Positions 1 through 64,000 of a stretch of 64,000 bases of DNA are shown piece by piece. Each line of letters begins with the position of its first letter. The first letter of the stretch is position 1. The stretch lies in contig NZ_BBYJ01000025.1 of the NCBI RefSeq assembly GCF_001528665.1, positions 62,001 through 126,000 of the forward strand. The letters are read 5' to 3'. The notes under the pieces are model-generated. The model was not told the DNA's origin, made no database searches, and was given only the letters and a program-made list of their open reading frames with translations. Made by a program: the position numbers and the translations under genes. Source of the stretch: Microtetraspora malaysiensis (GTDB lineage Bacteria; Actinomycetota; Actinomycetes; Streptosporangiales; Streptosporangiaceae).

Positions 1-7
1 GAAAGGA

Positions 8-853
8 TCAGCGGACGCCGGACAGGGCGTCGACCGCCTCCTTGGAGCCGCCGGCACGCCGCAGCACCAGCGCCATGGCGGCGAGCGCGGCCAGGGTCAG
101 CAGCAGCATCACCGCCGACATCGCCGCCAGCTCGGGGCGCAGTCCCGCGCGCACCGCGCTGAACACGTACACCGGCCACGGCGTCGAGCCGGAGACCTGC
201 ACGAACGCCGAGATGATCGTGTTGTCGAGGCTCAGCGTGAACGCCATCAGCGCCCCGGCCAGCACGGACGGCAGCAGCAGCGGCAGGGTGACCAGGCGGA
301 AGCGGCGCATGGGAGGGGTGTACAGGTCGGCCGCCGCCTCCTCCAGCGAGGAGTCCATGCCCTGCATCCGGGCGCGGACGAGGAACGTCACCACCGCCGT
401 CGCGAACAGCGAGTGGGCGACCACGAGGCGGACCCAGCCACTGTTGAACAGGGTCAGGTCGTGGTCCACCCCCAGCGAGACGAACCACGGGAGCAGCGCC
501 ACACCGGAGACGATCTCCGGCGTCACCAGGACCAGCGCCAGCAGCGCGGTGACCAGCCGCCCGATCCGCCCGCCCGGGTGGCGGGCCAGCGCGTACCCGG
601 ACAGGGTGCCGAGCACGACGGCGATCAGGGCCGCACCCGCCGCCGCGCGCACCGACACGGACACGGCGGAGAGGATGTCGTCGTTGGACAGCGCCGCGGC
701 GTACGCGTCGAAGCCGAACCCCTCCCAGGACGCCAGCAGCCGTCCTCGGTTGAAGGAGTAGACGACGATGACGGCGATCGGCGTGAAGAGGAACGCGATC
801 ACAAGCAGGCCCCACACGCTCAGGACCCGGTCCACGATCGGCCGCGCTCTCAT
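8..853 (-). CDS. potC: Polyamine-type ABC transporter permease (PotC-like)
   Basis: Inner-membrane permease of a spermidine/putrescine-type ABC importer, about 281 aa with six predicted membrane segments. The first segment follows the start (LLVIAFLFTPIAVIVVYSF). The binding-protein-dependent permease (EAA) loop is visible as EEAAADLYTPPMRRFRLVTL in the second half. The ATG at 853 lies inside the stop of the upstream permease gene (ATGA, 4-base overlap), which fixes the start and implies translational coupling. It is the last gene of the transporter operon, and its stop is almost at the window edge. Polyamine specificity is a family-level inference; related permeases carry other amines. Confidence 0.9.
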   Translation of the reverse strand: MRARPIVDRVLSVWGLLVIAFLFTPIAVIVVYSFNRGRLLASWEGFGFDAYAAALSNDDILSAVSVSVRAAAGAALIAVVLGTLSGYALARHPGGRIGRLVTALLALVLVTPEIVSGVALLPWFVSLGVDHDLTLFNSGWVRLVVAHSLFATAVVTFLVRARMQGMDSSLEEAAADLYTPPMRRFRLVTLPLLLPSVLAGALMAFTLSLDNTIISAFVQVSGSTPWPVYVFSAVRAGLRPELAAMSAVMLLLTLAALAAMALVLRRAGGSKEAVDALSGVR

Positions 854-1785
854 GCGGGGCTCCCTTCCGCGATCCCGGCGAGCTCGCGCCGCCGCCGGTG
901 GGTGAGCAGCCAGGTGCAGGCCGCGCCGGCCGCGGCCGTGGCGAGGATCGTCAGGGCGATGACGACGATCAGCACGACCGCCATCGCGGAGCCGAGCGCC
1001 CAGTTCTGCGCCTGCTGGAACTGGCTGGCGACGAGCTGGCCGACCATGTTGCCGCGCGCGCCGCCGAGGACGGCCGCCGTGACGTAGTCGCCCATCAACG
1101 GGATGAACACGAGCAGCAGCCCGGCGGCGATGCCCGGCCGGGCCAGCGGCAGCGTGACCTGCAGCGCCGTACGCCACCGGTTGGCGCCGAGGTCCTTGCT
1201 CGCCTCGCGCAGCGAGCCGTCGACCCGGTCAAGGGCGACGTACAGCGGGAGGATCATCATGGGCAGGTAGTTGTAGACGACGCCCAGCAGCACCGCGCCC
1301 CGGGTGAACAGCATCGAGAACGGCGTGTCGATCAGCCCGAGGCTCTGCATCGCGTGGGAGGCGAACCCCTCGGGCGACAGCACGACCTGCCACCCGATCG
1401 TGCGGATCAGGAAGTTGGTCCAGAACGGCACGAGCACCAGGGCCAGCACGACGAAGCGCCGGTGCGGCCGCACCTTGACCGCCAGCCAGTACGCGAAGGG
1501 CAGGCCGATCGCCAGGCAGAGCGCGGTGCCGGCCAGGCCGATGCGCAGGGTCCCGGCGAAGCTGGTCAGGAACGTGTCGCCGAGCGCCTCCCGGTAGCGG
1601 TCCAGCGTCAGCACGTCGTTGGCGTGGGTCTGGTACAGCCCCGGCTTGCGGCCGAGGGAATACCAGAACACCAGCCCGACCGGGGCCACGAAGAACAGGG
1701 CGATCCACGCCAGGGCGGGCGTGGTGAGCAGCCCCGACGGGGCCGCTCGCCACGCCGCGCGCGGACCGCGGCGGTCGGAGCTCAT
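850..1785 (-). CDS. potB: Polyamine-type ABC transporter permease (PotB-like)
   Basis: First permease subunit of the importer, about 311 aa. It opens with a cytoplasmic arm and a membrane segment (LLTTPALAWIALFFVAPVGLVFWYSL), continues with five more hydrophobic stretches, and carries the permease loop REASKDLGANRWRTALQVTLP that would contact the ATPase PotA. Its ATG at 1785 overlaps the TGA of the binding-protein gene by 4 bases, and its own TGA overlaps the potC start in the same way. It should form a heterodimer with PotC in the cytoplasmic membrane. Confidence 0.9.
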   Translation of the reverse strand: MSSDRRGPRAAWRAAPSGLLTTPALAWIALFFVAPVGLVFWYSLGRKPGLYQTHANDVLTLDRYREALGDTFLTSFAGTLRIGLAGTALCLAIGLPFAYWLAVKVRPHRRFVVLALVLVPFWTNFLIRTIGWQVVLSPEGFASHAMQSLGLIDTPFSMLFTRGAVLLGVVYNYLPMMILPLYVALDRVDGSLREASKDLGANRWRTALQVTLPLARPGIAAGLLLVFIPLMGDYVTAAVLGGARGNMVGQLVASQFQQAQNWALGSAMAVVLIVVIALTILATAAAGAACTWLLTHRRRRELAGIAEGSPA

Positions 1786-2939
1786 GCGCCGGCCTTGGCC
1801 TTCATCCTGTTGACGATGGCCATCCGCCGCTCCTGGCCCTCGTTGATGACGCCGGTGTACATCGTGGTGAGCTGCTCGGCGGACGGGAAGATCATGTCGA
1901 TCAGGCCGAGCTTGAGCTTCTTCGCCTCCTCCTCGCTGCCGGTGACGCCGCTGCCGTAGCCGACGAAGTCCACCTGCTTGACCGCCACGGCCGGGTCGAG
2001 CACGTAGTTGATGAGCTCGTGCGCGGCGTCGGCGTTCGCGCTGCCCTTCACGATCGCCCAGTTGTCCATCCAGAGGTTGGTCTTCGGGCCGGGAAGGACC
2101 CACTTCCAGCGGTCCTGGTCGCCGCTCGCGAGGATGCCGCGCCGGGCGTCGCCGTTCCAGCAGTGCATGAGGGCGTGCGTGCCCTGCGGGATCGCGCTGC
2201 TGCCGGGCGAGGAGTCGAACGCGGCGATGTGCCGGGCGAGGGTGTCGACGAGGAACGTCTCGATCTGGTCGAGCTGGGCCTTGTCGGTCGTGCTCTGGTG
2301 CCACCCTCGGGCGAAGCACAGCATGGCGCAGATCTCGCCCGGGTCGTCGACCAGCGAAGTCTTGCCGCTGGCCTCCTTCTGGGCGGCGTCGAAGAAGTCG
2401 TCCCAGGTCTTCAGGTCGCGCTTGACGACCCTGGTGTCGTAGACGAAGCCGGTGGTTCCCCAGTACTTCGTCACGGTGTACTTGTTGCCCTGGTCCCATT
2501 CCTGGTTCTGGAACGCCTTGTCCAGGTTGGCGAGATTGGGCAGCTTGGCGTGGTCGAGCTCCTGAAGCAGGCCGTTCGCCGCCATCTGCGGGACGAAGAC
2601 GCCGGTCGGGATGACGATGTCGTAGCCGCTCGTCCCCTTGGCCGCCGCCAGCTTCGCGATCATCTCCTCATTGGAGCTGTAGGAGTCGACGAGCACCTTG
2701 GGGCCGTACTTCGCGGCGAAGTCCGCCAGCACCTTCGGGTCGTCGTACGCGCTCCAGGAGTAGGCGCGCAGTTCGGCGGCGGCCGAGCCGGAGCCGCCCG
2801 AGCCCTTCGAGCCGCCGCAGGCGGCGAGCAGAGGCACGCTGGCAGCGGCGGCGAGCCCGGCGAGGAAGGTGCGGCGGGGGAGACCGGCGACCCGCGCCGC
2901 GGGTGCGAGAAGGCGGGGAGTGTGGTCGTGGTGGTTCAC
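1782..2939 (-). CDS. potD: Extracellular solute-binding lipoprotein of the polyamine-type ABC transporter (PotD-like)
   Basis: Substrate-capturing component of the importer, about 385 aa. The GTG start at 2939 is chosen because it overlaps the potA stop as GTGA and removes an unrelated N-terminal extension. The N-terminus has a twin-arginine motif (LPRRTFLAG, about residues 20-28) and a lipobox LAAC with the lipidated Cys near residue 41, so it is probably Tat-exported and membrane-anchored. The mature part looks like a PotD/PotF binding protein ([18 protein letters not shown] near its start). The substrate cannot be read from sequence alone. Confidence 0.88.
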
Positions 2940-4114
2940 TTGGCGCTTCCAATCGGGGCACGGGGTGTGGCTTCGGCGGGGAAGACGTGGACGTCGGAGG
3001 GGGCCCAGGAGCACCGGACCCGGGCGCCCTCGGCGAGGCGGCCGGCCTGGCGGCGCGGCACGCGGGCCAGCAGTTCGTGGCCCGCGTCGGCGTGGACGAC
3101 GTACTGCAGGACGTCGCCGAGCAGGGAGACCGCGGCGACCGTGCCGGGCAGGGCGTTGGCCGAGCCGTCAGGCTCGGTCGGCGCCGCCTCGGTCACGGCG
3201 ACGGCCTCGGGCCGTACGGCGACGCGCACCGCGGCGGCTCCGGAGCCCGGCGTCGTCACCGGTTCGGCGAGAAGGACCGTTCCACCGTCGATCTCGATCA
3301 CGCGGCCTCCGTCGGCGACGGTGCCGTCGAAGAAGTTCTGCTGGCCGATGAATCCGGCGACGAACGCCGTGGCCGGCCGCTCGTACACGGTGTAGGGGTC
3401 GGCGATCTGCTCGATCCGGCCGTTCAGCATCACCGCGACCCGGTCGCTCATCGACAGAGCTTCCTCCTGGTCGTGGGTGACGAAGACGAACGTCGTGCCG
3501 AGGCGGTTCTGCAGGAGCTTGAGCTCGACCTGCATGTCCTCGCGGAGCTTGCGGTCGAGGGCGGCGAGCGGCTCGTCGAGGAGCAGCACGCTGGGCCGGT
3601 TGACCAGGGCGCGGGCGAGCGCGACGCGCTGCTGCTGGCCCCCGGACAGCCGGTTCGGCTTGCGGTCGGCGAAACGCGTCATCTGCACCATGTCGAGCGC
3701 CTCGGACACCCGGGACCGGATCTCCGCCCGATCGATCCCGCGCCGCTGGCGCAGCCCGTACGCGATGTTCGCCGCGACGGTCATGTGCGGAAAGAGGGCG
3801 TAGGACTGGAACACGGTGTTGACGTCGCGCTTGTGCGGCGGCAGGTGCTGCACGGCGGCGCCCGAGATGAGGACCTCACCGCTGTCGGGCTGCTCGAAGC
3901 CGGCGAGCATGCGCAGCGTGGTCGTTTTGCCGCATCCTGAGGGGCCGAGCAGGGAGAGGAACTCCCCGGGGTTCACCGACAGGTCGAGGTCCTGGACGAC
4001 GGTCACACCGCCGAAGGACTTGCGGACCGAACGGAGATCGACGGAGCCGGTCCCGTCACCGGCGCCCGCCCGGCCCGCGGATGTGACGGCGTGCCGGGTG
4101 GCGGAGCTGCTCAT
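2936..4114 (-). CDS. potA: ABC transporter ATP-binding protein (PotA-like)
   Basis: Energises the polyamine-type importer, 392 aa. Walker A is GPSGCGKTT, the ABC signature is LSGGQQQR, Walker B is VLLLDEP, and the switch His sits in [11 protein letters not shown]. The C-terminal third matches the TOBE region of PotA proteins. The ATG at 4114 has a strong AAGGAGG ribosome site 4 bases upstream and overlaps the gluconokinase stop (ATGA). About 25 residues precede the conserved ABC start. It is the second gene of a five-gene chain reading gntK, potA, potD, potB, potC. Confidence 0.93.
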
Positions 4115-4653
4115 ATGACCTCCTTGGAGGATTCGGCCTGGATTTCGGCGAGGGCGCGCAGCGCCCGCTCGACGATCTGCTCCGGGGGCAGGACGAACTC
4201 GACGGTGAGCCCGGGTTCGTCGTTCGTGAGCGGTTCGAGCGCGGCGTACTGCGCGGTGACCAGGGAGACCGGCATGAAGTGCCCCTCACGCTCGCCGACC
4301 CGGGCGGCCGCGACGTCCGGGGGGCCGGCCAGGTGGAGGAACCACACGCCCGGGCCGCGCTCGCGCAGGGCGTCGCGGTAGGTCCGCTTGAGCGCCGAGC
4401 AGGACACCACGCCGCCGGCCGTGTCGCGTGCGGCGAGCCAGTCGCCGACCGCCCGCAGCCAGGGCCCGCGGTCGGCATCGTCGAGCGGCTCGCCGGCGCT
4501 CATCTTGGCGACGTTGTCCTCGCTGTGGAACGCGTCGGCGTCGGCGTAGTCGGAGCCGAGCGCCTCGGCGAGGGCGCGTCCCACGGTCGTCTTGCCGGCA
4601 CCTGTCACGCCCATGACGACAACCAAAGGTGCTACGAAAAATGAAGAACTCAC
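4111..4653 (-). CDS. gntK: Gluconokinase
   Basis: Phosphorylates D-gluconate to 6-phosphogluconate for entry into the pentose phosphate pathway. The protein is 180 aa, the usual size for the short thermoresistant GntK family, with a P-loop [11 protein letters not shown] close to the N-terminus, [22 protein letters not shown], and [13 protein letters not shown]. The GTG at 4653 is preferred: GGGGA lies 8 to 9 bases upstream, and the longer frame adds unrelated sequence across the promoter. Its stop overlaps the potA start, so a sugar-acid kinase heads a polyamine-type transporter operon. The divergent FadR-type regulator is the likely controller. Confidence 0.9.
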
Positions 4654-4674
4654 GTGATCTGGTCCCCGATGAGA

Positions 4675-4723
4675 TGATGTCTGAGCATCTTGAAGTAAAA
4701 GTATGATCCAAGGCAAGACATCA
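4675..4723. promoter_or_regulatory. Candidate operator between gntK and the GntR-family gene
   Basis: Inverted repeat TGATGTCT (4675-4682) and AGACATCA (4716-4723), perfect 8-base arms with centres 41 bases apart, about four helical turns. It lies in the 87-base, unusually AT-rich gap between the divergent gntK and FadR-family genes, so looping or paired dimer binding by that regulator is plausible. The assignment is inferred from position only. Confidence 0.45.
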
Positions 4724-4740
4724 GGGAAAAAAGCATACTT

Positions 4741-5493
4741 ATGAGAGGCGGACGCATGCCCGGCGTGCCGGACAGACAGCCGAGCGACCGCTCCGGAGGG
4801 CTGCACGATCGCGTGCTCGACCAGCTCGGGCCGGCGATCGTCTCCGGAGAGACCCCCGAGGGCGAGGTGTTGCGGATCGAGCGGCTCGAGGAGAGCCTCG
4901 GGGTGTCGCGCACGGTCATGCGCGAAGCCGTGCGCGTGCTGGAGTCGATGCAGCTCGTGGCGAGCCGGCGGCGCATCGGCGTCACCGTGCTGCCGCGCTC
5001 GCAGTGGAACCTGTTCGACCCGCGGATCATCCGCTGGCGGCTGGCCGGCCCCGACCGCATGGCCCAGCTCGAATCCCTGAGCCAGCTTCGCTGCGGCATC
5101 GAGCCGGTCGCCGCCTCACTCGCGGCGACCCGCTGCACCCCGGAGCAGTGCGGCACGCTCACGTCCGCCGTGATCGGCATGTCGGTGACGGCGAAACGCG
5201 GCGACCTCGACGCCTACCTGGAGCACGACATCACCTTCCATCGCACGATCCTGGAGGCGTCCGGCAACGAGATGTTCTCCAGTCTGGCCCAGGTCGTGGC
5301 CGAGGTCCTGGCCGGCCGCACCCATCACAACCTGATGCCCGCCGAGCCGGAGACCGCCGCGATCCGGCTGCACGGCGACGTGGCCGAGGCCGTACAGCTC
5401 GGGCAGTCGCGCGAGGCCGAGACGGCGATGCGGGCGATCGTCCTGGAGTCGATCGAGGCCATGTCGCTGAACACGGGCCTCGGCATGGCCTAG
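4741..5493 (+). CDS. GntR/FadR-family transcriptional regulator
   Basis: One-component regulator, up to 250 aa. An N-terminal winged helix (LHDRVLDQLGPAIVSGETPEGEVLRIERLEESLGVSRTVMREAVRVLE region, about residues 20-70) is followed by an FCD ligand domain with the expected metal-site residues (DLDAYLEHDITFHRTI). It is divergent from gntK, so gluconate or a related sugar acid is the likely effector. Start is ATG 4741 or ATG 4756. The second fits GAGAGGCGG better as a ribosome site, while the first sits just after a CATACT hexamer. No other target is suggested by the context. Confidence 0.85.
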   Translation: MRGGRMPGVPDRQPSDRSGGLHDRVLDQLGPAIVSGETPEGEVLRIERLEESLGVSRTVMREAVRVLESMQLVASRRRIGVTVLPRSQWNLFDPRIIRWRLAGPDRMAQLESLSQLRCGIEPVAASLAATRCTPEQCGTLTSAVIGMSVTAKRGDLDAYLEHDITFHRTILEASGNEMFSSLAQVVAEVLAGRTHHNLMPAEPETAAIRLHGDVAEAVQLGQSREAETAMRAIVLESIEAMSLNTGLGMA

Positions 5494-5593
5494 CCGGCGC
5501 CGTGTTGCGGCTCGCGCCTCTCGGGTCGCCGGTGGCCTGCGGGGGAGCGGCCCGATGGCCGAAAGCCGGACCCGAGATTCGCGCGGCGTCCGC

Positions 5594-6184
5594 TCACGGG
5601 TGTGAAGCGTCGCCGGTGGCGTGCAGGTGGGTGCGCTCTCCGTTGTGGTCGAGGATGGTGAGGATCTCGACGGGGCCCTCGTGGGCGCCGATGGCGTGCG
5701 GGGTCATGGTCGAGAACTCGGCGGCGTCGCCCGCCTGGACCAGGATCGTGCGCTCGCCCAGACGCAGGAGGGCCGTGCCGGACAGCACGGTGAACCACTC
5801 GCGTCCGGGATGCACCTTGAGGTGCTCGGCGTCCATGGGCCGGTCGGGGGTGATGCGCATCTTCGCCACGGTCACGCCGTTGAGGGAGCGTTCGCGGGAC
5901 AGGAGCCAGCTCGTCATCCCGGGGGTGTGACACGGATGCGGCCGGATCACCACGTCCTCGTCGTCGGCGGACTCGACGAGCTGGTCGAGCGTGGTGTCCA
6001 GGGCCCGGGCGATGGGGACCAGCTGGTCGAGGGCGATCCTGCGGTGCCCGGTCTCGATGCGGCTCAGGTTGGACGGGCTGAGATGGCAGCGTGCGGCGAG
6101 GGCGTCCAACGACCAGCCGCGCGCCAGTCGCAGACCGCGGATGCGCTGCCGCACCACGCCGTCCAGGTCGAATTCTTGCTCCAT
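5594..6184 (-). CDS. XRE-family regulator with C-terminal cupin domain
   Basis: DNA-binding regulator of about 196 aa. An N-terminal Cro/C1 helix-turn-helix (LRLARGWSLDALAARCHLSPSNLSRIETG, about residues 15-45) is joined to a small-molecule-binding cupin (HPGREWFTVLSGTALLRLGE, then a second strand set ending in ILTILDHNGERTH). The start at 6184 replaces a longer frame because MEQEFDLDGVV is the natural beginning and a TACAGT hexamer lies 7 nt upstream, suggesting a leaderless transcript. It is divergent from a methyltransferase gene and probably controls it and itself through the palindrome at 6188-6204. Confidence 0.85.
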   Translation of the reverse strand: MEQEFDLDGVVRQRIRGLRLARGWSLDALAARCHLSPSNLSRIETGHRRIALDQLVPIARALDTTLDQLVESADDEDVVIRPHPCHTPGMTSWLLSRERSLNGVTVAKMRITPDRPMDAEHLKVHPGREWFTVLSGTALLRLGERTILVQAGDAAEFSTMTPHAIGAHEGPVEILTILDHNGERTHLHATGDASHP

Positions 6185-6187
6185 AGG

Positions 6188-6204
6188 CAAGACTGTATGT
6201 CTTG
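6188..6204. promoter_or_regulatory. Candidate XRE operator overlapping divergent promoters
   Basis: Perfect inverted repeat CAAGAC-TGTAT-GTCTTG. It covers the minus-strand -10 hexamer TACAGT (6197-6192) of the XRE-cupin gene. The plus-strand hexamer TAGCGT (6220-6225), six bases before the methyltransferase ATG, is only 16 bases away. Dimer binding here could repress both genes. This is seen as sequence symmetry; function is inferred. Confidence 0.55.
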
Positions 6205-6231
6205 GGCGCATGGGACGCTTAGCGTGAAGCC

Positions 6232-7065
6232 ATGAAACAGCACGCTCATCACCATCACGCGCACCCCGACGAGTCCGGACTGGCGGACATGCTCGACCTG
6301 GACGCGCAGGTGTTCAGCTCGTACCTGGACGAGGTGACCGACTGGGTCCGACGGCACGCCCCCGAGGCGCCGCGGAAGGTCGCCGACGTGGGTGCCGGCA
6401 CCGGAGCCGGCGGCCTGGCGCTGGCCCGGGCCTTCACGGTGGCGGAGATCGTCGCGATCGACCAGTCGCCGGTGATGCTCGACCGCCTCCGCGCGGCGGC
6501 GTACGAGCAGGGGGTGGGTGATCGGCTGAGCGTCGTGCGGGCCGATCTGGACGCCGGCTGGCCTCCGATCGGCGCTCTCGACGTCGCCTGGGCGGCGTCG
6601 TCGCTGCACCATGTCGCCGACCCGGACCGGGTGCTCCGCGACATCCGCGCGGCGCTGAACCCCGGCGGCCTGCTGGCGGTCATCGAGATGGACGCCCTGC
6701 CGCGCTTCCTGCCCGACGACATCGGCCTGGGCCGTCCCGGCCTGGAAGCGCGCTGCCACGAGGCGGCGGCCCGGGCGGGCTGGAACGCGCACCCGGACTG
6801 GCGGCCCCACCTGGAGGCGGCCGGGTTCGCCGTGGTCGCGCAGCACAGCTTCACCGCCGAGGCCGGCCCGGCGTCGCCGAGCGCCCGGCGCTACGGGCAC
6901 GCCGTCCTGAACAGGTTCCGCTCCGCCCTCGGCGACCGCCTGGCCGCCGACGACCTCGACACGCTCGACCGTCTGCTGGCGGACGACCACCCCGCCTCCC
7001 TCCGGAACCGCCGCGACCTGACCGTGCGGGCCGTCCGCACCGCCTGGGCCGCCCGCCGTCCCTGA
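6232..7065 (+). CDS. Class I SAM-dependent methyltransferase
   Basis: Methyltransferase of 277 aa with the SAM-binding glycine motif VADVGAGTGAGGLALA (about residues 49-64), the acidic residue ending strand beta-2 (IVAIDQSP), and DVAWAASSLHHVADP as motif IV. The N-terminus is histidine-rich (KQHAHHHHAHPDE), possibly metal-binding. The ATG follows TAGCGT by six bases, consistent with leaderless transcription. It is divergent from an XRE-cupin regulator, a pairing that suggests it is the regulated target. The substrate is unknown; family members act on small molecules or stress metabolites. Confidence 0.85.
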   Translation: MKQHAHHHHAHPDESGLADMLDLDAQVFSSYLDEVTDWVRRHAPEAPRKVADVGAGTGAGGLALARAFTVAEIVAIDQSPVMLDRLRAAAYEQGVGDRLSVVRADLDAGWPPIGALDVAWAASSLHHVADPDRVLRDIRAALNPGGLLAVIEMDALPRFLPDDIGLGRPGLEARCHEAAARAGWNAHPDWRPHLEAAGFAVVAQHSFTAEAGPASPSARRYGHAVLNRFRSALGDRLAADDLDTLDRLLADDHPASLRNRRDLTVRAVRTAWAARRP

Positions 7066-7125
7066 ACCGGGGCTCGATTCTCCCGCCGGTCTAGCAGTGG
7101 GTTCGTTCATGAGAGGGGGAGGATG

Positions 7126-7540
7126 TCAGATCGAGAGGTCGAGGTCCGAGCCGCCGAACCGGTCCTGGAGGAAACGACCCTGATCGCGCAGGGCCTGCTC
7201 GTCACCGCGGTGGATCGTGTCGGCGACCTTGCGCATCTGGGCGTCCAGGAGCGCGATCCGGGCGAGCAGTTCCTCGTGCGCACTGCGCTTGCGGTCGCTC
7301 CGCCGCGCCAGGGCGTAGCCGCGCGGGCGTCCGCCCCGGTCAGCGCGACGAGCGCCTGCCACAGCGCCTCGAGCCGGTCACCCCGCATCGAGCCTGAGGT
7401 ATCCAGCACGAACATCGCGTGGGCCGGGACCCGCACCTGGTTGAGATAGGTGGCGATCAGCAGGTCGGCGGTAGCGCGCCGGTTGGGGAACGGCAGCTCG
7501 ATGAGCTGGGAGGAGCCGAAGCGAGGGTCCAGCGAGCCGC
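7126..7540 (-). pseudogene. Remnant of a VWA-domain protein gene (truncated and frameshifted)
   Basis: From about 7535 down to about 7328 the minus strand reads PRFGSSQLIELPFPNRRATA through a von Willebrand A core with the metal-site motif FVLDTSGSM. It resembles the middle of actinobacterial substrate-binding plus VWA proteins. Near 7325 the coding sense moves to another frame that reads RKRSAHEELLARIALLD through DRFGGSDLDLSI to a stop at 7126. The N-terminal half and the rest of the VWA domain are missing, and no start codon precedes the recognisable part, which begins right at the stop of the next gene. A deletion plus frameshift fits best. Confidence 0.6.
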
Positions 7541-7945
7541 CTATCCGATGGCTTGCATGATGGCCAAGGTGTCCTGGTACTCGCGCCAGAGGACGACCTT
7601 GCCGTCGTGCACCGTGAGAACTCCGATGAAAGCGGCCGTGGACTGCCGGTTCGTCTTCGTCGATGTGCCGGTCAGCTCGTACTCCACGATGATCGTTTCC
7701 GGATCTTGCGTGTCGTGGACGGCGGTGGCGCGGCACCTGTCGAAGCGGACCGGGAACGCGGCACGCCGCGGATTCGCGAACTCCAGGAACTGCCGTTTGC
7801 CTTCGAACCTGGTCGGCCCGCCAGGCCGAGCGAAAGGGGTCTCGATGATCACGTCGTCGGCCAGGTCGTCGCCGGTCAGTGCGGTGGAATGACTGAGCCA
7901 CTGCTGCCGCATCCGCTGGAACATCTCCCGTGGCGTGATCTGCAT
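7541..7945 (-). CDS. NTF2-like (SnoaL-type) protein
   Basis: Small cone-fold protein of 134 aa with the pattern of SnoaL/NTF2-like enzymes or ligand carriers: an N-terminal helix, FARPGGPTRFEGKRQFLEFA, a central strand with IIVEYELTGT, and a final pair of strands (FIGVLTVHDGKVVLWREYQDTL). GGGAG lies 9 bases before the ATG. It is divergent from a TetR gene across a gap with two palindromes, so it is probably the main target of that regulator. No catalytic residues can be assigned with confidence. Confidence 0.78.
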   Translation of the reverse strand: MQITPREMFQRMRQQWLSHSTALTGDDLADDVIIETPFARPGGPTRFEGKRQFLEFANPRRAAFPVRFDRCRATAVHDTQDPETIIVEYELTGTSTKTNRQSTAAFIGVLTVHDGKVVLWREYQDTLAIMQAIG

Positions 7946-7963
7946 GGCGCCCGACTCCCTAAG

Positions 7964-8006
7964 ATGAGTGACGACTCATGAACGACGATAGTGAGTGGTG
8001 ACTCAT
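7964..8006. promoter_or_regulatory. Paired TetR operator candidates ATGAGTNNNNACTCAT
   Basis: Site 1 is 7964-7979, perfect arms ATGAGT/ACTCAT with spacer GACG. Site 2 is 7991-8006, GTGAGT/ACTCAT with spacer GGTG, one mismatch. The sites start 27 bases apart in the gap between the NTF2-like gene and the TetR gene, where both promoters must lie. Symmetry is seen directly; binding by the adjacent TetR is inferred. Confidence 0.65.
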
Positions 8007-8031
8007 CTTGTCCAGGGAGCAGGATCGGCCG

Positions 8032-8577
8032 ATGCGCGCGGACGCGCAACGCAACCGCGCACGGATTCTGACAGCGGCGGAGGAGGTGTTCGCCGACGGT
8101 GGGCCGCACGCGTCGACAGAGGAGGTGGCGCGGCGCGCGGGCGTGGCGGTCGGCACCGTGTTCCGGCACTTCCCCACGAAGGCCGACCTTTTGCGGGCGC
8201 TGATGAAGCGGTTGCTGCAGCAGGTCACGGATGACGCCGCGGATCTCATCGCGCACGGAGACCCGGCGACCGCCCTGTTCGATTTCTTTGCGCGACTCGT
8301 GGAGCGTACGGCGGCGAACCGGACGGTCGTGATCCTGCTCGCCGCCGAGGGCATGGAAGTGTCGATCACCGGCCCGCTCGGCTCGCTCGGTGACGCGGTG
8401 GGGGAGTTGCTGGCGCGGGGACAGGGCGTCGGCGCGATCCGCCCGGAGATCCGCCTCGACGAGACAATGGCCCTGCTGACCAGCGCCTGCCAGGGCGCCC
8501 TGCAGGGCGGCTGGGATCACGACCTGCGCCGAAGAACCCTCGACATCATGTTCGCCGGACTCCGCCCATCCGGCTGA
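8032..8577 (+). CDS. TetR-family regulator
   Basis: Repressor of about 181 aa with an N-terminal helix-turn-helix (EEVFADGGPHASTEEVARRAGVAVGTVFRHFPTKADLLRALM). The ATG at 8032 is chosen over an upstream in-frame TTG at 8008 because AGGA lies 7 bases before it and MRADAQRNRARIL is the usual beginning of this subgroup. The C-terminal half is typical of the SbtR-like type (LIAHGDPATALFDFFARLVE). It is divergent from the NTF2-like gene and probably autoregulated through the paired palindromes. Confidence 0.88.
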   Translation: MRADAQRNRARILTAAEEVFADGGPHASTEEVARRAGVAVGTVFRHFPTKADLLRALMKRLLQQVTDDAADLIAHGDPATALFDFFARLVERTAANRTVVILLAAEGMEVSITGPLGSLGDAVGELLARGQGVGAIRPEIRLDETMALLTSACQGALQGGWDHDLRRRTLDIMFAGLRPSG

Positions 8578-8781
8578 CGGCTCGTCGGTCTGGTCCTGGT
8601 CGTCGAGGTCGCCTGGTGGCGGCTTGTCCGGCTCCTGCAGCGTGGTCCGAGCCGACGCGCCGAGCTGTGCGGCCGGTGCGCCGCCTCACATTTTGATGGG
8701 CTGCGTTGTCGGACTGTTGAGACCACCTGGACCGTCGCCGGGCGAGCCGGTTGCGGCCGGATTCTCTGAACGGAGGATGTA

Positions 8782-9225
8782 ATGACTGTGAGCGATGCTG
8801 AAGTTAGGGCGCTCTTGGAGAGGCGAGTCGCCGCCTGTCAGACAAAGGACATCGATCGACTCATGGAGCTCTATTCTCCCGACATCGTTTATTACGACGT
8901 CGTCCCCCCGCTCCAGTTCGCGGGATTCGATGAGGTTCGCCGTAACTTTGTACGCTGGTTCGATGGATTCGACGGCCCCATCGGACTCGAGACACACGAC
9001 CTGACCATTGCGACGAGCGCGGATGTCGCGTTCGCGCACATGATTCACCTGGACAGTGGCAAACGCAAGAACGGGCTCGACACCGCGATCTGGGTTCGGT
9101 CGTCCGTTTGTTGCCGACGGTCGGGCGGCAGATGGCTGATCACGCACGAACATATCTCACTGCCGATCAACCCGCAGAACCTCCAAGCCTGGTTCCCTCC
9201 GGACGGTGATGGCGATCCGGCCTGA
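8782..9225 (+). CDS. SnoaL/NTF2-like protein
   Basis: Protein of 147 aa in the nuclear-transport-factor-2-like superfamily. It has an N-terminal helix (EVRALLERRVAACQTKDIDRLMELYSPDIVYYDVVPP), a middle FVRWFDGFDGPIGLETHDLTIATSADVAFAHMIH, and a final WLITHEHISLPIN, the usual end of the YybH/SnoaL type. GGAGG lies 6 bases before the ATG. It stands alone between TetR and MFS genes. Its codon use contains more A and T than its neighbours (for example GTTTATTACGACG near 8890), hinting at separate origin. Function unknown. Confidence 0.78.
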   Translation: MTVSDAEVRALLERRVAACQTKDIDRLMELYSPDIVYYDVVPPLQFAGFDEVRRNFVRWFDGFDGPIGLETHDLTIATSADVAFAHMIHLDSGKRKNGLDTAIWVRSSVCCRRSGGRWLITHEHISLPINPQNLQAWFPPDGDGDPA

Positions 9226-9427
9226 TTGTTCCTGGGAAAATCCTCCTGCCCGGAAGATGAGGATTTCCGACATCCCGATCCGGTCAAGGTGCGAAAGCAA
9301 TTTCCCGTTGGGTGATCCTGGCCGCGTCCGGCGACGGCAAGAACGTCGGCGACCGTCCGGGTTCTGGCCTCAATGCAACCGCCCCGCCGATGGCGATCTC
9401 CCATCCTCGGGTTGAGGCACAGCTGCG

Positions 9428-9470
9428 AGCAGGAGGCGGGCTCTCACTGCCCAAGAACCTGCCTCCTGCT
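9428..9470. repeat. Inverted repeat between convergent genes, possible terminator
   Basis: AGCAGGAGGC (9428-9437) pairs with GCCTCCTGCT (9461-9470); with three more bases and one mismatch the arms reach 13. The loop is 23 bases and no T run follows. It lies in the 298-base gap between the converging SnoaL-like and MFS genes, which otherwise shows no gene. Terminator function is a guess. Confidence 0.35.
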
Positions 9471-9523
9471 TACGCCGGCAGCCTGCCGGACGAGACCGGC
9501 GAGAGGGCGGCGAGGTGAGTGCT

Positions 9524-10720
9524 TCAGATGATCAGTAAGGTGGCCAGCGCGGGGCCGAAGGCGCCACCGAGCTGGTAGGCCAGGGTGAACAGACCCACGG
9601 CGGCCTGCCGGTAGGAGGCCGGCATCAGGGCGCCGACGCGCGCCGCGTACCAGGCCATCGCCGCCGTGGCTGCGAACACCGCACACGCGACTGCCGCCGC
9701 GGCGCTCAGCGGCCAGGGAGTGCGGACGGACAGGATCACGGCCAGTACGCCACTGATCAGCAAGACTCCTTGCGTCGTCCGCGTACCGATTCGCGTGGTG
9801 CGCCGGGTGAACAGCAGTGAGCCCAAGGAACCGCCGGCGAGGCCGGCCAGCATCGCCATGCCGGTGTGGCCGACGGTCCAGTGCTCCTCCATCGTGCGCG
9901 GTGCCGTGTACAGGATCGCGAAGTAGGAGGTCGACAGTGCGCACGCGGCCGCGGCCGCGGCGAGGAACACGCGTGACCGCACGATCGGCCGCGGGACGAA
10001 TCCGTCGGGGTGGCGGCGTACGTGCCAGATCAGCAGGGCGCCCAGCATTGCCGCGGCCACCAATGCGTGCGGCGCGGAGCGCGGGAGCAGGATCAGGGCG
10101 CTGACGAGTCCCACCACCAGGGCGATTCCCGGGATGTCCGTGCGCGAGGTGTCGCCGACACCGGAGTGAAGGCGGGCACGGCGCAGGACGGCGGGCACGG
10201 CCGGCAGCGCGGCGAGTGACAGACAGAGCGGAAGGCGCCAGGAAACCGCCGACAGCGTGGAGCCGGCCAGCGGACCGAAAGCGCCGACCAGGCCGACGCC
10301 CGCGCTGACGGCGCCCGTCCGGCTGGACGTGCCGGCCAGCACGATGGCGACCGTCACCAGGCCACCGCCGCCGACGGCCTGCGCGGTCCGCCCGGCGAGC
10401 AGTACTGACAGCACGGGAGCGGTGACCACCAACAAGGTTCCGCCGGCGACGAGGACGGCGTGCACCACTACGGCGGTGTAGAGCCCGTAGCGCCGCAGCA
10501 GTCCGGTGACCAACGGGGTGCCGATGGCGGCGCCCCAGCCGAAGGCGGTGGCGGCCCAGGTCGCGTCGGCGGTGGATACGCCCAGGTCACGTGCCAGGTC
10601 GGGGATGACGGTGGTCGTGGTGTTGGCGCTCAGTGAGGTCGGCGTGGCCAGTAGCGCCAGCCACAGGACGGAAAAACGTTCGGTGGGAGAAGTCCGGTTG
10701 CTCACTCCGTCAAAGTACAC
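9524..10720 (-). CDS. MFS transporter, drug-efflux type
   Basis: Membrane transporter of about 398 aa with roughly 12 hydrophobic segments. The start region VIPDLARDLGVSTADATWAATAFGWGAAIGTPL resembles DHA-type proton-coupled drug exporters, and motif-A-like residues follow in LLRRYGLY. The start is GTG 10720 or GTG 10705. Neither has a well-spaced ribosome site, because GGAG abuts the second. It is divergent from an FMN reductase gene followed by a TetR gene. The same trio recurs at 28491-31423, so a joint role in export and reduction of toxic compounds is likely. Substrate unknown. Confidence 0.82.
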   Translation of the reverse strand: MYFDGVSNRTSPTERFSVLWLALLATPTSLSANTTTTVIPDLARDLGVSTADATWAATAFGWGAAIGTPLVTGLLRRYGLYTAVVVHAVLVAGGTLLVVTAPVLSVLLAGRTAQAVGGGGLVTVAIVLAGTSSRTGAVSAGVGLVGAFGPLAGSTLSAVSWRLPLCLSLAALPAVPAVLRRARLHSGVGDTSRTDIPGIALVVGLVSALILLPRSAPHALVAAAMLGALLIWHVRRHPDGFVPRPIVRSRVFLAAAAAACALSTSYFAILYTAPRTMEEHWTVGHTGMAMLAGLAGGSLGSLLFTRRTTRIGTRTTQGVLLISGVLAVILSVRTPWPLSAAAAVACAVFAATAAMAWYAARVGALMPASYRQAAVGLFTLAYQLGGAFGPALATLLII

Positions 10721-10773
10721 TCACTAGTGCAAGCCTTATACTTCTTGGTTTACTTTGATGTCGTCCGATTCCT

Positions 10774-10806
10774 CCTCCGCCTGAAGGCCGGAGGTTTCCT
10801 CGGAGG
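10774..10806 (+). promoter_or_regulatory. Leader hairpin competing with the ribosome site of the FMN reductase gene
   Basis: CCTCCG (10774-10779) can pair with CGGAGG at 10789-10794 or with the identical CGGAGG at 10801-10806, which is the ribosome site for the ATG at 10813. The second pairing would hide the ribosome site. The complementarity is visible; regulation is inferred. Confidence 0.35.
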
Positions 10807-10812
10807 TATCTG

Positions 10813-11421
10813 ATGAACGAGCTCAACGTTCTCGCCCTGTCCGGCAGCCTGCGCGCCGGCTCCTTCAACACCGCCCTGCTGTGCGCGGCCCGCAAGCTGA
10901 ACCCCGGCGGACTCGTGATCGACATTCACCAGGGTCTCGGCCGGCTCCCTCTCTACGGCCAGGACCTCGACACCGCGACGCCGCCCGCCCCGGTCGCGGC
11001 GCTACGCGCCCGTGTCGGCGCGGCCGACGCGCTGCTGATCGCCACTCCCGAGCACAACGCCTCGGTGCCCGCCGCCCTGAAGAACGCCATCGACTGGATC
11101 AGCACGGCGCCCGACCGGCTGCTGCACGGCAAGCCGGTGGCCATCATGGGGGCCTCTCCGGGTCCGTTCGGCTCGGTGCGCGCCCAACTGGCCCTGCGCC
11201 AGATCCTGGCCGCCGTCGGCGCCGAGACGGTCGTCAAACCCGAGGTGGTGGTGTTCGGCTGCGACGCCCGCCTGATCGGCGACGTCGTGACCGATCCGCA
11301 CTCGGCCGAGTTGCTGCGGGAGCTGCTCGACGCGCTCGCCCGCAAGGCCTGCCGGACACTCGTAAACTGCCCGGAGCAGCATCGACACCACGTGGTTTCC
11401 CTGCGGGAGGAACGCCCATGA
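10813..11421 (+). CDS. NADPH-dependent FMN reductase family protein
   Basis: Flavodoxin-like oxidoreductase of 202 aa that probably uses NAD(P)H and FMN to reduce quinones, azo compounds or similar electrophiles. The phosphate-binding loop is LSGSLRAGSFN near the N-terminus. The second family motif is ATPEHNASVPAALKNAIDWIS, and GASPGPFGSVRAQLALRQ follows. CGGAGG lies 6 bases before the ATG. Its stop overlaps the start of the TetR gene (ATGA), so enzyme and regulator are co-transcribed. The last 25 residues are not typical of the family. Confidence 0.88.
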   Translation: MNELNVLALSGSLRAGSFNTALLCAARKLNPGGLVIDIHQGLGRLPLYGQDLDTATPPAPVAALRARVGAADALLIATPEHNASVPAALKNAIDWISTAPDRLLHGKPVAIMGASPGPFGSVRAQLALRQILAAVGAETVVKPEVVVFGCDARLIGDVVTDPHSAELLRELLDALARKACRTLVNCPEQHRHHVVSLREERP

Positions 11422-12074
11422 CCGGCCGCCAGACCGAACCCTACGGCAGGCCGGACAAGCGGCAGGCGATCATGCGCGCGGCCCGCAGAGTGTTCGGTCG
11501 CGACGGCTACGCCCGCGCCGGCGTCGACACGATCGCCGCCCAGGCCGGTGTCTCCAAGCGCACGATCTACAACCACTTCACCGACAAACAGCACCTCTTC
11601 GAGACCGTCGCGCTGGAAGGCGCCCACGAGGTCACTGCCGCGATCGCGCAGATCATGGACCGTCACCTCCACAAGATCGTCGATCTGGAGGAGGATCTGA
11701 TCGCTTTCTCCCTCGACCGTGTCGCGGCGGTCACCGCCTTCCCCGACCACTTCGCGCTCGTGCGCACCATCGAGGCGGAGGCCGCCCACATCCCCCCGGC
11801 CATCCTGCGCGCATGGATAGACGCCGGCCCGCAGACCGGCCACCTGCGCCTGGCGCCGTACCTGCGCCGGATCGCCGGCCAGGGCCTGCTGGAGATCGAC
11901 GACGCCGATCGCGCCGCCGCCCACCTCACCCTCCTGACCATCACCGACATCAACCAGCAGACCTTCTACGGGGCCGTCCCGCTCCCCGAAGAGAAGGTCA
12001 GGGCGATCATCACCGGCGGGGTACGCGCCTTTCTGCGCATCTACGCCACCGCATCTCCTCCCGGTTCTCCCTGA
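11418..12074 (+). CDS. TetR-family regulator
   Basis: Regulator of 218 aa with helix-turn-helix GYARAGVDTIAAQAGVSKRTIYNHFTDKQHLFETV. The start at 11418 forms an ATGA overlap with the FMN reductase stop. The C-terminal domain (FPDHFALVRTIEAEAAHIPPAIL and later TFYGAVPLPEEKVRAIITGGVRAFLRIYA) is clearly paralogous to the TetR at 28491, which also neighbours an FMN reductase and an MFS gene. It likely controls this operon and the divergent MFS gene. Confidence 0.88.
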   Translation: MTGRQTEPYGRPDKRQAIMRAARRVFGRDGYARAGVDTIAAQAGVSKRTIYNHFTDKQHLFETVALEGAHEVTAAIAQIMDRHLHKIVDLEEDLIAFSLDRVAAVTAFPDHFALVRTIEAEAAHIPPAILRAWIDAGPQTGHLRLAPYLRRIAGQGLLEIDDADRAAAHLTLLTITDINQQTFYGAVPLPEEKVRAIITGGVRAFLRIYATASPPGSP

Positions 12075-12292
12075 CTCCGGAAGCCCTCGCGCACCTGCGC
12101 GGGGGACGGAACCCTCCAGATCGACGGGTGGCCGGGCTCCCCGGAGGGGGAGTGAGGTTGATCAGCTCTCGGCGATGGCGTGCACTGTGCCGGCCCGCGC
12201 GCCGTGCTCGCGGAGCATGCCATGACGGTCGCCGCAGAGCGGTACGTGCTGCACACCGTCGCTGTGCCGCGCACCGGTTGGCAAGATCTGGA

Positions 12293-12302
12293 AGTACGTA
12301 CT
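12293..12302. promoter_or_regulatory. Short palindrome upstream of a MarR gene
   Basis: Perfect 10-base palindrome AGTACGTACT, 16 bases before the MarR-family ATG and next to an AT-rich stretch with TAGAAT (12309-12314). A possible autoregulatory half of a larger MarR site. Weak evidence because of its length. Confidence 0.35.
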
Positions 12303-12318
12303 AATCTCTAGAATTACT

Positions 12319-12873
12319 ATGAAGGACGTAGGTAATTTTCAGCGTGACCCGGACGGCTTCCTCTATGACCCCCGGGCCAGGGCCGCGATGGCCCAGTTCA
12401 TCGGTGGTGACGGGGACCTGCTCGCCCTTGAGGCGAGCGCCGCCGTCCGCACCGCGTATCAGGCCGTTGAACGCATGCGCGCCCACGGCTCGGAGGGCAG
12501 AGGGGTCAGTGCGGGCGCTCTCGACGTGCTGATCCGGCTCAGCGGCAGCGACCAGGGGATCAGCATCGGCGAGCTCGCCCGCGCCGGCGGGGTCAGCTCG
12601 CGGAACGTCACCGGCTTGGTGGACACGTTGGAGCGTGACGGGCTGGTTCGCCGGGTCCCCGACCCGAAGGATCGCCGTTCGGTCCTGGCCGAGATCACAC
12701 CCGCCGGGCAGGCGTGGATCGACGCCTTCCGCAAGCCGTCACAGCTCGCCATGCGGGCGATGTTCCGGGGGTTCACCCCTGAAGAACTGGTCGTCTTCCG
12801 AGATCTGTGCCTGCGGATGGCCGCCAACCAGCAGCGCCTCGCCGACCACCTTCGCCAGAACGGACAGTCATGA
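12319..12873 (+). CDS. MarR-family regulator
   Basis: Winged-helix regulator of 184 aa. The recognition region is ISIGELARAGGVSSRNVTGLVDTLERDGLVRRVPDPKDRRSVLAEITPAG. About 55 residues precede the domain, which is longer than in many MarR proteins. Its stop overlaps the start of the next gene (ATGA), so it is co-transcribed with an NTF2-like protein. No good ribosome site is visible, and a TAGAAT hexamer lies four bases before the ATG, so the true start could be slightly downstream. Confidence 0.85.
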   Translation: MKDVGNFQRDPDGFLYDPRARAAMAQFIGGDGDLLALEASAAVRTAYQAVERMRAHGSEGRGVSAGALDVLIRLSGSDQGISIGELARAGGVSSRNVTGLVDTLERDGLVRRVPDPKDRRSVLAEITPAGQAWIDAFRKPSQLAMRAMFRGFTPEELVVFRDLCLRMAANQQRLADHLRQNGQS

Positions 12874-13250
12874 CTCTGACCGCTCAGGAGCAGACCCGCC
12901 ATGCCGTACGCGGCTATCACGAGGCCCGCTTCCGCGGGGACGCGTCCGGGGCCGCGGCGCACCTCGGAGAGCCGTTCCATTTTCAGAGTCCGTTCATCAG
13001 CTCCGACGACCGGACGGGGCATCTGGCGACGTTGCCGGGATTCGTGTCGATCGTGACCGGGGTCGATCTCATCAGTGAGCTGTACGGCGAAGCCGAGGCG
13101 ACCCTCGTGTATGACGTGCACACCGCGACACCGGCCGGCACGCAGCGCACGGCCGAGCACTTCCGCCTGGAGAACGGCAAGATCGTCTCGATCATGCTGG
13201 TGTTCGACGCCTCGCCCTGGCAGTCGATGATGGCCCACATCAAGCCGTGA
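12870..13250 (+). CDS. NTF2-like protein coupled to MarR gene
   Basis: Protein of 126 aa with an NTF2/SnoaL-like layout: helix TLTAQEQTRHAVRGYHEARFRGDASGAAAHL, then FHFQSPFISS, and strands VYDVHTATPAGTQRTAEHFRLENGKIVSIMLVFD. The start at 12870 is set by the ATGA overlap with the MarR stop; the longer frame is unrelated sequence. Its role is probably tied to the compound sensed by the MarR protein. No catalytic residue can be named. Confidence 0.75.
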   Translation: MTLTAQEQTRHAVRGYHEARFRGDASGAAAHLGEPFHFQSPFISSDDRTGHLATLPGFVSIVTGVDLISELYGEAEATLVYDVHTATPAGTQRTAEHFRLENGKIVSIMLVFDASPWQSMMAHIKP

Positions 13251-13277
13251 CGTAACAGGGCACTCGAGCTCGGCGGT

Positions 13278-13892
13278 CTAGAGATCGACTGAATCGCCCA
13301 CCGGGATGCGGGCGTAGTCGGTCTCTTCCTCAAGCCACGCGTCAAAATATTCCAGACCGATCTTGCTGAGCTGGATGTCGTGGATCGGGAACGCGCGGGC
13401 GGGCCGGACGCCTCGGACGAAGGTGATGGCCTCGCCGATCTTCAGCCAGGGGCCGGCCGCCGGGATCAGCAGGGTATCGACCTCGTCGGTGGGGACGAAT
13501 AGGGAGTCTCCCGGGTGGTAGAGGCCGTCCGCGATGAACCCGAGGTTCGGGCAGCCGGGCAGTCCGTCGATGACCTCAGCGTGTACGCCGCCCACGGCCT
13601 TCACAGTGAAGCCGGCGGCGGTGAAGGTCTCGCCCGAGGCGACCGCGACCGCTCCCTCGCCGAGCTCGGCGGCCAGCGCCGCATGGGTGTGGACGGTCAG
13701 CGCGGGGTTGGTCGCCCGGGCGGCCTTGAGTGCCTCGATGTCGACGTGGTCGGGGTGCTCGTGGGAGATGAGCACGGCCGTGGCTCCGCGCAGCGCCGCC
13801 TCCGCGTCGGAGAAGGTGCCCGGATCGATCACCAGCGCCCGGTCGCCGTCCTGGACGCGCACACAGGCGTGCCCGAAATGCGTCAGTCTCAC
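13278..13892 (-). CDS. MBL-fold metal-dependent hydrolase (UlaG-like)
   Basis: Metallo-beta-lactamase-fold protein of 204 aa. It starts MRLTHFGHACVRV and carries the metal motif SHEHPDHVD (HxHxDH), a later His in GGVHAEVIDG, Asp in YHPGDSLF, and FPIHDIQ near the end, the set typical of small UlaG-like hydrolases. The GTG at 13892 is preceded by TAGGGT and six bases, so the message is probably leaderless. It converges with the NTF2-like gene. Substrate unknown; sugar-phosphate lactones and phosphodiesters are known for relatives. Confidence 0.82.
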   Translation of the reverse strand: MRLTHFGHACVRVQDGDRALVIDPGTFSDAEAALRGATAVLISHEHPDHVDIEALKAARATNPALTVHTHAALAAELGEGAVAVASGETFTAAGFTVKAVGGVHAEVIDGLPGCPNLGFIADGLYHPGDSLFVPTDEVDTLLIPAAGPWLKIGEAITFVRGVRPARAFPIHDIQLSKIGLEYFDAWLEEETDYARIPVGDSVDL

Positions 13893-14169
13893 CGGATCAC
13901 CCTATCGGCGGCCTCGGCGGCGACGCCAACATAATCATCGCCCGGCGGCCCTGGGCCGTCTCGTACCTGTTCCGCGGCGGAGAGATCGGCAGGTCGCACC
14001 TGACATGCCTGACTTGGGCCCTCAACGGTTCACGTTTCGGCATGCGAAATGCCGGTACGCGAAGTGGCGAGGCGGCGGGCTGCGTCAACGGCACTCAAGA
14101 TCGACTGATGGCCGGTCTTCGCCGCCCGACCGGCCTCGTCACAGCAGGTCTACGGGCTTCTCGTCACAC

Positions 14170-14364
14170 CTACTCGATCAGCTCGATGGCGGACGTGGGG
14201 CAGACGGCGGCGGCCTCGCGGACGGCGGCGTGCCGGTCCGCGCCGGGCTCGGGGTCGAGCAGGGTGACGATGCCGTCGTCGTCGCGCTGGTCGAACACCT
14301 CCGGCGCGAGCAGCACGCACTGGCCGGCGCCGCAGCACTTGTCTTCGTCGACGGTGACCTTCAC
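14170..14364 (-). CDS. 3Fe-4S-type ferredoxin
   Basis: Small electron carrier of 64 aa. Cysteines occur in DKCCGAGQCVLLAPEVFD and AAAVCPTSAIEL. The three cluster-ligand positions with a non-cysteine at the fourth are typical of the 3Fe-4S (or 4Fe-4S) ferredoxins that serve bacterial P450s. The GTG start at 14364 has GAGGAAC seven bases before it. It lies 37 bases downstream of the P450 gene on the same strand and is presumably its redox partner. A separate ferredoxin reductase is not encoded here. Confidence 0.9.
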   Translation of the reverse strand: MKVTVDEDKCCGAGQCVLLAPEVFDQRDDDGIVTLLDPEPGADRHAAVREAAAVCPTSAIELIE

Positions 14365-14401
14365 CTCGGGTTCCTCTCAGTCGGACGGGTACGGCGGCGG
14401 C

Positions 14402-15610
14402 TCACCAGCGGACCGGGACGGTGCGCAGGCCGCCGACGGCCAGGCCCTCCACCGGCTCCAGTTCCTCGACCGGCACGGCCAGTTCCAGGGTCGGGAGCTT
14501 GCGCAGGAGCACTTCCAGGACGACCTGCAGTTCGGTGCGGGCCAGCGCCTGCCCCAGGCAGGAGTGAGCCCCGGCGCCGAAGGCCAGGTGCGGGTTCGGG
14601 CTGCGGCTCAGGTCCATCTGGTCGGCGGCCTCGAAGGCGCTCTCGTCGCGGTTGGCGGCGGCCATGCTGCACACCACGGTGGTGCCGCGGGGCAGGACCG
14701 TGCCGCTGACCTCGGTCTCCTCGGGGAGGTAGCGGGGCAGGCCGAAGCCGGAGTTGGCGTCGAAGCGCAGCGATTCCTCCACCGTCGTGCGGATCAGCGA
14801 CGGGTCGGCCAGCAGCCGCTCCCACCGGTCGCGGTCGGCCAGCAGCATCGAGACCATCTTGCCGATCATGTTGGCGGTGGTCTCGTGTCCGGCCACCAGC
14901 AGCGCCATGCCGGTGACCAGGATCTGGAGGTCGGTCAGGCCGCCGTCTTCGGGGCCGCCCACCGCGATCAGCTCGCTCAGCAGGTCGTCGCCCAACTGGC
15001 GGCGCCTGGCCGTGACATGGTCGGACATGTACTGGAAGAACTCACCCTGGGCGGCCTCGGTCTCGGCCTTCTTGTAGCGGGTGAGGTTGAGCAGGGTGTC
15101 CGACCAGTACGAGAACCGGTCGCGGTCGGCGGCGGGCACGCCGAGCATGTCGCAGATGACGTAGACCGGCAGCGGGAAGCCGAAGTCGGCCCTGAGGTCG
15201 CCGGGTGCGCCACGCTTGACCATGTCGTCGATCAGGTCTTCGGCGATCCGGGTCATCGCGGGCCGCATGGCGGCCATGCGCCTGGCCGTGAACCACTTGA
15301 CGACCAGGCGCCGCCAGCGCTGGTGCTCCTCGCCTCCGTCGGGGATGATCTGCGACATCTCGTTGTTGAACAACCCACCCTCGGCCGATAGCCGGGCCGC
15401 GTCAGGCGCGGTGAGCTGGCGGGTGAAGCGCGGGTCGGCGAGCACCTGCTTGACGTCCTCGTAGCGGGTCAGCAGTGTCGCGCGGTCGCCGCTCGGCAGC
15501 GTCACGTGGGCCACCGGGCACGTGCTGCGGAGCCGCTCCCATTCCGCGGGCGGGTCCAGCGCCGCGTCATTCGGGATCGGGTAGTGCAGGACCTGCTCCT
15601 CAACGCTCAT
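14402..15610 (-). CDS. Cytochrome P450
   Basis: Haem monooxygenase of 402 aa, a normal bacterial length. The I-helix oxygen motif AGHETT is at residues 240-245, the K-helix ExxR at 279-282 (ESLR), and the haem-binding loop FGAGAHSC ends at Cys351. The N-terminal FG-region and HRWRRLVVKWFTARRM-like C-helix (HQRWRRLV at 96-103) are also present. The ATG at 15610 has GGAGGGG upstream and replaces a longer frame. It resembles CYP105/CYP107-type enzymes of actinomycetes, which hydroxylate xenobiotics and secondary metabolites. It is divergent from a TetR gene with paired operators between them. Confidence 0.93.
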   Translation of the reverse strand: MSVEEQVLHYPIPNDAALDPPAEWERLRSTCPVAHVTLPSGDRATLLTRYEDVKQVLADPRFTRQLTAPDAARLSAEGGLFNNEMSQIIPDGGEEHQRWRRLVVKWFTARRMAAMRPAMTRIAEDLIDDMVKRGAPGDLRADFGFPLPVYVICDMLGVPAADRDRFSYWSDTLLNLTRYKKAETEAAQGEFFQYMSDHVTARRRQLGDDLLSELIAVGGPEDGGLTDLQILVTGMALLVAGHETTANMIGKMVSMLLADRDRWERLLADPSLIRTTVEESLRFDANSGFGLPRYLPEETEVSGTVLPRGTTVVCSMAAANRDESAFEAADQMDLSRSPNPHLAFGAGAHSCLGQALARTELQVVLEVLLRKLPTLELAVPVEELEPVEGLAVGGLRTVPVRW

Positions 15611-15716
15611 TCGGAATTCCCCTCCGGTGAATGGTTGGCCGCCTGACGACAGACAGGTTTTGATCACGCTCCGAAGCTGTTCGTGCGCACGCTGTGACAG
15701 GTGATTTCCTGTAATA

Positions 15717-15776
15717 GAGAGTCAACTCTCACATGACTCACGTCAAGATGCTACCCCTAATCGAGAGTTGACTCTC
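15717..15776. promoter_or_regulatory. Paired operators GAGAGT(CA/TG)ACTCTC between P450 and TetR genes
   Basis: Site 1 at 15717-15730 and site 2 at 15763-15776 are 14-base palindromes with perfect GAGAGT/ACTCTC arms. They are exact reverse complements of each other, with centres 46 bases apart. Site 2 lies just before the TATCCT hexamer (15784-15789) that precedes the TetR GTG. Repression of both promoters by the TetR protein is the simplest reading. Confidence 0.7.
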
Positions 15777-15783
15777 GGTTTGC

Positions 15784-15789
15784 TATCCT
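15784..15789 (+). promoter_or_regulatory. -10 hexamer TATCCT for a leaderless TetR transcript
   Basis: TATCCT followed by exactly six bases and the GTG start at 15796. No ribosome site is present. This is the classical spacing for leaderless actinobacterial messages. Confidence 0.55.
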
Positions 15790-15795
15790 GATTTC

Positions 15796-16422
15796 GTGGC
15801 CATCGACGCCCCCAAACCCCTCCGCGCCGACGCGGCACGCAACTTCGAGAAGATCGTGCGAGCCGCGCGACAGGTCTACGCCGAACGCGGCCCGGAGGCC
15901 CAACTCGACGAGGTCGCCCGCCGTGCCGGCGTCGGCAACGCCACGCTCTACCGCCATTTCCCCGACAAGGCGGCCCTGCTCCGGGCGGCCCTGGACCAGG
16001 CGTTCTCCGAACAGATCGCCCCCGCCATCGAGAAGGGCCTGGGCGACGACGACCCGCGACGGGCGCTGGCCGCCGTGCTGGAGGCCGCCCTCTCCCTGGC
16101 CGTCCGCGAACGCAACATCGTGGCCACCGCCGCCAACCTCGGGGCCGTCACCACCGACGTCGCGGCCCGGTTCTTCGAGCCGCTCACCCTGCTCGCCCGC
16201 CGGGGGCAAGAGGCCGGCGTCATCCGGGGCGATCTCGTCCCCGAGGACATCTTCCGGGCCATGGTCATGCTCATCGGCGTGCTGGGCACGATGGACCCGG
16301 ACGCCGACGGCTGGCGCCGCTATCTGGCGCTCATCCTCGACGCCATGTCTCCCGAGGCGGCCAGCCCCCTGCCGCCCGCGGTTCCGCTGTCGTCCCGTCC
16401 GTCAAGCGCCTGGCACGTCTGA
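15796..16422 (+). CDS. TetR-family regulator of the P450 operon
   Basis: Repressor of 208 aa with helix-turn-helix GPEAQLDEVARRAGVGNATLYRHFPDKAALLRAALDQ (about residues 35-65). The GTG at 15796 is supported by the leaderless promoter hexamer. The tail after residue 190 is proline- and serine-rich. It is divergent from the P450 and ferredoxin genes, with two matching palindromes between them, so induction by the P450 substrate is likely. Confidence 0.9.
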   Translation: MAIDAPKPLRADAARNFEKIVRAARQVYAERGPEAQLDEVARRAGVGNATLYRHFPDKAALLRAALDQAFSEQIAPAIEKGLGDDDPRRALAAVLEAALSLAVRERNIVATAANLGAVTTDVAARFFEPLTLLARRGQEAGVIRGDLVPEDIFRAMVMLIGVLGTMDPDADGWRRYLALILDAMSPEAASPLPPAVPLSSRPSSAWHV

Positions 16423-16453
16423 CGAGCCCTGCTCGGGCAGGTCGTAGCTCTGA

Positions 16454-17200
16454 TCAGTTTCGCCCGAGGGGGACGGCGAGTCCTTCGTCGGCCGCCAGCA
16501 CCTCACCGCCGAACTCCCTCCGCGCCGCGGCCACGGAGGCGGCTCGGTCGTTGCCCGGCCAGAAGTGGGTGAGCATCAGCTGGCGGGCGCCGGCGCGGCG
16601 GGCCCAGTGACCGGCCTCCGTGGAGGCCAGCAGATTGCGGGTGGGGCGCTCGGTCTCGCCTTCGCGGTCGGTGGCCTCGACGATGAAAAGGTCGGCGTCG
16701 CGGCCCAGCTCGGCGAGCGCGGGGACGGGGCCGGTGTCGCCGGTGTAGGCCAGGACGACCCCATCGGCCTCTACGCGGATGCCGACGTTGGGCACGTAGT
16801 GCGGCAGCGGCAATCCGGTGAGGGCGAACGGCCCAACCTGGTGGCTGCCGGGCAGCGGACGCACATCGAAGACGGCGTGGAGGTCCACGTCGGGCTCCAG
16901 GCCGCTGATCCGGTCGAGCACGCCCGGCGGGCAGTACAACGGCAACCGCCGCCCACCGGGGTCGCCGTAGAACCGCATCCGGAACAACCCGTGCAGGTCG
17001 ACGCAGTGGTCAGGGTGCTCATGGGTGACGACGACAGCGTCCACCGCGCCGTCCGGCCAGTGCGCGAGGAGCCGTGGCAGCGTGGCGTAGCCGAGATCGA
17101 GCAGCAGACGGTAACCGTCCCAGTCCACCGCGAACCCGCTGCAGGCACGTCCCGGCTCGGGAAATGCGCCACAACTGCCGAGAACGGTCACTTGTCGCAT
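16454..17200 (-). CDS. MBL-fold hydrolase, RNase Z-like
   Basis: Metallo-beta-lactamase-fold protein of 248 aa: MRQVTVLGSCGAFPEPGRACSGF at the N-terminus, metal motif THEHPDHCVDLHG, Asp in YTGDTGPV, and the terminal His in MLTHFWPGN. The order resembles RNase Z/arylsulfatase-like hydrolases more than beta-lactamases. The ATG at 17200 is chosen because the extra N-terminal residues do not fit the family, and CATCCT with six bases precedes it. It converges with the preceding TetR gene. Physiological substrate unknown. Confidence 0.83.
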   Translation of the reverse strand: MRQVTVLGSCGAFPEPGRACSGFAVDWDGYRLLLDLGYATLPRLLAHWPDGAVDAVVVTHEHPDHCVDLHGLFRMRFYGDPGGRRLPLYCPPGVLDRISGLEPDVDLHAVFDVRPLPGSHQVGPFALTGLPLPHYVPNVGIRVEADGVVLAYTGDTGPVPALAELGRDADLFIVEATDREGETERPTRNLLASTEAGHWARRAGARQLMLTHFWPGNDRAASVAAARREFGGEVLAADEGLAVPLGRN

Positions 17201-17249
17201 CCGTACAGGATGCCAGCTTCCCACCGGCACGGCCGACGGCGCCGCCCGC

Positions 17250-19571
17250 TCAACCGGCCGAAACGGATGACTTGTCGGTCCGGGCCAGGGGCGGCGTGAG
17301 TTTGACGGCGAGGCTGATGACCACGGCGCCGACGGCGCCGATGCCGACGGAGATCAGGATGTCGTACAGGCCGTCGAAGTCGAAGGCGAAGAAGTCGCGC
17401 ACGTACGGCACGGCGAGGGCGACCACGAAGAGCGCCGCCATGACCGCGACCAGCCCCAGCCGCCAGGCGGTCCCGGGGCGTACGACCATCACGAGCACCC
17501 ACCAGGTGACCAGGAACAGGGTGATGACGGCGGACGTCCGGTCCTGCGCCAGCGTGGAGTCGGGGATGTGCGCGGTCCAGAAGGACGCGAGCACCGCGGC
17601 CGCGCACGCCACACCCGCCGGTATGGCGAAGCGCAGCACCCTGGGCACGAACCCCGGCCGGGCCCGCTGGATCGTGGGCGCCAGCGCGAGGAAGAAGGCG
17701 GGGACGCCGATGGTGAGCGCGTTGACGAGGGTGGAGTGCCGCGGCGCGAACGGGAAGGCCAGCCCGGTCACCACGGTGAGCAGCGACAGCGTGATCGCGT
17801 AGAAGGTCTTGGTGAGGAACAGGTTCGAGACACGCTCGATGTTGGCCAGCACCCGGCGTCCCTCGCCGACCAGGTGGGGGAGGGTGGCGAAGCGGTTCTC
17901 CAGGAGGACCACCTGCGCGACCGCCTTGGTGGCGGGGCTGCCCGCGCCCATCGCGATGCCGAGGTCGGCGTCCTTGAGCGCCAGCACGTCGTTGACCCCG
18001 TCGCCGGTCATCGCCACCACGTGGCCGCGCGACTGGAGCGCGCCGACGAACATCCGCTTCTGGTGCGGGGTGACCCGTCCGAAGACCGTGTTGGAGTCGA
18101 GGATCTCGGCGAGCTTGTCGGGGTCGTCCTCGGGGAGGGTGCGCGAGTCGACCGCCCGGTCGCCGCCGGGGATGCCGAGATCGGTGGCGATGGCGGAGAC
18201 CGCCTGCGGGTTGTCGCCGGAAATGACCTTGACGGTGACGCCCTGCTTGGCGAAGTAGGCCAGCGTTTCCCGGGCGTCGGGGCGCAGGCGCTGCGTGAGC
18301 GTGACGAGCGCGACGGCCTCGGCGTCCTGGCCGTCCAGGCCGGGCGCGCGGCAGAGGGCGAGCACGCGGGCGCCGGCGGCGGCGAGGTCGCTCGCCCTGG
18401 CGTACGCGGGGCTGTCGGGGTCGATGAGGACGTCCGGCGCGCCGAGGAGCCACGCGCCGTGGCCGTCGAAGTCGGCGCCGCTCCACTTCCGGGCGGAGGA
18501 GAAGGGCACCCGCTGCCCGGCCGCCCAGCCGGGCGGGGCCGAGGGGTAGCGGGCCTGGATGGCCTGGGCGGTGGGATTCGGTCGCGGGTCGACGTTGGCG
18601 AGCGCGGCCAGGGCGTCCTCGACCGGCGCGTCGTCGCGCAGGGGCAGCACCGCGCCGAGGTCCATGCCGCCCGCGGTGAGGGTGCCGGTCTTGTCCAGGC
18701 ACAGGACGTCCACCCTGGCCAGGCCCTCGATGGCGGGGAGTTCCTGCACCAGGCACTTGCGGCGGCCCAGGCGGACGACGCCGACGGCGAAGGCGATGCT
18801 GGTCATCAGCACCAGCCCTTCGGGGATCATGGTGACGATGCCGGCCACGGCGCCGGTGATCGCGGTGCCGAAGTCGGCGTGGTGGTTGACCTGGCTGTAG
18901 ATCAGCAGCGCGCCGATGGGGACGACCAGCCAGGTGATGTATTTGATGAAGCGGGCGACGCCGTCGCGCAGCTCCGAGCTGGCCAGGGTGAACTTGCTGG
19001 CCTCGGCGGTCAGCCGGGCGGCGTAGGCGTCCGCGCCGACCTTGGTGGCGGTGAACGCGCCCGAGCCCGCGACGACGAAGCTGCCCGACAGCACCCGGTC
19101 GCCCGGCTCCTTGTGCATGGGGTCGGCTTCGCCGTTCAGCAGCGACTCGTCGACCTCCAGCCCCTCGGACGCGACGACCTCGCCGTCCACCAGCAGCCGG
19201 TCTCCCGGCCCGAGCAGGATGAGGTCGCCGAGCACGATGTCACGCGGCTCGATCTCCCGCTCGGCGCCGTCCCTGCGTACTCTGACCGGGGCCTCGTTGA
19301 CCACGGCCAGGCGGTCGAGGGTGCGTTTGGCGCGGAGCTCCTGCACGATGCCGATCAGCGAGTTGGCCACGATGACCAGGCCGAACAGGCCGTCCTGCCA
19401 CTCTCCGAAGATCATGATGAGCAGCCAGAGAACGGCGATCACCAGGTTGAACAGGGTGAAAACATTGGCTCTGATGATCGCGCCGAAGGATCGGCTGGAC
19501 CTGCGCGGCACGTCGTTGCGTTTCGACGTGGCGACCTGCGCTGACGTGAGCCCGTCCAATCGATCCCCCAT
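17250..19571 (-). CDS. ctpE: Cation-translocating P-type ATPase, CtpE-like
   Basis: Membrane ion pump of about 773 aa, close to the size of mycobacterial CtpE (a Ca2+ transporter). It has the phosphorylation motif DKTGT at about residues 293-297, the membrane motif PEGLVLM at 250-256, the actuator loop LLNGEADP (T of the usual TGE replaced by N), and the hinge MTGDGVNDVLALKDADLGIAMG. About ten hydrophobic segments are grouped 2+2+6, as in P2/P3-type pumps. The ATG at 19571 has GAGG four bases before it. It stands alone. Calcium specificity is inferred from family resemblance only. Confidence 0.85.
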   Translation of the reverse strand: MGDRLDGLTSAQVATSKRNDVPRRSSRSFGAIIRANVFTLFNLVIAVLWLLIMIFGEWQDGLFGLVIVANSLIGIVQELRAKRTLDRLAVVNEAPVRVRRDGAEREIEPRDIVLGDLILLGPGDRLLVDGEVVASEGLEVDESLLNGEADPMHKEPGDRVLSGSFVVAGSGAFTATKVGADAYAARLTAEASKFTLASSELRDGVARFIKYITWLVVPIGALLIYSQVNHHADFGTAITGAVAGIVTMIPEGLVLMTSIAFAVGVVRLGRRKCLVQELPAIEGLARVDVLCLDKTGTLTAGGMDLGAVLPLRDDAPVEDALAALANVDPRPNPTAQAIQARYPSAPPGWAAGQRVPFSSARKWSGADFDGHGAWLLGAPDVLIDPDSPAYARASDLAAAGARVLALCRAPGLDGQDAEAVALVTLTQRLRPDARETLAYFAKQGVTVKVISGDNPQAVSAIATDLGIPGGDRAVDSRTLPEDDPDKLAEILDSNTVFGRVTPHQKRMFVGALQSRGHVVAMTGDGVNDVLALKDADLGIAMGAGSPATKAVAQVVLLENRFATLPHLVGEGRRVLANIERVSNLFLTKTFYAITLSLLTVVTGLAFPFAPRHSTLVNALTIGVPAFFLALAPTIQRARPGFVPRVLRFAIPAGVACAAAVLASFWTAHIPDSTLAQDRTSAVITLFLVTWWVLVMVVRPGTAWRLGLVAVMAALFVVALAVPYVRDFFAFDFDGLYDILISVGIGAVGAVVISLAVKLTPPLARTDKSSVSAG

Positions 19572-19868
19572 AGGCCTCTGAATTCGGCAGAACTCAAGGC
19601 TAGGAGACCGGCGAGGAATTCGGGCACGGAGACGATCAGGTTCCGCCACGATCTGCCCAGGTTCGGCAGATTTGTCCGACCGCGATGTGCTTCATGCCAT
19701 ACTCGGCCGCGCGGTGATCCGGGCGTCACGCGGGCGTCCGCGTCGCTGGGCGACCACTGATATCGTCCGGAATGGAATGTTCCCCAGCACAAGGGACATT
19801 CCGCCATAGAAAGACCGCTCGGCGGCCGACCCCTGCAGCGTCGGTAACAACCCCGGTCGAAGCCCACC

Positions 19869-21131
19869 ATGACGGTGAGCTCCTCCGGGCTCTCCGTCAC
19901 CACATGGACGGAGACCATGAAGTCCTACCTGAACGTGCTGGCGACACCGGGAGCCTGGCGGTTCCTGGCGCCCGCGCTCATCGCCCGCCTGCCCTTCGCG
20001 ATGGTGCAGATGGGCGTTCTGTTGCTCGTACGGTGGTCCACCGGCTCGTACGGCGCGGCCGGCGTCGCCGCCGCCGCGGCCGCCGTCGCGCAGGCTCTCG
20101 CCGGACCGCAGACCGGGCGGCTCGCCGACCGGCACGGGCAGGCGCGCGTCCTGGTGCCGCAGACCGCCGTCCACGCGCTGGCGCTCGGCGCGCTGCTGAT
20201 CCTGGCTTCCGCGCACGCCTCCCTTCCGCTGCTCGTGATCGCCGCCGGGCTCGTCGGAGGGTCGGCGCCGCAGATCGCGGCGATGGTCAGGGCCCGGTGG
20301 GCGCACCGCCTGGACGGCGCCCCCACCCTCAACACCGCCTTCGCCGTCGAGTCCATCACCGACGAGCTGTCCTTCACCTTCGCCCCCGTGCTGCTCGTGG
20401 GTCTGGCGACCGCGTTCTCGCCGGTGGTGGCGCTGGTCGTCGCCCTCGCCCTGAGCGTCGTGGGCACGCTGCTGTTCGCCGCCGTCCGTACGGCCGCGCC
20501 CGAGCCGCGCCCGGCCCGCGTACGCTCCACCGGTGGCGTCCTCAGTCTGCGCGGCGTCGCCGTGGTGGCCGCCGCCTTCCTCGCCATGGGCTCGGTGTTC
20601 GGCAGCCTCCAGGTCGGCGTGACCTCGCTGACCGCCGAGCTGGGCCGGCCCGGACTGGCCGGGGCCGTCTACGGCACGCTCGGGGCGGCCAGCGCCGTGG
20701 GCGGGTTCCTCTACGGGGCCGTCAGCTGGTCGGTGAGCACGCGGGTCAGGCTGGTGAGCGGCCTGCCCCTGCTGGCCGTCGCGATCCTCGCGTTCACCTT
20801 CGCGGAGACCGTCCCACTCCTGTACGGCGCCGCGGCGCTGGCCGGGTTCGTCATCGCACCCGTGATGATCACCGGCTTCACGATCATCGAGAGCCTGGTC
20901 CCCGACGGCGTACGCACCGAGGCCTTCACCTGGGTCATCGGGGCCAACGGCCTCGGCATCGCCGTGGGGTCCCTGGCGGCCGGTCAACTCGTGGACCGCT
21001 TCGGCGCCGTGACGGCCTTCCTCGTCGCTCCGGTGACGGTCGGGCTGGCGGCGCTGCTGCTACTCGTCCGGCTGGGCAGCCTTCGCCCCCAGATCGCGGC
21101 GGCGCCGATCGGGGAGCGGGTGTCCCTGTAA
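19869..21131 (+). CDS. MFS transporter
   Basis: Twelve-segment major facilitator protein of up to 420 aa. A motif-A-like loop reads GPQTGRLADRHGQARVLV, and later segments contain FVIAPVMITGFTIIESLVPDGVRTEAFTW, similar to sugar/drug exporters of actinomycetes. The start is ATG 19869 or ATG 19917. The second gives MKSYLNVLATPGAWRFL, the more usual beginning, and has GGAGA just before it. No regulator is adjacent; it faces away from the CtpE-like gene across a 297-base gap with no recognisable gene. Substrate unknown. Confidence 0.8.
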   Translation: MTVSSSGLSVTTWTETMKSYLNVLATPGAWRFLAPALIARLPFAMVQMGVLLLVRWSTGSYGAAGVAAAAAAVAQALAGPQTGRLADRHGQARVLVPQTAVHALALGALLILASAHASLPLLVIAAGLVGGSAPQIAAMVRARWAHRLDGAPTLNTAFAVESITDELSFTFAPVLLVGLATAFSPVVALVVALALSVVGTLLFAAVRTAAPEPRPARVRSTGGVLSLRGVAVVAAAFLAMGSVFGSLQVGVTSLTAELGRPGLAGAVYGTLGAASAVGGFLYGAVSWSVSTRVRLVSGLPLLAVAILAFTFAETVPLLYGAAALAGFVIAPVMITGFTIIESLVPDGVRTEAFTWVIGANGLGIAVGSLAAGQLVDRFGAVTAFLVAPVTVGLAALLLLVRLGSLRPQIAAAPIGERVSL

Positions 21132-21147
21132 GCGGGGCGCGGTGCGG

Positions 21148-21690
21148 TCAGGCGGCCGCGGCGGGTTCCACGTCCAAGACCGCCTTGCCCGCGACGCGCC
21201 GATCCAGGAGCGCGTGCGCGGCCTCGGTGACGCGCTCCCAGGAGCCGCGCCAGTCGACCTCGGGGGAGAGCCTCCCGGCTGCCACGAACGCCAGCAGGGT
21301 GGCCAGGTCCGGGCCCACCTCGTGGATGTCGCCGAACGTGCTCATCGTCTTGGCCGGGCCGACGGAGAACAGCGAGTATGGCGCGAACACCGCCGGCTCG
21401 TCGGAGGCCCAGCCGATGTTCTGCACGCCCCCGCCGGGTGCGAGCAGCTCCCACGCGGCGGCGAGCTGCGGCCCGCCCACGCTGTCGAGGATGAGGTCGA
21501 CCGGGCGGTCGACGCCCTCCAGGCCGACGACCACCTCGTGAGCGCCCAGCTCGGCCAGGCCGCCGGCGCGGGCCGGCGAGCCGACCGAGGCGATGACGTG
21601 GGCGCCGCCCAGGGCCGCCAGTTGCACCGCGAATCGGCCGACCCCGCCGGCCGCTTCACCCGCTCCGTCCAGCGGATGGCCACGAGCCTG
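21148..21690 (-). pseudogene. Zinc-binding alcohol dehydrogenase-type oxidoreductase, 5'-truncated
   Basis: The minus strand encodes only the C-terminal cofactor-binding half of a quinone-oxidoreductase-like MDR protein. It begins inside the nucleotide motif (EAAGGVGRFAVQLAALGGAHVIASVG) and continues through VDLILDSVGGPQLAAAWELLAPGGGVQNIG to EPAAAA. The roughly 130-residue catalytic domain and any start codon are missing upstream. The sequence before the motif is not coding-like and runs into the end of the epoxide hydrolase region. An intact relative lies at 31486. Confidence 0.7.
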
Positions 21691-21742
21691 ATCGACCGCG
21701 ACTGATCGCCGGGGCGGTGCGCCCGCCGCCCCTCGGGGGACG

Positions 21743-22891
21743 TCAGCGGAACCGGCGGAAGAAGCCGCGCAGGTCGTCGACCAGCAGGTCGGCGGCGTCG
21801 TGGGCGGCCCAGTGGCTGCCGCGGTCGTACTCGTTCCAGGACACGATGTTCTTGTGGTCGCGTTCGGCGAAGCGCCGCAGCGGCCGGAAGTCGTACGCGA
21901 ACGAGGCCAGGCCCATGGGGAAGGTCGTCGGCTCGGTCACGCGCTCGGCGTGGTGGTTCTCGTAGTAGAAGCGCGCCGAGGACGCCGAGGTGTTGGTGAG
22001 CCAGTAGATGGTGGCGTTGATCAGGATGACGTCGGGGTCGGGCACCCCGGCCAGGAGCTGGCCGATCCAGGCGAGCTGACCGGCGGGGGAGTCGGCCAGG
22101 GCGTGCGCGAGGGTCTGCGGCTGCGCCTGCTGGGCGCGGTCGTGGATCGCGTGGTCGACGAAGCCGCCGAGGAACTGCAGATACCCCTGCTCCTCGGGGG
22201 TGAGGCCGGACAGCTCGGCGGGGTCGCCGGAGGGGAACGAGAAGATCTGGTTGACGTGCACGCCCAGCACGCGGTCGGCGTGGCGGCGGCCGATCTCGGG
22301 GCTGACGATCGCGCCCGCGTCGTTGCCGTGGGCGGCGAACCGCTCGTAACCGAGCCGCCGCATCAGCTCGGCCCACGCGTCCGCGACACGGGCCGCGTCC
22401 CAGCCCTTCGTACGGGTGTGGCCCGAGAAGCCGAACCCGGGCAGCGACGGGATCACCACGTGGAAGGCGTCGGCCGGGTCCCCGCCGTGCGCGGCGGGAT
22501 CGGTGAGGGGGCCGACCAGGTCCAGGTACTCCACGAAGGTGTTGGGCCAGCCGTGGGTGAGCACGAGCGGGACCGCGTCGGGATGGGGGGAGCGGACGTG
22601 CACGAAGTGGACGGTCTGCCCGTCGATCTCCGTCGTGAACTGGGGGAAGGAGTTGAGCCTGGCCTCCTGGGCCCGCCAGTCGAAGTCGTCGCGCCAGCGC
22701 GCCACCAGGTCGCGGGCGAATGAGCCCGGCACGCCGTACTCCCAGCCAGGCTGGATCGGGCCGCGCTGCACGCCGTCGGTCACCTCCTCGTACGGCAGCT
22801 CCTCGGCGAAGCGGGTGCGGGCCAGGCGGTCGGCCAGGTCGTCAAGGTCGGCCTGCGGGACGTCGATGCGGAACTCGCGGATTTCGCTCAT
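21743..22891 (-). CDS. Epoxide hydrolase (alpha/beta hydrolase with EHN domain)
   Basis: Hydrolase of 382 aa that opens epoxides to diols in the cytoplasm. The N-terminal EHN region (FRIDVPQADLDDLADRLARTRF) precedes an alpha/beta core with oxyanion motif HGWP and the nucleophile elbow HGNDAG, with Asp as nucleophile. The lid follows, and HDAADLLVDDLRGFF ends the fold. CATAGT sits seven bases before the ATG, so the message is probably leaderless. It is divergent from a WYL regulator with a 9-base inverted repeat between them. A second epoxide hydrolase is at 34445. Confidence 0.9.
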   Translation of the reverse strand: MSEIREFRIDVPQADLDDLADRLARTRFAEELPYEEVTDGVQRGPIQPGWEYGVPGSFARDLVARWRDDFDWRAQEARLNSFPQFTTEIDGQTVHFVHVRSPHPDAVPLVLTHGWPNTFVEYLDLVGPLTDPAAHGGDPADAFHVVIPSLPGFGFSGHTRTKGWDAARVADAWAELMRRLGYERFAAHGNDAGAIVSPEIGRRHADRVLGVHVNQIFSFPSGDPAELSGLTPEEQGYLQFLGGFVDHAIHDRAQQAQPQTLAHALADSPAGQLAWIGQLLAGVPDPDVILINATIYWLTNTSASSARFYYENHHAERVTEPTTFPMGLASFAYDFRPLRRFAERDHKNIVSWNEYDRGSHWAAHDAADLLVDDLRGFFRRFR

Positions 22892-22909
22892 GACGGCGAC
22901 TATGCCGGT

Positions 22910-22936
22910 CCTTTAGGAGAGGTTCGTTCCTAAAGG
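22910..22936. promoter_or_regulatory. Candidate WYL-regulator operator
   Basis: Perfect 9-base inverted repeat CCTTTAGGA (22910-22918) and TCCTAAAGG (22928-22936) with a 9-base spacer. It fills the 51-base gap between the divergent epoxide hydrolase and WYL-regulator genes and ends six bases before the regulator ATG. Function inferred from position. Confidence 0.6.
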
Positions 22937-22942
22937 TGCGGC

Positions 22943-23911
22943 ATGCTGGGATCTATGTTGGAAACCTCGGCGCGGCTGCTGCGCCTGCTCGCCCTCCTGC
23001 AGACTCCCCGCGACTGGACGGGCGGCGAACTGGCCGAACGGCTCGGCGTGAGCGGCCGCACGGTCCGCACCGACGTCGAGCGGCTGCGGACGCTGGGCTA
23101 CCCGGTCCTGGCCACGCGCGGCTCGGCGGGCGGCTATCGGCTCGGCGCGGGCGCGTCGATGCCGCCGCTGCTGCTGGACGACGAGGAGGCCGTCGCGGTC
23201 GCGGTCGGGCTGCGCACCGCCGCCGGCGGCGTCGCGGGGAACGCCGAGGCGTCGCTGCGCGCGCTGGCGAAGCTGCGGCAGGTCATGCCGTCCCGGCTGC
23301 GGCACCGGGTCAACACGCTGCAGACCTACACCGTGCCGGTGCCGAGCGACCGGCCGGGACCGGCGGTGGCCCCGGACGTCCTCACCGCCCTCGCCGCCGC
23401 GTGCCGCGCGCACGAGCGGCTCCGTTTCGACTACACCACCCACGCGGGCGACGCCGTCCGTCGCGAGGTCGAGCCGTACCGGCTGGTCACCTGGGGACGC
23501 CGCTGGTACCTGCTGGCCTTCGACCTGGACCGCGCCGGCTGGCGCACCTTCCGGGTGGACCGCCTCACACCGCGCGTGCCGACCGGGCCCCGCTTCACGC
23601 CCCGCGACCTCCCCGACGGCGACGTGGCGGACTATGTCTCGGGCCGGGTCTCCGCCGCCGCCTGGCGCTACCGGGCGCGGGTCACGGTTCACGCGCCCGC
23701 CGAGGTCGTGGCGGACCGGATCAGCGCGGCGGTCGGCACCGTCGAAGCCGTCGACGCGGGCACCTGCGTCCTGCACACCGGAGCCGACACCGTCGAGACC
23801 CTGGCCGTCCACCTGGGACTGCTGAACGCCGACTTCGTCGTCACCGAGCCGCCCGAGCTGGTCGCCCACCTGCGCACCCTCGCCGCCCGCTACACCGCCG
23901 CCACGTCCTGA
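22943..23911 (+). CDS. HTH and WYL-domain transcriptional regulator (YafY-type)
   Basis: Regulator of about 320 aa. A DeoR-like winged helix (SARLLRLLALLQTPRDWTGGELAERLGVSGRTVRTDVERLRTLGYPVLATRG, about residues 8-60) is followed by a WYL ligand domain with RLRFDYTTHAGDAVRREVEPYRLVTWGRRWYLLAFDLDRAGWRTFRVDRL and a WCX-type C-terminal region. ATG 22943 or ATG 22955 is possible; family members usually start MLETSARLL, which favours the second. It is divergent from an epoxide hydrolase and likely regulates it. Confidence 0.87.
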   Translation: MLGSMLETSARLLRLLALLQTPRDWTGGELAERLGVSGRTVRTDVERLRTLGYPVLATRGSAGGYRLGAGASMPPLLLDDEEAVAVAVGLRTAAGGVAGNAEASLRALAKLRQVMPSRLRHRVNTLQTYTVPVPSDRPGPAVAPDVLTALAAACRAHERLRFDYTTHAGDAVRREVEPYRLVTWGRRWYLLAFDLDRAGWRTFRVDRLTPRVPTGPRFTPRDLPDGDVADYVSGRVSAAAWRYRARVTVHAPAEVVADRISAAVGTVEAVDAGTCVLHTGADTVETLAVHLGLLNADFVVTEPPELVAHLRTLAARYTAATS

Positions 23912-23930
23912 TTCATCAGGACGAACGGCG

Positions 23931-26900
23931 TCACGGCACGCGCGCGATCGTGGACGGGCAGATCTCCCGGTACGGGAGCGCGGAAACGAAGCGGGCCCAC
24001 TCCTGGGTCGTCAGCGACCGTCCTGCTTTGGCGCAGACCGCCGCGGCCATGGCCGGCGCGGCCACGGGGAACCGTCTGATCCTGGCGGAGCTGTCCGCGG
24101 TGAGCAGTTCGGTCCCGTCGGGAGTGAAGGCCACGGACCAGAGTATGCCGATCTCGGGGTCGAGCCCCCCGCCGGTGTCGGCGGAACGGCCCAGCAGGCT
24201 GCCGGACACCGGGTCCAGCAGCAGCGCCCTGCCCTTGTCATCCGGCAGCGCGATGAGGTCTTCGACGGGCGAGTACACGGCATCGCCCCCGAAGACGTTC
24301 CGCGTCGGGACCCCGACGACCGCGTGGCTGCCGGTGTCCCAGCGGGTGAAACGTCCCCTGTCGTCGAACACGGCCAGCATTTTGCCCGAGCGAGTGAACC
24401 ACACCTCGAGGCCACCCGCGTCACCGAAGGGCCGGCCGATCTGTTCGCCGGTGGCCAGGTCCAGGAGCCGCTGGTCTCGTCCGGTGACGGCCATCCGCCG
24501 CCCGTCGGGTGAGAACGCCACCGCCGCAGGCGCCGGGACCGCCGCCTGCCACAGCCTGCGGCCCGAGCGCCAGTCCCAGAGCTCGACGGTGGAACTCCGC
24601 ACGATCGCGAGCCTGGTCCCGTCCGGGCTGAAGAACGGCAGGGGGCTCCCTTTCCCTGCCGCGAAGGCGGCCAGCGCCTTGCCCGTGGCCAGGTCCGTCA
24701 CCTTGACCTGGCCGCCGGCTATGGCCGCCAGCCGGCCGTCACCGCTGAAGTCGAAGGCGTCCGGGGCGGGCATGGTGACCGTCGTCTTCCCCGTGGCGAC
24801 CGCGCGGACCGTGGCGGATCGCTCGTCGCCGGTGACCATCAGGTACCGGCCGTCTTTGCTGAACGTCGCCCGGTCCACGGGCTCCTCCTCCGGCGGCCCC
24901 TCACGCGACGCCATCAGGTCGGAGACGTCCACGGAGAAGACCTGATCACCGATGAGATACCGGAAGGTCGAGCCGTCGAAGGCGCCGCCGGTCGGCGTCA
25001 TCCCCAGGTCGCCGTCGCCCAGGACCGCGGCCTTGGCGAGCAGGTGGAAGTCGGGCAGCCGCCAGAACTGGACGTCATTCCGCGACAGCGTGGCCAGCAA
25101 CCGGCCGTTTCCGCTGAAGCTCGGCTCACCTCTGTTGTAGGTGCCCTTGCCGAAGTCTTCGGACCAGCCCTCTTTGAGGTTGGTCATCGTCAGGAACAGG
25201 TCGTACGCGACGTGCCAGGTGCCGTCGGGGCTCACGATGCCGTTCTTGCCCTTCACCCGCCGCGAGGAGTCGACGAGCGCCGCGGCGCCCTCGTTCTTCC
25301 TGATGGCCGCGATCCAACCGCTGGTCAGATAGGCCGGGCGGCGGTACGCCCACGAGTCGACGAGTTTCCCGGAACGGGTGTCCCAGGCTCCGGCGTGGGT
25401 GCTGTTGAAGCCGATGAGCGTGCGACCGGAGGGCGACAGCTGGATCTCCGTCAGCCGGCCACCGTCGAGCCTGAGATCGGGGATCGACGCGATCTGCCTG
25501 CCACTGCGTACGTCCCACAGCCGTGCCTGGCCGTTGCCGACGCTCACCAGCGTGCGCCCGTCGGCACTCAGCTCCGCCAGGCTCGATCCGTACGGGTCGC
25601 GGAACATGTCCCGCTCGCGCTGGGCCAGCGAGGCGTTCAGCGCCGCCCTGGCCTGCGGCGTGGCCTGCAGCCGCCAGGCCGCCACACTGAGCAGCATGCC
25701 CAGGCGCGGGTCCGTACGCCTGGTCGTGTCGGCGAGCGCGGCCAGGCGGATCGACTCCGACGTGTTCAGCTGCGCCGCGAGCAGCTCGGCCCGGGAGTCG
25801 GCGACCGCGCCCTGCCATACGGCCAGCCCACCCGCCGCCACCGCGATGACCAGGAGGCCGGCCAGGCTCAGCGACACCAGCCTGGTCTGCCTGGCCCGGC
25901 GTCTGGTCAGTCGCGCCGACGACTCCAGGAAGTCGCGCTCGGCCGGGGAGAGCGTGATGTTCTTTCGCGAGGTGGCCGCCCACTGGAGCGCGCTCTCCAG
26001 GGAGGTGCCCTGGAACAGGTCGCCGTCTCTGTTCCCGCCGACCGCCCACCGCTTGGCGGCGGTCAGGATCTGCCCGTGCACGCTCAGCCCGTCACGGTTG
26101 GCGTCGACCCAGCGGCGCAGGCGGGGCCAGGCCAGCGGCAGCGCGGGGTGAGCCAGCCAGATCTCCTCGCCGTCCCTGACCAGCAGGTACGCGAACACCT
26201 CCAGGATCCTGGTGATCGCCGACACCTCCGGCAGCGGCCGGTCCTCCACCAGCTCGGACAGGTCGGCGTGCCGCGCCGACAGTTCGTCGCGCTCGCCCAC
26301 CGTGACCAGCCGCAGGAACACCTCCGGCGCCAGCTCGCGCTCGGCCGGGCCGAGCAGCTCGTACGACTGCTCCGCCAGCGTGCCGAGCGCCGGGTCGTCG
26401 TCGGCCCCGGTCATCTGGGCGGCGGCCAGGTTGCCCCGGGCGAGCAGCCGCCCGGTGTCGACCCTGCCGTCGCCGCCGCTGACCAGCGCGAGCAGGAGCT
26501 GCCGTGCGGACGGGCGTTCCCGCGGGTCCTTCATGAACGCGGCGGCGGCCAGCGACCGAAGGGACTCGGGCAGCACGCTCAGGTCGGGGCTGGACGACAG
26601 GACCTGGTGCATCACCCCGCCCAGGCTCTCCGCCTGGAACGGGTCGTCCCCGGTCGCCGCGAACAGCACGATGCCGCCCCAGGCGAACACGTCGGCGGGC
26701 GCGCCCGCCCGCTGCCCGCTGAACACCTCGGGCGCCATGTACGTGGGAGTACCGGTCACCATTCCTGTCGCGGTCAACGACATCTCGGCGGTCCTGGCGA
26801 TGCCGAAGTCGATGACGCGTGGCCCGTCGGGGCCGAGCAGCACGTTGTCCGGTTTGAGGTCGCGGTGCACCACGCCCGCGTCGTGGATCGCGGTCAGCGC

Positions 26901-27311
26901 GGTGGCCACGGCCGTCGCCAACCGGTGCAGGTCACCGCCGTGGAATCTGCGCCCGTCCGCGACCGCCCTGCGCAGGCTGGGCCCGGGAACGTACTCGCTG
27001 ACCAGGTAGGGCCTGGGCCCCTCCAGGTTCGCCTCGATCACCTGTGCCGTGCAGAACGAGGAGACCCGCTGCGCGGCCGCGGCCTCCTTGGCCAGCTGCG
27101 CCGCCTGATCACCGTGCAGCACCTTGATGGCCACGCGGGTGCCGTCCTCGGCGTAGCCCTCGTAGACCACCCCCTGGCCGCCGGCGCCCAGCCGGCCGGC
27201 GAGCCAGTATCCGCCCAACCGCTGGGGATCGCCCGGAACGAGAATTTCCACGGGACATTGGATGCCAAGATCGCTCAGAGAGTTTTGTGAAACAGGGGTG
27301 CTTTTTCGCAC
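23931..27311 (-). CDS. Serine/threonine protein kinase with transmembrane segment and C-terminal WD40-like repeats
   Basis: Large signalling protein of about 1126 aa. The kinase domain has the glycine loop GAGGQG (about 42-47), the ATP-binding Lys in AIKVL (about 63), catalytic HRDLKPDN (149-156), DFG (168-170) and TYMAPEV. A predicted membrane helix (LVSLSLAGLLVIAVAAGGLAVW) lies in the middle, and the C-terminal half is a series of WD40-like blades (LSADGRTLVSVGNGQARLWDV, LSPSGRTLIGFNS, FSPDGTRLAIVRSSTVELWDW). The kinase would sit inside and the propeller outside. The start is uncertain: GTG 27311 or GTG 27251, where VEILVPGDPQRLGGYW resembles relatives. Target unknown. Confidence 0.88.
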   Translation of the reverse strand: MRKSTPVSQNSLSDLGIQCPVEILVPGDPQRLGGYWLAGRLGAGGQGVVYEGYAEDGTRVAIKVLHGDQAAQLAKEAAAAQRVSSFCTAQVIEANLEGPRPYLVSEYVPGPSLRRAVADGRRFHGGDLHRLATAVATALTAIHDAGVVHRDLKPDNVLLGPDGPRVIDFGIARTAEMSLTATGMVTGTPTYMAPEVFSGQRAGAPADVFAWGGIVLFAATGDDPFQAESLGGVMHQVLSSSPDLSVLPESLRSLAAAAFMKDPRERPSARQLLLALVSGGDGRVDTGRLLARGNLAAAQMTGADDDPALGTLAEQSYELLGPAERELAPEVFLRLVTVGERDELSARHADLSELVEDRPLPEVSAITRILEVFAYLLVRDGEEIWLAHPALPLAWPRLRRWVDANRDGLSVHGQILTAAKRWAVGGNRDGDLFQGTSLESALQWAATSRKNITLSPAERDFLESSARLTRRRARQTRLVSLSLAGLLVIAVAAGGLAVWQGAVADSRAELLAAQLNTSESIRLAALADTTRRTDPRLGMLLSVAAWRLQATPQARAALNASLAQRERDMFRDPYGSSLAELSADGRTLVSVGNGQARLWDVRSGRQIASIPDLRLDGGRLTEIQLSPSGRTLIGFNSTHAGAWDTRSGKLVDSWAYRRPAYLTSGWIAAIRKNEGAAALVDSSRRVKGKNGIVSPDGTWHVAYDLFLTMTNLKEGWSEDFGKGTYNRGEPSFSGNGRLLATLSRNDVQFWRLPDFHLLAKAAVLGDGDLGMTPTGGAFDGSTFRYLIGDQVFSVDVSDLMASREGPPEEEPVDRATFSKDGRYLMVTGDERSATVRAVATGKTTVTMPAPDAFDFSGDGRLAAIAGGQVKVTDLATGKALAAFAAGKGSPLPFFSPDGTRLAIVRSSTVELWDWRSGRRLWQAAVPAPAAVAFSPDGRRMAVTGRDQRLLDLATGEQIGRPFGDAGGLEVWFTRSGKMLAVFDDRGRFTRWDTGSHAVVGVPTRNVFGGDAVYSPVEDLIALPDDKGRALLLDPVSGSLLGRSADTGGGLDPEIGILWSVAFTPDGTELLTADSSARIRRFPVAAPAMAAAVCAKAGRSLTTQEWARFVSALPYREICPSTIARVP

Positions 27312-27323
27312 ATTCCAAGACCC

Positions 27324-27354
27324 TTGACGACGCTGAGCATGATCAGCCTAGGAT
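27324..27354 (+). promoter_or_regulatory. Promoter with -35 TTGACG and -10 TAGGAT
   Basis: TTGACG (27324-27329) and TAGGAT (27349-27354) separated by 19 bases. The -10 ends eight bases before the ATG at 27363, so the transcript is leaderless or nearly so. The TTG that would extend the reading frame upstream is part of the -35 element, which argues against that start. Confidence 0.5.
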
Positions 27355-27362
27355 CACCGCCC

Positions 27363-27890
27363 ATGATCCTGACTGTCGCGCTCAGCGCTTCCCTCGCCCT
27401 GACCGGTTCGTCCGCCCAGGTCGCCACCAAGCCGGTGACGTTCCACGGGTTCACCATCCAGGTCCCCATCCAGTGGCACATCAAGAAGGAGGGGGGCGGC
27501 CTGCGCGTCATCACCGGGACCTGCCCTCCTCAGGCCGCTGAGTGCAAGAGCTTCCTGCTGGGCGGCCCCGGGCACGTCAAGTACGCCTCCGAGGGCAGCT
27601 CGTACCGGGCTGACCAGCCCTACCACCCCAGCAGCGGCGTGACCGAGTGCGTGCCGATGAAGAAGTACTTCAGCGGGCAGGCCACCCGGGTCAAGACCTC
27701 GAAGGCGGCGTTCGGGACCGGGCAGCAGGCGCTGTTCACCGAGTGGAAGGTGTCCTGCGACGGCCGCAAGCTGAACGTCGCCTCCTACACCCAGCGCCTC
27801 TGGTACGTGAAGGCCAAGAAGGTGCTCGTCGTCGACCACTGGAAGACGCCGGGGCTGGGCGCCATCCTCGCCAAGGCCGTGTGGGGGTAG
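27363..27890 (+). CDS. Small secreted protein of unknown function
   Basis: Not recognised as a known family. The frame encodes 175 aa beginning with a signal peptide (MILTVALSASLALTGSSAQVA), followed by a mature domain with four cysteines (two in TCPPQAAECKS, one each in VTECVPMKK and KVSCDGRK) that could form two disulfides. The tail reads VLVVDHWKTPGLGAILAKAVWG. It is divergent from the kinase-WD40 gene, so an envelope-sensing link is conceivable. The start at 27363 is supported by the promoter hexamers and the signal peptide. Confidence 0.7.
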   Translation: MILTVALSASLALTGSSAQVATKPVTFHGFTIQVPIQWHIKKEGGGLRVITGTCPPQAAECKSFLLGGPGHVKYASEGSSYRADQPYHPSSGVTECVPMKKYFSGQATRVKTSKAAFGTGQQALFTEWKVSCDGRKLNVASYTQRLWYVKAKKVLVVDHWKTPGLGAILAKAVWG

Positions 27891-27902
27891 CCGATGCCCG
27901 TG

Positions 27903-27928
27903 GGCGGCGACCGCGAACCGTCGCCGCC
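27903..27928 (+). terminator. Hairpin after the secreted-protein gene
   Basis: GGCGGCGAC (27903-27911) pairs perfectly with GTCGCCGCC (27920-27928) around an eight-base loop, 13 bases after the stop codon. No T run follows, as is common for actinomycete terminators. Confidence 0.5.
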
Positions 27929-28021
27929 GAACCGCGGACGGTCCCCGGCGCCCGCCCGCCACCGTCGATCGTCGGAGTACGGCCGAGAAGCCTCGCGGCG
28001 CCTCCGATAGCCTGTGGCATC

Positions 28022-28465
28022 GTGGCGCGCGCATGGATCTTGCCGATGTTCTTCGTGGTCGTCGGCGTACTCGTTGCGGCCGCGCGAATCGCCGCGGGGT
28101 CCCCGGTCGCCGCCGCGGTGTCGCTGCTGCTGTTCGTGCTGCTCGCCGGACTGTACTCGCCGCTGGTGTTCCCGAGGTCGATCGGCGCGGTTGAGGCGCA
28201 ACGCCGCAGCGCGGTCGACGGCCGGCCGATCGTCTACTGGCGGCCGGGCTGCAAGTACTGCCTGCGGCTGCGGATGCGGTTGGGCCGCGACGCCCGCCGA
28301 CTGAATTGGGTCAACATCTGGCGTGACCCGGCGGGTGCGGCGGCGGTGCGGGCCGCCACCGGCGGCGATGAGACGGTGCCGACCGTGGTGCTGGCGGGCC
28401 GGCCGTACGTCAACCCCGATCCTGGATGGGTGCGCGGGCAGCTTCCCGACAGGAGCCGGTTCTGA
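28022..28465 (+). CDS. Membrane-anchored glutaredoxin-like (mycoredoxin-type) protein
   Basis: Thiol redox protein of 147 aa. Two N-terminal membrane segments (ILPMFFVVVGVLVAAARIAA and AVSLLLFVLLAGLYSPLVF) precede a glutaredoxin domain with the CxxC site in YWRPGCKYCLRLRMRL and the substrate-binding cis-Pro segment GGDETVPTVV. Mycoredoxins reduce mycothiol mixed disulfides; that role is inferred. The GTG at 28022 follows TAGCCT by eight bases. It is the last gene before a converging TetR gene. Confidence 0.83.
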   Translation: MARAWILPMFFVVVGVLVAAARIAAGSPVAAAVSLLLFVLLAGLYSPLVFPRSIGAVEAQRRSAVDGRPIVYWRPGCKYCLRLRMRLGRDARRLNWVNIWRDPAGAAAVRAATGGDETVPTVVLAGRPYVNPDPGWVRGQLPDRSRF

Positions 28466-28490
28466 ACGAGCGCGGCGAGCCGGCGCCACG

Positions 28491-29183
28491 TCAGCCTGCG
28501 GAGCCGTACGCCCGCAGGAACACCCGTACTCCGGCGGCGGTCAGCCGGTCGGCCTCCTCCTGCGGGAGCGGGCTGACCCCCCAGTAGGACCGTTGCGTGA
28601 TCTCGGCGGAGATCAACGCCATGAAATGAACGGTGGCCTGGGCCGGGTCGCCGTGGACGTCGATCAGGCCGAGTTCGTCCAACGCGGCCATGGTTGAGGT
28701 CACCTCGCCGCCCACCGCGCGCGGTCCGGTCTCCTGCCAGGCGTCCAGGACATCGGCCGGGATGTGCCCGGCTTCCGCGTAGATGTGCCGCACCAGGGCG
28801 AAGTGGTCGCGGAAGTCCGTCATCAGGCCAACCCAGGCGCGGGCCAAGGCGAGCAGGTCACGTTCGAGGTCGGCGGGATGCGGCGGGCGCTCCAGATCCA
28901 GATACCTGCGCAGTTGCGCGAGCTGCTCGTCCCGGACGCGCTCCGAGCTCCACCGCATGACGGAGCGGAACAACTCCGCCTTCCCGCCCGGGAAGTGGTT
29001 GTAGATGGTGCGCGTCGAGACGCCGGCCTGGGCGGCGATCGCGTCGATGCCGGCTCGGGAGTAGCCGTCCCGTCCGAAGACCTGGCACGCGGCCTGCACA
29101 ATCGCCGTCGCCTTGTCCGCCCGGCCGCGCCGCGGCTGGGCCGTCCTTGTCCTGTCCCTGGGGCCGGAGCCCGTGCCGGTCAT
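28491..29183 (-). CDS. TetR-family regulator
   Basis: Regulator of 230 aa with helix-turn-helix GYSRAGIDAIAAQAGVSTRTIYNHFPGGKAELFRSV (about residues 40-75). The ATG at 29183 has GGGAG about nine bases before it; the longer frame is unrelated. C-terminal segments FRDHFALVRHIYAEAGHIPADVL and RSYWGVSPLPQEEADRLTAAGVRVFLRAYG are clearly similar to the TetR at 11418. It is divergent from an FMN reductase, MFS and quinone oxidoreductase series that it likely represses. Confidence 0.9.
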   Translation of the reverse strand: MTGTGSGPRDRTRTAQPRRGRADKATAIVQAACQVFGRDGYSRAGIDAIAAQAGVSTRTIYNHFPGGKAELFRSVMRWSSERVRDEQLAQLRRYLDLERPPHPADLERDLLALARAWVGLMTDFRDHFALVRHIYAEAGHIPADVLDAWQETGPRAVGGEVTSTMAALDELGLIDVHGDPAQATVHFMALISAEITQRSYWGVSPLPQEEADRLTAAGVRVFLRAYGSAG

Positions 29184-29211
29184 CGCTTCATCTCCCATAC
29201 GCCAGAAATTA

Positions 29212-29244
29212 CAACCATCGTTTTCACTTTTGCAACGCTCGTTG
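29212..29244. promoter_or_regulatory. Paired TetR operators CAACNNTCGTTN
   Basis: CAACCATCGTTT (29212-29223) and CAACGCTCGTTG (29233-29244; perfect CAACG-CT-CGTTG palindrome) begin 21 bases apart, two helical turns. They lie in the AT-richer gap between the divergent TetR and FMN reductase genes. Cooperative binding by two TetR dimers is inferred. Confidence 0.6.
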
Positions 29245-29302
29245 TATGTTACCCGGCGTGCCGCGAAACGTGGCAATGAACGAGAGAACCGGGGAGACCG
29301 TG

Positions 29303-29920
29303 ATGCCTGACTCCGCGCCTTCGAACGACCCCGCACTCCGGGTCGCCGTCATCATCGGAAGCGCCCGCGGCGGCCGCGCCGGCCCGTCGGTCGCCGAATG
29401 GTTCATCCGACACGTGAGCCACCGCACCGATGTCGAACTGGACGTCATCGACGTCGCCGACCTGGACCTTCCCGTGGCCATGCCCGGATGGGACGGCCTT
29501 CCCGCCCCCGCCCCGGAAACCCGGGCGGTACTCGCCGACGTCAGCCCACGGCTGGCCGCCGGCGAGGCGTTCGTCGTCATCACGCCTGAGTACAACCACA
29601 GCTTCCCGGCCTCGTTGAAGAACCTCATCGACTGGCACTACACGCAGTGGCAGGCGAAGCCGATCGGCTTCGTGTCCTACGGCGGGCTTGGCGGCGGGCT
29701 TCGCGCCGTCGAGCAGCTCCGGCAGGTCTTCGCCGAGCTGCACGCGATGACCGTACGCGACGCCGTCAGCCTGCACGGCCCCTGGTCGGGTCTGGGAGAG
29801 GACGGCAGGCCACGCGACACGGCGGTATGCGAGGGCGCCGCCAAGAACATGGTCGACCAGTTGTTGTGGTGGGGACGCGCGCTGCGCACCGCCCGTGCCG
29901 CCCACCCATACGGCGGGTGA
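29303..29920 (+). CDS. NADPH-dependent FMN reductase family protein
   Basis: Flavodoxin-like reductase of about 205 aa. The FMN phosphate loop is IIGSARGGRAGPS, and the flavin-contacting motif is TPEYNHSFPASLKNLIDWHY. SYGGLGGGLRAVEQLRQVFAELHA completes the family pattern. GGGGAG lies seven bases before the ATG at 29303. It is the first gene of a probable operon with an MFS exporter and a quinone oxidoreductase. It probably reduces quinones or nitro compounds. It is related in organisation, and moderately in sequence, to the reductase at 10813. Confidence 0.9.
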   Translation: MPDSAPSNDPALRVAVIIGSARGGRAGPSVAEWFIRHVSHRTDVELDVIDVADLDLPVAMPGWDGLPAPAPETRAVLADVSPRLAAGEAFVVITPEYNHSFPASLKNLIDWHYTQWQAKPIGFVSYGGLGGGLRAVEQLRQVFAELHAMTVRDAVSLHGPWSGLGEDGRPRDTAVCEGAAKNMVDQLLWWGRALRTARAAHPYGG

Positions 29921-29926
29921 CCGGTG

Positions 29927-31423
29927 ATGGACACCGTCACCGGATCCGTACGGACCGCTGGATCTTCCCCGGTTCTCGCCCGCACCCTCACGGTCGTGGT
30001 CATCGGCTCGATCATGGCCGTGCTCGACGTAACCATCGTCAACGTCGCCGTTCATCCGCTGGCGACGGCGTTCGGCGCGCCCCTCGCGACCATCCAGTGG
30101 GTGGCGACCGGCTATACGCTCGCCCTCGGCGCCGTGATCCCCGTGGCAGCGTGGGCCATGGGTCGCTTCGGCGCCAAGCGCACCTACCTCACCGCCTTGG
30201 CCCTTTTCGCCGGCGGCTCCGCGGCGGCGGCGCTGTCATGGAATGTCGAGACTCTGGTGCTGTTCCGAGTGGTGCAGGGGCTCGGCGGTGGCCTGCTGAT
30301 GCCGGTCGGCATGGCGATGGTCATCCGTGCCGCCGACCGGGAGCGCATGGGCCGGGCGATGGCCGTGCTCGGCGTCCCGGTCCTGATCGGGCCGGTGAGC
30401 GGACCCGTCCTGGGCGGCTGGCTGATCGACGCCGTGTCCTGGCGCTGGATCTTCCTGATCAACCTGCCGGTCGGCGTGGTCGCGCTGGTACTCGCGGCAC
30501 GACTGCTGCCGGGCGATGTGACGCGGCAGACGCGCCGATTGGACGTGCCGGGTCTGCTGATGCTGTCACCGGGGCTGGCGCTGCTGATCTACGGCCTGTC
30601 CACCGGCGGCGAGCGTGGCGACGTCATGACCCCGGGAGCGCTGCTGCCCGCCTTCGCGGGCGTGCTGTTGATCGCCGGATTCGTCGCGCGCGGCCTGACC
30701 GCCCGTCATCCGCTTCTGCACCTGCGTCTGTTCCGTGACCGTACCTTCGCCGCCGGCTTTGCCACGCTGACACTGTTCCCGGCCGGCTACTTCGGCTCCA
30801 TGCTGCTGACGCCCATGTACTACCAGACGGCACGGGCACTCACCGCGACAGAGTCGGGGCTGCTGGGCATTCCGCTGGCCCTCGCCGTGGGAGCCTCGAT
30901 GCAGATCGCCACGCGGCGGATCGACAAGGCGTCTCCCAGGGTGACCATCGTCTCCGGCATCGTGGTCAGCGTGCTCGGGCTGTCCCTGTTCGGCGCTCAG
31001 CTCGGACCGGACACGCCCTACTGGCGGTTGTGTGCGGCGATGCTGGTGATGGGCGCCGGCGTCGGCATGGTGATGATGCCGGCCAACGCGACAGCGACCC
31101 GCACACTGGCCCCCGACGACGTTCCCTCCGGCAGCACCACCCTCAACATCGCCTCCCAGATCGGCATATCGACAGGGGTGGCGCTGATGTCGGTGGTCCT
31201 GGCGTCGAACGTGGCCGGCACTACGGACCCGAGTCAGCGGGCCGCCGCCTTCCAGCACACCTACTGGTGGGCGGTGATGCTGCTGGCCCTGGCGGGCGTA
31301 CCCGCGCTGCTGCTGCCGCGCCGGCGGCGTTCCGTCGGCGGATCGACCTCGGCGCCGGAGACCCCGGCCCAGATCCGCACCCGTCGATCCCGAGCGAACA
31401 CAGCGCCGGCTGAGGGCCGGTGA
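29927..31423 (+). CDS. MFS transporter, DHA2 (EmrB/QacA) type
   Basis: Drug-efflux-type exporter of about 498 aa with 14 hydrophobic segments, the DHA2 pattern. It shows LDVTIVNVAVHPLATAFG in segment 1, motif B-like VQGLGGGLLMPVGMAMV, and motif C-like LIGPVSGPVLGGWLID. The start is ATG 29927, only six bases after the reductase stop (or the adjoining GTG 29924), so it is co-transcribed. The C-terminus is basic. Exported compound unknown; the neighbours suggest an electrophile or quinone. Confidence 0.9.
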   Translation: MDTVTGSVRTAGSSPVLARTLTVVVIGSIMAVLDVTIVNVAVHPLATAFGAPLATIQWVATGYTLALGAVIPVAAWAMGRFGAKRTYLTALALFAGGSAAAALSWNVETLVLFRVVQGLGGGLLMPVGMAMVIRAADRERMGRAMAVLGVPVLIGPVSGPVLGGWLIDAVSWRWIFLINLPVGVVALVLAARLLPGDVTRQTRRLDVPGLLMLSPGLALLIYGLSTGGERGDVMTPGALLPAFAGVLLIAGFVARGLTARHPLLHLRLFRDRTFAAGFATLTLFPAGYFGSMLLTPMYYQTARALTATESGLLGIPLALAVGASMQIATRRIDKASPRVTIVSGIVVSVLGLSLFGAQLGPDTPYWRLCAAMLVMGAGVGMVMMPANATATRTLAPDDVPSGSTTLNIASQIGISTGVALMSVVLASNVAGTTDPSQRAAAFQHTYWWAVMLLALAGVPALLLPRRRRSVGGSTSAPETPAQIRTRRSRANTAPAEGR

Positions 31424-31485
31424 CCGAACGGCGCACTGGCGAATGCGGATTCGCCGACCACTCTCCACAGAAAGGCGCATCATCC

Positions 31486-32463
31486 ATGTACGCAGTCAGG
31501 CTTCACGAGTTCGGGCCCGCCGGCAACCTTCAGTATGAGCAGATCGCTCCACCGGTTCCCGGCGAGGGGCAGGTCCGAATCGACGTGCACGCCGGCGGCG
31601 TCCACTTCATCGAGACGACGTTGCGGGCCGGCCGCGGAGTGGGACCTCATGCCGCTCCCGAACTGCCCGTCGTTCTGGGGGGTGAGGTGGCGGGTGTCGT
31701 GAGCGCGCTGGGCCCGGACACCGACAAGAGCTGGCTGGGCCGCCGGGTGGTCGGCGGGCTCGAATCGTATGGCGGCTACGCCGAACAGGCGGTGGCCCGG
31801 GTCGACGCCCTTCACCACATCCCCGACCATCTGACGGCGGAAGCCGCGGTAGCGATGATCACCACGGGCTCGACCGCGCTCGGGATTCTCGACTGCGCGG
31901 ACGCCAAGCCCGGAGACGTCGCGCTGGTCACCTCGGCGGCCGGTGGCATCGGCGCCCTGCTCGTGCAGGCTCTCCACCACCGGGGCGTCACCGTCGTCGG
32001 CGTGGCCGGCGGGCCGGAGAAGGTGCGGCGAGCCCTGTCCCTCGGCGCCGACATCGCCGTTGACTACCGCGACCCGCACTGGCCGGACGCGGTGCGCGAC
32101 GCCCTCGGGGGCAGCGGGTTCAGCATCGTGTTCGACGGCGTCGGAGGAGCCGCGGGCCGCCAAGCATTCGACCTGCTCGCCCCTGGCGGGAGGTTCCTGC
32201 TGCACGGCTGGTCCTCGGGAACCGCCACCCAGATCACCACCGACGACATCATCGAGCACGCCGGCACCGTCATATGGGCGATCGGCCCGCAGATGCTGGA
32301 GCGCGCCGGCACCATCTACGCACTGCAGGACCGCGCGATCCGAGCAGCCGCCGACGGTGTGCTCCAACCGCTGATCACCCGCTATCCCCTCAGCCGCGCC
32401 GGTGACGCACACGCCGACCTGGAGAACCGCCGCACGGCGGGAAAGATCGTTCTTATCCCGTAG
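31486..32463 (+). CDS. Zinc-type alcohol dehydrogenase family protein (quinone oxidoreductase)
   Basis: Medium-chain dehydrogenase/reductase of 325 aa. It starts MYAVRLHEFGPAGNLQYEQI, has the GroES-like fold region PVVLGGEVAGVVSALG, and a cofactor motif LVTSAAGGIGALLVQAL. No structural zinc cysteines are visible, so it belongs with NADPH quinone oxidoreductases. The start at 31486 is chosen because AAAGGCG lies nine bases before it. It ends the operon and overlaps the converging AraC gene by 11 bases. It is the intact counterpart of the truncated gene at 21148. Confidence 0.88.
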   Translation: MYAVRLHEFGPAGNLQYEQIAPPVPGEGQVRIDVHAGGVHFIETTLRAGRGVGPHAAPELPVVLGGEVAGVVSALGPDTDKSWLGRRVVGGLESYGGYAEQAVARVDALHHIPDHLTAEAAVAMITTGSTALGILDCADAKPGDVALVTSAAGGIGALLVQALHHRGVTVVGVAGGPEKVRRALSLGADIAVDYRDPHWPDAVRDALGGSGFSIVFDGVGGAAGRQAFDLLAPGGRFLLHGWSSGTATQITTDDIIEHAGTVIWAIGPQMLERAGTIYALQDRAIRAAADGVLQPLITRYPLSRAGDAHADLENRRTAGKIVLIP

Positions 32464-33460
32464 CGTGGCCCGCTTCGCGAACGTGAGCGGGCCGGCGGAA
32501 CGTGGCGCGGTAGTCCCGCGGCCGCTGGCCCGTGCGCCGGGCGAAGATGGCACTGAAGGTGCTCGGGTCCGCGTATCCGAGGTCGGCGGCGATACGCGCG
32601 ACGGTCCGGTCGGTCGTCTCCAGCAGATGACGCGCCCGGCGGACCCGAGCGGATTGCAGGTACGCCAGCGGCGTCTGCCCGGCCTCCTCACCGAAGCGGC
32701 GGAGCATGGTTCGCGTACTCACGTGAAACGCTTCGGCGAGGACGGACAGGTCGTAGCGAGCCCCGAGATTCTGGTCGAGCCACCGCTTCACCGCGAGTGA
32801 GAACTCACGGCCGACGGCGGGCATCAGCGCCAGGTCGACGTAGGGAGCCTGGGTGGAGCGTGCGTCGTCGACGAGCGCGATGCGTGCGGTGCTGCGGGCG
32901 ACGCGGGGGCCATCGTGCTCACGGATCAACTGGAGCGCGAAATCGTACATGGCACTGAAGGCGGCGGTCGTCGTCACACCGCGATCGGTGACCACGAGGC
33001 GCTCGGGGCGCACCTTCACGTCGGCGTATCGACGGGCGAGCCGGTCCGCGAACAGCCAGGACGTGGTCGCCTCGCGCCCGTCGAGCAGGCCGGCCTCGGC
33101 GACGAGGAAGGCGCCGACACAGATCGACACGACGGCGATGCCGGAGGCGGCCTGCGACCGGATCGACGCCACTTCGGGCCTCAGATTCGCGAGCGTCGCG
33201 TCGAGATCGAGCCTGGGCGAAAGCTCGAAACCCGGCACGATCAGGACGTCGACGGGGCGCACGGCCGTGGCCTCGATGGCCCGGCCGCCGGACGCGACCA
33301 CCCGCCGCCGGGGCGAGACGACGGACACCTCGTGCGGCGGTCGATCCGACCCGTGCGCCGCCGCGATGTGATCGGCCATGGACAGCAGGTCGGGGATCCC
33401 GAACACCTCCGAGGCGAAGCAGCCGGGATACGCCAGCACGCCCAGGCGCAGCGGTTTCAT
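32453..33460 (-). CDS. GlxA-family AraC transcriptional regulator
   Basis: Regulator of 335 aa. The N-terminal DJ-1/PfpI-like domain (LGVLAYPGCFASEVFGIPDLL, with Cys in VVSICVGAFLVAEAG) is followed by a C-terminal AraC domain with two helix-turn-helix units (LSVLAEAFHVSTRTMLRRFGEEAGQTPLAYLQSARVRRARHLLE and VARIAADLGYADPSTFSAIFARRTGQRPRDYR). The ATG at 33460 is chosen; the longer frame crosses the next promoter. It is divergent from the dienelactone hydrolase gene, with two palindromes between them. It probably activates that gene. Confidence 0.9.
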   Translation of the reverse strand: MKPLRLGVLAYPGCFASEVFGIPDLLSMADHIAAAHGSDRPPHEVSVVSPRRRVVASGGRAIEATAVRPVDVLIVPGFELSPRLDLDATLANLRPEVASIRSQAASGIAVVSICVGAFLVAEAGLLDGREATTSWLFADRLARRYADVKVRPERLVVTDRGVTTTAAFSAMYDFALQLIREHDGPRVARSTARIALVDDARSTQAPYVDLALMPAVGREFSLAVKRWLDQNLGARYDLSVLAEAFHVSTRTMLRRFGEEAGQTPLAYLQSARVRRARHLLETTDRTVARIAADLGYADPSTFSAIFARRTGQRPRDYRATFRRPAHVREAGHATG

Positions 33461-33485
33461 GGTTCCTCCGGCTCCCCGCGGGAGT

Positions 33486-33518
33486 GGCGATATTGCCGCT
33501 CCATATGGCGATATCGCC
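33486..33518. promoter_or_regulatory. Tandem palindromes GGCGATAT(T/C)GCC
   Basis: GGCGATATTGCC (33486-33497) and the perfect palindrome GGCGATATCGCC (33507-33518) start 21 bases apart. Together they also form an 11-base inverted repeat AGTGGCGATAT/ATATCGCCACT (33483-33493 and 33511-33521). They lie between the divergent GlxA-type regulator and the dienelactone hydrolase gene and are the likely binding sites. Confidence 0.65.
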
Positions 33519-33556
33519 ACTTCTCGTGGGGACAGTGTCCCAGCACACTCTCGACC

Positions 33557-34375
33557 ATGACAACGATGCGAACGCGGCGTGACGACCCCTTGGACGACTT
33601 CTCCCGGAGAGTCGTCAGCGTCGACGACGTCAGCAAAACCGTGTACGTCGCCGGGACAGGACCCGGCGTCATCCTGATGCCCGAGATGCCGGGCATCAGC
33701 CCCGACGTCGCACGGTTGGCGCGCTGGGTACGCGATGCCGGCTTCTCCGTGTATCTGCCCTCTCTCTTCGGCGTCGACGGCGCCTACCCGACCACCGAGG
33801 CAGGCGAGGACATCGTCCGGCGCGCATGCGTCAGCGCCGAGTTCCGCGCGTTCGCCGGGGGCGGCACCAGCCCTGTCGCGGCGTGGCTGCGCGGCCTCGC
33901 GCGCATCGCGCACGCGGAGTGCGGTGGGCCGGGCGTCGGCGCGGTCGGACTGTGTTTCACCGGCAACTTCGCGCTGACCATGGCACTCGAACCGGCCGTC
34001 ATCGCCCCGGTCGTCAACCATCCCTCGCTGCCGCTCGACGACCCCGGAGGGCTGGAGATCGGAGACGACGACGCGGTCGCCCTCGCCGAACGTGTCGAAC
34101 GAGACGGGTTGAAGGTGCTCGCCTACCGCTTCGACAACGACAGGTGGTGCACGGGCCGGCGGTTCGCGGCCTACCGAAAGCTGCTCGGAGAAGCGTTCGA
34201 CGGCCGCGTGCTCCCCGCCGACGTGGCGAACACGAACCCTCCACCCTTCTTCCGCGACGTCGTCGGGTGCGCGCACAGCGTGACTACGGCACATCTCGTG
34301 GACGAGCAGGGTCACCCGACGGTGCGCGCCCGTGATGAGATCATCGCTTTCCTCAAGGAGCGGCTCAGAGGGTGA
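33557..34375 (+). CDS. Dienelactone hydrolase family protein
   Basis: Alpha/beta hydrolase of 272 aa. The nucleophile elbow is GLCFTGNFALTM, with Cys as nucleophile as in dienelactone hydrolases. The N-terminal VILMPEMPGISPDVARLARWVRDAGFSVYLPSLFG matches the DLH fold, and a His lies near the end in DEQGHPTVRARDEIIAFL. The ATG at 33557 has no ribosome site; CACACT lies seven bases before it. It is divergent from a GlxA-type AraC regulator. Substrate unknown; relatives hydrolyse lactones and esters in aromatic catabolism. Confidence 0.87.
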   Translation: MTTMRTRRDDPLDDFSRRVVSVDDVSKTVYVAGTGPGVILMPEMPGISPDVARLARWVRDAGFSVYLPSLFGVDGAYPTTEAGEDIVRRACVSAEFRAFAGGGTSPVAAWLRGLARIAHAECGGPGVGAVGLCFTGNFALTMALEPAVIAPVVNHPSLPLDDPGGLEIGDDDAVALAERVERDGLKVLAYRFDNDRWCTGRRFAAYRKLLGEAFDGRVLPADVANTNPPPFFRDVVGCAHSVTTAHLVDEQGHPTVRARDEIIAFLKERLRG

Positions 34376-34444
34376 CGCGCGAGTCCGGCCTCCAGCTGGT
34401 CCAGGCCCAGGCCGGCCGGTTCGGCGCCGATCCGCCCCCGCGCG

Positions 34445-35707
34445 CTATCGCCGACCGCGGAAGGTACGCCGCAGGTCGTCGACCCATTCTCCGGGGATCT
34501 CCCAGGGGATGAAGTGGCCGCCGTGGTCGTGGACGGTGGGGTTGACGAGGTTGTACCAGGCCCCCCGGTCGCTGTCGAGGAAGTGCCGCACCCGCTGGTC
34601 GGTGCGTACGCCGGGCGGGTTCTCATAGCTCACGAAGGTGATGCCCGTGGGCGCCTCGACGACCGGCCACCGGTCGTGGGACGGGGCCCACGGGTAGCGG
34701 TTGTTGTTCGCGTAGGTGCGGATCGAGGTGCCGATCGAGTTGGTCACCCAGAAGATCATGGCGTGGGTGAGCAGGTCGTCCTTGGTGAAGACGGTTTCGA
34801 TGTCGCCGCCGTTGTCGCTCCACTTCACCCAGCGTTCGAGGATCCAGGCGAGCATCCCGGCGGGTGAGTCCGACAGCCCGTGCGCGAGCGTGCTCGGGGC
34901 GAGCACGTGCGCGGCGAGATGGACGGCGAAGCGCCTGTCCAGGGCGACGACCTGCGCGTGGACGTCGGCGGGCAGGCCGTCCGGGATGGGGCGGCCGCCG
35001 CTGAGGTCCCAGGCCCGGTCGCCATTGAACAGGGTGAGCTTCTGGCCGGAGCCGATGTGGACGGCGTGCAGCGCGTGGGCGTACTTGTGCCCGAGCTGGC
35101 CGGTGACCATGGCGCCGACGTCGCAGCCGGCCGCGCCGTACGTGTCGTGGCCGAGGATCCGGGTCATCAGCGTGTGCCAGAGGTCGGCGACCTTCCAGAA
35201 GTTCATGTCCGGGTTGTTCGGCAGCGGGGTGGAGAACCCGAATCCCGGGAACGACGGCACGATCACGTCGAACGCCTCGGCGGGGTCGCCGCCGTACGCG
35301 CCGGGGTCGGCCAGCGGGCCGACGACCTTGGACCAGTGCCAGAACGTCCACGGCCAGCCGTGCGTGAGGATCAGGGGAGTGGGGGCGGGGCCGACCCCGG
35401 GCTTGCGCATGAAGTGCACCGGCACGCCGTCGACCTCGACGTGGTAGTGCTCGTAGGCGTTGATCTCGGCCTCGGCCGCGCGCCAGTCGTACCCGTCTCG
35501 CCAGTAGTCGACGAGTTCGCGCAGGTAGGCGGCGTTCACGCCGTAGTGCCAGTCGTCGTTGCCGACGTCGTCCGGCAGGCGGGTCAGCTCCAGGCGCCGC
35601 CGCAGATCCGTCAGCACCTCGTCGGGCACATGGATCGGCGCGGGTTCCAGCGGGAACGGCCGGGCCCCGGCGGGCGGGGTGCTCACACGGCTTGTCACAT
35701 GGCTCAT
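34445..35707 (-). CDS. Epoxide hydrolase (alpha/beta hydrolase with EHN domain)
   Basis: Hydrolase of 420 aa. The N-terminal EHN region (IHVPDEVLTDLRRRLELTRLP) is followed by oxyanion motif HGWPWTFWHW and nucleophile elbow AGCDVGA with Asp as nucleophile (the second residue before it is Gly, not the more usual Gly-Asn). The C-terminal His lies in HDHGGHFIPWEIP. Its ATG overlaps the stop of the upstream MarR gene (ATGA), so the two are one operon. It is similar in layout to the enzyme at 21743 but clearly diverged. Confidence 0.9.
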   Translation of the reverse strand: MSHVTSRVSTPPAGARPFPLEPAPIHVPDEVLTDLRRRLELTRLPDDVGNDDWHYGVNAAYLRELVDYWRDGYDWRAAEAEINAYEHYHVEVDGVPVHFMRKPGVGPAPTPLILTHGWPWTFWHWSKVVGPLADPGAYGGDPAEAFDVIVPSFPGFGFSTPLPNNPDMNFWKVADLWHTLMTRILGHDTYGAAGCDVGAMVTGQLGHKYAHALHAVHIGSGQKLTLFNGDRAWDLSGGRPIPDGLPADVHAQVVALDRRFAVHLAAHVLAPSTLAHGLSDSPAGMLAWILERWVKWSDNGGDIETVFTKDDLLTHAMIFWVTNSIGTSIRTYANNNRYPWAPSHDRWPVVEAPTGITFVSYENPPGVRTDQRVRHFLDSDRGAWYNLVNPTVHDHGGHFIPWEIPGEWVDDLRRTFRGRR

Positions 35708-36222
35708 CGTCGTCTCCTCGTACTCTCGCGCGGCGTGTCCGTGCCGGACCCCGCGACCTCCGGCACAGCGGCGTCGTGCTCACCGGCCGGCCGCCCGTGC
35801 AGTTCGACCATCCGGGCCAGGGCCGGGAGGGCGGCCGCGATGGACGCCCGCTCCGCCGGCGTCAGCCGGTCGGCCAGCTCTGAGAGCCGGGCGATGCGTT
35901 CGGCGCGGCGCCCGTCCACGATCGCGGCGCCCGCCGCGGTGACGTGGACGAGGACCGCCCGGCCGTCCGACGGGTCCGGGTGGCGCTCCACCAGGCCCTC
36001 GCGCTCCAGCTTGGTGACGATCTGCGTGATCGCCGACTGCGTGACCTGTTCGTTGCCGGCCAGTTCGGTGAGCCGCTTCGGGCCGCTGCCTGCCAGCGTG
36101 TGGAGCACGGACAGCGTCGTGAAGCTCAACCGGCGCTCCGACGGCAGCCGGATGTGCATCCGGGTGAAGTCCTCGAGCACATGGGTCAGGTCGGCGATGC
36201 GCAACTCGGCGAATTCGGACAC
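35704..36222 (-). CDS. MarR-family regulator
   Basis: Winged-helix regulator of 172 aa: RLTELAGNEQVTQSAITQIVTKLEREGLVERHPDPSDGRAVLVHVTAAG is the DNA-binding unit. The GTG at 36222 is preceded by TACAGT and seven bases, so the transcript is probably leaderless. Immediately upstream lies a perfect 32-base palindrome that overlaps the promoter. It is first in an operon with the epoxide hydrolase at 34445, implying autorepression relieved by an epoxide or its precursor. The last 30 residues are charged and poorly conserved. Confidence 0.88.
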   Translation of the reverse strand: MSEFAELRIADLTHVLEDFTRMHIRLPSERRLSFTTLSVLHTLAGSGPKRLTELAGNEQVTQSAITQIVTKLEREGLVERHPDPSDGRAVLVHVTAAGAAIVDGRRAERIARLSELADRLTPAERASIAAALPALARMVELHGRPAGEHDAAVPEVAGSGTDTPRESTRRRR

Positions 36223-36231
36223 GCGCCGAAC

Positions 36232-36263
36232 TGTATCAGTAACTTAATTAAGTTACTGATACA
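36232..36263. promoter_or_regulatory. Perfect 32-base AT-rich palindrome, MarR operator candidate
   Basis: TGTATCAGTAACTTAA followed directly by its exact reverse complement, with no spacer. It overlaps the minus-strand -10 hexamer TACAGT (36235-36230) of the MarR gene. Its base composition is strikingly AT-rich for this genome. Binding by the adjacent MarR protein is inferred. Confidence 0.75.
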
Positions 36264-36398
36264 AATAGCGGCCGGAAAAGCGCCGACCCCGGCGGCGACG
36301 GCCTTCAGCCCGTCCAGTGCGGGGATGGACGTGGGGAAGGGGTCCCGCCAGGTGCCGGTCTCGGCGGCGAACAGCAGGTAGCCGCGGTCGTTCGGCGT

Positions 36399-37544
36399 TC
36401 ACGAGGCGTGCCGTCTGTTCAGGCCGGACAACTGCCAGGCCAGCCGGGTGCGGACGGCGGGGATGCGGCCCGCCAGGGCGAGGACGAGGTTGCGCAGGAC
36501 GCGGCGGCCGGCGGCGGCGGTGGCCAGCGCAGTGAGCCGCCCGGCGAGGGCGACCACCTGCTCGGCCTGCGGGCGGCGGGTGGCGGCGTAGGAGTCGAGC
36601 AGACTGTCCGGTTCGCCGTCGAGCACCCGGGCCAGCGCCTCGCCCAGCTGTACGGCGTCGTCGATGCCCAGGTTCATGCCCTGGCCGCCGGCGGGCGAGT
36701 GGACATGGGCGGCGTCGCCGGCCAGCAGGAGGCGGCCCTGGCGGTAGGTGTCGGCGATGCGGTGGTGGACCCGGAAGCGCGAGCTCCAGATCAGCTCCTG
36801 CACCCGCGCGGGGTCGGCCTCGGGGCCGCGGGTGTCGAGCAGGTGCTGCACGAAGGGGATGCCGGGCTGCTCGGGGGCCTCGTCCACGGTGGCGACGATG
36901 CGGTGCAGGCCGCCGGGCAGCGGGGCGAGGACGACCAGTCCGGCGGGAGAAAAGTACAGGATGACCTCGTTCTGTGGCACTCCGCCGGACAGGCGGACGT
37001 CGGCCAGGACGAACGACTCGGCGTAGGTGCCGCCGGTGAAGCCGATCCCGGCGCTCTGGCGGATCGTGCTGTTCAGGCCGTCGGCGCCGATCAGGTAGGC
37101 GGCGCGGATGTGCCGACCGTCGTCCAGGGTGGCGGTGACGCCGTCGGCGTCCTGCTCGATGCCGGTCACCCGGGCCGGCCTGATCACCTTGCCGCCGAGC
37201 TCTTGCAGGCGGGCCAACAGGTGGGCCTCGGTGTCGGCCTGGGAGATCATCAGGGTGTAGGGGTAGGCGGTGGGAAGGTCGTCGAAGGGCACCGGCACCA
37301 GCACCTTGTCGCGGTCGCGGATGGTGAAGACCGGGGTGTGGATGCCGTGCGCGGCCAGCCGGTGGGCGACGTCGTACGGCTCCAGCACCTCCAGGGTGCG
37401 TGCGTGCACGACGGCGGCGCGGGAGGTGTTGGCACCGTCTGCCTGTGCGTCCACGATCATGACCTGCCTGCCGCGCTGGGCCAGGACGATCGCGGCGGTG
37501 AGCCCGGCGGGTCCGGCTCCGGCGATGAGCACTTCGGCGTTCAT
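36399..37544 (-). CDS. FAD-dependent aromatic-type monooxygenase
   Basis: Flavoprotein hydroxylase of 381 aa, group A. FAD motif AGAGPAGLTAAIVLAQRG is at the N-terminus. The DG motif is YLIGADGLNSTIRQSAGI, and the second FAD motif is GRLLLAGDAAHVHSPAGGQGMNLGIDDAVQLGEAL. It lacks the C-terminal thioredoxin-like domain of longer relatives. AAGGAGG stands seven bases before the ATG at 37544; the longer frame crosses the operator region. It is divergent from a TetR gene. Substrate unknown; such enzymes hydroxylate phenols, polyketides or antibiotics. Confidence 0.9.
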   Translation of the reverse strand: MNAEVLIAGAGPAGLTAAIVLAQRGRQVMIVDAQADGANTSRAAVVHARTLEVLEPYDVAHRLAAHGIHTPVFTIRDRDKVLVPVPFDDLPTAYPYTLMISQADTEAHLLARLQELGGKVIRPARVTGIEQDADGVTATLDDGRHIRAAYLIGADGLNSTIRQSAGIGFTGGTYAESFVLADVRLSGGVPQNEVILYFSPAGLVVLAPLPGGLHRIVATVDEAPEQPGIPFVQHLLDTRGPEADPARVQELIWSSRFRVHHRIADTYRQGRLLLAGDAAHVHSPAGGQGMNLGIDDAVQLGEALARVLDGEPDSLLDSYAATRRPQAEQVVALAGRLTALATAAAGRRVLRNLVLALAGRIPAVRTRLAWQLSGLNRRHAS

Positions 37545-37556
37545 GTCGCCTCCTTG

Positions 37557-37629
37557 GTCAACGGCTGTTGGCATTAACGTAGGCTGCGGCGCTGGCGTAG
37601 TCAACAGATGTTGGCCTACAATTGTTGAC
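37557..37629. promoter_or_regulatory. Three operators GTCAACNNNNGTTGGC
   Basis: GTCAACGGCTGTTGGC (37557-37572) and GTCAACAGATGTTGGC (37600-37615) are direct copies. A third copy with one mismatch in the arms lies on the minus strand at 37614-37629, overlapping the second by two bases and ending at the TetR ATG. All three fill the 85-base gap between the divergent monooxygenase and TetR genes. TetR binding is inferred. Confidence 0.65.
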
Positions 37630-38166
37630 ATGAGGAGATCCTCCGCCGAGACCAAGGCTGTGATCCTGGCCGCGGCCCGCGAACGCTTCGCCGCCGACGG
37701 CTACGACAAGGCCACCATCAGGGCCATCGCCGCCGACGCGCGGATCGACCCGGCCATGGTGATGCGCTACTTCGGCACCAAGGAGAAGCTGTTCGCCGCC
37801 GCGGCCGAATTCGACCTGGAACTGCCCGAGCTGGCGCCGGACCAGGCCGGCGCCGGCCTGGTCCGCCACTTCCTGCGCAAGTGGGAGGCCGACGAAGGGC
37901 TGCAGGTCCTGCTCCGCACCGGCGTGACGAACGAGGCCGCCGCCGAACGCATGCGGACGATCTTCGGCGGCCAGGTCATGCCGCTCGTGATCGGCCTGAC
38001 CGGCGATCCGGAGCGCGCTCCCCTGCGGGCCTCCCTGGTCGCCTCGCAACTGCTGGGCCTGGCCCTGTCGCGCTACATCCTGAAATTCCCGCCGATGGTG
38101 GCGGCATCGGAGGAAGAGCTCATCGCCTGGCTGAGTCCCATGATCCAGCGCTATCTCACCGAGTGA
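37630..38166 (+). CDS. TetR-family regulator
   Basis: Repressor of 178 aa with helix-turn-helix GYDKATIRAIAADARIDPAMVMRYFGTKEKLFAAA and a C-terminal domain of the AefR-like/tetracyclin-type C_17 group (GLVRHFLRKWEADEGLQVLLRTGVTNEAAAERMRTIF). The ATG at 37630 follows directly after the third operator copy, with no ribosome site. It is divergent from the FAD monooxygenase and probably represses both genes. Confidence 0.9.
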   Translation: MRRSSAETKAVILAAARERFAADGYDKATIRAIAADARIDPAMVMRYFGTKEKLFAAAAEFDLELPELAPDQAGAGLVRHFLRKWEADEGLQVLLRTGVTNEAAAERMRTIFGGQVMPLVIGLTGDPERAPLRASLVASQLLGLALSRYILKFPPMVAASEEELIAWLSPMIQRYLTE

Positions 38167-38206
38167 AACCACAACGCCCGCGCATCGGCCTCTCGCTGAA
38201 GGGGCG

Positions 38207-38749
38207 TTACGGACCGCTCGGGCCGCCGGTGAGGCCGCCGGTGTTCTTGATGATCACCGTGTCGCCGGCCCGGCTGAAGTCGTAGAAGCGGCGGGCGTCT
38301 TCCGTGCTCAGGTGGATGCAGCCGTGGGAGCTGTCGACCTGGCCGATGGCGGGATCCCAGGGCGCCGCGTGGACGAACAGGCCGGAGTCGGTCAGGCGCA
38401 CCGCCCAGTGGGCCACGAGGTCGTAATAGTTGGGATCATGCCGATCGCAGGTGATGTTCGCGCTGCACGAGGTCATCCTGACAGCCGCGTCCTTGTCGAG
38501 CACGTGGAAGGTTCCGGTCGGCGTACGGAAGCCGGGCTTTCCGAAGCCCGCGGTGAAGGTCATCACAGTGCGGCCGTCGTCCGTGACGGTCATCTGGTGT
38601 GTCGCCGCGTCGAGCGTCGAGACATGGCCCGCTGAGGCCGCCCGGGCGGGACCGGTGCCCAGCGTCAGGGCGGCCGCCAGTGCGCCGGCCAGTGCGAGCC
38701 GGGCGGCGTCACGAACGTGTGAGCGTGAGACTTGGCGTTGGCAGACCAC
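38207..38749 (-). CDS. Secreted L,D-transpeptidase (YkuD domain)
   Basis: Envelope enzyme of about 180 aa that would form 3-3 peptidoglycan cross-links or attach proteins to the wall. A signal peptide (ARLALAGALAAALTLGTGPARA) precedes a short YkuD domain with TFTAGFGKPGFRTPTGTFHV, catalytic His in VHAAPWDP and the active-site motif SSHGCIHLS with the nucleophile Cys. The domain stands alone without an Ig-like partner. The GTG at 38749 is a plausible start with GGTGA nearby. It converges with the TetR gene. Confidence 0.87.
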   Translation of the reverse strand: MVCQRQVSRSHVRDAARLALAGALAAALTLGTGPARAASAGHVSTLDAATHQMTVTDDGRTVMTFTAGFGKPGFRTPTGTFHVLDKDAAVRMTSCSANITCDRHDPNYYDLVAHWAVRLTDSGLFVHAAPWDPAIGQVDSSHGCIHLSTEDARRFYDFSRAGDTVIIKNTGGLTGGPSGP

Positions 38750-38842
38750 TTCTGATCACCGTCGCTCTCTACCCAAACCAGAGTATTCCGCCCTCTAGTG
38801 GACAGGTCGGACGAGGTCCGTGACTGCCGGGGGCACTGTGCC

Positions 38843-38848
38843 TACCCT
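38843..38848 (+). promoter_or_regulatory. -10 hexamer TACCCT for a leaderless sensor-kinase transcript
   Basis: TACCCT is followed by exactly six bases and the GTG at 38855. No ribosome site is present. A weak -35 (TGACTG, 38821-38826) lies 16 bases upstream. Confidence 0.5.
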
Positions 38849-38854
38849 TGGGCC

Positions 38855-40030
38855 GTGCATGTCGAGGGGCATCAAGGCCCGCTTCCGCTGATGATCCGGC
38901 GAGTCCGGCCGGGGCACTGGCTGGCTCTGGATCGGCTCGCCGCCGTAACTTACGCGCTCCCCGTCTTCCTGTTGCTGGCCAATGAGGTCAGGGGAGCCGA
39001 GCGGTTCGCGGTGGTTCCCGTGGGCGTGGTCGTGTCGGCGTTGCCGATCGCGCTGCGCCGTCCGCGGCCTATCGTCGCGTTCGGGCTCGCCCTGGCCGGG
39101 CTGGTCGCGGCGGAGCTGGTCGAGCGCGGGGCGATCATCTTGGGGATCCTGTCCGTGGCCTACGTCTTGTACGCGGTGGCGGCCATCTGCCGCCCGCGCA
39201 CCGCCTTCGTCACGCTCGGGATGTCGCTGGTCGCCGCCGTGGCGACCGGGATTCCCGGTTTCCCGCGCATCGGCGGGCCTCCGGTGATCTCCGTGCTGCT
39301 GTTCACCACGGTCTGGACCGTCGGGTACACCGTGGGCATGCATCGCCGCCACCTCGGGGAGTTGCTGCGTAACCAGGCCAGCCTGGCCAGGCAGAGTGTC
39401 ACCGACGAGCGGATGCGCATCGCCCGCGAACTGCACGATGTCGTCGCGCACGGCATGAGCGTGGTCACCGTACAGGCGGGATTCGGCGCCCTGGTGATCG
39501 ACGACAGGCCGCAGGAAGCGCGGGCCGCGCTCACGGCCATCGAGACCACGGGGCGCCAGAGCCTGGCCGAGATGCGGCGGCTGCTTGGTGTGCTCCGCGA
39601 GGAGGACCGGAGCGAAGGGCCCGATCTCGCGCCCGCGCCCGGGCTGGCCGACCTCGACCGGCTCCTGGAGCAGATCGCCGGGGCGGGAGTCCGGGTGGAG
39701 CTCACCATCACCGGGCCGCCCCGCGCGCTGCCTCCCGGGATCGACCTTTCGGCGTACCGGATCGTGCAGGAGGCCCTCACCAACGTGGTGAAGCACGCCG
39801 CCACCGGCTCGGCCAGGGTGACCCTGTGCTACGGGCCGGACGAGCTCTCCATCGAGGTCGCCGATGACGGCGTCGGCTCCCCGGAGGCCGGTGGTCCGCA
39901 CCTCGGACACGGCCTGGTCGGCATGCGTGAGCGCGTGCACCTGTACGGCGGCGCGTTCCACGCGGCGCCCCTGCCCGGACGTGGCTTCCGCGTCACCGCC
40001 ACCCTTCCCGCCACGGAGCACCCGGCATGA
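38855..40030 (+). CDS. Two-component sensor histidine kinase, NarL-partner type
   Basis: Membrane sensor of about 391 aa. Four to five hydrophobic segments occupy the first 160 residues. The HisKA_3 dimerisation box is RMRIARELHDVVAHGMSVVTVQAG with the phosphoacceptor His, and the ATPase domain has YRIVQEALTNVVKHA, VADDGVG and GHGLVGMRERV. GTG 38855 is chosen from the leaderless promoter; ATG 38891 is the alternative. No extracellular sensing domain is visible, so it may sense membrane state or a partner. Its response regulator follows 43 bases downstream. Confidence 0.9.
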   Translation: MHVEGHQGPLPLMIRRVRPGHWLALDRLAAVTYALPVFLLLANEVRGAERFAVVPVGVVVSALPIALRRPRPIVAFGLALAGLVAAELVERGAIILGILSVAYVLYAVAAICRPRTAFVTLGMSLVAAVATGIPGFPRIGGPPVISVLLFTTVWTVGYTVGMHRRHLGELLRNQASLARQSVTDERMRIARELHDVVAHGMSVVTVQAGFGALVIDDRPQEARAALTAIETTGRQSLAEMRRLLGVLREEDRSEGPDLAPAPGLADLDRLLEQIAGAGVRVELTITGPPRALPPGIDLSAYRIVQEALTNVVKHAATGSARVTLCYGPDELSIEVADDGVGSPEAGGPHLGHGLVGMRERVHLYGGAFHAAPLPGRGFRVTATLPATEHPA

Positions 40031-40077
40031 ACCTCAGCCTGACCGCCGCCCTCGCCGTCCCCGGGCGCGCGGCATGA
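40027..40077 (+). CDS. 16-codon ORF linking kinase and regulator genes
   Basis: An ATG at 40027 overlaps the kinase TGA as ATGA. The frame reads MNLSLTAALAVPGRAA and stops at 40077, where its TGA overlaps the response-regulator ATG, again as ATGA. The peptide itself is not recognised. Its value may be to carry ribosomes from the kinase to the regulator gene, which has no clear ribosome site of its own. It could also be chance. Confidence 0.35.
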   Translation: MNLSLTAALAVPGRAA

Positions 40078-40712
40078 CCGTCCGCGTGGTGGTCGCCGAC
40101 GACCAGACCCTCGTGCGCGCGGGGTTGTGCGGCATCGTGGACACCGCCAAGGACCTGACCGTCGTCGGCGAGGCAGGCACCGGCCTGGAGGCCGTCAAAG
40201 TGGCCCGCGCGCAGGCGCCGGACGTCGTGCTCATGGACATCCGGATGCCCGGCATGGACGGCCTGGAGGCCACCCGCCTGATCACCTCGTCCAGTGACAC
40301 GAAGGTGCTCATCCTCACCACCTTCGACCTGGACGAGTACGTGTACGCGGCGCTGCGCGGCGGTGCCAGCGGATTCCTGCTCAAGGACACCCCCGCTAGG
40401 GACCTGCTGGCGGCGATCAGGGTCGTCTCGGCGGGCGACGCGCTGCTCTCCCCAGGCATCACACGGCGGCTGATCAAGGAGTTCGCCGGCCGCGCTCACC
40501 CTGAGCCGCTGGAGGGCATTACCACGCGCGAGCGGGAGGTGCTCGCACTGGTCGCCGAGGGCCTGTCCAACGACGAGATCGCCGAGCGACTGCACATCGG
40601 GCCGGGTACGGCCAAGACCCACGTCAGGCATCTCCTGGCCAAGCTCGGCGCCCGCGACCGTGTGCACCTGGTGATCATCGCCTACCGCAGCGGGCTGGTC
40701 GCCGTGCGCTGA
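40074..40712 (+). CDS. NarL/FixJ-family response regulator
   Basis: Partner of the sensor kinase at 38855, 212 aa. The receiver domain has the acidic pair in VVVADDQTLVRAGL, phosphoacceptor Asp in VVLMDIRMPGMDG, and Lys in FLLKDTP. The C-terminal LuxR-type helix-turn-helix is TTREREVLALVAEGLSNDEIAERLHIGPGTAKTHVRHLLAKLGARDRVHLVI. Start at 40074. It activates or represses unknown genes; the secreted hydrolase just downstream is a candidate. A second such system lies at 57767. Confidence 0.93.
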   Translation: MTVRVVVADDQTLVRAGLCGIVDTAKDLTVVGEAGTGLEAVKVARAQAPDVVLMDIRMPGMDGLEATRLITSSSDTKVLILTTFDLDEYVYAALRGGASGFLLKDTPARDLLAAIRVVSAGDALLSPGITRRLIKEFAGRAHPEPLEGITTREREVLALVAEGLSNDEIAERLHIGPGTAKTHVRHLLAKLGARDRVHLVIIAYRSGLVAVR

Positions 40713-40835
40713 ACCCGGCATCGGCCGGAAGGCGTAGCCCCCCGGCGCGAAATGAGCCCTGGGGTAGACGACCTTGGCCGGGGCGGGTCACTAGCTTCGG
40801 AGCACTCCCACTTCCAATGATCAGAAGGAGTGCGT

Positions 40836-42038
40836 GTGATCTCCCCGCGAGTGGTGTGCGCCGCCGCCCTCCTGGCCGTCGCGTCGCTGACCGTACCGAC
40901 TGCCGCCGAGGCCAAGACGCAGTTCACGACCCAGGCTCGGCCCCAGGCCGCCGCCCCGCCCCAGCTGACCCTTCCGGCGCCGACGGGCCCCTCCCCGCTC
41001 GGCACGGTGTCCCTGCATCTGGTCGACCGCTCAAGGAAGGACCCGTTCGCGGGCGCCGGCCACGACCGCGAGCTGATGATCAGCCTGACCTACCCGGCCA
41101 GGAAGGTCGCCACGTACCCGGTCGCGCCCTGGCTGCCGCCCAAGGCAGCGGCCCAGTACCTGCGCCAGGTGGGCCTGCCTCCGGGAGCCGTCCTGCTGCC
41201 GCAGACCCACGGGCACGAGGGCGCTCCCGCCGACCGGCGCGAGGGCCGGTTGCCCGTTGTGCTGTACTCCCCGGGCAACGACTCCTTCCGCTCGGCCAAC
41301 ACCGTGGTGGTCGAGGAACTGGCCAGCCGGGGATACGTGGTGGCCACAATCGACCACACCTACGACGGCCTGGTGGAGTTCCCCGACGGCCGGGTGGTGG
41401 GCCCCGTTCACGACGGCGCCGGGACCGGCTGGGTGATCTACGAGCAGCGCATCGCCGACACCCGCTTCGTTCTGGACCAGCTCACGGTGCTCGACCGCGG
41501 CGGCAACCCCGACGCCGACCACCGCAAGCTCCCCAAGGGGCTGCGCGGCCTGCTCGACCTGAGCCGGGTCGGCATGTTCGGCTACTCGGCCGGCGGGCCC
41601 ACGGTCGCGTCCGCCATGTTCGAGGACCGGCGGATCAAGGCCGGGCTGGCCATGGACGGCCCGGCGGCGGGCCCGGTCGTCACCGCGGGGCTGGCCCGGC
41701 CGTACATGCTGATGACCGCCACCAAGGCCGTCCGCGACCAGCTCCCCGACCTGGCCACGTTCTGGTCGAATCTGAAGGGCTGGAAGCTCAACATCAGGAC
41801 AGAAGGGGTCGAGCACGCCTCCTACGGCGACCTGGAAATGATCGCCCCGCAGGCGGCGGCACTGCTGAAGTGGACGCCCGCCCAGCTCGCCGAGCAGATC
41901 GGCACGCTCGCCCCCAAGCGCGGCGAGGCCGTTCAGCGGGCCTACCCGTTGGCCTTCTTCGACCTGCACCTGCGGGGCAGGGGCCACCTGCTGGACGGCC
42001 CGTCGCCGAGGTTCCCCGAGGTCACACTCATTCCGTAG
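40836..42038 (+). CDS. Secreted PAF-acetylhydrolase-like alpha/beta hydrolase
   Basis: Esterase/lipase-like protein of 400 aa. A signal peptide (VISPRVVCAAALLAVASLTVPTAAEA) is followed by a proline-rich linker and an alpha/beta core: PVVLYSPGND, nucleophile elbow GMFGYSAGGPTVASAM with Ser, and His in GVEHASYGD. The order matches platelet-activating-factor acetylhydrolase isoform II relatives. AGAAGGAG lies five bases before the GTG at 40836. It is codirectional with the two-component system 123 bases upstream. Substrate unknown; short acyl esters are typical. Confidence 0.85.
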   Translation: MISPRVVCAAALLAVASLTVPTAAEAKTQFTTQARPQAAAPPQLTLPAPTGPSPLGTVSLHLVDRSRKDPFAGAGHDRELMISLTYPARKVATYPVAPWLPPKAAAQYLRQVGLPPGAVLLPQTHGHEGAPADRREGRLPVVLYSPGNDSFRSANTVVVEELASRGYVVATIDHTYDGLVEFPDGRVVGPVHDGAGTGWVIYEQRIADTRFVLDQLTVLDRGGNPDADHRKLPKGLRGLLDLSRVGMFGYSAGGPTVASAMFEDRRIKAGLAMDGPAAGPVVTAGLARPYMLMTATKAVRDQLPDLATFWSNLKGWKLNIRTEGVEHASYGDLEMIAPQAAALLKWTPAQLAEQIGTLAPKRGEAVQRAYPLAFFDLHLRGRGHLLDGPSPRFPEVTLIP

Positions 42039-42096
42039 CGTCGGGACGTTGGGAGCCTCGGCTCCCTCAAGCAGGCGGGCGCTAACGTCGTCGTCC

Positions 42097-42891
42097 ATGT
42101 GGATCAATCAGGTGACCGAGATCCTCCTCGAGGCCGCCGAAGTCGCGATCCTTCCCCGGTTTCGGGCGCTGGCCGAAGGAGAGGTCGCGGAGAAGTCTCC
42201 CGGTGAGGTGAGCACCGTGGCTGACCGTGAAGCCGAGGAATTGATCAGCCGTCGGCTGCGCGGCGTGCTGGATGCCCCGGTCGTCGGTGAGGAGGCCGCG
42301 TCCGACGACGCCGGACTCGTCACGGCGCTGCGGGAGGCGCCGGCGGCCTGGCTGGTCGACCCGTTGGACGGGACCTCGAACTTCGTCGCGGGCCGCCCCG
42401 AGTACGCGGTGATGGCGGCGTTGGTGCGAGGAGGGGAGACCGTCGCGGCGTGGATCGTGCGCCCCACCGAAGGCCGCGTATACGTCGCCGAAAAGGGGGC
42501 GGGGACCTGGCGCGACGGAGTCCGGGTGCGCCGGGAACCGGCCCCCGTCGATCCGGCGAAGCTGCACGGGGCGGTATTGACCAGGTTCCTCGATCCGCGG
42601 GCGAGGGCACGGGTCGAGGCGGCAGCACCCCGATTCGCCACCCTGGGGCCGGGCACCGCCTGCGCGGGCGTGGACTATCCACGGCTTCTGGACGGCGACC
42701 AGGACTTCGTCCTGTTCCGGCGGACCCTGCCCTGGGATCACGCGCCCGGCGTGCTGCTGCTGACCGAGGCGGGCGGTGTCGCCCGCCGTCCGGACGGCAG
42801 CCCCTACCGGCCCGGGGACCCGCGCCCCGGCTTGCTCAACGCCGCAGACCAGACCTGCTGGAACACCGTGCGCTCGCTTCTGCTGACCTGA
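42097..42891 (+). CDS. Inositol monophosphatase family protein
   Basis: Mg2+-dependent phosphatase of 264 aa. Metal motif 1 has VVGEEA (GEE), motif 2 is WLVDPLDGTSNFVAG, and motif 3 is PWDHAPGVLLLTEAGG (WDxxxG). Such proteins hydrolyse inositol phosphate, histidinol phosphate or related sugar phosphates. The ATG at 42097 follows TAACGT by eight bases. It stands alone after the lipase-like gene. Histidinol-phosphatase activity is possible because actinobacterial HisN belongs to this family. Confidence 0.87.
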   Translation: MWINQVTEILLEAAEVAILPRFRALAEGEVAEKSPGEVSTVADREAEELISRRLRGVLDAPVVGEEAASDDAGLVTALREAPAAWLVDPLDGTSNFVAGRPEYAVMAALVRGGETVAAWIVRPTEGRVYVAEKGAGTWRDGVRVRREPAPVDPAKLHGAVLTRFLDPRARARVEAAAPRFATLGPGTACAGVDYPRLLDGDQDFVLFRRTLPWDHAPGVLLLTEAGGVARRPDGSPYRPGDPRPGLLNAADQTCWNTVRSLLLT

Positions 42892-43187
42892 CCCACCGAC
42901 ACCGGCCAGGGCGTGCGCGGCGGTGACGGCGACCCCGTCCGCCGGGGACCGCCCCGGGAGACGCCCGTCCGCAGGGAACCGTCCATCTCCTTCACGACTG
43001 ATCCTTTTCCGTTGTCGACGACCGTCGCCAACCCAGAGGGCGGGTCGTGACATGCTCCCCCCGATCCGGGTAGCTGTGACGGTTACGGTGTCCACCGATC
43101 GCCACGAATTGGCTGGTGCACACCTACTGAAGGCAGGCAATTCCGCAGACCTTGGCCGTGGAACGCGGCCAGGAAGGGTGCGGCACG

Positions 43188-44279
43188 ATGACCGACAACA
43201 TGCTGGATCTTCCACTCGACGCACGGCCGGACCCCGACGCGTTCGTCCGTGCCGCGATGGAATGGCACTTCAACCCCGAAACGGGCTCCGCCTATTGGCT
43301 GGAGCGCGCGAAGACACTGGACTTCGACCCGCGTACGAATGTCCAGACCCTGGACGACCTGGCCCTCTTCCCGAACATCGTCAACGACCTGCGCGATGTC
43401 CGCGCAGAGGACCTGATCCCGCAGGGCTACGGCCCGAATCCGGACGTCGTGGGCGTGTACGAGAGCGGCGGCACCACAGGCTCGCCGAAGCGCGTGGTGG
43501 TCCTGCGGGACTGGTGGTCCCGCAGCACGGACTGGATGAACGCCCACCTGGACGCCGCAGAGTTCCCGCGCGACGTCGACTGGCTCTCCATCATGCCGAG
43601 CGGGCCGCACCTCGCCGGTGAGATGCCGAGAGCGCTGGCCACCAGGCGCGGCGGCATCACCTTCTACCTGGACATGGACCCGCGCTGGGTGAAGAAGGTC
43701 ATCGCCGCGGGCAAAGCCGAGGAGGCGACGGCCTACGCCGAGCACCTCATCGACCAGGCGGCGTTCGTGCTGCAAACCCAGGACATCGGCGTCATCATCA
43801 CCACGCCACCGCTCCTGGAGCGGCTCGCGGGCCGTGACGACCTGGTGAATCTGATCAACGAGAAGGTCAAGGGCATCGTCTGGGCCGGGACCCACATGGA
43901 CGCCGACACCCGCTTCCTGTACATGACCGAAGTGTTCCCCGCGGTCAGGCTCCACGGCATCTACGGAAGCACGATGCTCGGAGGCGGCATATTCGAGCGC
44001 ATCCGCCCGGAGGACGATGACGCGTGCGTCTTCGACCCGCCCTCCCCGTTCATCACCTTCCGCGTCGTGGACCCCGAGACCGGCCGCACCGTCAAGTACG
44101 GCGAGCGCGGACAGGTCGTGATGAACCACGTCAGCAAGAACATGCTGCTGCCCAACAACCTGGAGCGCGACATCGCCACCCGGGTCGAACCGCCGGCCGG
44201 CCAGACCGGTGACTCCGTGGCCGATGTCTCCCCGGTGACCCAGTTCGAGGACGAGGCCGTCATCGAGGGGGTGTACTGA
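43188..44279 (+). CDS. ANL-type adenylating enzyme without C-terminal domain (EhpF-like)
   Basis: Carboxylate-activating enzyme of 363 aa. The phosphate loop ESGGTTGSPKR (about 92-102) is that of acyl-adenylating (ANL) enzymes. HGIYGSTMLGGGIFERI is the A5-like core, and DPETGRTVKYGERGQVVMNHVSKN follows. The roughly 100-residue C-terminal lid domain is absent, as in EhpF of D-alanylgriseoluteic acid biosynthesis, which has about the same length. AGGAAGG lies about ten bases before the ATG. Its stop overlaps the aldehyde dehydrogenase start. Together they could activate and reduce an aromatic acid to an aldehyde. Substrate unknown; no phenazine core genes are in the window. Confidence 0.75.
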   Translation: MTDNMLDLPLDARPDPDAFVRAAMEWHFNPETGSAYWLERAKTLDFDPRTNVQTLDDLALFPNIVNDLRDVRAEDLIPQGYGPNPDVVGVYESGGTTGSPKRVVVLRDWWSRSTDWMNAHLDAAEFPRDVDWLSIMPSGPHLAGEMPRALATRRGGITFYLDMDPRWVKKVIAAGKAEEATAYAEHLIDQAAFVLQTQDIGVIITTPPLLERLAGRDDLVNLINEKVKGIVWAGTHMDADTRFLYMTEVFPAVRLHGIYGSTMLGGGIFERIRPEDDDACVFDPPSPFITFRVVDPETGRTVKYGERGQVVMNHVSKNMLLPNNLERDIATRVEPPAGQTGDSVADVSPVTQFEDEAVIEGVY

Positions 44280-45646
44280 TGACCGATCCGATCCACATCG
44301 ACGCGCTGGGCCCCCACGGCGCCTACCGGGCGCGCAACCGGCTGGTCGTCCCCGACGTGGCGGGCAATCCGCTGGTCGAGCTCAGCCTCGTACCCAAGCT
44401 GTTCGTGACCCGCGCCATGTCCGCAATGCGCAAGGCCGACACGCTCCGCCTGGAGGAGCGCCTGGCCGCGCTGGCCGAGGCGGGCGAGCTGTTCGCCACG
44501 GGAGTGGTCGACGGCCTGTCCGCAACCGACTACCAGTACACGGTCAGCCGGGTGGCCGGCACGCCGCTGCCCGTCGTGCGGGGGGCGGTGCGGGCCATCG
44601 CCGACAGCGCCGCCGGAGCGTTCGGGAGCGCGCAGCAGGCCCGGCCCGTCGGCGCGGTGCACGACTGGCGCGACCCGAAGGCCCGGGACGGCACCGCGGT
44701 CTGGATCCGGCGCGGGGACGTCTTCGCCGTCCATGCGGCGGGCAACCACCCCGGCGTGCACAGCATCTGGCTGGAGGCTCTCGCACTCGGCTTCCGGGTC
44801 GCGGTACGGCCTTCGCGGCGCGAGGCGCTGACGCCGTACCGGCTGATCTCCGCGCTGCGGGCGTCCGGGTTCGGAGCGGACCAGATCGTGCTCCTGCCCA
44901 CCGACCACGAGGCGGCCGACGAGATCCTGCGCCAGGCCGACCTGGCCATGGTGTACGGCGGGCAGGAAGTCATCGACAAGTACGCCGCGGACCCGACGGT
45001 CCTACCGAACGGGCCCGGCCGGTCGAAGATCCTGATCACCGCGGACTGCGACTGGCGCGACCACCTCGACATGATCGTCGACTCGATCAGCCACGAGGGC
45101 GGCGCGGCCTGCATAAACACCACCGCGGTCTTCGTCGAGGGCGACCCGGCTCCGCTCGCCGAGGCGATCGCCGCACGGCTGGGGGTGATTCCCAGCCTGC
45201 CGCCGGAGGACGACAAGGCCGTGCTCACGGCGTACTCCCTGCCGGCCGCGAAGAAGATCGAGAGCTACCTCCGATCCAAGGCCGAGGGTACGACCGCCGT
45301 TCTTGAAGCGGAGGTGGACGAACTGCCCGACGGCAGTGCCGTGCTCCGCCCGGCCGTCCACCTGCTCGACAGTCCCTTCTCCGAGCAGGCGGGCATCGAA
45401 CTGGCCTTCCCGTGCGTGTGGGTGGCCCCCTGGACGCGTGCGGCCTGGTCCGCCGTGTTCCGTGACAGCCTGGTCCTCACCGCCGTGACCAAGGACGAGC
45501 GCCTGCTGGACGACCTCCTCGCCGACCCGACGATCAAGAACCTGTACATCGGCGACCACCCGACGTACTGGATGGCGCTGGGCGTCCCGCACGACGCGTA
45601 CCTGGGCGAGTTCCTGATGCGCACCAAGGCCGTGATCCGCGACTGA
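44279..45646 (+). CDS. Aldehyde dehydrogenase / acyl reductase family protein (EhpG-like)
   Basis: NAD(P)-dependent enzyme of 455 aa. The cofactor domain shows VFAVHAAGNHPGVHSIWLEALALGFRVAVRPSRREALTPYRL, the helix IVLLPTDHEAADEILRQADLAMVYGG, and the catalytic Cys in GGAACINTTAVFVEG. It lacks the Glu/Cys spacing of ordinary aldehyde oxidisers and looks like a reductase of activated acyl groups. Its ATG overlaps the preceding TGA by one base (TGATG). The coupling argues for a two-step reduction with the upstream adenylating enzyme. Confidence 0.75.
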   Translation: MTDPIHIDALGPHGAYRARNRLVVPDVAGNPLVELSLVPKLFVTRAMSAMRKADTLRLEERLAALAEAGELFATGVVDGLSATDYQYTVSRVAGTPLPVVRGAVRAIADSAAGAFGSAQQARPVGAVHDWRDPKARDGTAVWIRRGDVFAVHAAGNHPGVHSIWLEALALGFRVAVRPSRREALTPYRLISALRASGFGADQIVLLPTDHEAADEILRQADLAMVYGGQEVIDKYAADPTVLPNGPGRSKILITADCDWRDHLDMIVDSISHEGGAACINTTAVFVEGDPAPLAEAIAARLGVIPSLPPEDDKAVLTAYSLPAAKKIESYLRSKAEGTTAVLEAEVDELPDGSAVLRPAVHLLDSPFSEQAGIELAFPCVWVAPWTRAAWSAVFRDSLVLTAVTKDERLLDDLLADPTIKNLYIGDHPTYWMALGVPHDAYLGEFLMRTKAVIRD

Positions 45647-45870
45647 GTCTCGGCCTTGACGCGGGTCGGCGCGGTGCCCAGCCCAGGGAGACCGCCACGG
45701 AACTGTCCGTCGCCACCGCTGACCGACGCGCTCCGGCAGGGGAAGGCCGAGGTGGCGAGGTGGTGGCTGGTCGTTCGCCCTCGAGGTTGAGGTCGAGCAA
45801 CGCTTGGTCCGGAAGCCTGGGCGGGGAACCCGCGTACCTCAGGCGTCTCTTGACGTGATCGGCCCCGGGG

Positions 45871-47388
45871 TCACCTCGCCGGACCGAACCAGGTGGCGAG
45901 CGCCTCGCCCAGACCGTCGCGCCCGCCGGCCCAGGCCACGTACCCGTCGGGCCGTACGAGCAGAGCGCCCGCGTCCGGCGCGCCCTCGATGGGGGCCGCA
46001 CGTACGCGATCCCGATGCCCCGCCACGACCCCGCCGGGCCAGTCCTGACCGGGCGGTCCGACGAGCAGCCCCCGGCCGTCGGCGAGCAGTCCTCCGCTCG
46101 ACGCCTCCGGCGGCGTCGCCGATGGCGGGACGAAGCGGCCGACCAAGGGCTCGGCGGCGTCGGGCGCGTAGTCCACGTCCGTGCCCTCGACCATCGCCGA
46201 GAAGTACCGCCTGGCGTCCGGCAGCTCCAGCACCTCGGTCAGCACCTCACGCAACGCGTCCACCTGGGCTCCCGTCCGCATGAGCGCCACCTGCGCCCGG
46301 GTGTTGCGCAGCACCCGGGCGGCCACGGGGTGCCGCTCGGCGGTATAGGTGTCCAGCAGGCTGTCGGGGGCCAGCCCGCGCGCCACCAGCCCGAGTTTCC
46401 AGCCCAGGTTGACCGCGTCCTGCAGGCCGAGGTTGAGCCCCTGCCCGCCGATGGGCGAGTGGACGTGCGCCGCGTCTCCGGCCAGCAGCACCCTGTCCTT
46501 GCGGTAGGTGTCGGCGTGCCGGGTGTTGTCGCTGTAGCGGATCCCGGCCTCCAGCCGGGTGACGACCACGTCGACGCCGGTCACGCGCCGCAGGCTTCCC
46601 TGCAGTTCCCCGGCCGTCATCGGCGCGTCCCGCTCGCCCGGCCCGCCGTCGAACTCGATGGTGGCGATCTCGCCCGGCACCAGCGACAGGTTCACCAGCC
46701 CGCCCTGACCGCGCAAGGACGAGGTGATCGCGCCGGAGTCGGCCAACGCGGCCACCGCCGTCCGTCCCGTCATGGTCGCGGGCGTTCCGGAGAAGGCGAA
46801 AGCGGATCGCTTGCGCACCACGCTCCGCCCGCCGTCGCACCCGACCAGGTATGCCCCGCGGACCACCTGCCCGTCGGCGAGCATGGCGGCGACGCCGTTC
46901 TCGTCCTGCGTCACGTCGGTCACCCGGCAGTTGTGGCGGACCGTGACCCCGAGCTCGGCGGCCCGTGCGGCCAGTACGCCTTCGAGCTGGTGCTGCTTGA
47001 GCATGAGGTAGTCGGCACCCCCGCCCGGCTCCAGCAGCGGAAGCCCGCTGAAGTGCCCTCGGATCATGCCTTTCTGGGCCACCTCGGCCATGAAGGCGAC
47101 CACGTCGGCCTGGGCTGGCGGCGCGTCCTTCAGGTCGGCTCCGGACTCGCGACGCCGGCCCAGCTCCTCGAACATCGCCCGCTGCGCCTCGGCCAGCGGC
47201 TCGACCAGCCCGCGCAGGGCGAGCGACCGCAGGGTGCGGGCGTTGAGGGAGCGCAGGCCCAGGCTGCGGGTTCTGCGTTCCTCGCCCGAGGCCGCCTCCA
47301 GGACCAGTACGCCGGCCCCGGCCAGGGTCAGTTCGCAGGCCAGCAGCAGGCCGACCGGGCCGCCGCCCACGACGATCACGTCGGTCAT
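45871..47388 (-). CDS. FAD-dependent monooxygenase with C-terminal thioredoxin-like domain
   Basis: Aromatic hydroxylase of 505 aa resembling polyketide hydroxylases such as PgaE/RdmE and antibiotic-modifying relatives. FAD motif VVGGGPVGLLLACELTLAGAGVLVLEA is at the N-terminus. The DG motif is YLVGCDGGRSVVRKRS, and the second FAD motif is DRVLLAGDAAHVHSPIGGQGLNLGLQDAVNLGWKL. The last 120 residues (DGRGLLVGPP through VRPDGYVAWAG) form the usual C-terminal domain. It is divergent from a TetR gene with three operator repeats between them. Substrate unknown. Confidence 0.9.
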   Translation of the reverse strand: MTDVIVVGGGPVGLLLACELTLAGAGVLVLEAASGEERRTRSLGLRSLNARTLRSLALRGLVEPLAEAQRAMFEELGRRRESGADLKDAPPAQADVVAFMAEVAQKGMIRGHFSGLPLLEPGGGADYLMLKQHQLEGVLAARAAELGVTVRHNCRVTDVTQDENGVAAMLADGQVVRGAYLVGCDGGRSVVRKRSAFAFSGTPATMTGRTAVAALADSGAITSSLRGQGGLVNLSLVPGEIATIEFDGGPGERDAPMTAGELQGSLRRVTGVDVVVTRLEAGIRYSDNTRHADTYRKDRVLLAGDAAHVHSPIGGQGLNLGLQDAVNLGWKLGLVARGLAPDSLLDTYTAERHPVAARVLRNTRAQVALMRTGAQVDALREVLTEVLELPDARRYFSAMVEGTDVDYAPDAAEPLVGRFVPPSATPPEASSGGLLADGRGLLVGPPGQDWPGGVVAGHRDRVRAAPIEGAPDAGALLVRPDGYVAWAGGRDGLGEALATWFGPAR

Positions 47389-47401
47389 TCCGACTCCTCT
47401 A

Positions 47402-47447
47402 CTTACGCCGTATGCTTACACCGTAAGTAGAACACGTACGGCGTAAG
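47402..47447. promoter_or_regulatory. Triple operator CTTACRCCGTAAG
   Basis: CTTACGCCGTATG (47402-47414), the palindrome CTTACACCGTAAG (47415-47427), and CGTACGGCGTAAG (47435-47447, the same motif reversed). The outer arms CTTACGCCGTA and TACGGCGTAAG form an 11-base inverted repeat. They fill most of the gap between the divergent monooxygenase and TetR genes. Confidence 0.65.
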
Positions 47448-47482
47448 CTTTGTCAAACGATCAGGGAGGAAAGGACGGCTTG

Positions 47483-48151
47483 ATGGCACGGCGCGAGTCG
47501 CTGAACAGGGAGAAGGTTCTCGACGCGGCCCTCGATCTGGCCGACAGAGAGGGCCTGGAGGGACTGTCCATGCGGCGCCTGGCCAAGACGCTCGGCGTCG
47601 AGGCGATGTCGCTCTACAATCACGTCTCCAACAAGGCGGATCTCGTCGACGGCATCGTTGAGCGCGTGTTCGAGCAGGTCGAGCCGCCCGACCCGGCCCT
47701 GCCCTGGCCGGAGCAGGTGCGAGCGACCGCGCTGAGCATGCACCGCGTCTTCAGCCTCCATCCGGTGGTGCCGCTGGCGCTGGCCACCGACCGGTCCAAT
47801 CCGACCTCGCCGCGGGCCATGGGGGCGATGGACGGTCTGGTCGGGGCGCTGTTCCAGGCCGGGTTCGACGAGCGGGGCGCCTGGCGCGCGCTCGGGGCGA
47901 TCAACGGGCTGGTGTACGGAGCGCTGCTGCTGGCGACGGCCGGCTTCACCGGCGCCCCCGGGGCGCACGCGGGCGAGGAACAGGTCGGGGTCTACATCCG
48001 GCGGCTCGACCCGGCCCGGCTGCCGCACTTCAGCAGGCTGCTGGGCTGGACGACGCAGGGCGACGTGAACCCGGCGGCGGACTTCGAGCAGGCCCTGGAC
48101 ATGCTGATCCAGGGCCTGGAGGCGACGGCGAAAAGCGGTCACAGCGGATGA
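47483..48151 (+). CDS. TetR-family regulator with TetR_C_1-like domain
   Basis: Repressor of 222 aa. The helix-turn-helix is ADREGLEGLSMRRLAKTLGVEAMSLYNHVSNKADLVDGIVE, and the C-terminal domain resembles those of tetracycline-type TetR proteins. GGAGGAAAGG precedes the ATG at 47483. It is divergent from the long FAD monooxygenase, and the pairing resembles tetracycline- or polyketide-responsive repressor/hydroxylase couples. Ligand unknown. Confidence 0.9.
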   Translation: MARRESLNREKVLDAALDLADREGLEGLSMRRLAKTLGVEAMSLYNHVSNKADLVDGIVERVFEQVEPPDPALPWPEQVRATALSMHRVFSLHPVVPLALATDRSNPTSPRAMGAMDGLVGALFQAGFDERGAWRALGAINGLVYGALLLATAGFTGAPGAHAGEEQVGVYIRRLDPARLPHFSRLLGWTTQGDVNPAADFEQALDMLIQGLEATAKSGHSG

Positions 48152-48223
48152 CGCCGGCGGACCGGCCGTCAGCGCGTGGAGATCGGACGTCAAGTCATCG
48201 GAAGGTAATGAACTAGTCAGACT

Positions 48224-48229
48224 TTGATA
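48224..48229 (+). promoter_or_regulatory. Possible -10 hexamer GATAAT upstream of sensor kinase
   Basis: GATAAT in an AT-rich stretch (ACTTTGATAATGCTTGACG) within the 172-base gap before the kinase at 48324. Near-consensus hexamers are rare in this GC-rich window, so a real promoter is plausible. The leader would be about 90 bases long. Confidence 0.4.
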
Positions 48230-48323
48230 ATGCTTGACGTTCTTTGACCAGGGTTGGGATTAGTCAGGGGTTTTCGTAAGGTTTGTCGCTTTGATGGTGC
48301 CGGAGGTCAGAGGGGAGACCGCC

Positions 48324-49415
48324 ATGAGATCGCGAAGGCCGCACCTGCCATTGCCCAGCTCCATCCAGGGCCGGTACACCCTCGTCGTCGGAGCGCTGTT
48401 CCTGGTGGTTCTCATCACGGGCGGCGCGGCCATCGACTTCGTGGCCCGCGGCAGCACGCACGGGCCTGTCCCGCAAGGAACGCAGCCGCTCACCGTGGCG
48501 TGGATCGCCGCGGGCGTCCTGTTCGTGGCGGCCGCCGCCGCATGGATCACCTGGATGGTGGTCGGCCGGATCCTCCACCCCCTCAAGGCGATCACGAAGC
48601 GGATCGACCTCACGACCAGTGACCTGAGCCTGCGGCGGCTGCCTCAGGCGCGCGGCGACGACGAGATCGCGCGGCTCGCCCGCTCCTCCAACAAGCTGTT
48701 CGAGCGGTTGGAGGAGGTCATGACCAACCAGCGTCGGTTCGCCTCCCTGGTCTCCCACGAACTCCGGTCACCCGTCACCGCGCTGCGCGCCCAGATCGAG
48801 GAGGCGCTCGACTATCCCGACGAGGTCGACCCGCACGAGACGCTGCGCGCCGCCCTGCGCAGCGCCGAGCGGTTCCAGGTGATCATCGATGAACTGCTCG
48901 CGTACACGAAGGTGAAAAACACCGGTTCGGCGGCTCCCGAGCCGCTCGACCTGACCGAGCTGGTGCGGGAGGAGATCGCGGTCCGATCCCAGGGCATGCA
49001 GGTGCGACTCCACGCCAGTGGCGACCCGACCGCCTTCGCCACCAGGCTGGCCGTCACCGGGGCCGTGGGGAACCTGCTGGCCAACGCGCAGCGGCACGCG
49101 CGCACCCAGGTGGATGTCGAGGTGGAACGCGCGGGCGATCAGGCCGTGGTCGTGGTGCACGACGACGGTGACGGCATCGCGCTCGAGGACCGCGAGCGGG
49201 TCTTCGAACCCTTCGTCCGGCTGGCGGACGGGCGCCGCCGTGACCCCGGCGGCAGCGGGCTCGGCCTCGCCTTCAGCCGGGAGGCCGCCATGGCCAACCA
49301 CGGATCCCTCGCCATCGAGGACTCCCCGCGAGGGGCGCGCTTCGTGCTGCGCCTTCCCCTGACGACCGCCGCCGCCGGCGTTCCGGAGCGTCCCGCCCAG
49401 CCGCTCTCCTCCTGA
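48324..49415 (+). CDS. Orphan sensor histidine kinase (HAMP, HisKA, HATPase)
   Basis: Membrane kinase of 363 aa. Two membrane segments (TLVVGALFLVVLITGGAAIDFV and AWIAAGVLFVAAAAAWITWMVV) flank a very short extracytoplasmic loop. HAMP follows, then the phosphoacceptor box SLVSHELRSPVTALRAQI, and an ATPase domain with NLLANAQRHA, VVHDDGDGIALEDRERVFEPF and DPGGSGLGLAF. GGGGAGA lies five bases before the ATG. The N box is slightly altered. No response regulator is adjacent on either side, so the partner is elsewhere or lost. Confidence 0.9.
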   Translation: MRSRRPHLPLPSSIQGRYTLVVGALFLVVLITGGAAIDFVARGSTHGPVPQGTQPLTVAWIAAGVLFVAAAAAWITWMVVGRILHPLKAITKRIDLTTSDLSLRRLPQARGDDEIARLARSSNKLFERLEEVMTNQRRFASLVSHELRSPVTALRAQIEEALDYPDEVDPHETLRAALRSAERFQVIIDELLAYTKVKNTGSAAPEPLDLTELVREEIAVRSQGMQVRLHASGDPTAFATRLAVTGAVGNLLANAQRHARTQVDVEVERAGDQAVVVVHDDGDGIALEDRERVFEPFVRLADGRRRDPGGSGLGLAFSREAAMANHGSLAIEDSPRGARFVLRLPLTTAAAGVPERPAQPLSS

Positions 49416-49445
49416 CCGGGGAGGCGGCTGGGGCGCCGAAACGGC

Positions 49446-50447
49446 CTATCCGGCCTGGACGCGGCCGTGCCGGTCGCGGGCCTTCAGCCGTACGGTGGGC
49501 ATCTCGGGCGCCGGGAGCGGCCCCTCCTCACAGGAGCCGACCATGCCGAAGCGGGTGGCCGGGTGGCCGCCCCCGTCGAAGCCGGCGTCCCGCATCCAGT
49601 CGTCACGCGCCCGCACGATCTCGTCGTGCGACCGCCCCACGAAGTTCCACCACATGACCAGCGGCTCCTCGAACGGCTCGCCGCCGAGCAGGAACAGCCG
49701 CGCGGGCGCGTCGGCCTCCACCACCAGCTCGGAGCGGCCCTCCCCGAGGTACAGCAGAGCGCCGGGGGAGAGCGGCACGCCCGCGACGCGCGCCGCGCCG
49801 GACATGACGAGCACGGCGGTCTCGAACGACGGATCGACCGGCAGCCGGTGCCGGCCGGGGCCGTGGAACAGCACCTCGGCGCCGAGCAGCGGCGTGTGCA
49901 CCAGCGCGGGGGAGCGGAGCGACCCGATCTCGCCCACCACGACGGTCACCGTGACGTCGCCCTCGCGCAGCGCCGGCAGCGCGGCGTGATGCTCGAACCG
50001 TGCCGCGCCGTGCCTGGCCTCCTCCGGCAGCGCCACCCAGAGCTGCAGGCCGTGCATGACCGCCGGATGCTCCGGCGGCGTCTGCTCGGAGTGCGCGATG
50101 CCGTGTCCCGCCGTCATCAGGTTGAGCTGGCCGGGCACGATCGTCTGGGCGTTGCCCAGGCTGTCACGGTGCAGGATCTCTCCCTCGGCCAACCAGGTGA
50201 CCGTCTGCAGCCCGGTGTGCGGGTGCGGCGGCACCTGCATGCCCGGACGGTCGCGTACGTCGTCCGGGCCGAAGTGGTCGGCGAAGCACCAGGCCCCCAC
50301 CATCCGGCGCGGCCGCTGCGGCAGCAGCCGCCGCACCGTCGTGTAGCGGCCGAGCGGGACGTCGTGTCCGGCGAGGAGCACACTCTCCGGCTCGGCCGCC
50401 GTCGCCTCCTCACACTCGTACGCCTCGGGAGTCGGCAGAGAGGTCAC
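49446..50447 (-). CDS. Pirin family protein
   Basis: Bicupin protein of 333 aa. The metal-binding His set is in MQVPPHPHTGLQTVTWLAEGEILHRDSLG and MTAGHGIAHSEQTP, which match the first cupin. The C-terminal pirin domain contains VLVMSGAARVAGVPLSPGALLYLGEG and LLLGGEPFEEPLVMWWNFVGRSHDEIVRARDDW. Bacterial pirins often have quercetinase or redox-sensing activity. The GTG at 50447 overlaps the stop of the GNAT gene (GTGA). It is last in a three-gene run with a second pirin at 50878. Confidence 0.9.
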   Translation of the reverse strand: MTSLPTPEAYECEEATAAEPESVLLAGHDVPLGRYTTVRRLLPQRPRRMVGAWCFADHFGPDDVRDRPGMQVPPHPHTGLQTVTWLAEGEILHRDSLGNAQTIVPGQLNLMTAGHGIAHSEQTPPEHPAVMHGLQLWVALPEEARHGAARFEHHAALPALREGDVTVTVVVGEIGSLRSPALVHTPLLGAEVLFHGPGRHRLPVDPSFETAVLVMSGAARVAGVPLSPGALLYLGEGRSELVVEADAPARLFLLGGEPFEEPLVMWWNFVGRSHDEIVRARDDWMRDAGFDGGGHPATRFGMVGSCEEGPLPAPEMPTVRLKARDRHGRVQAG

Positions 50448-50794
50448 GCCGGCTCTCCGTCGCTGTCGTCCGGACCCGCGGGGAGGGAGAAGCGCTCGCG
50501 CCGGTCGGCCGGCACCAGGTCGAGATAGCCGGGGTGCCGGGCGATGTAGTCACGGACGAACGGGCAGTACGGCAGGACCGACAGCCCGGCGGCCCGGGAC
50601 GCGTCCAACGCGCCCCGGACGAGCGTCGAGCCGAGGCCGCGGCCGCCGTACGCGGGGTCGATCTCGGTGTGAGGGAACGAGATCTGCGATCCGTGGCGCC
50701 GGTAGTCGGCGAAGCCGACGACCTTCCCCTCCACGGTGATCTCGAACCGGTCGGCCTCCGGGTCGTCGACGACCCGTGGTTCGGTGTGTTCCAT
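50444..50794 (-). CDS. GNAT-family N-acetyltransferase (small YidJ-like)
   Basis: Acetyltransferase-like protein of 116 aa with the short GNAT fold: FEITVEGKVVGFADYRRHGSQISFPHTEIDPAYGGRGLGSTLVRGALDASRAAGLSVLPYCPFVRDYIARHP. The acetyl-CoA pyrophosphate loop is YGGRGLGS. The ATG at 50794 gives the usual compact size for this group. It is sandwiched between two pirin genes and coupled to the second by an overlap. Substrate unknown. Confidence 0.85.
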   Translation of the reverse strand: MEHTEPRVVDDPEADRFEITVEGKVVGFADYRRHGSQISFPHTEIDPAYGGRGLGSTLVRGALDASRAAGLSVLPYCPFVRDYIARHPGYLDLVPADRRERFSLPAGPDDSDGEPA

Positions 50795-50877
50795 AACGTC
50801 TCGGCTCCTTCGACGGGCGCCCGGATCGCCCACGATATCCCGGGTGTGTACAGAACGGACTCTCAGCGCCGTGGCCC

Positions 50878-51648
50878 TCAGGCGGCGATCGTGGCGTGCA
50901 TCTCCCACACCAGGATCTCGGCGGGCTCGACCGCGGTCACCCGCTGTCCGCCGGTCGCGGTGAACCGTACGGCGTCGCCGGGGCCGAGCGTGCCCGCACC
51001 CTCAAGGGTGACCGTGCCGCGCGGCACGAACAGGTGCAGGAACGGGGCCTCGGGCAGCTCGACGCTCTGCTCCGGCCGCAGTCGCGCGGCGTAGAGCGCG
51101 GCGTACCGGTTCTTGATCCGGATGGCGGAGAGGCCGTCGTGCTTGTCCATCCCGGACGCCACCGGCACCAGGCCGCCGGACAGCAGCTCGGCCTCGATCT
51201 CGAGCTGCTCGTAGCCGGGCGTGATCCCGGGCTCGTCGGGGACGACCCACATCTGGACGAAGTGCACCGGCTCGTCGTGCGCCGCGCCACCCCGCAGTCG
51301 CCAGGAGTCGTTCTTCTCCGAGTGCAGGATGCCGGTGCCCGCGCTCATCCGCTGCGCCAGGCCGGGGTAGATCACGCCGGAGTGGCCGGTCGAGTCCTGG
51401 TGGACCAGGGAACCCTCCATGACCCAGGTGACGATCTCCATGTCCTGGTGCGGGTGGGTGTCGAACCCGGTGCCGGGGAGGACGCGGTCGTCGTTGTTGA
51501 CCAGCAGCACGCCGTGGTGGGTGTTGCCGGAGTCGTGGTGCCGGCCGAAGGAGAAGGAGTGGTGGGAATCCAACCACGTGGTGGCGGTGGTGAACCGCTC
51601 GTCCGCGCGGTGGACGTCCACCCGCGGGGTCGGCGTGATCCTGGTCAT
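50878..51648 (-). CDS. Pirin family protein
   Basis: Bicupin protein of 256 aa, shorter than its neighbour. WLDSHHSFSFGRHHDSGNTHHGVLLVNNDDRVLPGTGFDTHPHQDMEIVTWVMEGSLVHQDS contains the metal-binding His residues, and MSAGTGILHSEKND completes the site. The C-terminal half resembles quercetin dioxygenase-type pirins such as YhhW. GGAAGGGG lies five bases before the ATG at 51648. It is divergent from a MarR gene with three operators between them and precedes the GNAT gene by 83 bases in the same direction. Confidence 0.9.
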   Translation of the reverse strand: MTRITPTPRVDVHRADERFTTATTWLDSHHSFSFGRHHDSGNTHHGVLLVNNDDRVLPGTGFDTHPHQDMEIVTWVMEGSLVHQDSTGHSGVIYPGLAQRMSAGTGILHSEKNDSWRLRGGAAHDEPVHFVQMWVVPDEPGITPGYEQLEIEAELLSGGLVPVASGMDKHDGLSAIRIKNRYAALYAARLRPEQSVELPEAPFLHLFVPRGTVTLEGAGTLGPGDAVRFTATGGQRVTAVEPAEILVWEMHATIAA

Positions 51649-51704
51649 GGGATCCCCTTCCGGAGGTCTCGCCCGAAGGGCCGGACGCGGGTCCGGCTCC
51701 GTAG

Positions 51705-51776
51705 ATGATCTGTCATCTACACTCGCCCCGCAACGTACATGACGCGTCATTTATTTCCAACCGCATGACGTGTCAT
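51705..51776. promoter_or_regulatory. Three MarR operators ATGACNNGTCAT
   Basis: ATGATCTGTCAT (51705-51716, one mismatch), ATGACGCGTCAT (51739-51750, perfect) and ATGACGTGTCAT (51765-51776, perfect arms). The third lies just before the TAGGGT hexamer (51787-51792) of the MarR gene, the first nearest the pirin gene. They fill the 151-base gap between the divergent genes. Confidence 0.7.
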
Positions 51777-51799
51777 CCGTTCTGGATAGGGTGAGCGGC

Positions 51800-52345
51800 A
51801 TGGACGGTCCCTCCCTGCCCGGCCCCTCCTTGCCCGGTCCCTCCGATGGGGCGGCCCCCGGGCGCGCCGCGCGCTGGCTGGACGCCGACGAGCAGCGCGC
51901 CTGGCGGGCCTACCTGAGCATGCAGGGCCGGCTGGCGGCGGCACTCAACCGCCAGCTCCAGCTCGATTCGGGCCTGTCCCTCGCCGACTACGAGGTGCTC
52001 GTCCACCTCACCGACACCCCCGAGGCGCGGCTCCGGCCGTACGAGCTGCAATGGGCGTTGCAGTGGGAGCAGAGCCGCCTGTCGCATCACCTGACCCGGA
52101 TGCGGCGCCGCGGCCTGGTCGACCGTGAGGAGTGCTCCGAGGACGGGCGCGGCGCGTTCATCGTGCTCACCGAGAAGGGGCGCCAGGCCATCACCACCGC
52201 CGCGCCCGGTCACGTCGGCGTGGTGCGACGGTTCTTCTTCGACGGGCTCAGCCGCGAGGAGGTCGCCCTGCTCGAACGGCTGAGCACCCGGATCCTCGAC
52301 CGCCTCGACGATACGGACGCCACCCCCGAGGGCGACGTCGGCTGA
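51800..52345 (+). CDS. MarR-family regulator
   Basis: Winged-helix regulator of 181 aa. After a GPSLPGPSLPGPS repeat and an arm (AARWLDADEQRAWRAYLSMQGRL), the DNA-binding unit is RLRPYELQWALQWEQSRLSHHLTRMRRRGLVDREECSEDGRGAFIVLTEKG. The ATG at 51800 is chosen because TAGGGT lies seven bases upstream, implying a leaderless transcript; GTG 51770 would overlap the third operator. It is divergent from the pirin operon and is the likely repressor. Confidence 0.88.
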   Translation: MDGPSLPGPSLPGPSDGAAPGRAARWLDADEQRAWRAYLSMQGRLAAALNRQLQLDSGLSLADYEVLVHLTDTPEARLRPYELQWALQWEQSRLSHHLTRMRRRGLVDREECSEDGRGAFIVLTEKGRQAITTAAPGHVGVVRRFFFDGLSREEVALLERLSTRILDRLDDTDATPEGDVG

Positions 52346-52490
52346 CAGGGACCGCAGGCCCTGGGGTCGACGCCGACATCGCCCGACCGGCCCTGCCCGG
52401 CGCCGGGTCTGGGTCACCCGCTACATGGGCCACGGACACGGCGATGAGTTCAGCGCGCCCGAAACCCTGGGACTCTCGGTCTGGGGGACA

Positions 52491-52868
52491 TCACTGCTCA
52501 AAGCGGCCGGCCAAAGTGCCCTGATGAAAGTAGACGCGCCAGCCGGTCTCCGTCAGGCGCCACAGAGAGCTCCGCCATGCCCGGCGCCCCTGATGGTCAG
52601 CAAAGTACGTCAGGTGAACGATCCCCGGGGCCAGCACGACCCCCGACATCTTGCTGACCTTGACCGGGGACTCGGGAGACACCGTTCCCGCACTCGTCAC
52701 CGTGAGGATCGACTCCGCGTCCCACCAGCGTCCGGAGGCTCCGATTTCGGTGAACTCCGGATCCAGAAGGTCCCGAACAAGGGCCGGGGAAGCGCGCACC
52801 TCAGGATCGAGAAGCCGCAACTCACCATCGATGGCCGCTTGCACGGCCCGCTCGTTCTCGTCCGTCAT
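52491..52868 (-). CDS. DUF4440/NTF2-like protein
   Basis: Protein of 125 aa with the cystatin/NTF2-like pattern of DUF4440: helix ERAVQAAIDGELRLLDPEVRASPALVRDLLDPEFTEIGASGRWWDAESIL, then strands VVLAPGIVHLTYFADHQGRRAWRSSLWRLTETGWRVYFHQGTL. TAGGAT and six bases precede the ATG, so it is probably leaderless. It converges with the MarR gene, with a degraded mobile region on the other side. Some relatives are polyketide cyclase-like or steroid-binding proteins. No function is assigned. Confidence 0.8.
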   Translation of the reverse strand: MTDENERAVQAAIDGELRLLDPEVRASPALVRDLLDPEFTEIGASGRWWDAESILTVTSAGTVSPESPVKVSKMSGVVLAPGIVHLTYFADHQGRRAWRSSLWRLTETGWRVYFHQGTLAGRFEQ

Positions 52869-52925
52869 ACACGGATCCTACAAATGCACGTCGCCCAGAC
52901 ACAGCGGATATTGGGTCAGGAATGA

Positions 52926-53159
52926 TCACCACAGCCCCCCGGGGGGATTGGGCCAGGCCGCGTCCTCGGCAGCGTGCCTCGCTGCCCAGCACGTTTTCGC
53001 TTCCGGCCTGGGGTTTTGAACCTCCGAACGCTGGTCCGGACGCTTCTGGCTTTCGATGTACTCCTTGACCCTGCTCAACGGCGCGCGTACGCAGGAGGCA
53101 GCGAAGGAGGACGGTGACCAGAAATGGCCGCCCGACAGATACCTGCGGACATGGGCGCC
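52926..53159 (-). pseudogene. IS200/IS605-family transposase (TnpA) C-terminal remnant
   Basis: The minus strand reads GAHVRRYLSGGHFWSPSSFA and then ASCVRAPLSRVKEYIESQKR (to about 53040), which is the hallmark C-terminal part of Y1 transposases, including the region of the catalytic Tyr. The HUH-containing N-terminal part is missing, the tail to 52926 is unrelated, and no TnpB partner is present. A decayed insertion sequence next to the aac(3) gene. Confidence 0.7.
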
Positions 53160-53256
53160 GCATGTTTCACACGTTGAGCCGGTGGTTCCGGAACGAGCGG
53201 TCACTGCCTCAGGGCACCTCGCCGGGTAGGGCCTGCCTCGGCAGGCAGCCTGTTGC

Positions 53257-54069
53257 CTATGCCTGTTGCCCGGCGTCCAGGGCGAGTAGTTCGGTGAGGC
53301 GGGGGACAGCAAAGGACACGAAGGGTTGTACGGGGATCAAGCGGCAGGGAGCGTCACCGACCATGACCTCGAGGATGCCAGCGTGCTCTTCGAACTCGTG
53401 GCCGACGGTGGGGAAGTGCGTGTCATTGTCGTTACCGACGTCGAGTGTCTCCAGCCAGACTCGTTCGCCGTCGATGTCCATCGGAAAGCGGCGTACCTTC
53501 AGGCGGGGGCGGGGCGTCAAGGCCTCGGCGTAGTGCAGGAACGTGTTGCGATTGTGGCCGACGCCGATGAGCAGGATGTAGCCGCCGATGTCGTGCAGAC
53601 GGCCGAACGGCGATGTACGGCCGACGGCGAATCCCAGCGTCTGGCGACCCGCGATGGTGGCGGCATCAGCACCGACGGCAGCCACGGATGCCTGAGGGTG
53701 CGGACTGCGCACGCTGCCGGGCAGGGAGCGCAAAGCCTCGGGTATCGCGCCCATGCTGGACGGCAGGTCAACATCGAAGATCGGCACCGCCGCACGTCGT
53801 TCGCGTACCGCGGCGCTGGGCATGCCGGCATGGTCGGGGTCGGGGTCGGTGACCTGCCAGGTGAAGGTGGGCGTCACGATCGTCCCTGCGGGTCCGACTG
53901 CGGTACGCAGGCTTTCGACCACGGTCGCCGCGCCGCCTTCGACGTGGCCAAGGCTGGACAGCGAAGAGTGCACGATCAGGGCCATGCCTTCCTCGACCCC
54001 AACCTCGCGCCAGCCCTCCACCAGTTCGGCTGCGGTGAGCCCACCGGTCCTCGGCTTCGTCGTCGTCAT
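53257..54069 (-). CDS. AAC(3)-family aminoglycoside/antibiotic N-acetyltransferase
   Basis: Antibiotic N-acetyltransferase of 270 aa. Family motifs are LIVHSSLSSLGHVEGGAATVVESL, TPTFTWQVTDP, and RSPHPQASVAAVGADAATI, with TSPFGRLHDIGGYILLIGVGHNRNTFLHYAE toward the middle. It would transfer acetyl from acetyl-CoA to the 3-amino group of 2-deoxystreptamine; the substrate range cannot be read. The ATG at 54069 is chosen over ATG 54078: GGGAG is nine bases upstream, and the start overlaps the stop of a truncated reductase ORF (ATGA). It is co-directional with the esterase gene. Many environmental AAC(3) proteins have low activity. Confidence 0.85.
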   Translation of the reverse strand: MTTTKPRTGGLTAAELVEGWREVGVEEGMALIVHSSLSSLGHVEGGAATVVESLRTAVGPAGTIVTPTFTWQVTDPDPDHAGMPSAAVRERRAAVPIFDVDLPSSMGAIPEALRSLPGSVRSPHPQASVAAVGADAATIAGRQTLGFAVGRTSPFGRLHDIGGYILLIGVGHNRNTFLHYAEALTPRPRLKVRRFPMDIDGERVWLETLDVGNDNDTHFPTVGHEFEEHAGILEVMVGDAPCRLIPVQPFVSFAVPRLTELLALDAGQQA

Positions 54070-54233
54070 ACTCGGCATCTCCCATCGTGAGATCGGCGCG
54101 TTCGGGGGGCTTCCAGCAAGGTGGCCGCGGCCTCGTGCGGGTCGGCGGGGCAGTGGGTGCCGGTCATGCTCATGCAGCCGAGGCCGAGCCGGGAGACCAC
54201 CGGGCCGACAGGCCCGAGAGTGGTGGTGTGCAT
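54066..54233 (-). pseudogene. Aldo/keto reductase gene stub (N-terminal 42 residues)
   Basis: The ORF reads TTTLGPVGPVVSRLGLGCMS with a following HEAAATLLEA, the first strand and helix of an aldo/keto reductase. It then switches to unrelated sequence (PRTRRSHDGRCRV) and stops. About 280 residues of barrel are missing. GGAG lies before the ATG at 54233, ten bases after the esterase stop. Its stop overlaps the aac(3) start (ATGA). It may now act only as a translational coupler. Confidence 0.7.
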
Positions 54234-54243
54234 CGTTTCTCCG

Positions 54244-55206
54244 TCACCCTGCCAGGGCCGCGCGGAGGAACTCGAGGATCTCCGCCCGGGCGGTCTCGGC
54301 CTGCGGTTCCACGCCCGGCATGGAGAGGAACGCATGCCTCGCTCCGGGGTATTCGGTCAGCCGCGCGGATGTCCCGGCGGCCCGCAGTCGTTCGGCGTAA
54401 CGGCGGCCGTGATCGGCCACCGCGTCGTGGGTCGGCACCACCACGAGTGCCGGGGCCAGCCCGCCCAGGTCGTCCGCGTACAGCGGCGAGAATTTCCTGG
54501 CGTCGGTTCCCGGCGGAACCGCGAGCCGCTGGAACAGCCGCAGCAGCGGCACCGCCCGGGTCGGGCTGTAGCCGTACTCGGCGATCGAGGCGTGGTCGAA
54601 CATCGTCTCGGTCACATCGACGGCGGGGTTGACCAGCACCTGCGCCTTGAGCCGCAGGCCGGCCTCCCTGGCCCGTATGGCAGCCAGCGCGCTGATCAGC
54701 GCACCGCAGCTCTCGCCGAACACGGCCGTGCGCGTGGGGTCGATGCCCCACTGCGCGGCGTGCTCCACCACGTGCCGGAGCACGTCCCAGGCGTCGTCGG
54801 CGGCCGCCGACAGCGGGGTTGCCGCATCGAGGAGGCGGTGCTCGACCGAGACGACGACGGCGGGCAGCCGGGCGGCGAGGTGGCTGTTGGTCCAGTCGCA
54901 CTGCACCGCCGTGCCCACGAAGCTGCCTCCGTGTACGTGGAGCAGGAGGGGTAGCTCGGCCGGGGCGGCCTCCCTGGCGCGGTTCTCGGCGGCGGGCCGG
55001 TACACCCGGACCGGGAGGTCGCGGTCGGGCAGCGCCACCTCCTGCCAGTCGATCGCGGCACCGGGATCCGGATCCCCGGTGATCGCCCGCGCCGCGCTGG
55101 AGGCTCGGAAGCGGTTCTCCGCGTCGCGGTAGGCGATCAGTTCCTCGGCTGTTATCGCCGACCAGTCCGGCTCCGGCGGCCGTGTCGTAGCGGTGGGCTC
55201 GCTCAT
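54244..55206 (-). CDS. Alpha/beta hydrolase, hormone-sensitive lipase (family IV) type
   Basis: Esterase of 320 aa. The oxyanion motif LLLHVHGGSFVGTAV and the nucleophile elbow FGESCGALISALAA (GESCG, Ser) define the family. The acid is in VVPTHDAVADHG, and His lies in YPGARHAFLSMPG. The N-terminal arm (ITAEELIAYRDAENRFRASSAARAI) is a cap. The ATG at 55206 lies 61 bases before the end of a longer unrelated frame. It is divergent from a broken TetR gene, and the palindrome between them is intact. It heads the operon with the reductase stub and the AAC(3) gene. Confidence 0.88.
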   Translation of the reverse strand: MSEPTATTRPPEPDWSAITAEELIAYRDAENRFRASSAARAITGDPDPGAAIDWQEVALPDRDLPVRVYRPAAENRAREAAPAELPLLLHVHGGSFVGTAVQCDWTNSHLAARLPAVVVSVEHRLLDAATPLSAAADDAWDVLRHVVEHAAQWGIDPTRTAVFGESCGALISALAAIRAREAGLRLKAQVLVNPAVDVTETMFDHASIAEYGYSPTRAVPLLRLFQRLAVPPGTDARKFSPLYADDLGGLAPALVVVPTHDAVADHGRRYAERLRAAGTSARLTEYPGARHAFLSMPGVEPQAETARAEILEFLRAALAG

Positions 55207-55310
55207 GTCTCCTTCTCCCCTCCCCGGCCGGCGGCCGGGTGTGTCGTGGTGGTCATGCACGTCGGGCGTCGCGCAGGTCGTGCAGTCTCCCGAAAGCATG
55301 CGTCCTCATT

Positions 55311-55329
55311 ATGCACGCACCGCGTGCAT
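55311..55329. promoter_or_regulatory. Palindrome ATGCACGC-ACC-GCGTGCAT
   Basis: Perfect 8-base arms around a three-base spacer, between the esterase gene and the disrupted TetR gene. It is the likely former operator of the TetR protein. Directly seen symmetry; function inferred. Confidence 0.6.
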
Positions 55330-55383
55330 CGGCAAGTGCAAGGGTTAGCCTGAGCCCTGACGAGGAGCAGTGAGAGGGGCGAG

Positions 55384-55620
55384 ATGGCAGGCCGAAGGCG
55401 TTGGTCGACCGAGGAGGCGATCTGGGGACGCTACGCGTCAGGCGGCACCGGCTCCCGGCTGGTCATGGAGGAGCTGCTCCAGGCACTGCGCGCCTCGGGC
55501 CTGCCCGACGCGGAGATCCCGGCGCGCTACCACCGGATCGTGACTCATTGCGGCGCTGGTCTCCTCCGAGGCCGGGGCCGGACTCCGGTCAGCGCAAAGG
55601 GGCGTCCGAAGCCATACAGG
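55384..55620 (+). pseudogene. TetR-family regulator gene, internally deleted and frameshifted
   Basis: The frame starts with MAGRRRWSTEE, the usual N-terminus of a TetR subgroup, and jumps directly to AIWGRYASGGTGSRLVMEEL, a segment of the ligand domain, so the helix-turn-helix (roughly 100 residues) is missing. After HRIVTHC the reading sense moves to another frame that reads AALVSSEAGAGLRSAQ, the expected continuation. A DNA-binding repressor cannot be made from this gene. It faces the esterase operon, which may therefore be unrepressed. Confidence 0.65.
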
Positions 55621-55639
55621 TAGCTTCGGACGCCCCTTT
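55596..55639. terminator. Long perfect hairpin near the Tn3 transposase tail
   Basis: AAAGGGGCGTCCGAAGC (55596-55612) is repeated inverted at 55623-55639 with a ten-base loop and no mismatch. It ends in TTT on either strand, so it could terminate transcription in both directions. Alternatively, it could derive from a transposon end, since it lies 18 bases beyond the transposase fragment stop. Confidence 0.6.
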
Positions 55640-55657
55640 CGACTGCACGAACCGCGG

Positions 55658-55828
55658 CTACCCGTCCCCGCTGTCGTCCGCCTCGACGTCGCTGTGCGGG
55701 TCGCGCGGCTGCCGCAGGCCCGGTGCCGGCGGCCGGGTGAAGGCGTGGCGGCCCAGGAAGATGACGTGGTCGTACCGGAGCGGGGACAGGTGGGCGAGCG
55801 GGTCGTCGGTGACGGGGAACCCGTTGGG
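55658..55828 (-). pseudogene. Tn3-family transposase C-terminal fragment
   Basis: Immediately after the acyl-CoA dehydrogenase stop, the same minus-strand frame reads PNGFPVTDDPLAHLSPLRYD, then HVIFLGRHAFTRPPAPGLRQ and PRDPHSDVEADD to a stop at 55658. LSP followed by DHxxxLGRxxFT and a late PRDP is the usual end of actinobacterial Tn3 transposases. There is no start codon or upstream transposase sequence. It is a deletion scar. Confidence 0.6.
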
Positions 55829-57004
55829 CTACTCGCCGACCACGGTGATGCCACCCCTCCCGGGGCGGGTGAGCGTCCGGCTGATGACCATGCGCTGGAT
55901 CTGGTTGGTGCCCTCGAAGATCTGCATCACCTTGGCCTCGCGCATGTACCGCTCGACGGGGAAGTCACGCGTGTAGCCGTAGCCCCCGAGCACCTGCACG
56001 GCGTCGGTGGTCACCTTCATCGCGTTGTCGGTCGCGACGAGCTTGGCCACGGACGCCTCGGCGGTGAACGGCAGCCCGTGGTCCCTCAGCCGGGCGGCGG
56101 CCAGGGTGGTGGCGCGGGCGGACTCGACCGCCGCCGCCATGTCGGCCAGCACGAACGCCAGCCCCTGGTGTTCGATGATCGGCTTTCCGAAGGTCTCGCG
56201 CTCCTGGGCGTAGCGCACCGCGTGGTCCAGGGCGCCCTGCGCCAGCCCGGTGGCGACGGCGGCGATGCCGAGCCGGCCGGAGTCCAGCGAGGAGAGTGCG
56301 ATCGCCAGGCCCTGACCCTCCTCGCCGATCCTGCGGTGCACGGGGACGCGGACGTCCTCCAGGTGCATGGTGGCGGTGGTCGAGCCGGTCAGGCCCATCT
56401 TCCGCTCGGGCGGGGCGGCGGTCAGGCCGGGCGTGTCCGCCGGGATGAGGAAGCACGAGATGCCCCGCGTGCGGTGGTCCGAGGTGCGCGCCATCACGGT
56501 GTAGAAGTCCGCGTGCCCGCCGTGCGTGGTCCACGCCTTCGCGCCGTTGAGCACGTAGTGGTCGCCGTCCCGGACGGCGCGGGTGCGCATCGCCGCCGGG
56601 TCGGAGCCGGCGTGCGGCTCGGACAGGCAGTACGCGCCCAGCAGTTCGCCGCCGAGCATGTCGGGAAGCCACTCCCGCCGCTGCTCCTCGGTTCCGTAGG
56701 CGGCCAGGCCGTAGCAGGAGAGCGCGTGCACCGAGACGCCGACCGCGACGCTCGACCAGACGGTCGCGATCTCCTCGAGAACCTGGAGGTAGACCTCGTA
56801 CGGCTGGGCACCCCCGCCGTACTCCTCGGGGTAGGGCAGTCCGAGCAGTCCGGCACGACCCAGCGTGAGGAAGACGTCCCGGGGGAACCGCTCCTCGCTC
56901 TCCGCCTCGGCCGCGCGGGGGGCGAGCTCCTTGCTCGCGAGCGCGCGAGTCAGATCGATGAGATCGGCGGCTTCGCGGGTCGGAAGGGTACGGGTGGCGG
57001 GCAT
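55829..57004 (-). CDS. Acyl-CoA dehydrogenase
   Basis: Flavoprotein of 391 aa that oxidises acyl-CoA thioesters. N-terminal helices contain FPRDVFLTLGRAGLLGLPYPEEYGGG, the middle domain has AYCLSEPHAGSDPAAMRTRA and YVLNGAKAWTTHGGHADFYTV, and the C-terminal domain has KPIIEHQGLAFVLADMA and the signature QVLGGYGYTRDFPVERYMREAKVMQIFEGTNQIQRM with the catalytic Glu in FEGT. GGAGG lies six bases before the ATG at 57004. It is 113 bases downstream of a TetR gene on the same strand. The substrate chain type cannot be read. Confidence 0.92.
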   Translation of the reverse strand: MPATRTLPTREAADLIDLTRALASKELAPRAAEAESEERFPRDVFLTLGRAGLLGLPYPEEYGGGAQPYEVYLQVLEEIATVWSSVAVGVSVHALSCYGLAAYGTEEQRREWLPDMLGGELLGAYCLSEPHAGSDPAAMRTRAVRDGDHYVLNGAKAWTTHGGHADFYTVMARTSDHRTRGISCFLIPADTPGLTAAPPERKMGLTGSTTATMHLEDVRVPVHRRIGEEGQGLAIALSSLDSGRLGIAAVATGLAQGALDHAVRYAQERETFGKPIIEHQGLAFVLADMAAAVESARATTLAAARLRDHGLPFTAEASVAKLVATDNAMKVTTDAVQVLGGYGYTRDFPVERYMREAKVMQIFEGTNQIQRMVISRTLTRPGRGGITVVGE

Positions 57005-57022
57005 CGGAGCCTCCACAAGAAC

Positions 57023-57048
57023 GATACTGATGAGAGTACGACAGTATC
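57023..57048. promoter_or_regulatory. Operator candidate upstream of acyl-CoA dehydrogenase
   Basis: GATACTG (57023-57029) and CAGTATC (57042-57048) form a perfect inverted repeat with a 12-base spacer. A further CAGTAC follows at 57055. Position before the acyl-CoA dehydrogenase gene and after the TetR gene suggests TetR control. Confidence 0.5.
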
Positions 57049-57117
57049 AATAACAGTACGTTCACCGCCCGCCAAGAGCGGAAACAAAGGGACAGATGCC
57101 AATATAAGCGGACTGGC

Positions 57118-57690
57118 TCAGGAGGAGACGGCGTACACGATCAGCGACGCCAATTGCGCGTAGGCCTCGGAGTCGCTCAGCCCGGTGCGCGCGCCCACCT
57201 CGCCCTGCTGGATCTGCCGCATCGTGGCGGCCGCGACCTCGCCGACGAACGCGGCGTGCACCTCCCGGAAGACCCCGGCCGCGACGCCTTCGGCGATCAG
57301 TTGCCTGACCCGGTCGGCGGCCAGCCGGGTGTTGGCCTCGTAGACTTCGCGCGCGGGCCGGAAGTCCGCCATGTCGTCGAGGAACCGCCGCGACAGCGGG
57401 CGCAACTGCTCGGCGACGGTCTCCAGGTAGACCAGCACCCGGTCCGCGGGGGCGGTGGTCGCCGCCACCCGCTTCTCGATCTCCTCGGCCGCGCCGCGGA
57501 AGTAGTGCTTGACCGCCTCCTTGACCAGGTCCTGCTTGCTGCCGGCGAGCTGGTACAGCGTCGTCTTCGAGCAGCGGAGCCGCTCGGCCAGGTCGTCCAG
57601 GGTGAACGATGCGAACCCCTCCGCGGTGAGCAGCGCGACCAGGCGCTCAAGCAGGTCGGACTGTCGGGCGGTACGGCGGGTCGACGGCAT
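57118..57690 (-). CDS. TetR-family regulator
   Basis: Repressor of 190 aa with helix-turn-helix GFASFTLDDLAERLRCSKTTLYQLAGSKQDLVKEAVKHYF and a C-terminal domain of the TetR_C_33-like type (LETVAEQLRPLSRRFLDDMADFRPAREVYEANTRLAADRVRQLIAEG). The ATG at 57690 gives the expected short N-terminus. It lies upstream of the acyl-CoA dehydrogenase in the same direction and likely controls it through the repeat at 57023-57048. Confidence 0.9.
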   Translation of the reverse strand: MPSTRRTARQSDLLERLVALLTAEGFASFTLDDLAERLRCSKTTLYQLAGSKQDLVKEAVKHYFRGAAEEIEKRVAATTAPADRVLVYLETVAEQLRPLSRRFLDDMADFRPAREVYEANTRLAADRVRQLIAEGVAAGVFREVHAAFVGEVAAATMRQIQQGEVGARTGLSDSEAYAQLASLIVYAVSS

Positions 57691-57766
57691 GAACTCAGCC
57701 TAGTCACAGGCGTCGCATGCTCCCCGCCCACCGCTCCCGCCGTACCGGGCCCGCCGTCGACGGGGG

Positions 57767-58441
57767 TCAGCTCCTCCTGGGAGGTGCGTCGTCCGCGCTG
57801 ACCAGACCGGACTGGTAGGCGAAGACGACAAGCTGGGCGCGGTCGCGAGCGTGCAGCTTGGTCATGGCGCGGCTGACGTGGGTCTTGGCCGTGGACGGGC
57901 TGATCACCAGATGGGCGGCGATCTCGTCGTTGGACATCCCGTGCGCGGCCAGCGCGGTCACCTCGCGCTCGCGCTCGGTGAGCAGGCTCGCCCCCGACGG
58001 AGCCGGCTGCGGACGGCGAGCGACGAACTCGGCGATGAGGCGGCGCGTGATGGCCGGCGACAGCAGCGCCTCCCCGCGGGCGGCCACCCGGATCCCGTGC
58101 AGGAGGTCGGCCGGCTCGGTGTCCTTCACCAGGAACCCGGTGGCGCCGGCGCGCAACGCCTCGTAGACGTACTCGTCCATCCCGTAGTTGGTCAGGATGA
58201 TCACGTGGACGCCGGACAGGCTCGGGTCGGCGGCGATCCGCCCGGTCGCCTCGATGCCGTTCATGCCGGGCATCTGCACGTCGATGAGGGCGACGTCGGG
58301 CAGCCGTTCGCGGATCAGGGCCAGTCCCGACGCTCCGTCTGCTGCCTCGCCGACCACCTCGAAGCCGTCTTCGGCCTCCAGCAGTGCGCGGAAGCCGGCG
58401 CGGATGAGGGGCTGGTCGTCGACCAGGAGGATGCGGATCAC
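57767..58441 (-). CDS. NarL/FixJ-family response regulator
   Basis: Regulator of 224 aa paired with the kinase at 58438. The receiver has LLVDDQPLIRAGFRALLE, phosphoacceptor Asp in VALIDVQMPGMNG, and Lys in FLVKDTEPADLL. The LuxR-type helix-turn-helix is LTEREREVTALAAHGMSNDEIAAHLVISPSTAKTHVSRAMTKLHARDRAQLVVFAY. Its ATG overlaps the kinase stop (ATGA). The divergent multicopper oxidase operon is a likely target. Confidence 0.93.
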   Translation of the reverse strand: MIRILLVDDQPLIRAGFRALLEAEDGFEVVGEAADGASGLALIRERLPDVALIDVQMPGMNGIEATGRIAADPSLSGVHVIILTNYGMDEYVYEALRAGATGFLVKDTEPADLLHGIRVAARGEALLSPAITRRLIAEFVARRPQPAPSGASLLTEREREVTALAAHGMSNDEIAAHLVISPSTAKTHVSRAMTKLHARDRAQLVVFAYQSGLVSADDAPPRRS

Positions 58442-59583
58442 GAGAGGTCCTCGGTGGGGAGGTCGGCGCGAACGGTGAACCCGCCATGCGGGCGAGGGTG
58501 GGCGTGCAGGCTGCCGCCGAGCGCGGTGACGCGCTCGCGCATGCCGGTCAGGCCGTTGCCGGGGGTGGGCGGATCGGACGGCGAGGCCAGGCCGTCGTCG
58601 TCGATCTGAACCGTCAGCTCCCGCCCGCCGTAGGCGAGGGTCACCGTGGCGGTGGCGGGGCCGGCGTGACGGGAGGCGTTGGTCAGCGCCTCCTGGATGA
58701 TGCGGTACGCGGCGCGCTCCACGTGGGCGGGCAGCGCGCGGGCCGGGCCGGTGACCGTCACCGTGGTGGGCAGTCCTGCCGCGCCGACCCGGGCGACCAG
58801 GTCGTCCACGCGGTCCAGGCCGCTGCCCGCCGGATCGTCGGCGTCGCGCAGCACCTCGAGGGTGGCACGCAGCTCCCGCATGGCATCGGCGCTGGCCTCC
58901 TGAATGGCCAGCAGCGCTTCGGGCACCTCCTCGCCGCGTTTACGCGCGAGGTGGACGGCCACACCGGCCTGCACCTTGATGACCGAGATGCTGTGGGTGA
59001 GCGAGTCGTGCAGCTCGCGGGCGATGCGCAGCCGCTCCTCCCCGGCACGGCGCAGCGCGGTCGCCTCCCGGGTGCGCTCGGCCTCGGCGGCCCGCTGTTC
59101 GGCCTGCTCCAGGTAGGCCTGCCGGTGCCGGCTCACGGTGCCGCTCACGCCGGCGGCCAGGAACCAGCCCATCAGCAGGATCGTCCGTTCCACAAGCGCC
59201 TGGGCGGGCTGCGTCGCGTCGGCGGTCAGCGATGCCGCCAGTGAGCCGGCGAGGAACACGAGGCCGGCGATCGCGGAGATCACGGCGGCGTGCCGGCGCC
59301 CGTGCCTGACGGCGGTGTAAACGGCGATCATGACGGGGAAAGCGGCCGCCTGAGCGGGGTCGGCGCCGACCGTGTAGGCGAGCATGCACGCCGTGGTGAC
59401 GAGCAGCACCAGGGTCGGCGCCCGGCGGCGTACGGCAAGCGCGAGACATCCGACGGCGATGACCGCGTAACTTAATGGGCCGATGCCGGGCACCGTCGCG
59501 GCGCCGGCACTGAACACGACCGCCAGAACCAGCCCGAGGACGGCGTCGGGCACGGTCGCGTGCCCTTTCAGATCAAACCGCAC
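58438..59583 (-). CDS. Two-component sensor histidine kinase, NarL-partner type
   Basis: Membrane sensor of 381 aa with about five hydrophobic segments in the first 150 residues (VLGLVLAVVFSAGAATV, LSYAVIAVGCLALAV). HisKA_3 box RLRIARELHDSLTHSISVIKVQAG contains the phosphoacceptor His, and the ATPase domain has YRIIQEALTNASRHA and GNGLTGMRERVTALGG. The GTG at 59583 is chosen because TATGGT lies six bases upstream (leaderless). It is divergent from the multicopper oxidase operon. Confidence 0.9.
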   Translation of the reverse strand: MRFDLKGHATVPDAVLGLVLAVVFSAGAATVPGIGPLSYAVIAVGCLALAVRRRAPTLVLLVTTACMLAYTVGADPAQAAAFPVMIAVYTAVRHGRRHAAVISAIAGLVFLAGSLAASLTADATQPAQALVERTILLMGWFLAAGVSGTVSRHRQAYLEQAEQRAAEAERTREATALRRAGEERLRIARELHDSLTHSISVIKVQAGVAVHLARKRGEEVPEALLAIQEASADAMRELRATLEVLRDADDPAGSGLDRVDDLVARVGAAGLPTTVTVTGPARALPAHVERAAYRIIQEALTNASRHAGPATATVTLAYGGRELTVQIDDDGLASPSDPPTPGNGLTGMRERVTALGGSLHAHPRPHGGFTVRADLPTEDLS

Positions 59584-59631
59584 CTCCGCACCATACGGTC
59601 GAAGCGGAAATCTGTTCATCCATGCGGTGTG

Positions 59632-59714
59632 GTATCTCCGGGATACTCCCCACGGCGTATATGGGCGCGGCAGATCACCCCCGGCGTGGTAGCGGCAGTC
59701 ACTCCCGGCGTGGG
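59632..59714. promoter_or_regulatory. Inverted and direct repeats between the kinase gene and the oxidase operon
   Basis: GTATC-TCCGG-GATAC inverted repeat (59632-59646), and two direct copies of TCAC(C/T)CCCGGCGTGG at 59675-59689 and 59699-59713, 24 bases apart. They are in the 275-base gap and could be response-regulator or other binding sites. Function inferred from position. Confidence 0.45.
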
Positions 59715-59858
59715 ACGCCCCCGCGCGGCGGCTCGACGACGATTTCGAGCTATGAGAGCCCCCGTCAGGACACCCCGCGCCCCCTGAGAGCGCTGACCGC
59801 TTTCGTGCGGATCGTCACGATCGCCTCCGTCGCCAACCCCCTACCCGTAAGGAAAACC

Positions 59859-60206
59859 ATGTTCCTGCGTATCGCGCTCCTCGCGCAGACCGTCGCCGTG
59901 CTGGTCCAGGCCGTCACCGCGGGGCTGCTGCTGTCCACACCCGGCGGCCGGACGGCGCACAGCGCCACGGCCATCGGCGTGGTGGTCACCGTGCTGCTGC
60001 ACCTGGTCGCCGCGCTGCTGACGCGGCAGCGGAGCTCCATCCTGCCCGCCGTCGGCATGCTGGCGATGACGGTGGTCCAGGTAGCCCTGGGTATGGCCCA
60101 CATGAAGGCCTTCCACGTCCCGCTCGGCGTGCTGATGTTCGGGGTGAGCCTGGTCCGGCTCAACCAGGTCTGGTCCGTCGGCCGTGCCAAGACGGCGTCG
60201 GCATGA
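59859..60206 (+). CDS. Small four-segment membrane protein
   Basis: Not recognised as a named family. The protein has 115 aa with four hydrophobic segments (IALLAQTVAVLVQAVTAGLLL, TAIGVVVTVLLHLVAALL, LPAVGMLAMTVVQVALGMA, VPLGVLMFGVSLVRL), like DoxX or cytochrome b561-type small proteins but without haem ligands in order. AAGGA lies seven bases before the ATG. Its stop overlaps the multicopper oxidase start (ATGA), so it may help anchor or supply the oxidase. Confidence 0.75.
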   Translation: MFLRIALLAQTVAVLVQAVTAGLLLSTPGGRTAHSATAIGVVVTVLLHLVAALLTRQRSSILPAVGMLAMTVVQVALGMAHMKAFHVPLGVLMFGVSLVRLNQVWSVGRAKTASA

Positions 60207-61663
60207 CGGTGACCAGACGGCAGGCGCTGCGGCTGCTCGGCGTGGGCGCGGCGCTGAGCGTCTCGGGCTGCTCGCTGCTGGGCCGCACCCCGCTGCCCCG
60301 GCTCCTGGCGAGCAGCGCGCCGCTGCCCACGCCGTACACGGTGCCGCTCCCACTGCCCACAGTGGCCAAGCCGCACAAGACGGACACGACCACCGATTAC
60401 TACGAGCTCGTCCAGCGGACGGCGGAGGTGGAGATCCTGCCCGGCCTGCGCACCCCGATCTGGGGGTACGACGGGCAGTTCCCCGGCCCCACCATCCGGG
60501 CGCGCAGCGGCCGCCGGACCGTCGTCCGCGTCGCCAACAACCTGGGCGCGCCGACCGTGACCCACCTGCACGGCGGCCACACCCCGCCGGAATCCGACGG
60601 CTATCCGACCGACCTGGTCCAGCCGGGCGCCCACCGCGACTACGTCTTCCCGTTGGAGCAGCGGGCGGCCACGCTGTGGTACCACGATCACCGCATGGAC
60701 TACACGGGGCCGCAGGTATGGCGCGGGCTGGCCGGGTTCTTCCTGATCGACGACGACGAGGAGAAGGCGCTGCCGCTCCCGTCGGGCGAGCGGGACGTGC
60801 CGCTGATGATCTGCGACCGCTCCTTCGCCCCTGACGGCACCATGCCGTACCCGGCCCGGCAGGACGGGCCCGGCGCCCGGGAGGCGTTCATGGGCGGCGT
60901 GTTCGGCGACGTCATCCTGGTCAACGGCGCGCCTTGGCCACAGCTCGGGGTGGACCGCGCCCGCTACCGGCTGCGGTTTCTCAACGGTTCCAACGCGCGC
61001 ACGTACGAGCTGGCCCTGTCGCCCGGTGGCAAGCTGGTGCGGATCGCCGGGGACGGCGGGCTGCTGGCCGCACCCCAGACCGTCGATCGGATACGGCTGG
61101 CGCCGGGCGAGCGCGTGGAGGCGGTGGTCGACTTCGCCGCCTACCGGGTGGGCGACCACGTCGAGCTGCGCAACCTCGCGGATGAAGGGCCCCAGGCCCG
61201 CGTGATGCGCTTCACCGTCGAGCGCGACGCCCGGGACGACTCGGCCGTGCCGGCGACGCTGTCGCGCGTTGAACGCCTCGACCCGGACCGGGCCGCGGTG
61301 ACCCGGGACTTCGAGTTCAACAGCGGCAACATGCACGGTCACACCGGCTGGCTGATCAACGGCATGCCCTTCGACGTGCGTCGCGTCGACGCCCGGCCGA
61401 AGCTCGGTGACATCGAGATCTGGCGGCTGACCAGCGACGTCGCCCACCCCGTGCACCTGCACCTGGCGCCCTTCCAGGTGCTGTCGGTCGGCGGCGAGCG
61501 CCCCAGCGGACCGCCCGAGTGGAAGGACACCGTCGAATTGCGGGAGGCGCAGACCGTGGAGATCATCACCCGTTTCACCGGCTACCGGGGCCGGTACGTC
61601 CTGCACTGCCACAATCTCGAACACGAGGACATGGCCATGATGAGCACGTTCGAGGTCGTCTGA
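60203..61663 (+). CDS. Multicopper oxidase, exported (CotA/bilirubin-oxidase-like)
   Basis: Laccase-type oxidase of 486 aa that couples substrate oxidation to O2 reduction. The N-terminus has a twin-arginine start (TRRQALRLLGVGAAL) and a lipobox-like SGC, so it is probably a Tat-exported lipoprotein. Copper motifs are THLHGGH, WYHDHRMDYTG, HPVHLHLAPFQVL and HCHNLEHEDMAMM, with Met as axial type-1 ligand. Several His motifs match CotA-like rather than CueO-like enzymes. It is translated from an ATGA overlap with the preceding membrane protein. Substrate unknown. Confidence 0.9.
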   Translation: MTVTRRQALRLLGVGAALSVSGCSLLGRTPLPRLLASSAPLPTPYTVPLPLPTVAKPHKTDTTTDYYELVQRTAEVEILPGLRTPIWGYDGQFPGPTIRARSGRRTVVRVANNLGAPTVTHLHGGHTPPESDGYPTDLVQPGAHRDYVFPLEQRAATLWYHDHRMDYTGPQVWRGLAGFFLIDDDEEKALPLPSGERDVPLMICDRSFAPDGTMPYPARQDGPGAREAFMGGVFGDVILVNGAPWPQLGVDRARYRLRFLNGSNARTYELALSPGGKLVRIAGDGGLLAAPQTVDRIRLAPGERVEAVVDFAAYRVGDHVELRNLADEGPQARVMRFTVERDARDDSAVPATLSRVERLDPDRAAVTRDFEFNSGNMHGHTGWLINGMPFDVRRVDARPKLGDIEIWRLTSDVAHPVHLHLAPFQVLSVGGERPSGPPEWKDTVELREAQTVEIITRFTGYRGRYVLHCHNLEHEDMAMMSTFEVV

Positions 61664-62025
61664 TGCCCGACTTCCACGCCTTCCTGACCCGCCTGCCGCA
61701 TGAGCTGGCCTTCAGCTCGGAGGATCCGGCCGCGATCGTCGACCGCTACTACGCGCCTGAGATCGAGTACCGCAACGACGGGATCGCCCTCGACCGCCAA
61801 CGGCTGATCGACCACACCGGTCCGGCGCGCAAGAACGCCCGCGAACTGGAAATCCAGGTGCACGAAACGCTGCTCGACGGCGACCGGGCCGCCGCCCGAT
61901 ACTCCATGGCCGTTCTGACCAGGAAGGGCCAGGCCCTGCAGATCGAGGCTTACCTGTTCGCCCAGTTCGCCGCGGACGGGCGGGTCCTCCGGGTCGACTC
62001 GATCACCCGGACGGTGAGCACGTGA
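61663..62025 (+). CDS. NTF2/SnoaL-like protein
   Basis: Protein of 120 aa: helix HAFLTRLPHELAFSSEDPAAIVDRYYAPEIEYRNDGIALDRQRLIDHTGPARKNARELEIQVHETLLDGDRAAARYSMAVLTRKG. It has the cone-fold pattern of SnoaL-like proteins. The start is set by a TGATG overlap with the oxidase stop. Its position between an oxidase and an NAD(P)-binding protein suggests a small-molecule pathway. No catalytic residue can be assigned. Confidence 0.8.
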   Translation: MPDFHAFLTRLPHELAFSSEDPAAIVDRYYAPEIEYRNDGIALDRQRLIDHTGPARKNARELEIQVHETLLDGDRAAARYSMAVLTRKGQALQIEAYLFAQFAADGRVLRVDSITRTVST

Positions 62026-62660
62026 ACGTCACCCTCATCGGCTCCACGGGACGCACCGGCCGCCACGTCCTGGCCGAGGCGCTGCGCCGCGGCCACCGCG
62101 TCACCGCGTGCACCAGGAACGCCGCCGCGCTGCCCGAGAACGTGGAACCGCACACCGTCGTCGAGGGCGACGGCCGCGACCCCGACAAGATGCGCACCGC
62201 CGTCGCGGGCGCCGACGTGGTGATCTCCATCATCAACGGCGGTGACAGCCACGACCCGCACCGGGCGGCCCAGGCGACCCGCACCGTCATTCAGGCCATG
62301 GCCGAGACCGGGGCACGGCGGCTGGTCGTCACCACGCCGTACCCGATCGTCGCCCGGCGGCCGTACCTGCTGATGGGGCTGCTGCGCCGCCTGCTGGCCA
62401 CCCAGTACGCCGACGCCCGCGACCTGGAACAGGCCGTCGCCGCGAGCGGCCTGGACTGGACCGTCTCCCGGCTGACCAGGCTCACCGACCGGCCCGCCAC
62501 CGGCTCCGTGCTGGTCAACCGCGGCCTGCTGGCCAAACCGCGTGCGCTGACCCGGGCGGACGTGGCCACCGCGCTCCTGGACATCGCCCAGGACGACGGC
62601 CTGTACCGCGTGGCCGTCAACGTCTGCGGCGGGAACGCCCGGCCACACAGCGGTCCCTGA
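62022..62660 (+). CDS. NAD(P)H-binding protein (NmrA/SDR-like)
   Basis: Short Rossmann protein of 212 aa: TLIGSTGRTGRHVLAEALRRGHRVTACTRN (GxxGxxG cofactor motif), GDGRDPDKMRTAVAGADVVISIING, VVTTPYPIVARRPYLLM, and DWTVSRLTRLTDRPATGSVLV. The active-site Tyr/Lys of classical SDRs is absent, as usual in the atypical NAD(P)H-binding group. GTG start overlaps the preceding stop (GTGA). Last gene of the oxidase operon. Confidence 0.88.
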   Translation: MNVTLIGSTGRTGRHVLAEALRRGHRVTACTRNAAALPENVEPHTVVEGDGRDPDKMRTAVAGADVVISIINGGDSHDPHRAAQATRTVIQAMAETGARRLVVTTPYPIVARRPYLLMGLLRRLLATQYADARDLEQAVAASGLDWTVSRLTRLTDRPATGSVLVNRGLLAKPRALTRADVATALLDIAQDDGLYRVAVNVCGGNARPHSGP

Positions 62661-62857
62661 CGCACATGGGGCGAGCGACCCTGGCGCTCACCCGCGCGCC
62701 GGAAGTAGCCCGGTTCCCACAACCGCTTCGGGCGCTGACCCGTCTCACCGCCCGCAGTACAGCCTTGTCCCGGCAGGGCGCGCGCATTCTCCGCTACCGG
62801 TTCTGACCGCGCGCCGGCCGTGCCGGCGACGGCGGACGCGTCAGATCTGATGGTCGC

Positions 62858-63616
62858 TCACAGCCTGCCGAGGGCCTTGGCCAGCGCGGTCGCGGTGGAG
62901 GCGATCACCGTGTCATCGTTCGGAGTGTTGTTGACGTTGCGGTTGGTGAACACCGACAGGATGATCGGCGCGTTCGATCCGGGTGCCCAGACGATCGCCA
63001 GGTCGTTGGCGGTGCCGTAGTTGCTCGCGCCGCCGGTTCCGGTCTTGTCACCGATCGTCCAGTCCTTGGGGAGCCCCGCCCGGATCCGGTTGTCGCCGGT
63101 GAGGTTGGCCCTCAGCCACCCGACCAACCGCTCTCGGTCGCGGGGGTGGAGGGTCTTGCCGGTGGTGAGCTTGGTGAAGGTCTGTGCGGCCGCCGCGGGG
63201 GTGCTGGTGTCGCGCTCTTCACCGGGCTTCCACTGGGTCAGCGTGGGCTCCGGCCGGTCCAGGCGGCTCGTCCGGTCACCGGTGGCACGGAAGAACTCGG
63301 TCAGCCCGCCCGGTCCGCCGATCTGCTTCAGCAGAGTGTTGCCCGCGAAGCCGTCGGATTTGGTGATCCCGGCGCGGCACAGCTGCGCAGGTGTCATGCC
63401 GGTGTCGGTGTATTCGGTGGTCTCGGGGGAGTTCTCGGTCAGCTCGGCCATGTCGGCAGGCTTCCAGCGAACCACCTTGTCCATCAGCCCGGGGGCGCTG
63501 GTGCGTGCTTTGTGCAGCACTGCCGCGCACGCGAACACCTTGAACATGGAGTTGAACGGGAAGCGCTCGTCGGCCCGGTAGCCGACCGTCTTGCCGGTCC
63601 CCAGGTCGATGCCCAC
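62858..63616 (-). CDS. Class A beta-lactamase, 5' end apparently missing
   Basis: Serine beta-lactamase catalytic domain. Active-site SxxK is SMFK, the second loop is KSDGFAGN (SDG in place of SDN, as in M. tuberculosis BlaC), the omega loop reads RPEPTLT (Glu166 kept, Asn170 replaced by Thr), and KTGTGG closes the site. The first possible start is GTG 63616, in the middle of the first strand. The frame stays open upstream to 63729 (SGSDLDKTLQELEKSYNGRIGA) but has no start codon and no signal peptide before it overlaps the helicase end. So it cannot be exported as read and may be a pseudogene. Confidence 0.8.
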   Translation of the reverse strand: MGIDLGTGKTVGYRADERFPFNSMFKVFACAAVLHKARTSAPGLMDKVVRWKPADMAELTENSPETTEYTDTGMTPAQLCRAGITKSDGFAGNTLLKQIGGPGGLTEFFRATGDRTSRLDRPEPTLTQWKPGEERDTSTPAAAAQTFTKLTTGKTLHPRDRERLVGWLRANLTGDNRIRAGLPKDWTIGDKTGTGGASNYGTANDLAIVWAPGSNAPIILSVFTNRNVNNTPNDDTVIASTATALAKALGRL

Positions 63617-63726
63617 CGCGCCGATACGCCCGTTATAGGACTTCTCGAGTTCCTGCAGAGTCTTGTCCAGGTCGGAGCCGGAGGGGGCGGGACGCCAGGA
63701 GCGGGTGTTCGTTCGTCCGGCCGACG

Positions 63727-64000
63727 TCAGGAGCTCGTGAGGATGACGAGTCGCTGGGTCGCTCGGGTCATCGCGACATAGCGGTCGACCGCTCCTTCGA
63801 TGCCCTCGCCGAACTTCTCCGGGTCGATGAGGACGACCAGGTCGAACTCGAGCCCCTTCGACAGCTCCGGGGTCAGCGACCGGACACGGGACGTCTCCCG
63901 GAACGTGGGATCGCCGATGACACAGGCGATCCCGTCGGCATGTTCGGCGATCCAGGCGTCGAGGATCGAGCTCAGCTCCGAGGCGGACCCGTGGACGACG
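63727..64000 (-). CDS. HelD/UvrD-like superfamily I helicase, C-terminal part (continues beyond window)
   Basis: The window ends inside the gene; 90 residues plus stop are visible. Motif V-like SLTPELSKGLEFDLVVLIDP and motif VI-like DRYVAMTRATQRLVILTSS are typical of the HelD (RNA polymerase recycling) and UvrD groups. The N-terminal part lies to the right. Its stop at 63727 is followed in another frame by the truncated beta-lactamase. Confidence 0.85.
   Translation of the reverse strand, partial: VVHGSASELSSILDAWIAEHADGIACVIGDPTFRETSRVRSLTPELSKGLEFDLVVLIDPEKFGEGIEGAVDRYVAMTRATQRLVILTSS

Follow-up and report, generated by a model that had tools for sequence, protein, structure and literature searches.

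The locus at positions 43188 to 45646 of the window (the whole 64-kb stretch of DNA analysed, part of contig C25 in an assembly of 8.8 Mb that is 99.7% complete) raises the question of what two coupled genes related to ehpF and ehpG do outside a phenazine cluster, and on which acid they act. The pair is intact, stands alone and belongs to a known family of two-protein carboxylic acid reductases, and we consider it probable that it works as a free-standing two-component carboxylic acid reductase of the GriC/GriD - EhpF/EhpG type, its substrate likely being an aromatic carboxylic acid.

The gene pair and its predicted reaction

The features of the locus are the following.

43188..44279, + strand: gene 1, EhpF/GriC-type lid-less ANL adenylating enzyme, 363 aa (phmmer, AlphaFold model, Pfam AMP-binding)
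43461..43490, + strand: ATP-binding motif ESGGTTGSPK, residues 92-101 of protein 1 (S93-T97, G98, P100 and K101 invariant in 32 relatives)
43881..43895, + strand: WAGTH, residues 232-236 of protein 1; position 236 separates most stand-alone members (His, as here) from most phenazine-cluster members (Gln)
44277..44281, + strand: TGATG stop/start overlap of genes 1 and 2 (from the sequence; also present in most close relatives)
44279..45646, + strand: gene 2, predicted EhpG/GriD-type acyl-AMP reductase of aldehyde-dehydrogenase fold, 455 aa (Pfam Aldedh, model, ALDH structure matches)
45008..45028, + strand: NGPGRSK, residues 244-250 of protein 2, at the place of ELGGK (profile alignment to betaine aldehyde dehydrogenase)
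45110..45112, + strand: catalytic Cys278 of protein 2 (invariant in both alignments, aligned with the ALDH nucleophile)

The initial annotation had given the coordinates of the pair, the 363-residue length and the TGATG coupling correctly to the base. Because the genes are joined by TGATG, the last A of the stop codon is also the first A of the start codon, an overlap of one base. Both open reading frames are real, selected genes: G+C at codon position 3 is 0.91 in gene 1 and 0.93 in gene 2, and comparison with the nearest relatives gave dN of 0.16-0.17 and dS of 0.38-0.50 for gene 1, and dN of 0.09-0.12 and dS of 0.39-0.50 for gene 2, the dN/dS of about 0.2-0.45 against the closest relatives indicating purifying selection. 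The pair seems to form a separate operon; a scan for promoters and terminators from 42700 to 47600 found none.

Protein 1 had been described as a lid-less, EhpF-like ANL enzyme, a description borne out by both phmmer and the predicted structure. Its best phmmer match was EhpF (249 bits, E 9e-73, query residues 15-363), PaaK being the next PDB family at E 0.002, and Pfam AMP-binding scored 36.1 bits (cut-off 29.9). EhpF (3hgv) was also the best PDB match of the AlphaFold model (pLDDT 91.5; TM 0.89 on the query and 0.93 on the target), ranking before PaaK-type ligases with TM 0.6-0.7, and matches outside the ANL fold were not the best. The catalytic lysine of other ANL enzymes sits in a C-terminal lid; protein 1 ends after the N-terminal ANL fold with EGVY, as EhpF does, and therefore lacks the lid with this lysine. 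PaaK-type aryl-CoA ligases, the next-best folds after EhpF, keep the lid and make CoA thioesters, and their identity to protein 1 is only about 17%. Assignment of protein 1 as a PaaK-type CoA ligase was rejected, given the missing lid and scores of 21-22 bits with PaaK models whose cut-offs are 646-700.

In oxidising aldehyde dehydrogenases, the Glu of the ELGGK motif activates water. Protein 2 matches Pfam Aldedh (45.4 bits, cut-off 23), its model (pLDDT 92.2) matches ALDH structures including GapN (E 6e-25), and it is 73-85% identical to its closest relatives. Asn244 aligns with the hydrolytic Glu in the betaine aldehyde dehydrogenase profile alignment, and the relatives carry N/Q-GPGRSK instead of ELGGK, with GPGRSK near-invariant. 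Judging from these alignments, loss of the Glu would suit reduction of an acyl group and not oxidation of an aldehyde to an acid, and the retained Cys278 with Asn244 in place of Glu fits a putative acyl-AMP to aldehyde reductase. Pfam, fold and Cys278 all agree with the earlier view of protein 2 as an EhpG-like, aldehyde-dehydrogenase-type reductase coupled to gene 1.

The likely reaction of the pair is proposed by analogy with GriC/GriD. Protein 1 would convert a carboxylic acid, most likely an aromatic one, and ATP to an acyl-adenylate, and since it has no C-terminal lid it is not expected to go on to the second half-reaction, which normally involves CoA or a carrier. The acyl group would then be passed to Cys278 of protein 2, where the thioester would be reduced by NAD(P)H to the aldehyde. 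The initial proposal of a system that activates and reduces a carboxylic acid is supported as probable by homology, fold and motifs. It is exceedingly improbable, in our judgement, that protein 2 is an ordinary aldehyde dehydrogenase and protein 1 a CoA ligase without a joint reaction: the Pfam labels, which are only AMP-binding and Aldedh, would allow it, but the lid and the hydrolytic Glu are missing and an EhpG partner lies nearby, often overlapping, in 79 of 80 named loci (the best 80 of at least 582 relatives found in the scan of named genomes, analysed for their neighbours).

Surroundings, relatives and the phenazine question

An inositol monophosphatase-family gene ends 296 bases upstream of the pair. 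Directly downstream, positions 45871-47388 (- strand) encode an FAD monooxygenase with rifampin monooxygenases as relatives (its 335 bits do not reach the equivalog cut-off of 800), and a TetR-family gene at 47450-48151 (+ strand) is divergent from it. These three window neighbours do not recur beside the pair in relatives, and no conserved metabolic neighbour of the pair was found in the window's clade.

The pair had been called an orphan, with no phenazine core gene in 64 kb, and this status holds for the window and for the whole genome. Searches of the window by tblastn with Phz proteins, including PhzD, PhzF and PhzG, gave no match. The own genome, searched as a whole, has a single EhpF-type gene, no PHZA_PHZB (PhzA/B) match over the cut-off, no PhzE at E<=1e-60 (the best PhzE-like match, 36% identical, is probably a general chorismate-utilising synthase) and no match to GriH (PF01959). 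Since PhzE, PhzA/B and GriH are all absent, both known substrate routes, to phenazines and to 3-amino-4-hydroxybenzoate, are missing.

Within the taxonomic family of the window, 52 of 341 genomes carry an EhpF homologue at E<=1e-30, and relatives of the pair are found in hundreds of GTDB species (at least 582 relatives in the named-genome scan); a search of viral contigs found none. Neither PhzE nor PhzB was present in the flanks of 59 of the best 80 of these at least 582 loci, flanks extending to 10 kb at the most and being smaller where contigs were short. Stand-alone pairs are therefore the majority of the sampled family, which is new here, and the neighbour comparison places the pair usually outside phenazine clusters and not always inside them. 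The window's clade comprises Actinoallomurus, a MAG, Planosporangium, two Ktedonobacteria, RYN_240 and Nonomuraea, none with a Phz gene nearby, and the members from phz clusters form mainly one nested group in the tree of the pair (a quick tree with SH-aLRT support only). Relatives in Chloroflexota are 67-69% identical. In genus g97 the pair occupies one conserved chromosomal locus in the eight genomes inspected, and one genome (G034) has two pairs, one of them next to PhzE and the other by itself.

Residue 236 of protein 1 adjoins the GG motif, which lines the acyl/adenine pocket in ANL enzymes. It is His in 62 of the 84 members without PhzE or PhzB nearby, and among phz-cluster members His in 2 of 31 and Gln in 24 of 31, counts that include relatedness among members, residue 236 following phylogeny in part. 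All three grixazone-type members have Ser at this position (GTS). The window protein has His236 and not the Gln/Glu of most phz-cluster members, Gln/Glu236 as a phz marker being a correlate found here and not an established definition. Some of the "orphans" that have Gln fall together with phz members and may be located at the edge of a cluster.

Co-occurrence with PhzE was considered as a hint to a phenazine substrate and set aside. With linkage classes assigned by hand from contig positions and neighbours, PhzE is present in 11 of 29 genomes that have stand-alone pairs only, compared with 47 of 306 genomes that lack a close pair (p=0.008). The significance is nevertheless due to a single genus: when g97 was left out, the figures became 3 of 16 versus 47 of 306 (p=0.72). 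The dependence of the co-occurrence on g97 and the His236 of the window enzyme together make a phenazine substrate less likely. A tailoring role in phenazine formation is also disfavoured by the absence of PhzE and PhzA/B from the genome and of PhzD, PhzF and PhzG from the window.

It is accordingly very improbable that the pair is a displaced tailoring module whose pathway, to a phenazine or a similar antibiotic, is encoded at another place in the genome. Its nearest biochemical namesake does act on a phenazine dicarboxylate, the tree of the pair has phz-cluster members nested in it, and 8 of the 13 pair-bearing g97 genomes have PhzE far away (the other five have none). However, PhzE is missing from the own genome and its four nearest relatives, PhzB is missing from the own genome, stand-alone pairs outside g97 do not co-occur with PhzE, and residue 236 is His instead of Gln.

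Several relatives have distinctive surroundings. Pairs beside PhzD/PhzE or PhzE, with no PhzB nearby and with a variant NWVGTQ motif, occur in Sphaerimonospora (L028, L061) and at L084 and L128, where the product is possibly chorismate-derived and other than a phenazine. An EhpF/EhpG pair and a gene with the annotation clbA belong to a phenazine cluster on an E. coli IncFIB plasmid (NZ_CP076707.1, L021), and a similar gene order has been reported in a Proteus mirabilis integrative element (PMC11278526). In the subclade of L097, L101, L103, L109 and L112, a gene whose product bears a cucumopine-synthase C-terminal domain (PF18631) is conserved some 2 kb upstream of the pair, a histidine phosphatase-family gene is also present, and at L103 a DAO flavoenzyme gene precedes the pair; an aldehyde-making pair next to a possible Pictet-Spengler-type enzyme is suggestive. 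At L025 (9929-11014, annotated as arylcarboxylate reductase) and L034 (9440-10618), a GriC-like lid-less adenylating gene stands beside a type I PKS, no EhpG partner being found at either locus, possibly reflecting use of the same fold for PKS starter loading. On a plasmid of the haloarchaeon Halalkalicoccus jeotgali (L024, 8941-11557) a distant pair (about 35% and 27% identical) lies next to the gene of a sodium:solute symporter, a possible importer of the acid. Signs of decay were also seen: a 99-aa EhpF fragment, 64% identical and 57 kb away from that genome's intact pair (L033, 8939-9235; G021:C1:6060939-6061238), is a decayed second copy, and the EhpF-type gene of Nocardia crassostreae (L112, 10001-11032) has one stop codon within the tblastn span, possibly a pseudogene or a sequencing error.

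Regulation and physiological role

In three Actinoallomurus genomes (genus g52) and one MAG, a TetR gene is divergent from the pair, and the intergenic region of about 130 bases contains the palindrome TTACNNNACNGTNNNGTAA, which may be an operator. A TetR protein 45-46% identical occupies the same place in G021 and G199, and three Nocardia have a divergent LysR gene in place of TetR. The palindrome is absent from the window with up to two mismatches allowed, no orthologue of the Actinoallomurus TetR above 36% identity was found in the own genome, and none stands beside the window pair. The TetR gene at 47450 was considered as a counterpart and found to be unrelated. Either the regulator and palindrome were lost at the window locus or the pair has moved.

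We tentatively infer that the substrate comes neither from the neighbouring genes nor from an endogenous phenazine or 3-amino-4-hydroxybenzoate route, and a role on an unlinked or external aromatic acid is plausible, the leading options being unlinked host metabolism and a response to an external acid. The first, in which the pair contributes to an unlinked, cryptic natural product or to the salvage of aromatic acids (acid to aldehyde to alcohol), is possible, though we stop short of calling it probable: AMP-binding was matched 59 times in the 8.8-Mb genome, with many of these matches in open frames as large as those of NRPSs, and the single chromosomal spot conserved in eight g97 genomes is as expected for a core function, but the window's clade offers no conserved metabolic neighbour.

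The second, an inducible detoxification in which the pair reduces a foreign carboxylic-acid antibiotic or a plant or microbial aromatic acid, with phenazine-1-carboxylate as a candidate, seems rather unlikely. A two-gene module without biosynthetic neighbours, the divergent TetR with its conserved palindrome in Actinoallomurus and the MAG, the divergent LysR of three Nocardia and the 67-69% identical Chloroflexota copies, which suggest transfer, all point to it, as does the modification of phenazine-1-carboxylate by other bacteria (PMC10856480). Against it, aldehydes are often more toxic than acids, the signs of inducibility are confined to relatives, the regulator being missing at the window locus, and the active-site signature is unlike that of phenazine-type enzymes. 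Broader still, and improbable, is the idea that the His236 stand-alone pairs are a widespread, transferable and ligand-induced means of reducing carboxylic-acid antibiotics or allelochemicals of neighbours (phenazine-1-carboxylate, for example), from which the clusters obtained GriC/GriD and EhpF/EhpG; if true, this would be a mechanism of reductive detoxification or interception not described before. The Actinoallomurus TetR gene and its palindrome offer a direct way to the ligand.

Comparison with known systems

The one-polypeptide carboxylic acid reductases (CAR) of Nocardia and Mycobacterium use ATP and NADPH to turn an acid into an aldehyde. In CAR an ANL domain is fused to a carrier and a short-chain reductase, whereas the window pair has no carrier and its reductase is of ALDH fold. 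Reduction of carboxylic acids is a sought biocatalytic step, and a compact, carrier-free two-protein module that is free-standing in many actinomycetes and some Chloroflexota would represent a large pool of candidate enzymes. Knowing what the stand-alone form acts on would show if antibiotic pathways took over an acid-handling module that already existed.

The resemblance to EhpF and EhpG of D-alanylgriseoluteic acid formation (Pantoea/Enterobacter agglomerans), noted at the outset, extends through sequence (about 38% and 34% identity), fold, length, the EGVY end, gene order and overlap. However, EhpF/EhpG sit among phz genes and use a phenazine substrate, and EhpF has GTE at residues 234-236 where the window protein has GTH. 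The pairs of phenazine clusters in actinomycetes and Burkholderia ubonensis are mostly 54-64% identical to that of the window; they are flanked by PhzB, PhzD, PhzE, PhzF and PhzG and mostly have GTQ at these residues.

The two-enzyme logic proposed here is that of GriC/GriD of grixazone formation in Streptomyces griseus: a later paper states that GriC forms the acyl-AMP of 3-amino-4-hydroxybenzoate and GriD reduces it to the aldehyde, so that two proteins make up the carboxylic acid reductase (PMC10179220). The comparison with the window pair was made with homologues from grixazone-type loci in place of the S. griseus proteins; identity is 45% and 32%, and these homologues have GTS instead of GTH. 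GriC/GriD accompany GriH/GriI, the makers of 3-amino-4-hydroxybenzoate, whereas the window genome is without GriH. In the class searched, GriH (PF01959) occurs in 17 of 394 genomes, with an EhpF/EhpG-type pair at 3 of the 14 GriH loci fetched; one such pair (L199) lies among genes for a tyrosinase, GriH, an aldolase of DeoC type (GriI) and an aspartate kinase, which is the layout of a grixazone-type locus. A grixazone-type 3,4-AHBA reductase in the strict sense was rejected for the window, its genome having no PF01959 match.

A literature search by the names of such reductases returned nothing relevant. The initial annotation had ranked the pair as a candidate for an undescribed pathway, which does not hold as far as the chemistry is concerned, since the GriC/GriD reaction is described in PMC10179220 and GriC/GriD homologues belong to the same family. 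What is already known is thus the chemistry; new here are the divergent TetR gene and shared palindrome of the window's closest relatives, the stand-alone majority of the family, and the prevalence of His236 in stand-alone members where those of phenazine clusters mostly have Gln.
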